Source of the DNA: Candidatus Binatia bacterium
GTDB taxonomy: Bacteria; Desulfobacterota; Binatia; Bin18
DNA: 41,692 nucleotides
Reading direction: 5' to 3'
NCBI GenBank assembly: GCA_022824615.1
Contig: JAJDZM010000270.1
Coordinates: 1 to 41,692, forward strand
Made by a program: the position numbers and the translations under genes. This document shows positions 1-41,692 of the stretch, piece by piece (within the stretch, counting starts at the first letter, position 1; each line of letters opens with the position of its first letter). A model generated the notes under the pieces. It saw only the letters and a program-made list of their open reading frames with translations. It was not told where the DNA came from and searched no databases.

Positions 1-49
1 GACCCCGCCGCCCCCCTGCCCGCCGCCCCGGCCGTACCGATAAACCACC

Positions 50-661
50 ATGCCCCGGTCCTCTGTCTGTCTAGTCGTTCTGCTCCTGCTGAGTAGCTGC
101 GCGCCAGGTCGCCTAGTGCCGCCCAGCAGCCCCCCGAACGAATCCAGGCTGCTGAAACTCCAAGATTGTCGCGGTCAGCTGATGGGCCACCATCAGCTGG
201 TGGACTGCCTTGCGGCATTCTTCCGCGCCGGCATCGAAGCGTGTGACGAGAAAGCGCTCTGCCACACCGCAGTCACCCGGGCGGTCATTAAGGCGATGCG
301 CAAGGAGGCGTGCGGCGAGGAGTGTCCATCGGCGGCAGTCATCGAGATTATGGAGGCGGGCCAGGCGGGGTGCGGAGGATTGGAGTGTCGCCTACAAATC
401 GTCAGTACGGCCTCCTGGGCGGTCCTCGAAGCGCCGGCGTGCGGCGCCGATTTAGCTTGCCGTGCGGCCGCCGTCTGCGCGGGCATCCAACTGGGCGTCG
501 AGCTGCACGGCCACAAAACTGACCCATTCTCCGTGGCCCGTTTCTCCGCATATATGCGCGCCGGGATCGCGGCGTGCGCCGGCGCGGTCTACTGTCTTGA
601 TGAATTCGTCCGCATGGGTATTGCCGTCCCCGGATACCGCTCAAGGACGGAGGCCCCATGA
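50..661 (+). CDS. Cys-rich lipoprotein with repeated Cys-pair motif
   Basis: A 203-residue protein of unknown function. The N-terminus is a lipoprotein signal: a hydrophobic run of Val and Leu ends in L-S-S-C, with Cys17 as the predicted lipidated residue, so it should sit in the outer or inner membrane facing the periplasm. The mature part is mostly helical and holds closely spaced Cys pairs (ACDEKALC, ACGEEC, GCGGLEC, ACGADLAC, ACAGAVYC), usually after an Ala-Gly-Ile or Glu-Ala stretch. They look like degenerate copies of one repeat of about 35-40 residues. I do not recognise the family. The paired cysteines could form disulfides in the periplasm. It overlaps the next gene by four bases (ATGA), so the two are probably cotranslated. 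Confidence 0.7.
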   Translation: MPRSSVCLVVLLLLSSCAPGRLVPPSSPPNESRLLKLQDCRGQLMGHHQLVDCLAAFFRAGIEACDEKALCHTAVTRAVIKAMRKEACGEECPSAAVIEIMEAGQAGCGGLECRLQIVSTASWAVLEAPACGADLACRAAAVCAGIQLGVELHGHKTDPFSVARFSAYMRAGIAACAGAVYCLDEFVRMGIAVPGYRSRTEAP

Positions 662-906
662 GCAAATGGTGGCAACGGCGCAAGGCCAGAAAATCCCGCA
701 AGGCCCGGACACGTCAACAATGGGAGGCCGAAGAATGGGCGCGCATCCACGCGGCGCGTAGGTTCATATTTACGAAGCAAGAAATCCAGGCCTGGGAGCA
801 GAAGAGCCGCAGAGACGCGCCGTTCACCTTCGGAGATGCGCTATTTGTCGCCGGGTTCTTCTTCGTTTTTCTCTTCCTTATCCCGGCGATAGTCGAGAGC
901 TGCTGA
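658..906 (+). CDS. Small single-helix membrane protein
   Basis: An 82-residue protein of unknown function. The first half is very basic and Trp/Arg/Lys-rich, followed by an amphipathic helical part. The C-terminal third holds one strong hydrophobic segment (about residues 60-78, rich in Phe, Val and Leu), so it is likely anchored with its N-terminus in the cytoplasm. The start codon overlaps the stop of the upstream lipoprotein gene (ATGA), which supports this start and suggests translational coupling. The pair may form one envelope unit. No known domain is recognised. Confidence 0.6.
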   Translation: MSKWWQRRKARKSRKARTRQQWEAEEWARIHAARRFIFTKQEIQAWEQKSRRDAPFTFGDALFVAGFFFVFLFLIPAIVESC

Positions 907-908
907 CC

Positions 909-936
909 ATGTTACTTTGGGATCGTAAAGTAACAT
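909..936. promoter_or_regulatory. 10-bp perfect inverted repeat, possible operator
   Basis: Arms ATGTTACTTT (909-918) and AAAGTAACAT (927-936) are exact reverse complements around an 8-bp spacer. There is no T-run after it, so it is unlikely to be an intrinsic terminator. It ends 18 bp before the start of a small Myb/SANT-like protein, immediately before that gene's GGGAGG ribosome site. An operator, perhaps for the adjacent protein itself, is the simplest reading. Confidence 0.45.
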
Positions 937-954
937 CCCACACAGGGAGGACCT

Positions 955-1188
955 ATGAGACCAGGTGAAACCCGCCGGGCATGGACGCCGGCGGAAGATA
1001 GCGAGTTGCGCACAATCGCAGACCAGACCTTGTATGGCCGGCGGCTCCGCGGCTGGAGAGCCGCCCCGCGTGGGCGGCTGGCGGCCTTCGCGCGCAAACA
1101 TGGCCGGACCCTGGCCGCCGTGAAGATGCGCGCCACACGGCTCAGCGCCCGAAGCTACTGGAAGGCGGCCGGCCCCGATGCCGACTGA
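955..1188 (+). CDS. Small Myb/SANT-like DNA-binding protein
   Basis: A 77-residue basic protein. The pattern Arg-x-Trp-Thr-x2-Glu-Asp-x2-Leu near residues 8-18, then G-R-L-A-A-F-A and G-R-T-x3-V-K-x-R-A-x-x-L at about residues 40-63, is that of a Myb/SANT-type helix-turn-helix, as in many small phage and mobile-element proteins. A GGGAGG ribosome site lies just upstream and a perfect inverted repeat precedes it, which would fit autoregulation. Its 3' end overlaps the next gene by 11 bases. The DNA-binding role is inferred from the motif only. Confidence 0.55.
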   Translation: MRPGETRRAWTPAEDSELRTIADQTLYGRRLRGWRAAPRGRLAAFARKHGRTLAAVKMRATRLSARSYWKAAGPDAD

Positions 1189-1438
1189 GACCCTCACCCA
1201 GGCGCAATTCCTGGAAGCACTCCGACTCCTGGCCCAGCCCACCTGGGCGGACGTGGCCGGCGTGGTCGTGGGCTTCCTGCAGGTCGGCCTGATTGCCTGG
1301 GGCTTGTGGCAGATGCGGGTGTCCTCCAAGGAGCGCAACCGTCAACTGGACGCGATGGAGGCCGCCCAACGCCGCCAGGGTGACGCGCTGGAGCGGCAAG
1401 GCGAGGTCTTGGCCGAGCTGCTGCGGCGGAGCGCCTAG
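1178..1438 (+). CDS. Small membrane-anchored coiled-coil protein
   Basis: An 86-residue protein. An N-terminal amphipathic part is followed by one transmembrane segment (about residues 24-44, Val/Gly/Leu/Ile-rich). The C-terminal half is a charged helix with a heptad-like pattern (R-Q-L-D-A-M-E, R-Q-G-D-A-L-E, R-Q-G-E-V-L-A-E), likely a short coiled coil. The size and layout resemble phage holin-associated or mobile-element accessory proteins, but no family is recognised. It overlaps the upstream Myb-like gene by 11 bases, so the two form a compact unit. Confidence 0.55.
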   Translation: MPTETLTQAQFLEALRLLAQPTWADVAGVVVGFLQVGLIAWGLWQMRVSSKERNRQLDAMEAAQRRQGDALERQGEVLAELLRRSA

Positions 1439-1636
1439 GCCCCGCACGGGGCCGCAATCCCACGACCCTTCCCCTTCGGGCGGGCGAGATCGGCCCATAG
1501 ACGGCAACTGAGGACCTCGTTTTTTCTCGGAAGCGGCCCAAACGGGCGAGATGCCCGGATGAGGCCCTGAGCGCCGTTTTCCGGCCCCGCAAATTTTCCC
1601 CGGCCACAGGGTCGCGCCCAGGGCGGTTCTCGCCGT

Positions 1637-1661
1637 CCAGGGCGGTCCTGGGCGGCCCTGG
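1637..1661. terminator. GC hairpin between convergent genes
   Basis: Arms CCAGGGC (1637-1643) and GCCCTGG (1655-1661) can pair around an 11-base loop. The hairpin lies in the 265-base gap between the converging 86-residue protein gene and the truncated minus-strand gene. There is no T-run, so a classical intrinsic terminator is doubtful. The same gap has other GGGCGG-rich direct repeats and a GGCCCC/GGGGCC stem just after the stop at 1438. No gene is seen in the gap. Confidence 0.25.
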
Positions 1662-1703
1662 CTCCCGTCCGGGTGGCCCCGTGGTGGTGGAGTCCTCAGC
1701 TCA

Positions 1704-2624
1704 CTAGCCCGGCGGACACTCCGTATGCACAATGCGGGTCGCGGGTAAGTATCCTTCGCCATAACCGTATATCTCGCTGTCCGAACACAGGGTCCGCGCC
1801 CGCTCCTCGGCATGCGCCGCAGTGGCCCCGAGGGCAACGACGACCTGCGCCACATCCTGATCAAAATCCCGAAAATGACAATCAAGGACGGCGACACAGA
1901 CCGGCGAGGCGCCGTGCGCTGTCGCCCATGTGATGGATGGCTGACATTTTCCGGCAGCAAGATTGACGGTGTCCTCTGGACACTGGTTAAAAGCCTCACA
2001 TGTCGCAATGGCTGCCCTCCGCGCCTCTTCCCGCGAGTCATGGCCCCGCTCGCCGCTTGTGCCGAAGTATCGACACTGTCGGTGATCGCCGACCCCGTAC
2101 ACGGTCGCGACGCTGCGCCAGCTTCCACCTTCTCCTTCTAGTCTTCCATTAGGATATCCTCCTAAGGAGTAGGATGTGTCCACCATCTCCATGTGCTGGG
2201 TCGTTTCATTCCACATAAACATCTGAGGGTTCTCCTCGTGGAGGTGGAATTTTTCGACCACGCATGTCCCGAATGCCCCGCGCATAAACTCCGAATAGCC
2301 CTCGGGATAGACCCCAAAAGAATCTGTGAAGGCATACGTCGTAAACGTACTCCTGGCGAACTCCGCCCCATTGTCGTACACGGCCGCGGTGAACTCACCC
2401 TGCCCCTCCCCGAGCCTTCCATAGTTCCAGATGGCGACAAAGCCATTGTTGGTGTCCCCACACACCCCGGCCGTATCGGCGCGCTCATTGTGGTAGGCCA
2501 GGGGGACCGGGTCTCCAACTTGGGTACCCTCTGCATCAAAAAAGCGGGCGGTCAGGGGGCCTGTGGCCTCACACTTCCAGCCCGAGATGACGCTGATCCC
2601 CGAATAGCGATTCCCTCCGCCGTC
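1704..2624 (-). pseudogene. 5'-truncated gene for an SGISVISGW-type beta-rich surface protein
   Basis: The minus-strand frame is open from 2624 to the stop at 1704 but has no good start. A GTG at 2465 exists, yet clearly family-like sequence is encoded before it: NRYSGISVISGWKC, then ARFFDAEG and NERADTAG, leading into VCGDTNNGFVAIWNYGRLG. This pattern (GW-C, R-x-DT-x-G-x-CGD-x2-NGF, N-x-G) is known from poorly described secreted bacterial proteins. A C-terminal part has many Cys (QCPEDT, GKCQPS, VLDCHF, TECPPG). A TGA at 2625-2627 closes the frame and no signal peptide is left. The start of the gene was therefore lost at the junction with the DUF499 remnant, or lies out of frame. Confidence 0.6.
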
Positions 2625-3991
2625 TCACCGACCGGGCGACCTATCTCTATATTGACGGGAACCGTTACTGGTATTCGACCCAACCCACGGTGACCCGCCT
2701 TGCCGAAGACCGGGCGAGTCAGTTTCAGGCGCATGACGTTCTCGATGAGATCACCCGCCGTCTCAGGGAAGAGGCCCGCAGTCGCGGTGATTTTCCGCGC
2801 GTCCACGCTTGCCTGGGAAGCAGCGACATACCGGATGAGCATGAGGCCCGTTTGGTCATTCTCGGGCCGGAACACTCGCATTCAAAGGGCGATGACGCCA
2901 GCAGCGCCCGGCAGGAGGCCCAGAACATTATAGACCAGCGGGGCAGCAGCCCCCGGAACTACAAAAACGCGCTTGTCTTCCTGGCCGGAGATGAGACCGG
3001 CCTGGAGGAGTTACAGGCTGCCATCAGACACTATCTGGCCTGGAAGTCTATTGTGGAGGAGCGAGAGCAGTTGAACCTGGACCCGTTTCAGGCCAAGCAG
3101 GCGGACACCAGGCGCAGGAGTGCGGAAGAAACGGTTCAGGCTCGCCTCCCCGGAGCGTATCAGTGGCTTCTGGTGCCGAGTCAGACCGATCTCAAAGGGA
3201 AACCGGAGTGGGTGGAGATGCGTCTGCAAGGGACAGATTCCCTGGCCCTGCGAGTCGCTAAGAAGCTCAAGAAGGAGGAGATGCTCATTAGCGAGATGGG
3301 CGGGGTTCGTTTACGCCTTGAGTTGGACCGTGTTCCGCTCTGGCGTGGCAATGATGTGAGCATTAAGCAACTGATCGAAGATTTTGCCTCATATCTGTAT
3401 CTCCCTCGTCTTCGTAGTCCGGACGTACTTATCGCGGCGGTCCGGGAAGGTATCGCGTTGCTGACCTGGCAGTCGGACACCTTTGCCTACGCGCAGTCAA
3501 AGGACGACGCGGGCAAATATCTGGGCCTTGTCGGGGGGATGAGTGGCGGTATCCAGGTTGAAGGTGGAGCCTTGGTAGTGAAATCCGACGTGGCTGTAGA
3601 GCAGCGGAAAGAGGCCGAGGCAGCACAGCAGAAGTCTGGGAAGACGGATACCGGGGACTCTTCTCCCGACCGACCGAGTGGGCAAGGGCGGCAGGCGGAT
3701 AAGGATCAAACCGACGGGCAAGATACAGACGGGCAAACTCCACCCGCTACTCCCGTCTATCGTCGATTTCATGGCTCGGCCCGGTTAGACCCTCTGCGGG
3801 TTGGCCGGGATGCGAGCCGAATTGCCGATGAAGTCATTCAACATCTGACGAAACATATGACGACCAAGGTCGAGGTCACGCTCGAAATTCGAGCAGAACT
3901 CTCGGACGGCGCGTCGGACAAGACCATCCGCGATGTCACCGAGAATTGCCGGACGCTTCGGTTTGACCCCTTTGGATTTGAGGAGGAGTGA
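2597..3991 (+). pseudogene. C-terminal remnant of a DUF499 family anti-phage-associated ATPase
   Basis: The frame opens after a TGA at 2594-2596 and at once encodes a block typical of DUF499 proteins: LRRLTDRATYLYIDG, RYWYSTQPTVTRLAEDRA. The only usable start, GTG at 2690, lies inside that block, so it is not the true start. Full DUF499 proteins are about 1,000 residues with an N-terminal P-loop ATPase; that half is absent. The rest runs to the normal C-terminus: a charged, Asp/Gln/Gly-rich linker, then RRFHGSARLDP, a V-T-L-E-I strand and GFEEE. DUF499 genes usually stand beside a DUF1156 methyltransferase in anti-phage loci. No partner is seen here, so this is a relic of a defence system. 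Confidence 0.75.
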
Positions 3992-4047
3992 CGGGGAAAT
4001 TTATCTGTGTAGGCATTCAGACCCCCCGCTTCAAAGAAAGGACCAGC

Positions 4048-4914
4048 ATGGACTACGGGATTATTTTGCCCCATTTCAGCGCCTTTGCGCATGAAAACCC
4101 GGCTGAGCGGATTTTGACCGCAGCCACCACTGCGGAAGCGCTGGGCTATCGGACGTTGTGGGTGGCCGACCACGTTGTCTTCCCGTCCAAGATTGAGGGG
4201 AGTTATGCCTTCAATCCGGAAGACCCTTTTCTCGATCCGCTCACCGTTCTGGCGGCCCTGGCGTATAAGACGACAACCGTCAAACTCGGCACCGCGGTCC
4301 TGATTCTTCCCTACCGGCATCCCTTAGCCGCGGCAAAGGCGCTTGCCACCATCGATGTCTTGTCCGGCGGGCGGACGGTTGTCGGCGTGGGGGCCGGCTG
4401 GCTGGAACAGGAATTCACCGCCCTGGGTACGTCGATCACGGAACGAGGGGCTCGCACGAACGAGACCATGGATATCTTCAAGGCGGTCTGGACGCAGGAA
4501 ACGCCGGCGTTTGCCGGCAAGCATTTTCAGTTCGCCGACATTAAATTCATTCCCAAGCCGGTTCAACAACCACATCCGCCCATTCTTGTCGGGGGGATGA
4601 CCAAGGGCGCCCTGCGCCGCATCGCGCGGCGCGGCGACGGCTGGATTGCCATGGGCAAGGGGCCGGATAATATCCAAGAGCCTTTGGCAACCCTGCGGGA
4701 ATTGACCTCTCAGGCGGGCCGCAACCCGGACGACTTGCAGATTTGTATGCTGCCGCTCGGGGCACCGAGTGTAGATCAACTGATTCAGGATATTCCGCGC
4801 TACGCCGACCTGGGGGTGCATCACGTCTATCTGTCGTTCCGCGCCTGGACGAATGAGTTTGCCGAACTCATGCGCCTCATGGAATACTTTGCAACGGAAA
4901 TGAAGCTGGCCTAG
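4048..4914 (+). CDS. LLM class F420/flavin-dependent oxidoreductase (TIGR03619-like)
   Basis: A 288-residue luciferase-like TIM-barrel oxidoreductase. It begins M-D-Y-G-I-I-L-P-H-F, has the LWVADHVVFP strand with the family His, the PYRHPLAAAKALATIDVLSGGR segment (residues near 85-110) and VGVGAGWLEQEFTALG, all usual in F420-dependent members of this group. The substrate is unknown. I chose ATG 4048 because AAGAAAGGA lies just upstream and the N-terminal beta strand starts there. A GTG at 3988 that overlaps the DUF499 stop would add 20 unrelated residues. The glutathione transferase gene follows after 18 bases, so the two probably share a transcript. Confidence 0.85.
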   Translation: MDYGIILPHFSAFAHENPAERILTAATTAEALGYRTLWVADHVVFPSKIEGSYAFNPEDPFLDPLTVLAALAYKTTTVKLGTAVLILPYRHPLAAAKALATIDVLSGGRTVVGVGAGWLEQEFTALGTSITERGARTNETMDIFKAVWTQETPAFAGKHFQFADIKFIPKPVQQPHPPILVGGMTKGALRRIARRGDGWIAMGKGPDNIQEPLATLRELTSQAGRNPDDLQICMLPLGAPSVDQLIQDIPRYADLGVHHVYLSFRAWTNEFAELMRLMEYFATEMKLA

Positions 4915-4932
4915 TCCGGAGAAGGAGACCCG

Positions 4933-5619
4933 ATGAGTGACAAGAAATGGCCGATTGAACACCCCGACCGCATTCAGCTCTATTCACTGGCAACCCCGAA
5001 CGGCCAGAAGGCGGGTATTGCGCTGGAAGAATTGGGACTGGCGTATGAAGCCCATAAGGTGAATATCCTGGAGAATGAGCAGTTCAGCGAGGAGTTCATT
5101 GCGGTGTGTCCTAACTCGAAAATCCCTGCCATGGTTGACCCCGACGGTCCGGGCGGGAAGCCGCTGTCCATCTTTGAGTCCGGGGCCATGCTGTTATACC
5201 TGGCGGAGAAGACGGGCAAGCTGCTACCGGCTGACCCTCACCGGCGTAGCGAGTGCATCCAGTGGTTGTTTTTTCAGATGGCCGGGGTCGGTCCCATATT
5301 CGGACAGTTCGGCCACTTCTATAAATTCGCCAAAGAGCGTATTCCCTATCCGACCGAGCGCTATACCAATGAAGCCCGGCGGCTCCTGGGGGTGTTGGAA
5401 AAACGTCTGGACGGTCGGGAGTATTTGGTGGGTGACGAGTATACGATTGCCGACATCGCGACCTTCCCCTGGGTCGGCTGCCTCGACTGGGGCTATGGAG
5501 CGCGCGAGGATTTGAAGCTGGACGCGGATTTCCCCCATGTGGTCGCCTGGTATGCACGCTGCACCGAGAGGCCGGCTTCGGTGCGGGGGGCCAAGGTATG
5601 CGGCTTTTCGGACGATTAG
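4933..5619 (+). CDS. yfcG: YfcG-like (nu-class) glutathione S-transferase
   Basis: A 228-residue cytosolic glutathione transferase. The N-terminal thioredoxin-like domain has the T-P-N-G-x-K signature (residues about 17-22) of the E. coli YfcG/Ure2p group, where Thr and Asn replace the classical catalytic Tyr or Ser. The SKIPAM cis-Pro loop and the FESGAMLLYLAEKTG glutathione-binding segment follow. The all-helical C-terminal domain includes LQWLFFQMAGVGP-like sequence and the YTIADIATFPW N-capping box. YfcG enzymes act as disulfide-bond reductases or peroxidases with glutathione. Here it sits between an LLM oxidoreductase and a PPOX protein, so it may handle reactive products of those enzymes. 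A GAAGGAG ribosome site precedes it. Confidence 0.9.
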   Translation: MSDKKWPIEHPDRIQLYSLATPNGQKAGIALEELGLAYEAHKVNILENEQFSEEFIAVCPNSKIPAMVDPDGPGGKPLSIFESGAMLLYLAEKTGKLLPADPHRRSECIQWLFFQMAGVGPIFGQFGHFYKFAKERIPYPTERYTNEARRLLGVLEKRLDGREYLVGDEYTIADIATFPWVGCLDWGYGAREDLKLDADFPHVVAWYARCTERPASVRGAKVCGFSDD

Positions 5620-5623
5620 ACTG

Positions 5624-5812
5624 ATGGAAACAGACAGCGGACCCGACCTTGTGGTCGATATCTTTGTTGACGGGCGGCTGGTAAACCCGAGCGAGATACC
5701 GACCGCGGTTGTGAGGGAGATTGAAACGTTGGCCTCAGCGTCGGCATCCGGCAGGCTGACGGCCGAGGGCGTTGTGTACGAGTGGTCTACGCGGCCCTGC
5801 GTCTACCCGTAG
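5624..5812 (+). CDS. Hypothetical 62-residue protein
   Basis: A short acidic protein starting four bases after the glutathione transferase stop; the ATG at 5624 follows the upstream stop so closely that coupling is likely. It has a beta-strand-like start (LVVDIFVDGRLVN) and a Glu-rich helix after it, then ends in Pro-Cys-Val-Tyr-Pro. Alternative upstream starts would run inside the glutathione transferase gene and are unlikely. No family is recognised. It is kept because of spacing, frame position within an apparent operon, and its protein-like composition. Confidence 0.45.
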   Translation: METDSGPDLVVDIFVDGRLVNPSEIPTAVVREIETLASASASGRLTAEGVVYEWSTRPCVYP

Positions 5813-5835
5813 CTAGCCGACGGTGAGGGAGAATC

Positions 5836-6267
5836 ATGCGAAAGAATCTACGCCCCGAAGACCTTGGCGATTTCCTGGATCAGCCCAAATGTGCAACCCT
5901 GGCGACACATTTCAAGGACGGGACGATTCTGATGTCGCCCGTCTGGCACGAGTGGAAAGACGGCGGGTTTACGGTTGCGGTGGCGAACGGGGATGTTAAG
6001 GCCCGTCACATTCGGCGTGATGCGAAGGTAAGTATCAGCGTGGCTGAAGATAGCCCTCCCTATCGGGGGATTGAGGTACGCGGGGAGGCCAGCATCGAGC
6101 GGGCGGACGCGTTTGAGACAACTCGTCGTATCGCCGTGCGCTATCTGGGAGCCAAACTGGGAGCGGCCTATGTTGAGGCCTTCCGTGAGGCGGACCTCGT
6201 GCTGATCCGGGTCAAACCGGGGGTGCTGCGGGCCTGGGACTTTGCTGACGAGATGGAGTTTAGCTGA
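5836..6267 (+). CDS. PPOX class FMN/F420-dependent oxidoreductase
   Basis: A 143-residue split-barrel flavoprotein of the pyridoxamine-5'-phosphate oxidase-like superfamily. Visible features are KCATLATHFKDGTILMSPVWHEWKDG at residues 17-42, the KARHIRRDAKVSISV strand where the phosphate of FMN or F420 is bound, and YRGIEVRGEASIE. It ends with the usual R-x-W-D-F-A-D-E tail. Members reduce or oxidise diverse substrates with F420 or FMN. It is the last gene of the 4.0-6.3 kb plus-strand group and is followed by a strong inverted repeat shared with the converging monooxygenase gene. A GAGGGAGA ribosome site precedes it. Confidence 0.85.
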   Translation: MRKNLRPEDLGDFLDQPKCATLATHFKDGTILMSPVWHEWKDGGFTVAVANGDVKARHIRRDAKVSISVAEDSPPYRGIEVRGEASIERADAFETTRRIAVRYLGAKLGAAYVEAFREADLVLIRVKPGVLRAWDFADEMEFS

Positions 6268-6303
6268 GGTATCGGCTAAAGCTGCGCTCAGCCGATACCT
6301 CAG
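6264..6303. terminator. Bidirectional terminator hairpin, 14-bp perfect stem
   Basis: CTGAGGTATCGGCT (6264-6277) pairs exactly with AGCCGATACCTCAG (6290-6303) around a 12-base loop. It overlaps the stop codon of the PPOX gene and ends nine bases before the stop of the minus-strand monooxygenase gene. Only a weak T-rich stretch (TTGCCTTACTTT) follows on the plus strand. The place and stem strength favour a terminator serving both genes. Confidence 0.6.
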
Positions 6304-6311
6304 TGCTTGCC

Positions 6312-7748
6312 TTACTTTGCCACTGACGCGCTGGCCGCTGGGTGACTATTCGGCGCGCTCCGGTCCGCCTCACTCCTGGCACCCAATAAGGACTGGCGGT
6401 GCAGGGCCGCCGGATGCGGTACGCTGAGCTTCGGTCCTTTGCCGTACAGCTTCTCGCGCAACGTGCCTTCCCGATATTCCTTTTGCATGCGACCGCGTTT
6501 TTGCAGTACGGGTACCACTCCGTCGACAAACTCCTCAAATGAACCCGGCGTGGTGGCATAGGCCAGGTTAAACCCGTCTACTCCCGCGTCTATCCAGTCC
6601 TCGAACTGGTCGGCAATGTTCTCGGGCGTGCCGACCAGAACCGGGCCGGCTCCGCCAATGCCGACATAGCGGGCGAGGTCACGCAACGTCCATTTGCGAT
6701 TTGGATCACCCTCGGTAAAGCTGTGAACGAGGGTACGAATGGCGTTCGTCTCGATATACTCAAGCGGCTGATCGGGTTCAAACTGCCCGAAGTCTATGCC
6801 GCTCCAACCGCTCAATAAGGCCAGCCCGCCATCGTAGCTGCACTGCTCAAAGTACTCTTCATAGCGCCGTTTGGCTGCGGCTTCGGTCTCCCCGGTAATC
6901 ACTTTCATATAGGCAAAACACAGGATGTCCTCTGGGTTCCTGCCGTTCTTGCGAGCGATCTTGCGGATATCTTTTATATACTGGCCATCGACCTCAGGCT
7001 TTGAACCAATGACAAAAACAGCTTCCGCATGCTGCGCCGCAAAGGCACGACCCCGGTCTGAGGCACCAGCCTGAAACAAGACGGGCGTCCTTTGCGGGGA
7101 GGGTTCAGCCAGGTGGCAGCCTTCAACCTTATAGTGTTTGCCTTCATGTCTGACATCGTGGACTTTGGTTGGGTCGGCATAAATCCCGCGCTTCGCGTCT
7201 TTCAGTACGGCATCATCTTCCCAGCTCTTCTCCCACAGTTTGTAGCACACGTCGCAGTACTCATCCGCGATGTCGTAGCGATCATCATGCTCTGCTAAAC
7301 CGGCCTGGCCGTAGTTTCGACCTGCGCTTTCGAGATAGGATGTCACGATATTCCAGGCGATCCGGCCTTTGGTCAGATGGTCCAGGGTGGAGATGAGGCG
7401 AGCAAACGTGAACGGGTGGTTTTGGATGATGGAACTCGTAAAACCAAAACCGATATGCTCGGTGGCATAGGCCATGGCCGGGATGAGCAGCATGGGGTCG
7501 TTGACCGGTATCTGGGCGGCTTCGGTCAGCGCGGCTTCCCGGTTGCCTCGAAACACATCGTACACGCCGAGCACGTCGGCCAGGAAGATGGCATCAAACT
7601 TTCCCCGCTCAACGATCTTTGCGAACTCGACCCACTGATTGAGGTCGGTGTACTCGGTCATATGGTCATCGTCGCGGACCCACAGGCCGGGTGACTGATG
7701 AACCACACAGTTCATATGAAAGGCGTTGAAAAAGATGCGTCTCTTCAT
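6312..7748 (-). CDS. NtaA/SnaA/DszA-type FMN-dependent monooxygenase
   Basis: A 478-residue luciferase-like monooxygenase of the NtaA/SnaA/DmoA group, enzymes that use reduced FMN and O2 to attack substrates such as nitrilotriacetate, dimethyl sulfide or dibenzothiophene sulfone. Family marks include FDAIFLADVLGVY, LIPAMAYATEHIGFGFTSS, HPFTFARLISTLDHLTKGRIAWNIVTS (residues about 111-138), and SPQRTPVLFQAGASDRGRAFAA. The C-terminus is extended by a low-complexity Ala/Ser/Pro tail. It needs a separate flavin reductase, and none is seen nearby. AGGAGAG lies before the ATG. It is transcribed away from the CmcJ-like gene across a 224-base divergent gap in which no clear promoter consensus is found. 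Confidence 0.9.
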   Translation of the reverse strand: MKRRIFFNAFHMNCVVHQSPGLWVRDDDHMTEYTDLNQWVEFAKIVERGKFDAIFLADVLGVYDVFRGNREAALTEAAQIPVNDPMLLIPAMAYATEHIGFGFTSSIIQNHPFTFARLISTLDHLTKGRIAWNIVTSYLESAGRNYGQAGLAEHDDRYDIADEYCDVCYKLWEKSWEDDAVLKDAKRGIYADPTKVHDVRHEGKHYKVEGCHLAEPSPQRTPVLFQAGASDRGRAFAAQHAEAVFVIGSKPEVDGQYIKDIRKIARKNGRNPEDILCFAYMKVITGETEAAAKRRYEEYFEQCSYDGGLALLSGWSGIDFGQFEPDQPLEYIETNAIRTLVHSFTEGDPNRKWTLRDLARYVGIGGAGPVLVGTPENIADQFEDWIDAGVDGFNLAYATTPGSFEEFVDGVVPVLQKRGRMQKEYREGTLREKLYGKGPKLSVPHPAALHRQSLLGARSEADRSAPNSHPAASASVAK

Positions 7749-7972
7749 GGGTTCTCTCCTCTCCCCTCCTCATATGCAAGCCGGTCTCGATATTCAAGTC
7801 GGAAAGCGGGGCGATGGATTTTCTGCCAAGCTCCCGAATGGCGGGATACAAAAGCAGAAGCGAGGGGGAAGTGTCAAGTAGAGGAATACGCCTTGCCATG
7901 GAAGGCGGGTGGGCGATATGATTCAGGACCAAATCCCGAGCGGTCCCTGCTCATAACTGGGAAGGAAAACGC

Positions 7973-8959
7973 ATGACGAGAATCTCCACAGCGGGTCGGC
8001 TGAACTACCTTGATTCCTCTCTGCAAAGTTCGCTCTACCGCAACGGTAAGGTGCTCCTCCGACGCGATGCGGACGGCAGCGACAGCGATATGCAGGGAGT
8101 CATCTTTGATGAGCGGCAGATGCCGGTCCACAACGCCCGCCTGCTCGACGGGCAGAACGGACACGCGCCGCGCAGCCTTGAGACCAACGGCTTTGAACTC
8201 CTGACCCGTCCCCTTGAGCGCCCCGACCTCGATTTTTTCGATCATCAGGAAGTCATTCAGGACTACTACCGCCAATGCACCCGGATCGTCAGCGCAGCGA
8301 CCGGGGCGGCCTCCGTCGCAGCCTTTGACCACAATGTCCGCTCAGCCGCGGGCAAGCAGAGCCAGCGGCGCATTCGCGGCGGGCAGCAGGTGCAGGGTCC
8401 GGCCTCTATCGCCCATGGGGACTACACCCTGCGGAGCGCTCCAGAACGGCTGCAACAGCTCGCCCAGCCGCCCGGCGGTAACGACACCCTGCGCTCGGTA
8501 CTCGGCCAGGACCAATCGCTCGTTGAGCCCGAAAAGGCGAACCAAGCCCTCGCTCCAGGCGGACGCTTCGCCATCATTAATGTCTGGCGCAATATCGCCC
8601 CAGAGCCGGTCGCAACCCACCCTCTCGCGTTATGCGACGCGCAGAGCGTCCATCCCGAAGACCTGGTGGTGTTCGAGATTCACTATCGAGACCGGGTGGG
8701 CGAGAACTATTTTTCCAAGTACGCGCCGCGGCACCGGTGGTACTCCTACCCGGCGATGACCCGCGATGAGGCCCTGCTGATCAAGCAGTGGGACTCGGCC
8801 GGGCCGCTCGCCCGTTCAGAGGGACATCGGGCCGATAGCGACGCTGCCCAATCGCCGTGCACCTTCAGTTTTCACACTGCCTATCAGGACCCATCCACCC
8901 CTCCCGATGCGCCCGAGCGGTGGAGCATCGAGGTCCGCTGTATCGCCCTGTACGCCTGA
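7973..8959 (+). CDS. CmcJ/NvfI-family oxidoreductase
   Basis: A 328-residue protein of the CmcJ/NvfI family (7-alpha-cephem methoxylase P8-like, also fungal AsaB and GA4-desaturase-like proteins). Recognisable segments are VAAFDHNVRSA near residue 120, the Ala-His-Gly-Asp-Tyr-Thr motif followed by SAPERL, FAIINVWRNIAPEP with HPLALCDAQSV, and a long conserved end: FEIHYRDR, YFSKYAPRHRWYSYPAMTRDEALLIKQWDS, FHTAYQDP and RWSIEVRCIALY. Known relatives take part in secondary-metabolite tailoring, probably as Fe(II)/2-oxoglutarate-type oxygenases. The exact reaction here is unknown. GGGAAGGA lies before the start. It converges on an MFS exporter gene across a short gap holding a hairpin repeat. Confidence 0.8.
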   Translation: MTRISTAGRLNYLDSSLQSSLYRNGKVLLRRDADGSDSDMQGVIFDERQMPVHNARLLDGQNGHAPRSLETNGFELLTRPLERPDLDFFDHQEVIQDYYRQCTRIVSAATGAASVAAFDHNVRSAAGKQSQRRIRGGQQVQGPASIAHGDYTLRSAPERLQQLAQPPGGNDTLRSVLGQDQSLVEPEKANQALAPGGRFAIINVWRNIAPEPVATHPLALCDAQSVHPEDLVVFEIHYRDRVGENYFSKYAPRHRWYSYPAMTRDEALLIKQWDSAGPLARSEGHRADSDAAQSPCTFSFHTAYQDPSTPPDAPERWSIEVRCIALYA

Positions 8960-8972
8960 ATGAGAACGGTAG

Positions 8973-8994
8973 GGGCAACCCCCTGTGGTTGCCC
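8973..8994. repeat. Short intergenic hairpin repeat unit
   Basis: GGGCAACC (8973-8980) and GGTTGCCC (8987-8994) form a perfect 8-bp stem around CCCTGT. The unit sits in the 43-base gap between two convergent genes. I recall very similar units (GTAGGGGCAACCCCCTGTGG core) as dispersed copies in environmental bacterial genomes, so it is called a repeat rather than only a terminator. There is no T-run. Confidence 0.5.
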
Positions 8995-9002
8995 GGTGGG
9001 GC

Positions 9003-10220
9003 TCATGACGGCTGACGAAAATAGGCTCGCGCCCGGCCTTCGGCCTGAGTGCGAATCAGCAGGGTCAGCAGCAGACTGCTGCCCAGGGTTGAGGCGACAA
9101 GCGCATAGGACAGGGCGGAGTAGCCGATGTGGGCCACCGCCAGCCCCCCGATAGCCGCCCCGACCGCATAGCTGGCATAGCCGCTGCCGGACAAGACGCC
9201 GGTCAACGTTCCTCTCGCGGTTCCGCCCACATCGACGCCGACAACAAAGAGAAGAGTTGCCAGCGGCATGGTGAGCACCATAAACACGCTGGTGATAGCC
9301 ACGCTCAGCCACAGGCCGTCGTCTAAGACAAAAGCGGCCATGCCCGGCAGGGTCGCGAGGAGTGCTGTAACCGCTGCTATGGACAAACGCCCTTGGCTCT
9401 TCCCTATTTTTCCACCCAGAAAGAGACCGCAGGTGGTGCCGAGGGCGACAATGGAAACCGGCAAAGCCAGATCTGCGGTGCTGAGCTGATACGTCACTTG
9501 GAGAAAAGGCGGAAAGAAGGTCATAATGAGTCCGTAAGCGGTTCGGACGGTCAGGTTGGTGAATGCCAGCAGCCAGGTCACAGAAAAACGTCCGACCTGT
9601 CTCAGGCGGCTGCCAAGGATGAGCAGCTTCTGCTGGGTGTTATGTTCCGGCGTGTAGAGAAACACCATCAGCGCGCATAACAACAAGACGCCGCCGACGG
9701 AAAAGAATGCCGCTCGCCAGCCGGCATACGCGGCAATGAGGGTGACGAACGGGACGCCGAGCACGCTGCTCAGACCCGGCTGGGTCGTCACCACGGCGAC
9801 TCCCAGCGCCCGTTTCTCAGAGGGCAGGAGGTCGCCGAGCAAGGCAATACACGTGGGTGGGACCATGCCCCCGCCTATACCGGCGAGGATGCGGAACACT
9901 GCCGCACTGGGCAGATTCGGCGCCAGAGCCGTTCCGACTGAAGCCAGACCGACCAGCAATGCGCCAGCCAGTAAAATCGGCTTTCGGCCATAGGCGTCGG
10001 AAAACGGGCCGACGACAATGGCCGTTGCGGCCCAGGCGACGGCGGCCGAGGTGACGAGCTGGGCCACGGCCGGAACGGTGGTATGCCAGTCGTGCGACAT
10101 GGCGACCAACAGCGGCCCCAACATGCTGAGCGCGGTCAAGACGGCAAAAACCGTGCATCCGATTATGATAAGGAATAGGGGCGTGTTGACGGGGCGGGTT
10201 GGTTCTGACGAAGTTGGCAT
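9003..10220 (-). CDS. MFS transporter (DHA1-like exporter)
   Basis: A 405-residue major facilitator protein with about 12 transmembrane segments. After TM2 comes the canonical loop 2-3 motif G-P-x-S-D-A-Y-G-R-K-P-I-L (around residue 70), and motif C-like GGGMVPP and PGLSSVLGVPFVTLIAAYAGWRAAFF follow, typical of drug/H+ antiporters with a 12-helix layout. It would export small molecules from the cytoplasm. Its place between a CmcJ-like oxygenase and a toxin-antitoxin pair, on the opposite strand to both, gives no substrate clue. No strong ribosome site is seen before the ATG. Confidence 0.85.
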   Translation of the reverse strand: MPTSSEPTRPVNTPLFLIIIGCTVFAVLTALSMLGPLLVAMSHDWHTTVPAVAQLVTSAAVAWAATAIVVGPFSDAYGRKPILLAGALLVGLASVGTALAPNLPSAAVFRILAGIGGGMVPPTCIALLGDLLPSEKRALGVAVVTTQPGLSSVLGVPFVTLIAAYAGWRAAFFSVGGVLLLCALMVFLYTPEHNTQQKLLILGSRLRQVGRFSVTWLLAFTNLTVRTAYGLIMTFFPPFLQVTYQLSTADLALPVSIVALGTTCGLFLGGKIGKSQGRLSIAAVTALLATLPGMAAFVLDDGLWLSVAITSVFMVLTMPLATLLFVVGVDVGGTARGTLTGVLSGSGYASYAVGAAIGGLAVAHIGYSALSYALVASTLGSSLLLTLLIRTQAEGRARAYFRQPS

Positions 10221-10273
10221 GGATGCGTGTGACGAATCGCGCTATCAGGTTGCCGCGGACAGAGCAACAACCG

Positions 10274-10357
10274 GTGTGCCTTAGGCAAGACTTAACGATA
10301 TATTCAGGGGAGGAAAGGTTGGCAGTCCATCAGCTTGACTGTTGTCATAAGGCACAC
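10274..10357. promoter_or_regulatory. Spaced inverted repeat upstream of toxin-antitoxin genes
   Basis: GTGTGCCTTA (10274-10283) and TAAGGCACAC (10348-10357) are perfect inverted copies with a 64-base spacer, ending 19 bases before the toxin start and within the divergent gap to the MFS gene. Toxin-antitoxin promoters commonly carry such paired operator half-sites bound by the antitoxin. The spacer contains an AT-rich stretch (ACTTAACGATATATTC) suitable for a promoter. Confidence 0.4.
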
Positions 10358-10376
10358 AATGTCTTAATCTTTCGAC

Positions 10377-10646
10377 GTGGGGCGTTATCGTTGGAGTTCT
10401 GAAAAAAGCCTTCAACTCAAGAGGTTAAGGGGCATTAGTTTTGAGCAAGCGGTCATGCACATTGAGCAGGGCGATGTGCTTGATATTATTATCCATCCAA
10501 ACCCGAACAAGTATCCTGGCCAGCAGGTACTCATCCTGAATATTAATGGATATGCTTATGCCGTTCCCTTTGTCGAACAAGGAGAAGACCGTTTTTTGAA
10601 GACCATTATCCCGAGCCGAAAACTTACGAAACAATATCTCAGGTGA
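10377..10646 (+). CDS. BrnT-like toxin (RNase-type)
   Basis: An 89-residue protein with the pattern of BrnT/DUF4258-like toxins: Y-R-W-S-S-E-K at the N-terminus, the R-G-I-S-F-E-Q-A helix (residues about 18-26), DIIIHPNPNKYPGQQVLILNINGYAYAVPFVE, and the C-terminal F-L-K-T-I-I-P-S-R-K-x-T-K-Q-Y-L that is a hallmark of the group. BrnT toxins cleave mRNA during stress. A GTG start is used because it gives the expected N-terminus; no strong ribosome site is seen. The antitoxin gene follows after three bases. The local base composition is more AT-rich than the flanks, a sign of transfer. Confidence 0.75.
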   Translation: MGRYRWSSEKSLQLKRLRGISFEQAVMHIEQGDVLDIIIHPNPNKYPGQQVLILNINGYAYAVPFVEQGEDRFLKTIIPSRKLTKQYLR

Positions 10647-10649
10647 TCT

Positions 10650-10931
10650 ATGCCAAAATATTATCTAGACGATGAAGAAAAGGAACTCATTGAGTCTGTT
10701 GAGAAGGGTGAGTGGCAATCGGTCAAAAAGGTCAAACAAGAGATCAAGAAGCATCAGACGTATGCCGCGAATACTCTTCGAAAAGACAAGCGAGTGAACA
10801 TCAGAATTTCTTCTCAGGACTTAGAGCAGCTCCAGGCCAGAGCGGTAGAAGAGGGTATTCCATACCAGACGCTCATGGCGAGTGTCCTCCATAAATTTAT
10901 TTCTGGACGTCTCGTGGAGCGGTCTCGATAA
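10650..10931 (+). CDS. CopG/BrnA-like antitoxin
   Basis: A 93-residue protein. The C-terminal half has K-R-V-N-I-R-I-S-S-Q-D-L-E-Q-L-Q-A-R-A-x-E-E-G-I-P-Y-Q split into the beta strand and two helices of a ribbon-helix-helix (CopG) fold, ending with the T-L-M-A-S-V-L-H-K-F helix. The N-terminal half is charged and probably wraps the toxin. It should neutralise the BrnT-like protein encoded three bases upstream and repress the shared promoter, where a perfect spaced inverted repeat is present. Toxin before antitoxin is the normal order in BrnT systems. Confidence 0.75.
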   Translation: MPKYYLDDEEKELIESVEKGEWQSVKKVKQEIKKHQTYAANTLRKDKRVNIRISSQDLEQLQARAVEEGIPYQTLMASVLHKFISGRLVERSR

Positions 10932-10967
10932 CCTGCCTGACACAGGCAGCTTGGGAAGAGAGTCGGC

Positions 10968-11675
10968 ATGACAAAAAAAGTCTGCATTGTCACCGGTGTC
11001 GGACAGGGAACAGGGCAGGGGGTCGTCCGTCGGTTCGCCGAGGGTGGCTACCGGGTTGCCATGCTGGCCCGCAATACGGAACGCCTCACCCGGTTTGAGC
11101 AGGAGATTGCCCAAACCACGGCATATCCGTGTGACATCAGCAATGAATCGGAAGTGAACGCCACGGTTGCGGCCGTTGCCGAGCGGCTCGGACCGCCGAC
11201 CGTCCTGATTCATAACGCCGTCAGTTTTGATGCGATCTTTGGTACCTTCCTGGAGATTGACCCTGCGGCTCTTCAGCACAACTTTCAGGTCAACACCATG
11301 GGGCTGCTGTATATGGCTCGGGCGGTGACGCCGTATATGCTCGAAGCCGGGCAAGGCGCGATCATGGTGACGGGCAATACGGCGTCGAGACGGGGCCGCC
11401 CGCAATTTGCTGCCTTCGCGCCCACCAAAACCGCTCAGCGTATTCTTGCCGAATCCATCGCCCGTACCCTTGGTCCGCAAGGCATCCACGTGTCTTTTCT
11501 GGTCATTGACGGTGGTATTGATATGCCGTTTGCCCGTACCTTGCTTGCGGACAAACCGGACGACTTTTTCATTCAAACCTCGGCGCTTGCCGACACCATC
11601 TGGCACGTCGTCCACCAGGACCGCTCGGGCTGGACCTTTGCGCTTGACATCCGACCGTTTGGGGAGGAATGGTAG
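10968..11675 (+). CDS. SDR family protein with Phe in place of the catalytic Tyr
   Basis: A 235-residue short-chain dehydrogenase/reductase. The Rossmann motif T-G-V-G-Q-G-T-G-Q-G is at residues 9-18 and the HNAV (NAG-like) strand end is present. Where Y-x3-K is expected the sequence reads F150-A-P-T-K154, so the catalytic Tyr is Phe. A Ser is placed in GNTASRRG before it. SLARTLGPQGIHV-like and IDGGID segments are typical of a subgroup of SDRs that often has F-x3-K. It may be a weak or non-oxidoreductive member. It starts 36 bases after the antitoxin and has its own GGGAAGAG ribosome site. Confidence 0.85.
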   Translation: MTKKVCIVTGVGQGTGQGVVRRFAEGGYRVAMLARNTERLTRFEQEIAQTTAYPCDISNESEVNATVAAVAERLGPPTVLIHNAVSFDAIFGTFLEIDPAALQHNFQVNTMGLLYMARAVTPYMLEAGQGAIMVTGNTASRRGRPQFAAFAPTKTAQRILAESIARTLGPQGIHVSFLVIDGGIDMPFARTLLADKPDDFFIQTSALADTIWHVVHQDRSGWTFALDIRPFGEEW

Positions 11676-11701
11676 GTCGGCAATCCAGACAAGGGAGGCG
11701 G

Positions 11702-11995
11702 TTACATCGCCAGATAGGTATTGATCGCCTTCTTGCCGTCCACGACAAGAGCAATATCAACGCTCTCTATTGCCGGTTGTGTCGTCAGTTCCAAGGTTGT
11801 TCGGACATCGTTCACAGCGTGCTCGGTGACATCGGCGATAACGTAGAGTTTCCGCTTCCCGAGATCGGCCAGGGTGTGGATGATGGTCACACCGGGAGAG
11901 GGGGTCATGAGCCGTTCCTGGACGACTTGGGCCGCGGCTCTATTCTCTGTATGATTCGCTCCTGCGCGCCATGTGATGGTAATTAACACGTTCAT
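11702..11995 (-). CDS. Hypothetical 97-residue protein, possible dimeric alpha/beta-barrel
   Basis: A small protein with alternating strand-helix pattern: a MNVLITITW strand, an Asn/Ala/Glu-rich helix, the TIIHTLADLGKRKLYVIADV strand pair, a helix with V-N-D-V-R-T-T, then the SVDIALVVD strand. This resembles ferredoxin-like dimeric barrels such as DUF3303 or muconolactone-isomerase-like proteins; the match is tentative. The GGGAGGC ribosome site just before the ATG supports it as a real gene. It converges with the SDR gene (27-base gap) and diverges from the first Rieske gene across 262 bases, where no gene or clear promoter was seen. Confidence 0.6.
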   Translation of the reverse strand: MNVLITITWRAGANHTENRAAAQVVQERLMTPSPGVTIIHTLADLGKRKLYVIADVTEHAVNDVRTTLELTTQPAIESVDIALVVDGKKAINTYLAM

Positions 11996-12257
11996 ATACG
12001 CCTCCCGTATGAAAGAGTGCCTGCTTATGGCCTGCCTGTTGTACTGCTTTTTGACGAGGCTGCAAACCGTTCCTTCTGACGCAGAACTGATGGAGAGACT
12101 TGTCCGATATTTCGTCTGAGACAGGCCGGCGCGGGGAACCCCTCACGCTGGGTATTTACTCAGTGTGGTATTACCCTCTCTCCAGGAGTGGTATGAGACT
12201 GGAAAGGAGACCGGAACTGGTAACCAGACGCGAGGGAAAGGGGGGATTCCTCTTGAT

Positions 12258-13493
12258 ATGACGACACAAGCGCACAATAGGGACTCAGGCACGAGCAGCA
12301 CAGTCTGGCACGAGGCTTACCCGGAGCTCGGAACCGGGCCGATTCCGATTGAGCCGTGTGTTTCAGCCGAATACTTCGAGTTGGAGCGAGAGCGCATTTA
12401 TAAGAAGACCTGGCTCAATGTGGGCCGCATCGAACAGCTTCCTCGGCCTGGAGATTATTTTGTTAAAGACCTGACCGTCTGTGACACGTCGGTTATCCTG
12501 ACGCGCGGCCGGGACGGCGTCCTGCAAGCGTTCCATAATATGTGTTCCCACCGGGGTAATAAGATCGTGTGGGATCAGCATGGCTCGTGTCAGAATTTTA
12601 CGTGTAAATTCCACGGCTGGAGCTACGGTCTCAACGGCAGCCTGAGATTCGTTCCGGATGAAGAACGCTTCTGCGACCTCAAAAAAGACCGGCTCGGTCT
12701 CACGCCGGTCCGGGTCGATGCATGGGAAGGTTTTATTTTTATCAACCTCAACCCGACCCCTACGGAAACCCTTACCGAACATCTCGGCGAGCTTGGAGCC
12801 GGATTGGAGGGCTATCCGTTTGCGCAGTTGAAGACCTGCTATGCCTGGCATACGGAACTGAAGGCCAACTGGAAAGTGCTCAAGGATGCCTTTCACGAAG
12901 CCTATCATGTGCCCTTCTTACATAAACGCTCCCTGCCCGATTCGTTTACCAGCCCGGACAATCCGTATGCCCACGCTTTTGCGTTTAAGCTGTATGCACG
13001 CAACCACCGCATGTCCGTCTTTGGGAACCCCGGCCATCAGCCGAGCCCGGTCGAACTCCTGGCCCATCGCTTCGGAGCGTCAATTGTCAGACGCGACTGG
13101 GAGATGGCTGACTTACCGCCGGGGGTGAATCCGACCCGGAGCCCGTTTTGGGCCTTCGACGCCAATATGATTTTTCCCAATTTCGATGTGTTCGTTTTTG
13201 ACGGCACTTACCTGACGCACCATTTCTGGCCGCTCGCGCCGGACCGGACCCTCTGGGAAGTCAAGACGTATTTCCCCGACGCTCGCAACGCCGCGCAGCG
13301 TTTCAGCCAGGAGTACAGCAAGGTGCTGCTGCGCGAGGCCCTGCTGGAGGATGCCAGTACCCTGGAGGCAACCCAATCCATGCTGGCCTCAGGCGCGAAA
13401 AAAGAATTTGTGCTCCAGGACCAGGAACTCCTGGTCCGGCACGGGCATAAAGTCATCGAGGACATGGTCGGTTTCTACCGGGCCAGGGCCTAA
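12258..13493 (+). CDS. Rieske non-haem iron oxygenase alpha subunit (copy 1)
   Basis: A 411-residue oxygenase alpha subunit. The Rieske [2Fe-2S] ligands are Cys96-x-His98 and Cys116-x2-His119 (CSHRGN ... CKFHGW). The mononuclear iron site is in NWKVLKDAFHEAYHVPFLH: Glu214, His217 and His222. These enzymes insert O2 into aromatic or other C-H substrates using electrons from a ferredoxin or reductase, none of which is encoded in the window. ATG 12258 is chosen because a G-run ribosome site (AGGGGGGATT) precedes it and paralogs begin at the same place; a GTG at 12165 would add 31 unrelated residues. Copy 2 follows after 147 bases with no 108-residue partner gene between them. Confidence 0.92.
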   Translation: MTTQAHNRDSGTSSTVWHEAYPELGTGPIPIEPCVSAEYFELERERIYKKTWLNVGRIEQLPRPGDYFVKDLTVCDTSVILTRGRDGVLQAFHNMCSHRGNKIVWDQHGSCQNFTCKFHGWSYGLNGSLRFVPDEERFCDLKKDRLGLTPVRVDAWEGFIFINLNPTPTETLTEHLGELGAGLEGYPFAQLKTCYAWHTELKANWKVLKDAFHEAYHVPFLHKRSLPDSFTSPDNPYAHAFAFKLYARNHRMSVFGNPGHQPSPVELLAHRFGASIVRRDWEMADLPPGVNPTRSPFWAFDANMIFPNFDVFVFDGTYLTHHFWPLAPDRTLWEVKTYFPDARNAAQRFSQEYSKVLLREALLEDASTLEATQSMLASGAKKEFVLQDQELLVRHGHKVIEDMVGFYRARA

Positions 13494-13640
13494 ATGCCGG
13501 CAGTGTGATATTGACCAAAAGGCCAGAACATGTTTTAGATTCGGGCTTCACCACGTCGTGTGTGTCCCGACCGGGTTCCCGGTCAGCGAATATGGACATC
13601 GGACCATGGAATAGGAAAACCAACCCAGGGAGGCAATGGA

Positions 13641-14930
13641 ATGAGTGCAACACCAAACGGAACTCTGGCAAACGGCAACGGCGCGGCCGGCGGCTATAAG
13701 TGGCATAATAAATATCCTCATCTCGGGACCGGCCCGGTTCCGGCGGATGTGTTCACCTCGCAAGAGCAATTTGAGTTGGAGCGGGAGCGGATTTTCAAGA
13801 AAGTCTGGCTGAACGTCGGGCGGGTGGAACGGATTCCGAATGCGGGCGACTATTTTGTCCAAGACCTGGCCGTGTGTAATACCTCGGTGATTGTTGTCCG
13901 CGGTAAAGACGGGGCCGTGCATGCCTTTCATAATATGTGCTCGCACCGGGGGAATAAAATCGCGTGGGACAAGGACGGGACGTGTCAGAATTTCACCTGC
14001 AAGTTTCACGGCTGGAGCTACGGCCTGGATGGGAAGTTGAAGTTCGTGCCGGACGAAGAGAGCTTTTTCGATCTCAAGAAAGAGAGTCTGGGTCTGACAC
14101 GGGTGGCGGTGGATGTGTGGGAAGGTTTTATCTTCGTCAATGTCGATCCCAATCCGACCGAGACCCTACAGGAGTATCTGGGCGACCTGGCAACCGGACT
14201 GGAGGGCTACCCATTTGGCGAATTTTCAACCACCAGTACCTCGTGGACCTCGGAGGTGAACGCCAACTGGAAAGTCATCAAGGATGCCTTTCAGGAAGTG
14301 TACCATATTGCCTTTTTGCACAAACGCTCCATCCCGGACTCGTTTACCAGCAAAGACAACCCCTACGCCCACAGCCTGGATGCCACCCTGTATCCGCGCC
14401 ACGGCAGTATGTCGTTGTTTGGCAGCCCAGACTACAAACCGAGTCCGGTAGCCAAACTGGCGGCCCAGTATGGGGAGATTGTCATCCGTAGCGATTTCTC
14501 GATGGACGGTCTGCCGGCAGGGGTAAATCCGCTGCGGAGCGAAGCCTGGTCGCTGGACCTGAACGTCATCTTCCCGGCCTTCTTTGTTGACGTTTCCCAG
14601 GGATCGTATTTTACCCATCAGTTCATGCCGATTGGCGTGGATAAGACGCTGTGGACCTCGACTCAGTATTACACCAAGGCGACCACGCCGGGGCGGCGTT
14701 TCAGCCAGGAATACGGCAACGTGATCTTCCGCGATATTATCATGGAAGATGGCCGGACCTTTGAGGAAACCCAGTCCATGCTCTCGTCCGGGGCAAAAAA
14801 AGAGTTTTATCTGCATGACGAAGAGATTCTTATCCGCCACAGCCATCATGTCATCGACCAGATGCTCAAGGGACAACCCGTCGATGCGGCGTTTGCTGCC
14901 AATGGAAAGGAGGCGGCTTCCCATGCCTGA
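13641..14930 (+). CDS. Rieske non-haem iron oxygenase alpha subunit (copy 2)
   Basis: A 429-residue paralog of copies 1 and 3. It keeps CSHRGN and CKFHGW as [2Fe-2S] ligands and NWKVIKDAFQEVYHIAFLHK for the iron centre (Glu, His, His). The N-terminus has a low-complexity Asn/Gly/Ala stretch (ANGNGAAGG) before the conserved YPHLGTGPVP segment, and the C-terminus is longer by an Ala-rich tail. ATG 13641 has a clear AGGGAGG ribosome site eight bases before it. The gene's 3' end overlaps the 108-residue partner gene by eight bases, so the two are translationally coupled. Divergence from copy 1 suggests different substrates or a hetero-oligomer. Confidence 0.92.
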   Translation: MSATPNGTLANGNGAAGGYKWHNKYPHLGTGPVPADVFTSQEQFELERERIFKKVWLNVGRVERIPNAGDYFVQDLAVCNTSVIVVRGKDGAVHAFHNMCSHRGNKIAWDKDGTCQNFTCKFHGWSYGLDGKLKFVPDEESFFDLKKESLGLTRVAVDVWEGFIFVNVDPNPTETLQEYLGDLATGLEGYPFGEFSTTSTSWTSEVNANWKVIKDAFQEVYHIAFLHKRSIPDSFTSKDNPYAHSLDATLYPRHGSMSLFGSPDYKPSPVAKLAAQYGEIVIRSDFSMDGLPAGVNPLRSEAWSLDLNVIFPAFFVDVSQGSYFTHQFMPIGVDKTLWTSTQYYTKATTPGRRFSQEYGNVIFRDIIMEDGRTFEETQSMLSSGAKKEFYLHDEEILIRHSHHVIDQMLKGQPVDAAFAANGKEAASHA

Positions 14931-15249
14931 GGCACGCTTACCCGAGCAGTTCCGGGATTTGGAGCAATGGATGGCCTGGTCGTTGGAAACCGAAGGCGAG
15001 CGGAGCGACCACCGTCAGGCCAGCGCCATGGAAGACATCACCGCCTTTTATGAGGCCATGCTGGCGCGCATGGACGAGGTGCTGCCCTATCTGGAGCAGT
15101 TCAGCCTGGAGGAACTCCCGGACGACGCCCGGCACTTGTTTTACCTGACGCTGTCCCTGGCGGAAGTGGCGCCAGCGGTTGAGCAGTTCGGCCAACCCAG
15201 CGTGGTGGACGGATACGACATCAAACGCTTTGTCGCCACCCACAGATAG
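14923..15249 (+). CDS. 108-residue helical Rieske-associated protein (copy A)
   Basis: A small acidic, mainly helical protein of unknown function. It shares length and core with the protein at 19724-20050: W-x-L-x-T-E-x-E-R, R-Q-x-S-x-M-x-D-I-x-A-F-Y-x-A-M-L, Y-L-x-Q-F-x-L-E, A-R-x-L, L-S-L-A-E-x-A-P-A-V-E-x-F-G-Q-P and a final D-x-x-R-F-V. The start overlaps the Rieske copy 2 stop, with GGAAAGGAGG just before it. It is not like the cystatin-fold beta subunits (about 160-190 residues) of ring-hydroxylating dioxygenases. Repeated coupling to Rieske alpha genes argues for an accessory, assembly or substrate-delivery role, which is an inference. Confidence 0.8.
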   Translation: MPEARLPEQFRDLEQWMAWSLETEGERSDHRQASAMEDITAFYEAMLARMDEVLPYLEQFSLEELPDDARHLFYLTLSLAEVAPAVEQFGQPSVVDGYDIKRFVATHR

Positions 15250-15293
15250 GACACGCAGCAGTCGTAATACGACCCCGCGTGTCAGGAGGAGCC

Positions 15294-16394
15294 ATGAAAG
15301 TCGGTGTTGATATTATTCATCAGAACCTGGGCCGGCCGCAGCCCGACCACGAGGTGTATCGGGAGGAACAACGCTTAGCCGACCTGGTTGAACCCCTGGG
15401 GTTTGATTCGTTGTGGAGCGTTGAGCACCACTTCGACGATTACACCATGGTGCCTGATGTGCTCCAATACCTGACTTTCATGGCCGCCCGGACCACGCGC
15501 ATCCAGCTTGGCAGCGCGGTTGTGGTGTTGCCGTGGCACGACCCGGTGCGCGTTGCCGAGCAAATCGCCATGCTCGATATTCAGTCCGGGGGCCGGCTGC
15601 TGCTCGGCTTTGGCCGGGGAGCCGCGCAGATTGAATACGACGGCTTTCGCGTCGCCATGGACACCTCGCGGGCGCGTTTTACCGAGGCCGCCGAAGTAGT
15701 CACCAAAGCCCTCATGAATGAGCGCTTCTCGCATACCGGCGAATTCTATCAGATTCCTGAAATGAGCATCCGTCCGCAGCCCTATACCGACTTTACGGGC
15801 CGGATGTATGGAGCGGCCATCAGCCCCGAGTCGGCCGAGATGATGGCTCGGCTCGGTTTTGGGGTGTTGGTGATTCCGCAGCGCGACTGGGACACCACCG
15901 CCGAAGAGCTGGAACGCTATAACGCCATTTGTCGGAACCTGGGCAAGGAACCGGTCAAGCCCATTGTCGGCTGCTTTGTCTATGTTGACGACACCGAGGC
16001 CAAAGCCATGGACGGCGCCCGTCAATATATGGGGGCCTATTGGCAGTCGGCGGATGAGCACTACCGTTTTTCGCATGGTGCACACGCTGGCGTGAAAGGC
16101 TACGAGTACTACGACAAAATGGGCCAGGCCAGCAAACAGATGGGGCCGCAGGCGGTCAACGATTATTTCATCAGTTTTCAGTGCGTGGGCACGCCCGAGA
16201 TGTGTTTGGAGAAGATCGAGTTTATTAAGAATAAGGTCGATACCGAACACTTTATCGGTATTTTCAAATACGGTGGGATGCCCATACAGCGGGCGGAAGA
16301 AAACCTGCGCCGTTTTGCCGCAGACGTGATGCCGGGATTGCACCGGGAAGACTTTCGCGTCCACGCCGAGCCCGCTGTGGCTGTAGCCGATTAA
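15294..16394 (+). CDS. LLM class flavin-dependent oxidoreductase
   Basis: A 366-residue luciferase-like monooxygenase. Family marks are FDSLWSVEHHFDDYTMVPDVL (residues about 36-56, with the EHHF signature), RIQLGSAVVVLPWHDPVRVAEQIAMLDIQSGGRLLLGFGRG, and the C-terminal FIGIFKYGGMP with a helix reading AEENLRRFAADVMPGL. Such enzymes use FMNH2 or a reduced deazaflavin with O2. ATG 15294 is chosen because CAGGAGGA lies just upstream and the first beta strand (MKVGVDII) begins there. It follows the Rieske copy 2/partner pair by 44 bases, so it may act in the same pathway. A decayed C-terminal end of a similar gene lies at 34307-34467. Confidence 0.88.
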   Translation: MKVGVDIIHQNLGRPQPDHEVYREEQRLADLVEPLGFDSLWSVEHHFDDYTMVPDVLQYLTFMAARTTRIQLGSAVVVLPWHDPVRVAEQIAMLDIQSGGRLLLGFGRGAAQIEYDGFRVAMDTSRARFTEAAEVVTKALMNERFSHTGEFYQIPEMSIRPQPYTDFTGRMYGAAISPESAEMMARLGFGVLVIPQRDWDTTAEELERYNAICRNLGKEPVKPIVGCFVYVDDTEAKAMDGARQYMGAYWQSADEHYRFSHGAHAGVKGYEYYDKMGQASKQMGPQAVNDYFISFQCVGTPEMCLEKIEFIKNKVDTEHFIGIFKYGGMPIQRAEENLRRFAADVMPGLHREDFRVHAEPAVAVAD

Positions 16395-16438
16395 GGCAGG
16401 CAGAAGCCGCGGACGACCCCGTATGCCAGGAGAGAGCT

Positions 16439-17095
16439 ATGAAAGCCCTCTTTACTCTCGTAGCCGTTACTACCCTGGCCGGTTCTCTTGCTTGGGCCGA
16501 CACGTCCAACAGCCACGAGCAAAAAAACACCCAGCAGTACGGGAACTGTCTTGTGTCCACCGGCGTAGACATGTTCACGGATGAAGAGACTTACGATGTC
16601 TCCTGCTTCGGGGGGGAGACATCCCCGTACCTTCACATCTACTTCCAAAGCGAACATGGCCTCTCCCTGGTCATCAACGCAGGGGTTCAGGCTCACTTTG
16701 AAGCGACCATTCCGGTACTGATCCGTGTAGACAAGGGCGAACTCATCCGCCGCTCTGCTCACTGGCTGCCCGAAAGCATAAAGGGTAACGCACACATCTT
16801 TGACGACCAGGCCCTCATCCGCCACCTCTTGCATGACTTGGCTCGCGGACAGAAAGTCCACATTCAAGTTGGAACCGAAAGAGGAAGTATTCCCCTCAAC
16901 GGTGCAAACCGGGCCATTCAGGATTTCCGCCGCCGGGCCGGACTCATCTACCAACAATCTTTGGAAATCTCACCTCCGCTCACCCCAAAACAAGAGGTTG
17001 ACCGCACGGTGAAGTGCCTCATGTCTTGTGATGAGCAAGGGCGTGACCACATCTCAGCGGCTCAGTGTATGGAAAACCCTTTGATCTGTAACTAA
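16439..17095 (+). CDS. Secreted protein of unknown function
   Basis: A 218-residue protein with a signal peptide (basic start, hydrophobic Leu/Val/Thr core, likely cleavage at A-W-A|D after residue 20). The mature part contains strands such as YLHIYFQSE and IPVLIRVDKGELI, then a helix with ALIRHLLHDLARGQKVHIQVG, a layout resembling small periplasmic proteins of the IalB type; this match is weak. Six Cys lie at the two ends (NCLV, VSCFG, KCLMSCDE, QCME, LICN), perhaps as disulfides. AGGAGAG precedes the ATG. It begins the three-gene block that separates the Rieske copy 2 group from the decayed partner gene at 18299. Confidence 0.65.
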   Translation: MKALFTLVAVTTLAGSLAWADTSNSHEQKNTQQYGNCLVSTGVDMFTDEETYDVSCFGGETSPYLHIYFQSEHGLSLVINAGVQAHFEATIPVLIRVDKGELIRRSAHWLPESIKGNAHIFDDQALIRHLLHDLARGQKVHIQVGTERGSIPLNGANRAIQDFRRRAGLIYQQSLEISPPLTPKQEVDRTVKCLMSCDEQGRDHISAAQCMENPLICN

Positions 17096-17147
17096 CCACC
17101 CATCCCTTTCATTGTCATGCTACCCGGCAACCGCGCTAGAGGGCAAA

Positions 17148-17738
17148 ATGCGCTCTTTCTCCGATTTAGATGAGGCTGTTGTCATAGACGTAGAGACAAC
17201 CGGGTTATCGCCAGAAACAGACCGGATCATATCCGTATCTATGTTACGGGTGCGATTTTCCTCACTTCAACGTAACCCCAACCATCTGGAGGGAGACACG
17301 CTGGACGCGGAGTTCAACCCGCGGCGCAAGATTCCAGTAGCAGCGACGCGGGTTCACGGCATCACGAACGAGGATGTCGCCGACAAAGGCCCGTTTGCTG
17401 AGAGCGCCCAGCAACTCCGGGATTTCATCGGCACCTGTCCGATTGTCGCCCACAATGCCGCCTTTGACAAAGCGTTCTTGAGCGCTGAGTTCAAGCGAGC
17501 AGGGGTGAGAACATTGCAGCGGAATAAGAGCTACTGCACGATGTTGCGCTATCAAGACATGAACGGTGGTCGGCGCACAGGCAGCAACTTGGACACAGTG
17601 TTGCAACAGTTCGGTATTCCTGGGCGTAGCGGTCGGCTCCATCTGGCCGATGAAGACGTGCGCCTGACCTGCGCTATAGCGCGAGAATTCTACCTGATAG
17701 ACAACGGGTTAATATCGGCTCCCTCAAATGAGGCATGA
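17148..17738 (+). CDS. DEDDh 3'-5' exonuclease (DnaQ-like)
   Basis: A 196-residue exonuclease of the DnaQ/RNase T fold. Exo I reads V-I-D14-V-E16-T-T-G, Exo II is IVAHNAAFDKAFL with the H-N-A-x-F-D core, and Exo III is H-L-A-D-E-D-V-R. The metal-binding acidic residues and the general-base His are all present, so it should be active on DNA or RNA ends. There is no polymerase or other domain attached. ATG 17148 is preferred over a TTG at 17112 because the N-terminal strand starts there and GAGGG lies just before it. It may belong to a transferred block with the genes on either side. Confidence 0.82.
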   Translation: MRSFSDLDEAVVIDVETTGLSPETDRIISVSMLRVRFSSLQRNPNHLEGDTLDAEFNPRRKIPVAATRVHGITNEDVADKGPFAESAQQLRDFIGTCPIVAHNAAFDKAFLSAEFKRAGVRTLQRNKSYCTMLRYQDMNGGRRTGSNLDTVLQQFGIPGRSGRLHLADEDVRLTCAIAREFYLIDNGLISAPSNEA

Positions 17739-17831
17739 CCGGCACCAGGATGGGAGACCCGTTCGTGCGAAACCCGGACTCTTCAGAGCCTTCTGGGATT
17801 TTGTGATGAGGTAGAGATAGACGAGGAGCGG

Positions 17832-18290
17832 ATGGAATTATCTGTGCTGATCGGGGTGATAGGTCTCGCCATTGGCGCCATTAGCCTATGGATCGGGCTG
17901 GTACGCTTCCGGGAACGACACGGACAGCCGGACATTCGCGCCCAGACGTTTGGGCGCCCCAAGAAATCTGCTTCCCCTAACTCGGATTCTGAAGCCCTCC
18001 AAGTCAACTTTCATCAGCCGACCGATTCGTCAAAGTGGCTGGTATATGAGGTTCGCACTGACTCGCGCCAAAGCCGATGGATTGCTGTACTTCAAGGCGA
18101 CCGTCGCGAAGGCTCCTGGACGAACAGAATCCGCTATGATCCTCCTGTCAACAGGGGGTCATTTCTGCTGCACCCCGACGTTTCTAAGCAGCCGAGACTT
18201 TCATTCCACGCCTGTTTGAAATCTCATGTTCGCATTAAGCGGAAAGTGAACATTATCCCTACGGAGGGTATCACCTCTCTAGCTTATTAG
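17832..18290 (+). CDS. N-terminally membrane-anchored protein of unknown function
   Basis: A 152-residue protein. Residues about 3-25 form one hydrophobic helix (Leu/Ile/Gly-rich), followed by a basic stretch (RFRERH), so the rest is probably cytoplasmic. The soluble part is beta-strand rich (WLVYEVRTD, RWIAVLQGD, GSFLLHP, LSFHACLKSHVRIKRKVNI) and could be a small sandwich domain. No family is recognised. GAGGAGCG precedes the ATG. The stop codon is followed after only eight bases by homology to the 108-residue Rieske partner gene, which marks the right edge of the inserted block. Confidence 0.55.
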   Translation: MELSVLIGVIGLAIGAISLWIGLVRFRERHGQPDIRAQTFGRPKKSASPNSDSEALQVNFHQPTDSSKWLVYEVRTDSRQSRWIAVLQGDRREGSWTNRIRYDPPVNRGSFLLHPDVSKQPRLSFHACLKSHVRIKRKVNIIPTEGITSLAY

Positions 18291-18298
18291 GGTTCCCG

Positions 18299-18421
18299 AT
18301 GGCCAGCTGTGTGGTCAATATGACCCTCTCGCTTACCGAGATTGTGCCGGCGGTTGAGCTGTTTGGTCAGTCGTAAAAAGATGGTACGTTTGACCCGTTT
18401 CGATTTGTTCCACAACATCAA
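18299..18421 (+). pseudogene. Decayed 3' end of a 108-residue Rieske-associated gene
   Basis: The plus strand encodes M-T-L-S-L-T-E-I-V-P-A-V-E-L-F-G-Q-S, then a TAA at 18374-18376, and in the same frame K-D-G-T-F-D-P-F-R-F-V-P-Q-H-Q. This matches the end of the intact gene at 19724-20050 almost residue for residue. The intact Arg codon CGA is TAA here, and the normal stop is gone. Only the last 40 or so codons remain. It is the tail of a lost third partner copy. Confidence 0.85.
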
Positions 18422-18457
18422 GGACGAGAGGAAACGGCCTGATAAAGGGAGGGAGCA

Positions 18458-19711
18458 GTGAAGGACAGGCAGCCGACCGGCACTGGAGAGCATGCGGCTC
18501 CTGACCGGAGCGACGACCGCTGGAATGATAAGTATCCGTATCTTGGGACCGCTCCGATTCCCATCGAGCCCTACATCTCTCGTGAGTATTTTACCTTAGA
18601 GCGAGAACGTATCTTTCGGAAAGTCTGGCTGAACGTCGGCCGGATTGAACGCATCCCGAACCCCGGCGATTATATCGTCGTCGCGCTGCCGGTATGCCGG
18701 ACCTCGGTCGTGGTCGTTCGTGGGAAGGACGGTTATCTCCATGCTTTTCACAATATGTGTTCCCACCGGGGGAATAAGATTGTCTGGGATCATAAGGGCT
18801 CGTGTCAGAACTTTACGTGTAAATTCCACGGCTGGAGCTATGGCTTGGATGGCCGACTGACTTTCATCCCTGACGAACAGGGTTTCTGTGGCTTGCAAAA
18901 AGACAAGCTCGGACTGACCCCCGTGGCCGTGGATACCTGGGCGGGCTTCATCTTCATTCATCTTGATCCGCACCCGACCGAAACGCTGCGGGCCTACCTG
19001 GCGGAGGTTGTGCCTGGGCTGGAAGGCTATCCATTCCCAGAGCTTTCGGCGACGCGCTTCTGTTGGCGAACGGAGATTAAAGCCAACTGGAAAATCGCCC
19101 AAGACGCCTTTCAAGAGGGCTATCACCTGCCGGTGCGCCATAAGGCAACGGCGGCAGGCGCCTTTACGAGCGGAACCAACCCGCATTGCCACTTCCTGAG
19201 TCTGGACCTCTACGAGCGACATCGTCGCACCTCGTCGTACGGCAATCTGAACTATCAACCAACGCCGGTCGCAGGGAGGGCTTATCAGTTCGGGAGTTCG
19301 GTGGTGGTTGATCGTGATATTACTCTGGATAATCTGCCTGCTGGGGTCAATCCGACCCGACGGTCGGACTGGTCCATTGATACTTTCTGGATCTTCCCGA
19401 ATTTCTCCATTTTCCCGAGCAATGGGACCTACCTGACCCACCAGTTCTGGCCGATTACCGAAGAGCGGACGATATGGGAAACGCACACGTATTTCCCCAA
19501 GGCGGAAAACGCAGGTCAGAAATTCAGCCAGGAGTACAGCAAGGTATTGCTCCGCGACATTCTCATGGAAGACGGCACCACGCTGGAACACATGCAGGAC
19601 GTGTTGGCCTCGGGCGCCAAAACCCATATGCCGTTGCAGCATCAGGAAATCTGTGTCCGCCACGCCTATCGCGTGGTGGAGGATTATGTTGGGTTCTATG
19701 CGGGACGGTAA
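18458..19711 (+). CDS. Rieske non-haem iron oxygenase alpha subunit (copy 3)
   Basis: A 417-residue paralog of copies 1 and 2, beginning with GTG after an AAAGGGAGGGAG ribosome site. The [2Fe-2S] site is CSHRGN ... CKFHGW and the iron site lies in NWKIAQDAFQEGYHLPVRHK (Glu, His, His). The N-terminal segment YPYLGTAPIPIEPYIS is shared with copy 1, while ATAAGAFTSGTNP replaces the LPDSFTSPDNP loop of copy 1 near the active-site entrance, hinting at another substrate. Its partner gene starts 12 bases after its stop, and a VOC gene follows, so alpha, partner and VOC form one apparent operon. Confidence 0.92.
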   Translation: MKDRQPTGTGEHAAPDRSDDRWNDKYPYLGTAPIPIEPYISREYFTLERERIFRKVWLNVGRIERIPNPGDYIVVALPVCRTSVVVVRGKDGYLHAFHNMCSHRGNKIVWDHKGSCQNFTCKFHGWSYGLDGRLTFIPDEQGFCGLQKDKLGLTPVAVDTWAGFIFIHLDPHPTETLRAYLAEVVPGLEGYPFPELSATRFCWRTEIKANWKIAQDAFQEGYHLPVRHKATAAGAFTSGTNPHCHFLSLDLYERHRRTSSYGNLNYQPTPVAGRAYQFGSSVVVDRDITLDNLPAGVNPTRRSDWSIDTFWIFPNFSIFPSNGTYLTHQFWPITEERTIWETHTYFPKAENAGQKFSQEYSKVLLRDILMEDGTTLEHMQDVLASGAKTHMPLQHQEICVRHAYRVVEDYVGFYAGR

Positions 19712-19723
19712 CGGAGCAGAACG

Positions 19724-20050
19724 ATGACGGAGAGCGGCTGGCCCGCAGCGTTCCGCACACTTCAGCCTTTTCTCGGCTGGGCACTCGCCACCGAGGCCGA
19801 GCGGACGCAGAAACGTCAGACGAGCGAGATGGCGGACATCCAGGCCTTTTACAACGCCATGCTGTCGCACCTGGAGGACATTCTTGTGTACCTCAACCAA
19901 TTCCCTCTGGAGCACATGCCGCCCCATGCCCGGCAACTCATGGATATGACCTTCTCGCTCGCCGAGATTGCGCCGGCGGTCGAGCTGTTTGGTCAGCCGC
20001 GAGAAGATGATACATTTGATCCGTTTCGATTTGTTCCGCAACATCAATAA
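19724..20050 (+). CDS. 108-residue helical Rieske-associated protein (copy B)
   Basis: A paralog of the protein at 14923-15249 with identical length. The shared core includes F-L-G-W-A-L-A-T-E-A-E-R, R-Q-T-S-E-M-A-D-I-Q-A-F-Y-N-A-M-L, V-Y-L-N-Q-F-P-L-E-H-M-P, A-R-Q-L and F-S-L-A-E-I-A-P-A-V-E-L-F-G-Q-P. It contains no Cys, no metal motif and no signal peptide, so it should be a cytosolic helical protein. It follows Rieske copy 3 by 12 bases and precedes a VOC gene by 11 bases. The unknown function is probably tied to its oxygenase partner. Confidence 0.8.
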   Translation: MTESGWPAAFRTLQPFLGWALATEAERTQKRQTSEMADIQAFYNAMLSHLEDILVYLNQFPLEHMPPHARQLMDMTFSLAEIAPAVELFGQPREDDTFDPFRFVPQHQ

Positions 20051-20061
20051 AGGAGGTCGGT

Positions 20062-20556
20062 ATGATTCGCCCCGAACGGATTGCCCATGTTGTGTTGAAG
20101 GTGCGCGACCTTGAACGTTCAAAGAAGTTCTACACCGAAGTGCTGGGGATGCAGGTCATGAAAGACACACCTGAGATTAGGGGAGTCTTCTTGGCCAATC
20201 ATACCCGCGACCACCATGAGATTGCCCTTTTCCAGATCGGTCCGGACGCCGAGTCGCCCCGCCCCGACCAGGCCGGACTCGCCCATATTGCCTTTCGGTT
20301 GCGGAGCGAAGCGGAACTCAAAGCTGCCTATGAAGAACTCAAGGCGAAGGACGTGCCGGTGAACTTCACCGTAAACCACGGGATAACCAAGAGCGTCTAC
20401 TTCCTCGACCCGGACGGCAACGAGCTGGAAGTCTATTGCGACAACTCCATAGAAGAGTATGCGGGGATGCCCAACGCCTATCTGGGGACGGACAAGCTGG
20501 AATTCGCTCCGAACGAGCGCGGTCTGGCGGACGTGATTGCCTCGTTGCGGCAGTGA
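20062..20556 (+). CDS. VOC family dioxygenase/glyoxalase-like protein
   Basis: A 164-residue vicinal-oxygen-chelate protein with two beta-alpha-beta3 modules. Likely metal ligands are the His in R-I-A-H-V-V-L (residue 9), the His in G-L-A-H-I-A-F (about 76), and the Glu in N-E-L-E-V-Y-C-D (about 126), with HHEIALF between modules. The pattern DPDGNELEVYCD resembles type I extradiol dioxygenases and fosfomycin-resistance-like proteins. Placed in the operon of a Rieske oxygenase, ring cleavage of a catechol-type product is plausible but unproven; it is shorter than classical two-domain extradiol enzymes. AAAGGAGG precedes the ATG. Confidence 0.85.
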   Translation: MIRPERIAHVVLKVRDLERSKKFYTEVLGMQVMKDTPEIRGVFLANHTRDHHEIALFQIGPDAESPRPDQAGLAHIAFRLRSEAELKAAYEELKAKDVPVNFTVNHGITKSVYFLDPDGNELEVYCDNSIEEYAGMPNAYLGTDKLEFAPNERGLADVIASLRQ

Positions 20557-20579
20557 TAAGGGCAGTCGCCTTTTCGTTT

Positions 20580-20675
20580 CCCTCTCCCTGCCAGGGAGAG
20601 GGCTAGGGTGAGGGTCGCGCAGAGCGAGTTTTCTTTCGACCCCCTCACCTCAATCCTCTCCCCTCAGGGGCGAGG
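20580..20675. repeat. Dispersed CCCTCTCCC-type palindromic repeat
   Basis: CCCTCTCCCTG is followed at once by CAGGGAGAGGG (stem at 20580-20602), then GGGTGAGGG, a spacer, CCCTCACC and a second CCTCTCCCC/GGGGCGAGG hairpin. The outer parts (GGGTGAGG and CCTCACC) also pair, so the whole can fold as a branched palindrome. I recall close relatives as abundant intergenic copies in many environmental bacteria. It fills the gap between the VOC and HpaB-like genes and could act as a transcription or mRNA-stability signal. Confidence 0.6.
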
Positions 20676-20727
20676 AAGAAGAACCATACCTGTCAGTAAT
20701 TACGATTAGGTATAACTTGGAGCACGC

Positions 20728-22173
20728 ATGGGCATTCGGACCGGCGCAGAATACCGAGAGAGTTTGCGGGATGGACGGAGCATTTATGTAAATGGCGAGC
20801 GGGTCAAAGATGTGACGACCTACCCGCCATTCCAAGGGGTGGTGGATACCATTGCCTCTCTGTACGACCTTCAACACCAGCCTGCGCATCAGCCCCCATT
20901 GACCTACCCGTCTCCCAAGGACGGCCAACCGGTCGGACTCTCCTTTCTGATGGCGGACAGTGTCGAAGATGTCGAACGCCGCGTCCGGGCCGAGGAATTT
21001 CGGGCGGAGGTGACCTGTGGCTTGATGGGCCGTATGCCGGACTTCATGAACGCGTTGGTAACGGACGCCGCGATTGCCGCGCCGTTTATCGGTCAACGTG
21101 AGCCCCGTTTTGGTGAGAATACCCTGCGTTATTACGAAGCCTGCCGGGACGAGGACTGGTGCCTGACCCATACCCTGGTTGATCCCCAGATCGACCGCTC
21201 AAAAGGGCCGGCGGAACAACGTGATCCCGAGGCGGCTTTGCATGTGGTGCGCGAGACGGACAATGGCATCGTGGTCAGCGGCGCCCGGATGCTTTCCACG
21301 CTCGCCCCCTTTTCCAACGAACTCTGGGTGGGGCCATTCTATCCGCGCAAACCGGGAGAAGAAGCCTATACCCTCTGCTTTGCCGTTCCCATGGATACCC
21401 CAGGCCTCAAGTTTATCTGTCGTGAAGCTTATAACACGGGCCGGAGTCGGTTTGATCGCCCGTTGTCGTATCGGTTTGATGAAGAAGACGCCCTCGCCGT
21501 TTTCGACACCGTCGAGGTGCCCTGGGAGCGGGTGTTCATTAACGGTGATATCGAGGCCTCCAACTACATCCTTGGCCGGGCGCCCGGCTACGCCCTGCTC
21601 CAGGCGGTCATTCGCGGAACCGTTAAGCTCCGTTTCATGGCCGGGCTGGCCTGTAGCGTGGCCGAGGCAATCGGCCGGACCAAGGCGCAGCATGTCCAAG
21701 CCCAGCTCGGTGAGTTGGTGGCAAACGTTGAAATTGCCAACGGCCTGTTGCGGGCGGCGGCGCACAATGTTGTCACCAATCATAAAGAAGGAGGGTCGCT
21801 CCGTTCGCTCGCCGCCTCGCTGTGGGTATTTATTCCACAGGCGCAGATGCGGGCGGCTGAGGTCATCCGCCAGGTCAGTGGCAGCGGACTGATCATGACA
21901 CCCACGGAAGGAGATCTGCAAAACCCGGAGATCGCGCCCTATCTCGAGCGCTATCTCCAGGGCAAAAACCTGTCGGCGCGCAATCGGGTGCAACTCTTCA
22001 AGTTGGCCTGGGACATGTTGGGTGAGCAGTTCGGCAGCCGTCAGTTGCAGTACGAATGGTTCTACGCGGGTGATCCCACGTTTACCCGGTCACGTTTTTA
22101 CCACTCTCCCGCAGTGAAAGGGTATAAAGCGATGGTGGAGCGAATCCTGGACGAGGGGAAGAGCGCAGGCTAG
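20728..22173 (+). CDS. HpaB-family FADH2-dependent monooxygenase
   Basis: A 481-residue protein of the 4-hydroxyphenylacetate 3-monooxygenase oxygenase family. It starts with the family-typical M-G-I-R-T-G-A-E-Y-R-E-S-L-R-D-G-R, followed by YVNGERVKDVTTYPPF. Other marks are the HTLVDPQIDR segment (about residue 150), the GARMLSTLAPFSNELWVG loop, a VPWERVFINGD strand and a C-terminal helical part with QVSGSGLIMTPTEGD and FGSRQLQYEWFYAGDP. These enzymes hydroxylate phenolic rings using FADH2 from a separate reductase (HpaC type), which is absent here. With Rieske and VOC genes nearby it fits aromatic breakdown. Confidence 0.9.
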   Translation: MGIRTGAEYRESLRDGRSIYVNGERVKDVTTYPPFQGVVDTIASLYDLQHQPAHQPPLTYPSPKDGQPVGLSFLMADSVEDVERRVRAEEFRAEVTCGLMGRMPDFMNALVTDAAIAAPFIGQREPRFGENTLRYYEACRDEDWCLTHTLVDPQIDRSKGPAEQRDPEAALHVVRETDNGIVVSGARMLSTLAPFSNELWVGPFYPRKPGEEAYTLCFAVPMDTPGLKFICREAYNTGRSRFDRPLSYRFDEEDALAVFDTVEVPWERVFINGDIEASNYILGRAPGYALLQAVIRGTVKLRFMAGLACSVAEAIGRTKAQHVQAQLGELVANVEIANGLLRAAAHNVVTNHKEGGSLRSLAASLWVFIPQAQMRAAEVIRQVSGSGLIMTPTEGDLQNPEIAPYLERYLQGKNLSARNRVQLFKLAWDMLGEQFGSRQLQYEWFYAGDPTFTRSRFYHSPAVKGYKAMVERILDEGKSAG

Positions 22174-22224
22174 ACGTGCGGGGCAAGCACGAGGTTACCC
22201 CGCCGGAAGGAGTGGTTCGAGAGC

Positions 22225-22761
22225 CTAGCTCGGCGGATTAGTGGAAACGATATCTGGTGTCTCTTCCAATCCAAGCGCGGCAATGGGCGCTTCAAAACGC
22301 TCGGTCATGACTGCATCCTCGTCGTGAAAGTCCCGGGTGAAGCAGCAGTATTCCATCTGCATACCGTTGGGGTCCTTAAAGTAAATCGACTTGGCCCAGT
22401 CGTGATCCACGACTTCTGAGACCTCCACGCCTTTATCCCGCAGCTCTTGTTTTTTTTCTTCGAGCGCCGCTTCTGTCCCAGCCTCAAAAGCGAAGTGGTA
22501 GAACGCACTCGGGACACCAAGTCCCCGGTTGATGCCGGCGTCGTACTCGACCGGAACATCGGGAATATCCTTGGCTTCCATAAAAGCGAGCAACTGGTCA
22601 CGACCCGTATCAAAAAAGATATGCCGAATGCGGCCGCCTTCTTTGATCTTGATGGTGTCACAGCGAACCGGTTTGAAGCCCAGAATGTCTTCGTAAAACT
22701 CACGCGTCTTATCCAGGTCGAGCGTCGATAGCCCAATATGAGAAAAGCCTTTCTTTGTCAT
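22225..22761 (-). CDS. VOC family protein (second copy type)
   Basis: A 178-residue vicinal-oxygen-chelate protein on the minus strand, not closely like the one at 20062-20556. Likely ligands are the His of F-S-H-I-G-L-S (residue 8), the His of F-Y-H-F-A-F (about 89) and the Glu in G-M-Q-M-E-Y-C-C (about 137). An extended acidic C-terminal tail follows. It may be a glyoxalase, isomerase or extradiol-type enzyme; the sequence does not decide. Its start is preceded by AAGGAGGGTTCGGTC. It diverges from the LLM gene at 22922, so the two may share a regulatory region, and it converges with the HpaB-like gene, where a GCGGGG/CCCCGC stem (22178-22203) lies. Confidence 0.85.
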   Translation of the reverse strand: MTKKGFSHIGLSTLDLDKTREFYEDILGFKPVRCDTIKIKEGGRIRHIFFDTGRDQLLAFMEAKDIPDVPVEYDAGINRGLGVPSAFYHFAFEAGTEAALEEKKQELRDKGVEVSEVVDHDWAKSIYFKDPNGMQMEYCCFTRDFHDEDAVMTERFEAPIAALGLEETPDIVSTNPPS

Positions 22762-22863
22762 GACCGAACCCTCCTTTTTCGCGCTGTGATCCCGCTACTT
22801 TTTCGGTCTACCACAGCCTCTGAACGAAAGAAACCGAGAAAATCACTCTCTTCACGTTTCTCA

Positions 22864-22893
22864 TTGACACACTGCGAGCAGGCCGAGTAGGTT
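22864..22893 (+). promoter_or_regulatory. Possible sigma-70 promoter for the LLM gene
   Basis: TTGACA (22864-22869) is a perfect -35 consensus. TAGGTT (22888-22893) lies 18 bases further as a weak -10. It would start transcription about 20 bases before the GAGGAGG ribosome site of the LLM gene at 22922. The -10 is poor, so this is tentative. Confidence 0.35.
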
Positions 22894-22921
22894 CTCCTGG
22901 CCGGAGAATGAGGAGGCAGGT

Positions 22922-23992
22922 ATGGATTTCGGCGTACTCGTATTTCCCCAACCGGACCGCTGTGTCGATCACGCCAAGCTGGCTGAGGCAAAGGGCTTCA
23001 GCCATGTGTGGGTTGAAGACTCGCCCATGATGGCCGGGGATGTGTACCTATGTTTGGGTCTGATGGCACGGCACACTTCCCGCGTCACCCTCGGAACCGG
23101 CGTAGCAGTGGTCGGAACGCGCAGCGCGCCTGTGGCTGCCCACGCCATTGCTACGGTCAATCAGCTTGCTCCCGGCCGCGTCGTCTTTGGGCTGGGGACT
23201 GGCAATAGCGCGCGGCGAGCGATGGGGCTGCCACCCTGTTCGCTACGTGAGCTGCGCGAGTATATCGCGACCCTGCGTGGCCTGCTGAGCAACCGGGAGG
23301 TGACGTATCAAGAGGGAGTGGAGACGCACCGGATCAAATTTTTTCATAAAGACTACGAGTTTATTAACACGCGCACGCCAATTCCAATTTATGTGGCAGC
23401 CAATGCGCCACGGGCCATGCGGCTGGCCGGCGAGTTGGGCGACGGCTGGCTGACCTCACGGACCAATACGGTCGAAGGCTTTGCGGCGGCCTGGCGTCAG
23501 GTCACCACCGGCATTGAGAACGCTGGAAAAAATGCGGACGGTGTAGACCGTGTGCTCTTTACCACGGCCTGTCTGCTGGGTCCGAACGAAGGACTGGATT
23601 CTGAGCGGGTCATAGCCCAGGCCGGCCCGTGGGCAACTGTCGCCCTGCACTCACTGTATGAAACGCTCAAGGAGCCCGAGGCCGCCCCGGCACCTCTCCG
23701 TTCAATTTTTACCCAATATAAAGCCTTTATGGAGCGCCGCCTCCAAGACAAGGATGAGTACTATTTTAACTTGCACGACGGCCACTGTTTATACGTCCGA
23801 GAGGAAGAAGCTCAGTTTGTGACGCCCGAGGTCGTTCGGGCGACTACTTTGACGGCCCAGCCCGAGGCCCTGCTGGAACGGCTCCGCAGTCTGGAGCGAG
23901 CGGGAGTGCGACAGGTCACTTTTATTCCGACCTTTGACGCTTTTGAGGAATTTGTGACAACATTTGGAGAAAAGGTTCTTGCCCATTGGTAA
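22922..23992 (+). CDS. LLM class F420-dependent-type oxidoreductase (Mer-like)
   Basis: A 356-residue luciferase-like protein with a pattern near methylenetetrahydromethanopterin reductase-type F420 enzymes: MDFGVLVFPQPD, FSHVWVEDSPMMAGDVYLCLGLMA, RVTLGTGVAVVGTRSAPVAAHAIATVNQLAPGRVVFGLGTGNSARRAMG, and IPIYVAANAPRAMRLAGELGDGWLTS. Residues about 220-290 contain an insertion with LRSIFTQYKAFMERR, longer than in minimal family members. The reaction is unknown. GAGGAGGC lies just before the ATG and a candidate promoter precedes it. The NorD-like gene follows after 108 bases on the same strand. Confidence 0.88.
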   Translation: MDFGVLVFPQPDRCVDHAKLAEAKGFSHVWVEDSPMMAGDVYLCLGLMARHTSRVTLGTGVAVVGTRSAPVAAHAIATVNQLAPGRVVFGLGTGNSARRAMGLPPCSLRELREYIATLRGLLSNREVTYQEGVETHRIKFFHKDYEFINTRTPIPIYVAANAPRAMRLAGELGDGWLTSRTNTVEGFAAAWRQVTTGIENAGKNADGVDRVLFTTACLLGPNEGLDSERVIAQAGPWATVALHSLYETLKEPEAAPAPLRSIFTQYKAFMERRLQDKDEYYFNLHDGHCLYVREEEAQFVTPEVVRATTLTAQPEALLERLRSLERAGVRQVTFIPTFDAFEEFVTTFGEKVLAHW

Positions 23993-24100
23993 GGGATACG
24001 TTTCTGTCGCCTGCTTGCTCTGGCGGGCGCCCTCCGATACAGCAGAGAAAGGTTTGAGGCTTCTCCCGCACCTCTGAGCCATGGGAGAACAGGCAGAACT

Positions 24101-26773
24101 ATGGCCCATTTCGACCCCAAGACCCTTGGAGAAAAAGACCAGCAGCGGTTTCAGGCTGCGTTGGAGGGACTCTCCCCCGCGCAACACTCGGCCTTACTCA
24201 CTGCGCTGACCCGGATAGAACAGCCCGTTGTCCAGGCATGGTTGAAGGAAGAACTCCTCCAGGAATGGGTCCAACAGGGCCGACACGTGAGGGCAACGCT
24301 GGGCGCGCGTGGGGAAAGGCTCGCCTCAGCCATGTTCGCGGCAACGCCTGAGCTTTTGCCGGTCTTGTCCCGGCTGGAGCTGCTCGAATGGGTCCGTTTT
24401 CTGCTGGATATTGAAGCAGTCAGTGGAGAGACCGATTTTGCGCGTTTCCCGGACGGCCTGACCGCCCTGGACCGACCGGAACGGATCGGCGTCTATCGTC
24501 TGGGCCGGTCGGCGGTATATCACTCGCGTGCTGCTGCCGCGGGCATTTACCACGTCCTACCTCGAGCCCTGGTCACTATCCCGGAGCCGTTACGGAATGT
24601 GTTGCTGCGTTGCCTTCAACCGGTGGCTGCCTTTGACCCGGAACCACTACCGGCCGTGATTCCGTTCCTTGAGCCCACGCTGAAGAGCTTAGCGCCAGAC
24701 CAGCAACTCTCCGTATTGGGGCGGATCGCCGAACTCGCCCGTATTTTTCCCGCCGGGATTGCCCGTCTCTTTCGGACGTTGTCTCGCGCGTATGAAGAAG
24801 TCGGCGCCGAGGGGGTGTTGACCTGGATTCAAACCGGAGAGGAGATCGCGCAGCGCAATCCGCACGCCGCAGAGGCATTTTTCACCCTGGAGTCCCGGAC
24901 CAGTTTCCAGGTCTTGCGGCATGAGTCGTCGGCCGTGCTGCTCTCCGAGGTGCATAGTGCGCTGGTGAAGTTCATGCATATGCTGTGCGGGGAAGCGGTC
25001 AGTATCCAGGAAATCGGGGAGGTTTCCTTCCCACCCCCGTTGGCGATTGTTGACGACGAAGACGAGTTTCTGCCCCTGCCGGCCAGTATTGATTTGTTTT
25101 CGACTTTTGAGGAAAACTTTCGGCTGTACTGCATGTTCGCGGCCCATCAGGCGGGGCGGATCGAGTTTGGGACCTACGACCTCTCCATTGCTGACATCTG
25201 GTCGCAGGTGCCGCCGTTTGTGCGGGAACGGGCCGAGGCGAATGCACATCCGCCACGTGGTCTGGCTGCCTATTGCAAGCTCTTTCCCAAGCCCGAACAG
25301 ATTGAGGCGCTGTTCATGTTTGTCGAGGGCCAGCGGATCAACGCCTGTCTGGCAGCGGCGTATCCCGGGCTGCGAAAAGACTTGGCCTGGGCCGTATCGC
25401 ATACCCGCATCCTGCCGCCCCTGATCCAGTCGATCCTGCCGTATTTGAACGCCACATTAAAACCCGGCTGGGAGCACGACGCCACGGTGGCGGGCTGCCT
25501 GCTCATGGCTACCGAGCTGTACGCTTCACTGCCCGAATACGCCTCGCAGCTATCGCGGGAGCAAAAGGACGAAGATGGCATGGCCGGAGCGCCGGACGCG
25601 ATGATGCAAGGGACGCGCGAGCCTGAGCTGTCTGAGCGAGAGCAGGCCATCCTGCAGCGGATTCTTTTGACGCTGCGCCAGCATCAAAAAAGAAAAAAGA
25701 TTCGCCAGACCCGGCCGGCCTCCATCCACGGGACGCCGCTGGATGCACTGGACACTGAGGAAGACGAAACCGGACAGGAAGAATCCAAAAAGGAGCAACT
25801 GCGCCGCCGGCATTCCGTTGTGGGTGTCCGCTATGTCTATGACGAGTGGGATTTTCTGATCGAGGACTACCGTGCCCGCTGGTGCGAACTGCACGAAGTT
25901 CCACTGGCCGGCGACCGGGGTGGCTTCTTTGAGAGCACGCTCACCCGCTATGGCGAAGTCATCCCAAACATTAAGCGTGAGTTCCAGCAACTGCGGCCCA
26001 AGATGTTCCGTTTGGTTAAGGGGCTGGAAGATGGAGAAGTGATAGACCTGGACGCGGCCGTGGCGGCTCGGGTCGATCTGCATACCGGGGTGGCGCCGTC
26101 CACGCGGCTGTACGCGGCCAGGCAGCCCCTGGAGCGTGATGTTGCCGCGCTCTTTCTCCTGGACCTGAGTGCTTCGACCGATGCCAGGATTCAGCAGGAA
26201 ACGGAAAACGGACACAGCGAAACGAGCGGTCTCCGGGTGATTGACGTCCTCAAAGAGGCGGTTGTGGTGTTGTCTGCCGCACTCGAGGAAATCGGTGATG
26301 CCTACGCCGTCTACGGTTTTTCCAGCGCCGGGCGATATAACATCGAGTTCTATCCGGTCAAAGCGTTTGGCGAGAAGCTGTCGGATGATGTCAAAGGCCG
26401 TATCAGCGGGTTGGAGCCCCAGCGCAGTACGCGTATGGGCGCTGCCGTTCGACATGCGACTCGTAAACTCAAAGACGTGGCCAGCCGCGCGAAAATTCTT
26501 GTCCTCCTGAGCGACGGATTCCCTGAAGACGCGGACTATGGCCGAGACGAAAACGCGCCGATGTACGGCCTGCGCGATACCATGATGGCCCTGCGCGAAG
26601 CCGAGCGCGAGAACATCATGTCGTTCTGTCTGACGATTGATAAGGGCGGCCATGATTATCTGCGCGAGATGTGTCCGCCGTCACGTTATATGGTCCTGGA
26701 GGACATCCCGTCCCTCCCGTTAGAGCTGCCCAAGATTTACCAGCGCCATATTCGGATGCAATTGTCCGAGTAA
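24101..26773 (+). CDS. NorD/CbbO-like von Willebrand factor A protein
   Basis: An 890-residue protein. The N-terminal two thirds are helical and poorly conserved, with a charged linker (DALDTEEDETGQEESKK) near residue 550. The C-terminal part has the NorD/CbbO end: YDEWDFLIEDYRARWC, then a vWA domain with the MIDAS motif D688-L-S-A-S, a Thr after RS in PQRSTRMGAAVRHA, and LVLLSDGFPED. Such proteins pair with a MoxR AAA+ ATPase (NorQ, CbbQ) to activate or remodel metalloenzymes such as nitric oxide reductase or Rubisco. No MoxR gene is seen in the window. It may serve one of the nearby metal-dependent oxygenases, which is an inference. Confidence 0.85.
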   Translation: MAHFDPKTLGEKDQQRFQAALEGLSPAQHSALLTALTRIEQPVVQAWLKEELLQEWVQQGRHVRATLGARGERLASAMFAATPELLPVLSRLELLEWVRFLLDIEAVSGETDFARFPDGLTALDRPERIGVYRLGRSAVYHSRAAAAGIYHVLPRALVTIPEPLRNVLLRCLQPVAAFDPEPLPAVIPFLEPTLKSLAPDQQLSVLGRIAELARIFPAGIARLFRTLSRAYEEVGAEGVLTWIQTGEEIAQRNPHAAEAFFTLESRTSFQVLRHESSAVLLSEVHSALVKFMHMLCGEAVSIQEIGEVSFPPPLAIVDDEDEFLPLPASIDLFSTFEENFRLYCMFAAHQAGRIEFGTYDLSIADIWSQVPPFVRERAEANAHPPRGLAAYCKLFPKPEQIEALFMFVEGQRINACLAAAYPGLRKDLAWAVSHTRILPPLIQSILPYLNATLKPGWEHDATVAGCLLMATELYASLPEYASQLSREQKDEDGMAGAPDAMMQGTREPELSEREQAILQRILLTLRQHQKRKKIRQTRPASIHGTPLDALDTEEDETGQEESKKEQLRRRHSVVGVRYVYDEWDFLIEDYRARWCELHEVPLAGDRGGFFESTLTRYGEVIPNIKREFQQLRPKMFRLVKGLEDGEVIDLDAAVAARVDLHTGVAPSTRLYAARQPLERDVAALFLLDLSASTDARIQQETENGHSETSGLRVIDVLKEAVVVLSAALEEIGDAYAVYGFSSAGRYNIEFYPVKAFGEKLSDDVKGRISGLEPQRSTRMGAAVRHATRKLKDVASRAKILVLLSDGFPEDADYGRDENAPMYGLRDTMMALREAERENIMSFCLTIDKGGHDYLREMCPPSRYMVLEDIPSLPLELPKIYQRHIRMQLSE

Positions 26774-26982
26774 ACCCTTCATGCTGCGCGGTTCCGTTTT
26801 TCCGCCATCACGGGAAAAAGCGGGACAGATGTAAAAAAATCAGTGGGAAAACCGGAAAAAGCGGTCAAAAAGTTTTCCAAAAGTCTTGTAACCTGTCAGT
26901 TTTAGCAGTATGGGTCCGAGTAGGCTCCGATCAAATCCAAAGGATCGCGAGCAAAAATTCCAATCCCTAAAGGAGGGGCATT
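26774..26982. promoter_or_regulatory. A-rich upstream region with two inverted repeats
   Basis: This 209-base gap holds no gene. TTTTTCC (26797-26803) pairs with GGAAAAA (26813-26819), which could end NorD transcripts, and GGAAAAC (26846-26852) pairs with GTTTTCC (26872-26878). The stretch is clearly more A-rich than its surroundings and probably carries the promoter of the first amidohydrolase. The last 41 bases, with AAAGGAGGGG as ribosome site, are copied before the second amidohydrolase. Confidence 0.4.
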
Positions 26983-28677
26983 ATGCCGGAATATGATCTC
27001 GTGATCAAAGATGGAATGATCATCGATGGGACGCGACTACCGCGTTATCGAGGCGACATTGGCGTGAAAGACGGCAAGATTGCGAAGATCGGCCGCCTGC
27101 AATCGCATCAGGGAACGAAAACCTTGGATGCGGAAGGGCATATGGTGGTGCCGGGCTTTATCGATCTGCATACTCACTACGACGCGCAATTGTTTTGGGA
27201 CCCATATCTGACGATTTCGGGCTGGCACGGCATTACCTCCGTGGTGATTGGTAACTGCGGATTTGGCTTTGCCCCTGTACAGCCCGAGGATCAGGAGCGG
27301 GCCATGCGCACCATGACCCGGACGGAAGCGATTCCGTACGAGTCGATGAAGGCCGGGATGCCCTGGGACTGGATCACCTTCCCGGAGTTTTTGGACAGCG
27401 TCGAGCGCACGCCCAAGGGTTTGAATATCCTGCCGTATATTCCGATTGCGCCCCTCATGGTGTGGGTGATGGGGCGCGAGGAGGCGAAGTCGGGGCGGAT
27501 GCCGACGGACGATGAACACCGGGAGATGGTGCGACTCCTGCACGAAGGCATGGCAGCGGGTGGCTGCGGCTGGTCGGCCCAACGCTTTGGGGAAGATAGC
27601 GTGCAATGTGACTATGACGGCACGCCCATGCCGACCGATATCATGCACAACGAAACCTGCCTGGAACTTGCCAGGGTGTTAGGCGATCGCAACGAAGGCT
27701 TCATCCAGATGTCGCTCATCCCCAGTGTGGCGCCGATGGAAGTTATTGAAAGCCACTACGAAGAACTGGCCCAGGTGAGTGGGCGACCGATTCTGTATAA
27801 CGTCATCCAGGTTCAGGACGCTGATCCCAGCCGTCACCGGAATCTGTTGGCCTGGATCGAACGCTGCCGCCAAAAGGGCCTGCGCATCTACGGCCAGACG
27901 ATCTCAACCGACGCCGGTTTTACCTTTACCTTTACCGACTGGAATCTGTGGGACGACGATCCGGCCTGGCGGGAAGCGACGCTGGGGACGGTGGAAGAAC
28001 GGAAGGCGAAGTTGGCGGACCCGACCCGCCGCCCGGCCCTCAAGAACGACCCCACCGGCGCGGTCACCAGTTCGTTTGACGACGTCATTATTCTCGATGT
28101 AAAGCGCGCAGACATGAAGCATCTGGAGAATCTGACCCTGCGTGAAGCGGGTGAGAAGGAAGGTAAGCATCCCGTGGATGCCATGCTCGACCTGGCCCTG
28201 GCCGATAACATGGAGACAACCTTCTTCACCCCGTCCGTGGGCTCGAAGGACGAATACCTCCAGGAACTCGTCACCCCAGACTCCTCGATACTGGGGGTCT
28301 CGGATGGTGGGGCGCACACCAAGTTCTTCTGCGGTGGACGCTATTCAACGGAAGCGATTACGCGGATAGTCCGTGACCTGAATATCATGAGCCTGGAAGA
28401 GGTCCACTGGCGGCTGAGTGCTCAGCCGGCAGCCTGTGCCGGCTTTAGGGACCGGGGTGTGCTGCGCGAAGGCGCGCCGGCCGATATCGTGGTCTACGAC
28501 TACGACAACCTGGAAACCCTGCCGATGGAGGTGGCCCACGATCTGCCGGGCAAGGAGTGGCGGCGGGTGCAAAAGGCCAAAGGCTACCGGGCGGTTCTGG
28601 TGAACGGCGAGATGACGCTGGAGAATGACCAGAACATGGGGAATATTCCCGGCAAGCTGCTCCGGCACGGTGGCTAG
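26983..28677 (+). CDS. Amidohydrolase, N-acyl-D-amino-acid deacylase type (copy 1)
   Basis: A 564-residue metal-dependent amidohydrolase (amidohydrolase family 3/D-aminoacylase group). The N-terminal beta domain (DLVIKDGMIIDGT) is followed by the first metal motif G-F-I-D-L-H-T-H-Y-D (residues about 58-67), then VVIGNCGFGFAPV as in D-aminoacylases, a Cys-rich GGCGWSAQRFGE segment, SRHRNLLAWIERCR, and the Asp motif GVSDGGAHTKFF (about residue 440). It ends with GAPADIVVYDYD and RAVLVNGE, as usual for the family. The reaction should be hydrolysis of an amide or cyclic amide; the substrate is unknown. AAAGGAGGGG precedes the ATG. A near-identical paralog lies 527 bases downstream. Confidence 0.9.
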   Translation: MPEYDLVIKDGMIIDGTRLPRYRGDIGVKDGKIAKIGRLQSHQGTKTLDAEGHMVVPGFIDLHTHYDAQLFWDPYLTISGWHGITSVVIGNCGFGFAPVQPEDQERAMRTMTRTEAIPYESMKAGMPWDWITFPEFLDSVERTPKGLNILPYIPIAPLMVWVMGREEAKSGRMPTDDEHREMVRLLHEGMAAGGCGWSAQRFGEDSVQCDYDGTPMPTDIMHNETCLELARVLGDRNEGFIQMSLIPSVAPMEVIESHYEELAQVSGRPILYNVIQVQDADPSRHRNLLAWIERCRQKGLRIYGQTISTDAGFTFTFTDWNLWDDDPAWREATLGTVEERKAKLADPTRRPALKNDPTGAVTSSFDDVIILDVKRADMKHLENLTLREAGEKEGKHPVDAMLDLALADNMETTFFTPSVGSKDEYLQELVTPDSSILGVSDGGAHTKFFCGGRYSTEAITRIVRDLNIMSLEEVHWRLSAQPAACAGFRDRGVLREGAPADIVVYDYDNLETLPMEVAHDLPGKEWRRVQKAKGYRAVLVNGEMTLENDQNMGNIPGKLLRHGG

Positions 28678-28712
28678 GAGAACAAGACGAACCTAGGGTC
28701 GTAGCCCTAGTG

Positions 28713-28999
28713 CGTGTTAGGAAATTCTGACAACCTATTGATTTTATTCAGGTTTTTCGCAAGGTGGCACAAGGCCAGCTACGGGGGTAGTTCCTGCAAG
28801 GCAGCGATTTCTCTGAGGAAAATGAATCGCAGCAAAAAAGTGCAGAACACCCTCTGGAGCAAATTCCGATGCTGTGTAGCCGTCGGTCATTCCTGCGCAA
28901 ACAGGAATCCAGGTCCCACGCCCCCTGGTTTCTGGATACCGGATCACGTCCGGCATGACGCAAGCGGACCGGCCCGGCTATAACGTGTCGTAAACCGCT
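28713..28999. mobile_element. 287-bp insert flanked by a 6-bp direct repeat
   Basis: CTAGTG occurs at 28707-28712 and again at 29000-29005. Removing 28713-29005 restores the 3' spacer seen after the second amidohydrolase (stem sequence, then TGAGAGCTG). The insert is thus a later arrival with a likely target-site duplication. It encodes no convincing protein, has an AT-rich left end (GACAACCTATTGATTTTATT) and carries a palindromic repeat near its right end. It looks like a non-autonomous element or an IS relic. Together with both flanks it fills the 527-base gene-free stretch 28678-29204. Confidence 0.5.
28886..28959. repeat. Two-hairpin palindromic repeat (GTCATTCC type)
   Basis: Outer ends GTCAT (28886) and ATGAC (ending 28959) pair, ATCCAG pairs with CTGGAT, and two inner stems ATTCCTG/CAGGAAT and CCGGA/TCCGG branch off. 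This is the form of the widespread GTCATTCCxGCG...GGAATCCAGG intergenic repeats known in many bacteria. It lies inside the 287-bp insert. Confidence 0.65.
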
Positions 29000-29024
29000 C
29001 TAGTGTGAGAGCTGGCGGAGAGAG

Positions 29025-29042
29025 AAAGGGCGCCCTTTCTTT
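29025..29042 (+). terminator. Collapsed terminator palindrome after the first amidohydrolase unit
   Basis: AAAGGGCGCCCTTT is a perfect 14-bp palindrome without a loop, followed by CTTT. At the same place after the second copy there is an ordinary stem-loop with the extra loop TGTTACCG. The first copy therefore seems to have lost its loop bases, which would weaken it, and it now lies about 350 bases from its gene. Confidence 0.5.
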
Positions 29043-29204
29043 AGTGGAAACTCTGAGAGGGTAGCAGTCATCAACTACTCCCTGCCCCATATCCCCCGCG
29101 CAAGAGTCTTGCGTTAAACTGTTTTTCACCGTATACACTGGGTGAACCGCGGTTCAGTCTATTGGATCGCGAGTAAAAATTCCAATCCCTAAAGGAGGGG
29201 CGCT

Positions 29205-30896
29205 ATGCCGGAATATGATCTGGTGATCAAAGATGGAATGATTATCGATGGAACGCGACTGCCGCGCTATCGAGGCGATATTGGTGTGAAAGACGGCAAG
29301 ATTGCGAAGATCGGTCGCATTCAGGCACACGAAGGCACCAAGACGCTTGATGCGGAAGGGCATATGGTCGTGCCGGGCTTCATTGATTTACACACCCACT
29401 ATGATGCACAGTTGTTCTGGGACCCGTACCTGACGATTTCGGGCTGGCACGGCATTACCTCCGTGGTGATCGGAAACTGTGGTTTCGGCTTTGCCCCTGT
29501 GGCGACTGAAGATCAGGAACGCGCTATGCTCACCATGACCCGGACGGAAGCGATTCCGTACGAGTCGATGAAGGCCGGGATGCCTTGGGACTGGGTGACC
29601 TTTCCGGAGTTTTTGGACAGCGTCGAGCGCACGCCCAAAGGCTTGAACATCCTGCCGTACGTGCCCATTGCACCGCTGATGGTGTGGGTGATGGGGCGCG
29701 AGGAGGCGAAGTCGGGTCGGATGCCGACGGACGATGAACACCGGGAGATGGTGCGACTCCTGCACGAAGGCATGGCAGCGGGTGGTTGTGGCTGGTCAGC
29801 TCAACGTTTTGGGGAAGACAGCGTGCAGTGCGATTATGACGGCACGCCCATGCCGACGGATATCATGCACCAGGAGACCTGTGTCGAATTCGCGAAAGTC
29901 CTGGCAGACCGGAATGAGGGCTTTATCCAGATGTCCCTTATCCCGAGTGTGTCCGGCTTCGAGGAAATCGAGGAGAAATACGAAGAGTTGGCTTTAGCCA
30001 GTGGTCGGCCGATTCTGTACAATGCTATTCAAGCCCTGGATTCCGACCCGAGCCGTCACCGGAATCTGTTAGCCTGGATCGAACGCTGCCGCCAAAAGGG
30101 CCTGCGCATCTACGGCCAGTTGGTCTCGACCAGCGCTGGCTTTACCTTCACCTTCCATGACTGGAATCTGTGGGACGATGATCCGGCTTGGCGGGAAGCG
30201 ACCATGGGCACCGTAGAAGAGCGGAAGTCGAAGTTGGCGGATCCGACTCGACGCGCAAGTCTCAAGAACGACCCGACTGGTGCGGTTACGGCCTCGTTTG
30301 ACGACGTCATTATTCTTGAGGTGAAGCGTGAAGACATGAAGCACCTGGAGAATCTGACCTTGCGTGAAGCGGGTGAGAAGGAAGGCAAGCATCCCGTGGA
30401 TGCCATGCTCGACCTCGCGGTTGCCGACGATATGGCCACGACATTCTACTCGCCGGCGGTTGGCGAGAAGAACGAGTTTCTCAAAGAATTGGTAAACGAC
30501 TCCACGCTGCTGGGGGTTTCGGATGGCGGGGCGCACACCAAGTTCTTCTGCGGTGGACGCTATTCAACGGAGTCGATCACACGGATGGTCCGTGAGATGA
30601 ATATGATGAGCCTGGAAGAGGCCCACTGGCGGCTGAGTGCTCAGCCGGCGGCCTGTGCGGGCTTTAAGGATCGTGGCGTGCTGCGCGAAGGCGCGCCGGC
30701 CGATATCGTGGTCTACGACTACGACAACCTGGAAATCCTGCCCACGGAGGTGGTGCACGACCTGCCGGGCAAGGAATGGCGGCGAGTGCAGAAGGCCAAG
30801 GGCTACCGGGCGGTTCTGGTGAACGGCGAGATGACGCTGGAGAATGACCAGAACACGGGCAATATCCCTGGCAAGCTGCTCCGGCACGGTGGCTAA
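29205..30896 (+). CDS. Amidohydrolase, N-acyl-D-amino-acid deacylase type (copy 2)
   Basis: A 563-residue paralog of the gene at 26983-28677. Most of the sequence is identical, including the metal motif GFIDLHTHYD, NCGFGFAPV, the GGCGWSAQRFGE stretch and GVSDGGAHTKFF. Differences cluster in a few places: SGFEEIEEKYEELALAS versus APMEVIESHYEELAQVS, SAGFTFTFHDW versus DAGFTFTFTDW, and the VADDMATTFYSPAVGEKNEF segment. These lie between the metal-site segments and could change substrate choice. It has its own copied leader and ribosome site and a good terminator, so it can be expressed alone. Confidence 0.9.
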   Translation: MPEYDLVIKDGMIIDGTRLPRYRGDIGVKDGKIAKIGRIQAHEGTKTLDAEGHMVVPGFIDLHTHYDAQLFWDPYLTISGWHGITSVVIGNCGFGFAPVATEDQERAMLTMTRTEAIPYESMKAGMPWDWVTFPEFLDSVERTPKGLNILPYVPIAPLMVWVMGREEAKSGRMPTDDEHREMVRLLHEGMAAGGCGWSAQRFGEDSVQCDYDGTPMPTDIMHQETCVEFAKVLADRNEGFIQMSLIPSVSGFEEIEEKYEELALASGRPILYNAIQALDSDPSRHRNLLAWIERCRQKGLRIYGQLVSTSAGFTFTFHDWNLWDDDPAWREATMGTVEERKSKLADPTRRASLKNDPTGAVTASFDDVIILEVKREDMKHLENLTLREAGEKEGKHPVDAMLDLAVADDMATTFYSPAVGEKNEFLKELVNDSTLLGVSDGGAHTKFFCGGRYSTESITRMVREMNMMSLEEAHWRLSAQPAACAGFKDRGVLREGAPADIVVYDYDNLEILPTEVVHDLPGKEWRRVQKAKGYRAVLVNGEMTLENDQNTGNIPGKLLRHGG

Positions 30897-30950
30897 GAGA
30901 AAAAGACCAGCCTAGGGCCATGGTCCCAGGCTGAGAGCTGACAAAGAGAG

Positions 30951-30981
30951 AAGGGCGCTGTTACCGGCGCCCTTCTTTTTT
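30951..30981 (+). terminator. Intrinsic terminator after amidohydrolase copy 2
   Basis: AAGGGCGC (30951-30958) pairs with GCGCCCTT (30967-30974) around an eight-base loop and is followed by CTTTTTT. It stands 55 bases after the stop at 30896 and before the ATPase gene, so this is a typical rho-independent terminator ending the amidohydrolase unit. Confidence 0.85.
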
Positions 30982-31078
30982 AGGGACGGCAGGCGGTGCT
31001 GGAGACCGGTAAGCCCCTCCCATGCCCTCTACCGGTCTTTGCTGTATACCTGTGGACGTTGGGTGAGGAGGGAGGGAG

Positions 31079-32794
31079 ATGGCTGAACCCCAGGGTGTGT
31101 TAGAGAGCGATCTCAGATGTATCGACGGACGGCCCTATGGATTTTATAAAGACCTGCGCGGGCAAGCGTATGCCCTCGGCCCGTATGGATTGAGATTTGA
31201 CCATATCCAGGGTGACCCCTTTGCGTCACCGAGCCGCGTGCGGATCGATATTCCGACCAGCCGGGCCACACTACCCGCCTGGTCATACGCCGGAGCCACG
31301 GCACGACGGGCGAGCGCCGACTTTGTGCATCGGGCATTTCTTCGCTCGCTTTCCGCCAGCCGGGGCAAGCTCGGTTCCGGCAAAAGCGGCCTGCTCGAAA
31401 TCCTGGCGGTGGGTCAGCAAGTGCTGGAGCGCACCGCCGTTCTTGTTCGTCCCAACGGCGATCTCCGGGTCCGGCTGAGTGTGGGTCTGCCTGCCGCAGG
31501 GCGACGCATTCTGGGGCGTGAGGCGGCTCAACTGCTCACTCAGCGATTGCCCGAAGCCCTTGATCGTGTCTTTGATGCCTTAAATCCTAACGCGTTACAA
31601 CGTCACGTCCACTGCATCGAAGATCAGGTAGCGTTGCGGGAGCAACTGCATGACCATGGTCTGGTCGCCTTCCTGGCCGAGGACAGTATTTTGCCCCGTC
31701 GGAGTGGAGCGGATGACCGGCCTATGGAGGCGGCGATTCCACTCGACGTGCCCCAAGCGCTCGCGTCTGAACTCCACGCCCCGCATGCGGGCCGGCTGCG
31801 CGGTCTCGGGCTCCGGGCCGGTGTGACGCTGATTGCCGGGGGCGGCTATCACGGTAAATCGACCCTGCTCTCGGCGCTGGCCAACGGCGTGTATGATCAT
31901 ATTCCGGGTGATGGCCGAGACCGCTGTGTTTCCGTAGCGAGTGCGGTGAGCATTCGAGCGGAAGACGGACGTTCGGTGCGAGGGGTTGATCTGCGGCCGT
32001 TTATCAATGCGCTGCCCCTCGGTCGCCGAACGGACTGGTTCGAGACCGCGGATGCATCGGGCAGCACCTCTCAGGCCGCGGCCATTGTTGAGGCGCTGGA
32101 AGCCGGGGCAACCACGCTGCTTATCGACGAAGACACTGCGGCGACAAACTTCATGATCCGCGACGCGCGCATGCGTCGTCTGGTGCCCGGTGAAAAAGAA
32201 CCGATTACACCCTATCTCGATCGGGTCCGCCAGTTATGGGAAGAAAAACACATCTCGTCGGTCCTCGTTGTTGGGGGAGCTGGTGACTACCTCGATGTGG
32301 CTGACATAGTTATCCAGATGGACGAATACCGACCACAGGACGTGACGCAGCGCGCGCGAGAAGTTGCACACGAGATACCCCAAGAAACCTCCGGCCCTCA
32401 AGCTCCAGGACCCTGGCTCGAATCGCGCCCGCGCCGGCCCGACCCGCGCAGCCTCAATCCCAGTCGTGGGCGTAAACAGGAGCGCGTCCGCAGCGTCAAA
32501 ACCCGTGCGATTGAGTTCGGGAGTGAAGAGATTGACGTCTCCCTTCTGTACCAACTTGTCGATGCTGCCCAGTGCCGCATGATCGGCGATGTGTTGCTGC
32601 AATGCGCCCGCGGGCTGTGTGATGGGAAAAAGGCCATTCCCGAACTGCTCGACCGGATTGACGCCGAGATAGAGAAAGACGGTCTGGACGCCATTACCGA
32701 CCGCGACTTCGGTGACCGTGCCCGCGCACGGCGGTTTGAAATTGCAGCAGCGCTCAATCGGTTGCGGAGTCTGCGGCTGGTGGGTGGAGTATAA
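31079..32794 (+). CDS. ABC-class ATPase (PF09818, MRB1590-like)
   Basis: A 571-residue soluble ATPase of the predicted ABC-class ATPase family that includes trypanosome MRB1590. The N-terminal domain (YGFYKDLRGQAY, YGLRFDHIQGDPFASPSRVR, RTAVLV) matches the family's conserved N-terminal module. The Walker A is G-G-G-Y-H-G-K260-S-T-L-L, the ABC-like signature region GSTSQAAAIVEALEAGATTLLIDED leads into Walker B, and the H-loop-like VVGGAGDYLDVAD follows. The C-terminal part has an unstructured Arg/Pro linker, then a small domain. MRB1590 binds RNA; the bacterial members are uncharacterised. GGAGGGAGGGAG precedes the ATG. The GPH transporter gene follows after 33 bases. Confidence 0.85.
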   Translation: MAEPQGVLESDLRCIDGRPYGFYKDLRGQAYALGPYGLRFDHIQGDPFASPSRVRIDIPTSRATLPAWSYAGATARRASADFVHRAFLRSLSASRGKLGSGKSGLLEILAVGQQVLERTAVLVRPNGDLRVRLSVGLPAAGRRILGREAAQLLTQRLPEALDRVFDALNPNALQRHVHCIEDQVALREQLHDHGLVAFLAEDSILPRRSGADDRPMEAAIPLDVPQALASELHAPHAGRLRGLGLRAGVTLIAGGGYHGKSTLLSALANGVYDHIPGDGRDRCVSVASAVSIRAEDGRSVRGVDLRPFINALPLGRRTDWFETADASGSTSQAAAIVEALEAGATTLLIDEDTAATNFMIRDARMRRLVPGEKEPITPYLDRVRQLWEEKHISSVLVVGGAGDYLDVADIVIQMDEYRPQDVTQRAREVAHEIPQETSGPQAPGPWLESRPRRPDPRSLNPSRGRKQERVRSVKTRAIEFGSEEIDVSLLYQLVDAAQCRMIGDVLLQCARGLCDGKKAIPELLDRIDAEIEKDGLDAITDRDFGDRARARRFEIAAALNRLRSLRLVGGV

Positions 32795-32827
32795 TAACTA
32801 CCAAACTCCCGCTACACTCCTGCCTTC

Positions 32828-34306
32828 ATGCCTGCTTCAACTCTACCACCGTCCGCTCCTGTCCGGTTTGCCACCAAGATTTTTTATGGTATCGGCTCCG
32901 TTTCCGAAGGGACGAAAAATACGGTCTTCAACGTTTTTCTCCTCTTCTATTACAACCAAGTCCTGGGGCTCTCGGGGACACTAAGCGGTATCGCGATTTT
33001 TATTGCGCTCTGCATCGACGCGATTACCGACCCCTTGGTAGGCTCGATTTCCGATAATTTCCATTCACGCTGGGGCCGCCGCCATCCGTTCATGTATCTG
33101 GCCGCGCTGCCTATGGCGGTGTGTTTCTTCCTCTTGTTTACACCCCCTGAGCTAGGCCAGATCGGACTCTTCGTATGGTTATGCACCTTTGCGGTCGGAG
33201 TGCGCGTCGCCATGACGTTCTACGCGGTCCCGAGCGGCGCCATGCTTCCGGAGCTCTCGCCCGACTATGATGAGCGTACTTCTCTGGTGAGCTACCGCCT
33301 GTTGTTTGGCTGGTCCGGCGGCCTGACCGCGTCTGTGCTGGGCTATTTTTATTTTTTTGCTCCCTCCGAGGCGTTTGCCGATGGCCGCCTGAATCCCGGA
33401 GCGTATGAAGGATTTGCGCTGGTCTGTGCCGGAATGATGATCGTGACCATTCTGGCCTGTGCGCTTGGGACGCATGGGTTGATTCCGAGTCTAAGGGCGC
33501 CACCGGCAAAACGAACATTTACGCTGGGTCGCTTTGCCGGTGAGCTATGGGCGACATTCTCCAATCGTTCCTATCGGATGCTGGTCATTGGCTCTTTGTT
33601 CTCTGCCGGGGGGCGGGGGTTCAATGACGTGATGTGGCTGTATATGAACACCTATTTCTGGGGATTCTCAACCAAGGAAATCGGTCTCCTGACCTTCGGC
33701 CTGTTTCTCTCCGCCCTTATCGCCTTTTGCCTGACTCGCCCTTTGACTGAACGATTCGATAAAAGACAGGCTGTGCTCGGTTTAGCCGCCTTTGCTATCT
33801 TCTTTTGGCCCCTCTTGATTTTTTCGCGTCTGCTCGGCCTGCTGCCTGAAAACGGGGACCCGAGCCTGCTACCCCTGATCGCCTGCCATGTCATCCTCGC
33901 GGTGACCGCAGTGGTTGCCATCGATATCCTGATTCCTTCCATGATTGCCGATACCGTGGACGAAAACGAGATTGCGACCGGAAAACGCCAAGAGGGCATC
34001 TTTTTCTCCACGATCACGTTTTGTGCAAAGGCGGCGTCCGGCATTGGTGGATTTCTGGCCGGCGTGGCCCTCGACCTCATCCAGTTTCCGACCATGGCGG
34101 AGCCCGGAACGGTTGCGGCCTCTCAGGTTTTCACCTTGGGTCTTGCGGTTGGTCCGGGGCTCATGGTGCTCTTCTTGTGTGCGCTGGTCTTTTTATCCCG
34201 GTATCAAATGACGCGCGCCCGTCATCTTGAGATCCTGGCTGAGCTTGAGCGTCGCCAGAACGATGCCGCGCGACGTGAATCAGGCGTGGCTTCTGTCAGC
34301 CGTTAA
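32828..34306 (+). CDS. GPH-type sugar/cation symporter (MFS)
   Basis: A 492-residue transporter of the glycoside-pentoside-hexuronide family with about 12 transmembrane segments. The N-terminus has K-I-F-Y-G-I-G-S-V-S-E-G, then the GPH marks ALCIDAITDPLVGSISDNFHSRWGRRHPFMY (TM2 and loop 2-3, with the D-x3-D-P-x-x-G core) and FYAVPSGAMLPELSPDYDERTSLVSYR. The likely role is Na+- or H+-coupled uptake of a sugar or glycoside. It is close to the ABC-class ATPase gene, though no ribosome site is seen before its ATG. Its stop codon abuts the remnant of an LLM gene. Confidence 0.9.
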   Translation: MPASTLPPSAPVRFATKIFYGIGSVSEGTKNTVFNVFLLFYYNQVLGLSGTLSGIAIFIALCIDAITDPLVGSISDNFHSRWGRRHPFMYLAALPMAVCFFLLFTPPELGQIGLFVWLCTFAVGVRVAMTFYAVPSGAMLPELSPDYDERTSLVSYRLLFGWSGGLTASVLGYFYFFAPSEAFADGRLNPGAYEGFALVCAGMMIVTILACALGTHGLIPSLRAPPAKRTFTLGRFAGELWATFSNRSYRMLVIGSLFSAGGRGFNDVMWLYMNTYFWGFSTKEIGLLTFGLFLSALIAFCLTRPLTERFDKRQAVLGLAAFAIFFWPLLIFSRLLGLLPENGDPSLLPLIACHVILAVTAVVAIDILIPSMIADTVDENEIATGKRQEGIFFSTITFCAKAASGIGGFLAGVALDLIQFPTMAEPGTVAASQVFTLGLAVGPGLMVLFLCALVFLSRYQMTRARHLEILAELERRQNDAARRESGVASVSR

Positions 34307-34467
34307 GGCAACAGCCACTGATTGCGGTCTTCAGCTATGGGGGGATGCCTCCTGAGCAGACCGAGCGGAATATGCGGCTGTTTGCCTCTGAAGTCATGCC
34401 TAAGCTTCAAAGCCAGGGAGTTCCTGTCACCGTTGGTGAGGCCGCATCTCAAATCCCGGCCAAGTAG
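34307..34467 (+). pseudogene. C-terminal remnant of an LLM oxidoreductase gene
   Basis: Right after the GPH stop codon, one plus-strand frame reads L-I-A-V-F-S-Y-G-G-M-P-P-E-Q-T-E-R-N-M-R-L-F-A-S, then E-V-M-P-K-L-Q-S-Q-G and a stop (TAG, 34465-34467). This lines up with the end of the LLM gene at 15294-16394 (FIGIFKYGGMP, NLRRFAADVMPGL). Only about 50 codons are left and there is no start. A strong terminator follows at 34498, probably that of the lost gene. Confidence 0.85.
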
Positions 34468-34497
34468 CAACGACCCTAGCGCATCCGGTATGATAAG

Positions 34498-34527
34498 GGG
34501 GAGCCGCAGGACGGGCTCCCCTTTACT
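34498..34527 (+). terminator. Intrinsic terminator
   Basis: GGGGAGCC (34498-34505) pairs with GGCTCCCC (34514-34521) around an eight-base loop, followed by TTTACTTTT. It lies 31 bases after the LLM remnant and 22 bases before the UDP-glucose dehydrogenase start, so it isolates that gene from readthrough. Confidence 0.8.
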
Positions 34528-34548
34528 TTTGTGCGCGAAGGAGGCGCT

Positions 34549-35925
34549 GTGGGATTTGCCAAGGATATTCTGTGTATTGGGGCGGGCTATGTTGGTGGAC
34601 CAACCATGGCTATGATTGCCGCCCGCTGCCCCCAGTACAAGGTGACTGTTGTTGATATCAACCACGCCCGTATTGCGGCCTGGCAGAGTGACCACCTGCC
34701 GATCTATGAGCCTGGTCTCGACGAGGTGGTGCGGCAGGCGCGAGGTCGCAATCTCTTTTTTTCGACCCAGGTCGAGCAGGGAATCCGTGACGCCGATATT
34801 ATCTTTGTCTCGGTGAATACCCCCACAAAAAGCTTTGGTCAGGGCGCTGGGCGCGCGGCGGATTTACAATATTGGGAGAAAACCGCGCGTCAAATTCTTG
34901 AACATGCTGAGCGGAACAAGATTGTGGTGGAAAAGTCGACGCTGCCGGTTCGGACCGCCGAGGCGATGGAGCGCATCCTCAACGCCAATACGAAGAATAT
35001 CCGTTTTGAGGTGCTCTCCAACCCGGAATTTCTGGCCGAGGGCAGCGCCATCGCCGACCTGGAAACTCCCGACCGCGTCCTCATTGGATCGAAAGAAACG
35101 CCCGAGGGGATTGCAGCCAGACAGACCCTTGTTGAGATTTACGCCAACTGGGTGCCGAGAGAAAATATTATTGAGTCGAACGTCTGGAGTTCTGAGCTGT
35201 CGAAGCTGGCGGCGAACGCGTTTTTAGCCCAGCGCATTTCTTCCATCAACGCGATTTCCGCCCTGTGTGAAAAAACAGAGGCCGATGTAGATGAAGTTGC
35301 CTACGCGATTGGAAAAGATTCACGCATCGGACCAAAGTTCTTGAAGGCGAGCGTCGGTTTCGGTGGGTCGTGTTTTAAGAAGGACATTCTCAACCTCGTC
35401 TATATTTGTCACAACTACGGTCTCAGCGAGGTGGCCGAATACTGGGAGTCGGTCGTCACAATTAATGAGTGGCAGGAGAGCCGCTTTGTGCGGACCATCC
35501 TCGAAAGCATGTTCAACACAGTGGCCGGGAAGCGCATCGCCCTGCTCGGTTTTGCCTTTAAGGCCAACACCGGAGACACGCGTGAATCTCCGGCCATCTA
35601 TATTGCGCGCGGTCTTGCCGAAGAACGGGCCGAGGTCGTGGTGACCGACCCACAGGCGCTCACCAATGCGCGGGACGATCTGGCAGATATGGGAGACCGA
35701 GTGCGCCTTGAATCCGATCCCTATACCGCCGCGGCGGGGGCGCACGCCCTGGCGATTCTGACCGAGTGGGAGGTGTATCGCCAGCTTGATTATGCCCGCA
35801 TTCTTGCGTCCATGGAGCAACCGGCCTTCCTCTTCGACGGCCGTAATATCCTGGACCATCAACGGCTCTTTGAGTTGGGGTTCAACGTCTTTCCGATCGG
35901 AAAGTCCGCGCTCAAGCATTTCTGA
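34549..35925 (+). CDS. ugd: UDP-glucose 6-dehydrogenase, animal-type
   Basis: A 458-residue NAD+-dependent dehydrogenase that oxidises UDP-glucose to UDP-glucuronate. It has the N-terminal Rossmann motif [11 protein letters not shown], then [34 protein letters not shown]-like sequence, [42 protein letters not shown], and the catalytic Cys275 in [16 protein letters not shown], followed by [13 protein letters not shown]. These segments match animal UGDH far better than the short E. coli Ugd. GTG 34549 is chosen for its GAAGGAGG ribosome site; an in-frame GTG at 34531 is an alternative. The product would feed polysaccharide or glucuronide synthesis. Confidence 0.92.
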
Positions 35926-35980
35926 TGGCCCGGCTGACCTCTGGGTTGGGCCGGGAATTCTGACGGGCTATTCTTCGGGG

Positions 35981-36649
35981 TTAGACCGGCCATTTCTCCA
36001 GCCGATACGCCTGCTCCCAGAAGAGATATTCATACCGGCTGCTCTGGATGAAATGCTCCTCACATTGTTTCCGCTCACCCGCGGAACTGTCCCGGGCCAG
36101 ACGGTCGATGAGCGTAAGCTGCTGCTGGACGTGGGCGCCGAATCCCTCGCCGCTGTAGGCTTGAGTCCACTCTGCGTAGAGCGGGTCGGTGGGCGGTGTG
36201 GCGTTGAGCTTTTTCCCGACCTCCCAATATATCCAGTAGCACGGCAGGACGGTGGCAACGATTTCCGTCAGGCTGCCACTCTGCGCAACCGCCAGAAGGT
36301 GACGGGTGTAGGCCTGCGTGACAGGCGCCCGCCCGGTGTGGTCCAAGTCTTGAGGGGTGAGGCCGAGCTTATCGCTCCAGTTGGTGTGGAGGTTGCGTTC
36401 TACCTGGACCACCGTGGCTGCGTGGTCGGCGAACATATGCAGGGTGTCCAGAGTGTCGGCCTTTGCGCCGCCCAGGCACAGGGCGCGGGCGAAGTCCTGT
36501 AAATACAGATAATCCTGCTGGACGAAAAAAAGAAAACGCTCGCGGCTGAGCGTGCCGGCGCCGAGTTCTCGGACGAACGGGTGGGAAAAAATCGCATCCC
36601 AGATGGGTTGCGCTGCCGTGCGTAAGGCGTGATGAAAGGGCTGGGACAC
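35981..36649 (-). CDS. tenA: TenA-family aminopyrimidine aminohydrolase (thiaminase II)
   Basis: A 222-residue helical TenA protein. The active-site set is visible: Asp46 in QQDYLYL, Tyr114, and Cys137 in L-P-C-Y-W, plus the C-terminal E-Y-L-F-W-E-Q-A-Y segment with the catalytic Glu. TenA hydrolyses 4-amino-5-aminomethyl-2-methylpyrimidine and salvages the pyrimidine half of thiamin from degraded vitamin. It starts with GTG after AAGGAAG. It lies 29 bases downstream of an LLM monooxygenase gene on the same strand, so the two are likely cotranscribed. It converges on the ugd gene. Confidence 0.9.
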   Translation of the reverse strand: MSQPFHHALRTAAQPIWDAIFSHPFVRELGAGTLSRERFLFFVQQDYLYLQDFARALCLGGAKADTLDTLHMFADHAATVVQVERNLHTNWSDKLGLTPQDLDHTGRAPVTQAYTRHLLAVAQSGSLTEIVATVLPCYWIYWEVGKKLNATPPTDPLYAEWTQAYSGEGFGAHVQQQLTLIDRLARDSSAGERKQCEEHFIQSSRYEYLFWEQAYRLEKWPV

Positions 36650-36678
36650 GAGGCACTCTTCCTTTCTCGTGCGGCAAA

Positions 36679-37740
36679 CTAGGCCGAGAGCTGTTTCAAG
36701 GTCGGTAAGACTTCGGTGTTAAAAAGTTCGTCGTGCAGCGTTAGATGAAAACACTCGACTCCAAGCTGCCGGAACTCCTGCATCCGCCGCAAAATAGTAT
36801 CCGGACTGCCTATTAAGCCGCTGGCATAGCCTTCGTTGGAATCGAGCATGGCGAGCTTGTTCTCCCGGTCGGCCCACATGCCTTGCGCGCCGCTTACCCG
36901 CCTCCCTCGGCGTTCCAGTAAGGTGTCGTCGACCGTATTTACCATCATTGTGATTTCTGCCGTTGCTTCCGCATCCGTGCGCCGACACAGGGGGATGGAA
37001 TAGAGGGCAAAGCGGAGTTGACGGCCGGTTTTTGCTGTCCGTTTACGAACGGCTTCAATAAGACCGGCTATTTTGTCCGGGGGGCCGCCGTTTAAGAACA
37101 TCCAGTCCGAATGGTGGGCGGCCATGTTCATTGCGGCCTCCGATTGTCCGCCCTGAAACACCTCAAGGGGGCCGATGGGGCGCGGTTCAAGTCGTAGTCC
37201 ATCGACCTGGTAAAAGCGCCCGGCAAACGAAAACTCTTCGTGCGTCCAGGCTCCCCGCAGGACCTGGATGAACTCGCTCGTCCGCGTATAGCGTTCATCG
37301 TGTTCGATAAGCTCGGCGCCGTACATTCCAAACTCGGCTTCATGCCAGCCCGAGGTGACATTGATAGACCAACGGCCATTGGTGAGGCGGCTCAGCGTGG
37401 CGCTCCATTTGGCAATAGGCGCCGGCAAAAAAAATCCCGGATGAATGGCGGTAATCAGGTGGATGGAGTCAGTATGGGCCGCATAGAAATCCGTCATTGC
37501 CAGACAGTCGTATGAAGAGCCTTCAATCTCCGCTCCCGTTCCCCACCAGCGCTGGGCAACGAGCAGATAATCGATACCCAGCACCTCAGCCTTCTGCACC
37601 GGGGAGAGCAAACGCTGCACCAGCGCGGGACCAGACCGGCCAGGACCCGTCCTCTTGGGCTCCTTTCCTGCGGCTTGTCGTGTCAGATTTGGAGCGGCCA
37701 GGGTAGTCGGGGCCCAGGTACATGTTTTGATGGTCGCCAT
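36679..37740 (-). CDS. LLM flavin monooxygenase (SsuD/SfnG/RutA-like)
   Basis: A 353-residue luciferase-like monooxygenase of the alkanesulfonate monooxygenase type: AEVLGIDYLLVAQRWWG, HLITAIHPGFFLPAPIAKWSATLSRLTNGRWSINVTSGWHEAEFGMYG, DERYTRTSEFIQVLRGAWT, and GPLEVFQGGQSEAAMNMAAHHSDWMFLNGG. These enzymes use FMNH2. The N-terminal 45 residues are basic and Pro/Gly-rich and less conserved, so the exact start is uncertain; no ribosome site precedes the ATG, only a 12-bp palindrome. Paired with tenA, it may oxidise a thiamin- or pyrimidine-derived compound. Confidence 0.87.
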   Translation of the reverse strand: MATIKTCTWAPTTLAAPNLTRQAAGKEPKRTGPGRSGPALVQRLLSPVQKAEVLGIDYLLVAQRWWGTGAEIEGSSYDCLAMTDFYAAHTDSIHLITAIHPGFFLPAPIAKWSATLSRLTNGRWSINVTSGWHEAEFGMYGAELIEHDERYTRTSEFIQVLRGAWTHEEFSFAGRFYQVDGLRLEPRPIGPLEVFQGGQSEAAMNMAAHHSDWMFLNGGPPDKIAGLIEAVRKRTAKTGRQLRFALYSIPLCRRTDAEATAEITMMVNTVDDTLLERRGRRVSGAQGMWADRENKLAMLDSNEGYASGLIGSPDTILRRMQEFRQLGVECFHLTLHDELFNTEVLPTLKQLSA

Positions 37741-37746
37741 AATCGG

Positions 37747-37758
37747 TCTGATATCAGA
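37747..37758. promoter_or_regulatory. 12-bp perfect palindrome before the LLM start
   Basis: TCTGATATCAGA is self-complementary and lies six bases upstream of the start of the LLM-tenA pair, in the 45-base gap from the metallophosphoesterase gene. Such a position would suit a repressor site. No other copy was noticed in the window. Confidence 0.3.
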
Positions 37759-37785
37759 GCGGGGTAGGGCGCTGCCTTTTAGGCC

Positions 37786-38442
37786 TCACATGAATCGTAG
37801 TTCGGTATCAAGTACGCCATCCTCATACCGGGCGACAATATATCCGCCCGCTGCAAAGGGACCGGCGTTCAGTATTTTTGTGCGGCCGATCATATCGACT
37901 CCCGGAGATTCATGGATATGACCGGTGATACATAAATGGGGCTGTTTTTCCGCGATGAATTGGCGGACGGCAGGGCTGCCAACCGGTCTTCCATCAACGA
38001 GCCGGTCGAGCTGCGTGGCATAGGGAGGGGTATGGCAGACCATAATCTGACACGGAGTCGGTGGAACGTCAGCGACCGCTTGTTGCAGGGTCTGCCACAG
38101 GATTTCATCCGGATACTCGAGCGGCGTCTGAAATGGGGTCAGATTTGATCCGCCACACCCATAGATAGCCACCTCGCCGTAACACTGATGTTCCCCGTGC
38201 AAGCTGACCTGTTCAGTCTGAAGAAAGGCAATCGTTTCTGGCTGGTCCAGATTCCCCGGCAGGGCCCGGACTGTTGGACAGTATGTTTGGGCGGCCCGAA
38301 TCACCTGCCGGACGGCGCGTGGTCCCCCAAAGTTGGTCAGATCACCCGAGAGAAGGACCACATCGGCGCTCGCCAACTCCGCGCTGATGGTTTCCATGTG
38401 CGCGGTGGCCATATGTATATCGCCGAACGACACGATTTTCAT
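37786..38442 (-). CDS. Calcineurin-like metallophosphoesterase
   Basis: A 218-residue metallophosphoesterase with the full two-metal motif set: G-D8-I-H10, G-D-L-T-N-F-G-G, G-N-L-D (in place of the commoner GNHD/E), V-C-H-T-P-P-Y and G-H-I-H-E-S-P-G. Its compact size matches the YfcE/MJ0936 type. The substrate could be a cyclic nucleotide, phosphodiester or phosphomonoester. ATG 38442 gives the usual MKIVSFGDIH start; a TTG at 38514, with GGAGG at fair spacing, would add 24 unconserved residues. It lies upstream of the LLM-tenA pair on the same strand. Confidence 0.85.
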   Translation of the reverse strand: MKIVSFGDIHMATAHMETISAELASADVVLLSGDLTNFGGPRAVRQVIRAAQTYCPTVRALPGNLDQPETIAFLQTEQVSLHGEHQCYGEVAIYGCGGSNLTPFQTPLEYPDEILWQTLQQAVADVPPTPCQIMVCHTPPYATQLDRLVDGRPVGSPAVRQFIAEKQPHLCITGHIHESPGVDMIGRTKILNAGPFAAGGYIVARYEDGVLDTELRFM

Positions 38443-38594
38443 GGCGGTTGCCCTGGGGAAAGAAAGAGAGTGCGGTGCTTCTGGACTTGTAATGGATTCC
38501 CGGATGAGGGTCAACGGACTGGTTCCTCCACCGGTCTTGCAAAAGGTATCGGAATCAGGAAATACTACTGAGTCCTCTGGAATATGGTGTATAC

Positions 38595-38891
38595 ATGTCG
38601 AAAAACATCCGATCGAAGGTGCTCGCTATTGGCCGTCCGCTGCGAGTGGAGATCGAGCTTGATGGCGAATGGCTCGAACGCCTTCGTGGGGTATTACAGG
38701 GGATAGGGGAAGGAGAGAAGTCCTACCCCCTCCATCGTTACCTCGAAGAACTACTGGAAGCGGATATCGTTTACCGGGAAGGCGATGCGCGGCGTCGCAA
38801 ACGGTTTGTCGAACGAGAAGTGCTTATCCGCCGGCTCCGTGAACAGCGGCCGTATGACCACACGCCACGAGCCTCTGCGAATAAGCGGTAA
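38595..38891 (+). CDS. Hypothetical basic 98-residue protein
   Basis: A small charged protein of unknown function. The N-terminal half has strand-like PLRVEIELDGEWLERLRGVLQ; the C-terminal half is a long Arg/Glu helix (LEELLEADIVYREGDARRRKRFVEREVLIRRLREQ), possibly a coiled coil or RNA-binding helix. No strong ribosome site is seen before the ATG. It is diverged from the metallophosphoesterase gene and placed 97 bases before trmJ. It is kept because of codon composition and the absence of a better frame. Confidence 0.5.
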   Translation: MSKNIRSKVLAIGRPLRVEIELDGEWLERLRGVLQGIGEGEKSYPLHRYLEELLEADIVYREGDARRRKRFVEREVLIRRLREQRPYDHTPRASANKR

Positions 38892-38988
38892 TGGCGTGGG
38901 GGAATGACTGTTTCCCCGCTACGCTCGATACCGAGGCTTCCCGAGTAGGATTGACATAACGCCCCTGAGGCGGTCGATCACCCTCTGT

Positions 38989-39792
38989 ATGAGCTTGGTC
39001 AATCTACGTATTGTTCTTGTTCGGCCGAAATACTCCGGTAATATCGGCGCGACAGCGCGGGCGATGCGGAACTGCGGGATGACTGATTTGCACCTCGTCA
39101 ATCCAGACCCGATACAGCGCGATGAGGCTGATGCACTGGCGGTTCATGCCAAAGACGTGCTCGACACCATGCAGATCCACTCTTCTCTGCGTGCGGCCGT
39201 CAGTCCCTGTGGTCTGGTTGTGGGGACGACGTGCCGGACCGGCCTGTATCGGGAAGGTGCGAGCACGCTTGAGGTCCGTGCGGCCGAGATCGTCGCCAGC
39301 CTCAAAAGCAATCGTGTTGCGCTCGTTTTCGGTCCAGAAGACAGCGGTTTGAGCAATGAGGATTTACAGTGCTGCCACACCTTACTGACGATTCCAACCG
39401 ATCCTGGCTTTGCCTCACTGAATATCGCGCAGGCCGTCTTGCTGTGTTGCTATGCGGTTTTCCGCGGGACACAGCAGACAGAGGATGACAACCAGCCGGC
39501 GTTCGCGTCTTCTGAGCGACAGGAGTTGATGTACGAAAAGCTCAAAGCCGCACTCTTGCAGGTTGGCTTTCTGCCACAGGATAACCCTGAGCATATCATG
39601 CTTGCCCTGCGTCGGCTGTTTGGCCGAGCCGGACTGGAAGACCGTGACGTCCGTATTCTACTCGGTATTGCCCATCAAATTGAGTGGTATGCCCAAGGAG
39701 GATGGCAGCGCCGGGAGCAGGTCGAGCAGAGGTCGTCGCAATACCGCACGGCAAAACGCAGTGCGTCAAGAGTGAGCGAAGATCGTGGCTGA
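38989..39792 (+). CDS. trmJ: tRNA 2'-O-methyltransferase TrmJ (SPOUT family)
   Basis: A 267-residue SPOUT methyltransferase. Motif 1 is L-V-R-P-K-Y-S-G-N-I-G-A-T-A-R-A-M-R-N-C-G (residues about 11-31), motif 2 is VFGPEDSGLSNEDL and motif 3 is FASLNIAQAVLLCCY, all typical of TrmJ, which methylates the 2'-OH of nucleotide 32 in tRNA using S-adenosylmethionine. The knotted SPOUT domain is followed by a C-terminal helical tail rich in Arg and Gln. Its end overlaps the next small gene by eight bases. This is a chromosomal-type housekeeping gene and marks the conserved right end of the window. Confidence 0.93.
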   Translation: MSLVNLRIVLVRPKYSGNIGATARAMRNCGMTDLHLVNPDPIQRDEADALAVHAKDVLDTMQIHSSLRAAVSPCGLVVGTTCRTGLYREGASTLEVRAAEIVASLKSNRVALVFGPEDSGLSNEDLQCCHTLLTIPTDPGFASLNIAQAVLLCCYAVFRGTQQTEDDNQPAFASSERQELMYEKLKAALLQVGFLPQDNPEHIMLALRRLFGRAGLEDRDVRILLGIAHQIEWYAQGGWQRREQVEQRSSQYRTAKRSASRVSEDRG

Positions 39793-39997
39793 GATCATTC
39801 ACTTGCGGAAGATCATGCAGGCTCGCCGTCGTGAGCAGCAACAAGAGTATGCCGCTCGGTGTGTGGAGATCGTGGAGAAGAGCCTGCGACATCACATCGA
39901 GGAGTTTGCGCATGCCCCACCCCAGGAGTGGGCGGTCCGTGCCACCAAGATTCGTCAACTTGGGGAAGTATTGGAGTATTCAACAAATATGGTCTGA
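39785..39997 (+). CDS. Small helical protein coupled to trmJ
   Basis: A 70-residue protein starting with GTG inside the last codons of trmJ (eight-base overlap), so it is probably translated by reinitiation. It is mainly one or two charged helices: H-L-R-K-I-M-Q-A-R-R-R-E-Q-Q-Q-E-Y, then VEIVEKSLRHHIEEFAHA and a last helix with KIRQLGEVLEY. No family is recognised. Alternative frames in this region are longer but start within unrelated sequence and lack a ribosome site. Confidence 0.6.
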   Translation: MAEIIHLRKIMQARRREQQQEYAARCVEIVEKSLRHHIEEFAHAPPQEWAVRATKIRQLGEVLEYSTNMV

Positions 39998-40062
39998 CCA
40001 CGATATTCCCCCGTTTTCTTTGGAGCCACCCCTTGGTGTGTGAACGAGAAGAAAGGAATGGT

Positions 40063-40656
40063 ATGGCAACAGCAGCTTCACAATCGACAAGCAAGACAGC
40101 GGCAAAAAAAAAGACCGCTAGTGCGAAAAAAACGGCCAGCCGTACGCGGAAAAGTCCGGCCAAGAAAACCGCTGCCACGGCTGAGCCGGCGGTCCATGCC
40201 GCAATTCTGACCTTACAGCAACGACTCGAAACCTTGGAGGAAAAGTTCTCGCAGGGCTTGACCGCCCTCGTGGCTGAAGTCAAGGAACTCCGGTCTACCC
40301 CTCCGGTCGATCCGCCTCAAACCGGCTTGACCGAGGAAACGGTCGGCGCTCTCCTGCAAGAGACGCTACGGAAGCATATGGAGGAGCAGTTCGAGCCCGT
40401 GACGACCACGCTCCGGCGTATTGAGGAGCGGGTTGGTTTTATCGGGAATCGTCTGAAATCGTCAGGCGGGGGGGGGAGGAATAAGTCGGGGCGCCGGGAG
40501 CAGTCTCCGAATGCGCGCGCTAAGGGTCCGAATACGCCCCGCCTAGGCCAGAGCCCAGGACAGAATTGGACACCTCCCTCTGCCGCGTCGGTCCAGGGAC
40601 ATTTCACGCCACGTCCGATGAGTGTGGATCACTTGGCCCGAGAAGACGACGAATAG
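40063..40656 (+). CDS. Histone-H1-like Lys/Ala-rich coiled-coil protein
   Basis: A 197-residue protein. Residues 1-45 are a Lys/Ala/Thr tract (KTAAKKKTASAKKTASRTRKSPAKKT) like bacterial H1-type nucleoid proteins. A central helical part (LTLQQRLETLEEKFSQGLTALVAEVKEL and EEQFEPVTTTLRRIEERVGFIGNRL) predicts a coiled coil, and the tail is Gly/Arg/Pro-rich (SSGGGGRNKSGRREQSP). The likely role is DNA or RNA binding in the nucleoid; this is inferred from composition. ATG 40063 has GAAAGGAATGG before it. A short AGAGCC/GGCTCT stem overlaps its stop. Confidence 0.7.
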   Translation: MATAASQSTSKTAAKKKTASAKKTASRTRKSPAKKTAATAEPAVHAAILTLQQRLETLEEKFSQGLTALVAEVKELRSTPPVDPPQTGLTEETVGALLQETLRKHMEEQFEPVTTTLRRIEERVGFIGNRLKSSGGGGRNKSGRREQSPNARAKGPNTPRLGQSPGQNWTPPSAASVQGHFTPRPMSVDHLAREDDE

Positions 40657-40673
40657 AGCCTGGGGCTGGCTCT
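40655..40673. terminator. Short hairpin at the H1-like gene stop
   Basis: AGAGCC (40655-40660) pairs with GGCTCT (40668-40673) around seven bases, between two convergent genes. The stem is only 6 bp and there is no T-run, so a terminator role is weakly supported. Confidence 0.3.
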
Positions 40674-40686
40674 GACGAATACTGCG

Positions 40687-41160
40687 CTAGTCAACCGCGT
40701 GTGGGTCCGCTCGGAGCGCAATATCACGCAGAAAAGCGTTCAGCCGCTGTTTGTCTTTCTCTAGAGACAGAAAGAACTGGGTGGCATCGGGAAGGTCCGG
40801 GTCCCAATATATGGCCTGCTCGTTATACTGCTGGGTCAGGGTTTGGCTATCCTCAAGGTCGTGAACAACCCGGGACCAGTGGTTGTGTCCCCCTTTTGGC
40901 GAAGCCTCTTCGGCTTCACTCCACTCGCCCTCTAATTCCGCGATTTTGTCCTGGATACGCTGGGTAATACGCTCCTGCTCTTCCGCGGCGGCACGCAGTT
41001 GATCCCGACCCGCCTGGTGGGGCGCAAGCTCTGCGTGGGCGAGGATTTGCTGGGTGAGCTGTTTTTCTGCCCGACAGCTCTCCACGAGGGTTGGGACTAA
41101 CTGGTGCGGATCTTTATGCTGCGGCTCCTCGGAGCCAACAAAACGTTGCCAAAAACCCAT
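40687..41160 (-). CDS. Helical protein of unknown function
   Basis: A 157-residue acidic, almost fully helical protein. The first half (LVPTLVESCRAEKQLTQQILAHAEL, then QLRAAAEEQERITQRIQDKIAELEGEW) looks like a helical hairpin or ferritin-like bundle without a clear E-x2-H iron site. The second half has the Trp/Tyr-containing QQYNEQAIYWDPDLPDATQFFLSLEKDKQRLNAFLRD. No family is recognised. Upstream, CGGGAGAACGC serves as a possible ribosome site. It diverges from rpoZ across 137 bases that probably contain promoters for both. Confidence 0.65.
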   Translation of the reverse strand: MGFWQRFVGSEEPQHKDPHQLVPTLVESCRAEKQLTQQILAHAELAPHQAGRDQLRAAAEEQERITQRIQDKIAELEGEWSEAEEASPKGGHNHWSRVVHDLEDSQTLTQQYNEQAIYWDPDLPDATQFFLSLEKDKQRLNAFLRDIALRADPHAVD

Positions 41161-41297
41161 AGCGTTCTCCCGGACCGGAAGTACCGTGCCGGGTATGACT
41201 TGTCAAGGTCGGAAACGGTTCCGTTTCCCAGCTTCCGTCTTGGTCGATGATAAGCTACTATGATACAGAATGGTGAAACGGATAAGAAGGAATCACA

Positions 41298-41678
41298 ATG
41301 GCACGCATCACGGTTGAAGACTGTCTGGCCCAGATCCCGAATCGATTTGAACTCGTCGTCGTTGCCGCGCACCGAGCAAAGGAACTCCTCAAGGGATCGC
41401 CACGCCTTGTTGACTCGGACAATAAAGAGGTCGTGACTGCCCTGCGTGAAGTTGCGGCCGGTAAAGTGTGGAAGGAAGGAGAGGATGACGCGGTTCAGCA
41501 TCGCGCAAATGATCGGGCGAAGAATGAATTTGCGGGTTACGGCACGGGTTCCTTGGATACCAGTACAAGTTCCAGTCGCAGAACAAGTTCCAAGCACGGC
41601 GATGGGGACCGGCGACACGAAACAAGGGAAGAGCGTGAGGCCAGGACCGGCAAGCCGGATAATCGCTACGGGCACTGA
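41298..41678 (+). CDS. rpoZ: RNA polymerase omega subunit
   Basis: A 126-residue omega subunit. The N-terminal core is typical: [26 protein letters not shown] (residues 16-31, binding beta-prime), then the [11 protein letters not shown] segment. Compared with about 70-90 residues in many bacteria, it carries a longer tail rich in Ser, Thr, Arg and Asp ([21 protein letters not shown]) that is likely disordered. AGAAGGAAT precedes the ATG. Omega helps assemble beta-prime and mediates part of the ppGpp response. It marks this end as conserved chromosome. Confidence 0.92.
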
Positions 41679-41692
41679 GTCGTTAATGCTTA

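Follow-up and report, generated by a model that had tools for sequence, protein, structure and literature searches.

An unnamed family of small proteins, predicted to be helical, dedicated to one clade of Rieske oxygenase alpha subunits

Described Rieske systems and the alpha clade

Rieske oxygenases play a key part in the breakdown of pollutants and in selective oxidation. In the alpha3beta3 dioxygenases (naphthalene, biphenyl, 3-phenylpropionate), the alpha subunit has the same domains and metal ligands as the alphas analyzed here, and a small second gene lies directly behind the alpha gene, as it does in our clade. However, the beta subunit of these dioxygenases is a PF00866/SnoaL-like protein, whereas the small protein encoded behind our alphas (hereafter the partner) is all-helical in its model and has no such match. 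Carnitine oxygenase CntA has been reported to be an alpha3 oxygenase that has CntB as its reductase, and its residue E205 carries inter-subunit electron transfer in the alpha3 trimer; the available part of this account mentions no such partner (PMC7948474). In the NdmCDE caffeine N7-demethylase, the glutathione-S-transferase-like, non-redox protein NdmE was postulated to act structurally alongside an oxygenase of a Rieske system (PMC4408171). With NdmE of this type and NdmC devoid of a Rieske cluster, the comparison with our clade is an analogy only. Literature searches for an accessory helical Rieske subunit found no description of one.

In a FastTree tree with a root chosen on a distant paralog, the partnered alphas all group in a single clade (103 tips, support 0.863; 0.989 when one partnerless sister is included). 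The ligands of the Rieske cluster (C-x-H ... C-x-x-H) and of the 2-His-1-carboxylate site are kept in this clade, C100, H102, C120, H123, H222, H227 and D370 (A6 numbering) being invariant. The inter-subunit "bridging" position is Glu, not Asp, in 102 of the 103 clade alphas; the remaining Rieske proteins of the window's genome mostly carry Asp there. In this bridging Glu the clade alphas are like CntA. The CntA/GbcA/stachydrine demethylase group also gave the best fold matches of a clade alpha model, with CntA structures first, and in comparison with this group no classical beta gene stands beside the clade alphas in their own genome. Unlike CntA, the clade alphas lack the Cys pair by the iron ligands, where Cys is not one of the frequent residues, and Tyr203, with F or Q at position -2; the NCBIfam GbcA model scored 115-133 bits on them against a cut-off of 670. 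Since the Cys pair and Tyr203 are missing, the clade is CntA-like and, by these features, not a member of the group.

The window, its genome and the partner protein

The window (41,692 nucleotides) is contig C86 of a 4.98-Mb genome of a Candidatus Binatia bacterium, and the features of the locus are listed in Table 1. The initial annotation had described three Rieske alpha paralogs, two 108-residue partner paralogs behind two of them and a third partner copy surviving as a decayed tail, and all of its coordinates hold. All three alphas are intact and pass the curated cut-offs of PF00355 (Rieske) and PF00848 (Ring_hydroxyl_A), and the two partners share 51% identity along their whole length (BLASTP E=1e-37). 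The decayed tail and the end of the partner copy at 19724 share 87.5% DNA identity across 104 bp, indicating that the tail is a duplication remnant. It lies upstream of alpha 3 and not behind alpha 1, and therefore gives no evidence of an earlier partner for alpha 1. The tandem of a partnerless alpha 1 with alpha 2 is kept in the genus, and a related tail-only remnant is present in a sister genome (L060/L082). No electron-donor gene was recognized among the window neighbours examined. The stretch between both alpha-partner pairs (16439-18290) shows indel differences among sister genomes; it contains two ORFs without a Pfam family match (16439-17095 and 17832-18290) beside an exonuclease-domain protein (17142-17738). 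At 10377-10931 there are two small overlapping-operon ORFs, which we take to resemble a BrnT/BrnA toxin-antitoxin pair.

Table 1. Features of the alpha-partner locus in the window
Feature	Position	Strand	Remarks
Rieske oxygenase alpha 1	12258..13493	+	411 aa; in tandem with alpha 2; without own partner
Rieske oxygenase alpha 2	13641..14930	+	429 aa
Partner 1	14923..15249	+	108 aa; 8-base overlap with alpha 2 stop
Luciferase-like monooxygenase (neighbour)	15291..16394	+	PF00296
Decayed partner tail	~18311..18421	+	in-frame TAA
Rieske oxygenase alpha 3	18458..19711	+	417 aa; GTG start
Partner 2	19724..20050	+	108 aa; 12-base gap after alpha 3 stop
Glyoxalase/dioxygenase superfamily protein (neighbour)	20062..20556	+	PF00903
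HpaB-type 4-hydroxyphenylacetate 3-hydroxylase family (neighbour)	20728..22173	+	PF11794, PF03241

The whole genome encodes 30 Rieske domains and seven full partners, which align as a clear family with 22 invariant columns. Six of the seven adjoin a complete Rieske alpha; the seventh (on contig C243) lies at a contig end, preceded by alpha C-terminal sequence, and at the end of contig C224 there is a clade alpha that is truncated 3'. The genome also has four clear PF00866 beta genes, all beside Rieske genes outside the clade and none beside clade alphas. In this genome, a beta gene accompanies the classical alphas, and a partner gene takes its place beside those of the clade. The 30 Rieske domains stand against one FAD_binding_6 reductase domain; many of these oxygenases may share few electron donors or rely on other donor families.

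The AlphaFold2 model of the partner has five main helices (mean pLDDT 85) and a loose C-terminus, and the protein is predicted to be all-helical on this basis. W19, R27, R31 and L72 are invariant across 101 partner sequences, few polar residues are conserved, and none of the columns is a conserved Cys or His. A bound iron-sulphur cluster or metal is therefore unlikely. dN/dS among partner orthologs is 0.05-0.29, that is, the gene is under purifying selection. Searches of Pfam, NCBIfam, PHROG and PDB sequences found no family match for the partner, and a Pfam scan of 30 + 7 members gave none either, including PF00866 and SnoaL-like families. Thioredoxin_12 and Peptidase_C78 appeared as marginal Pfam hits; they were below cut-off and not common to the members, and were rejected. 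Fold searches with the model returned common helical arrangements only (best Foldseek E=2.3, best VIA Z=5.3). A beta subunit, which has a mixed alpha/beta fold, was rejected on the all-helical model and the missing PF00866/SnoaL-like match, and a ferredoxin or reductase on the missing Cys/His columns and family match. The earlier statements that the partner is none of these three and bears no family name in Pfam, NCBIfam or PHROGs are thus borne out, and the partner matches no known beta-subunit or unrelated enzyme family. Natural alpha-partner fusions were looked for and none was found. A read-through model of alpha plus partner (TAA read as Gln), built in search of docking, folded with moderate confidence and carries no interface measure.

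Linkage, distribution and gene context of the family

We collected 102 distinct partners from Binatia, from a class that contains an Acidimicrobiaceae MAG and from catabolic plasmids. Ninety-nine of them have a Rieske alpha next to them on the same strand; most of these gaps are within 30 bp, and some of the genes overlap. Two of the other three lie at contig ends, and the one clear exception is a Cupriavidus necator plasmid partner that stands alone before an apparent cupin gene; the order of partner and cupin-like gene also occurs in Azospirillum and Paroceanicella, there together with an alpha. Thus, members of the family are not mostly found apart from Rieske genes. As the partner had served to retrieve these loci, a reverse test was run with an alpha profile on 56 genomes, in which a partner was counted within 300 bp. 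Of the 108 clade alphas in Binatia genomes, 80 come with a partner of their own, another 8 are in tandem with a partnered alpha, 4 are cut by a contig end and 16 are solo. Partners are thus strictly tied to an alpha, whereas an alpha is less strictly tied to a partner. The solo alphas fall mostly into few ortholog groups, and their motifs are intact where examined; with filters off, no hidden partner was found beside the solo-alpha loci that were fetched, apart from one pseudogene. This suggests that the alpha probably manages without a partner in some lineages. The "obligate" accessory role first proposed finds no support in that wording, as about 16 of the 108 clade alphas are solo and alpha 1 of the window has no partner of its own. 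Two loci (L076 and L081) show the reverse of the usual order, with two tandem units in which the partner comes first (partner-alpha-partner-alpha). At another (L204, 1273-2869), the sequence behind a divergent alpha is related to the partner but interrupted by a stop, an apparent decayed pair.

Distances between alphas correlate with those between partners (61 pairs, r=0.80), and re-pairing of paralogs within genomes attains this value in only 15 of 5000 trials. Thus, partners duplicate and diverge with their own alphas, and the co-duplication with one Rieske subgroup, first noted in the window, is supported. Seven full partners in one genome, adjacency in 99 of 102 cases and the dN/dS of 0.05-0.29 argue that the partner-alpha link is not due to chance. 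We conclude that the partner represents a genuine protein family, without a name, that belongs to a single clade of Rieske oxygenases.

A profile search of sampled genomes, together with a single-protein scan, showed that this family covers several phyla. The partner was found in 7 of 7 genomes of the genus, in 9 of 9 other sampled genomes of the family and in 3 of 42 other genomes of the class; an even sample of the wider phylum gave 1 of 297 genomes, which is the window's own only. It was also found in 22 of 345 genomes of the class containing an Acidimicrobiaceae MAG and in 1 of 398 genomes of the phylum of a MAG titled Gammaproteobacteria. The genomes that bear a partner are those that have clade alphas. 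Fourteen plasmids carry the partner, from sphingomonads, Cupriavidus, Acinetobacter, Variovorax, Rhodococcus and others, and it is annotated there, where at all, as "hypothetical protein". A record titled Klebsiella pneumoniae (CAMBFS010000120.1, L062) carries an alpha and a partner 76% identical to Binatia ones; this contig and G309:C120, from a genome of the same family, appear to be one and the same, and the Klebsiella record is probably mislabelled.

The pathway genes around the alpha-partner pair vary from locus to locus, and the pair itself stays. The Variovorax locus has 2,5-dihydroxypyridine dioxygenase genes nearby, and the Acinetobacter plasmid locus has genes for a formamidase, a SnoaL-like protein, a StyA-like monooxygenase, a flavin reductase, an SDR, a ferredoxin and a reductase. 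The order and spacing of this Acinetobacter cluster match A. piscicola p38 genes 1684, 1687, 1688 and 1690, and an alpha, a StyA-like monooxygenase, a flavin reductase and a ferredoxin are shared with the skatole-induced p38 set (1684-1690). Genes 1684, 1687 and 1690 of p38 were reported as skatole-induced, and gene 1685 finds no mention in that report (PMC11434297); gene order, rather than sequence, suggests that 1685 would be the partner. The partner is found both with and without SnoaL-like proteins. In the lineage of the Acinetobacter locus, including the C243 locus of the window's genome, a SnoaL_4 protein follows it. Since the partner co-occurs in some lineages with such a SnoaL-type beta-like protein, it adds a component rather than simply taking the place of a beta.

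Role of the partner

Genetic linkage, co-duplication, clade restriction, sequence conservation and the predicted helical fold together point to a dedicated small ("gamma") subunit of this clade of Rieske non-heme iron oxygenases. Among the possible roles, that of a structural subunit has the best support, and we give it an even chance. The clade alphas would form the usual C3 trimer, in which electrons would pass from the Rieske cluster of one subunit to the iron of its neighbour, with the bridging Glu as the route. The partner, whose gene comes immediately after that of the alpha, would bind this trimer and support its assembly or stability, presumably without carrying a redox cofactor. Somewhat short of even is the further proposal that the partner is an undescribed further kind of oxygenase subunit that defines a multi-phylum, Glu-bridged clade and is needed for activity of the paired alphas.

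The main rival is an assembly factor that binds the nascent alpha transiently, aids its folding or the loading of the Rieske cluster or catalytic iron, and then leaves. Such a factor would yield the same genomic pattern as a subunit: the partner is small, helical, cofactor-free and encoded directly behind the alpha, paralogous cognate pairs would co-evolve as well, and solo alphas could borrow a partner in trans. However, one partner per alpha across many paralogs in a genome exceeds the expected need for a general factor, and the partner has no conserved Cys or His with which to carry iron or sulphur, so that we regard this role as unlikely. The partner might also be a docking adaptor, which lets the alpha trimer take electrons from a shared ferredoxin or reductase; this would fit a genome where 30 Rieske domains face one FAD_binding_6 domain, so that donors may be shared, and a window whose examined neighbours include no recognized donor gene. 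Nevertheless, the partner occurs beside PDR-type/VanB reductases at some loci and Rieske-type ferredoxins at others, and solo alphas of the same genomes are without it. Electron-donor docking, one of the roles proposed in the initial annotation, is weakened by these different donor types, and we consider it quite improbable. The interpretation of that annotation is thus supported in part: for a protein of no known component type, unnamed and dedicated to one subgroup, but not for its obligate character. The catabolic neighbour genes would also suit a separate pathway protein, such as a substrate carrier or small enzyme, that serves the same substrate route and does not bind the alpha. This is the least probable reading, and a very doubtful one, as the surrounding pathway genes change between loci while the pair persists, and the protein offers little for catalysis, with Cys and His absent from its conserved columns and polar residues rare there.

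Whether by the structural role that we prefer or by assembly, the partner is likely to be a subunit or an assembly factor that has escaped notice. One plasmid cluster that bears it resembles a skatole-induced gene set. If the partner is needed, expression of paired oxygenases without it would fail, and its absence could simply explain an apparent lack of activity of such enzymes expressed on their own. A recurrent, unannotated partner of this kind would supply a component so far missing from an entire clade of Rieske oxygenases, in Binatia, in the class containing the Acidimicrobiaceae MAG and in plasmid catabolic clusters.
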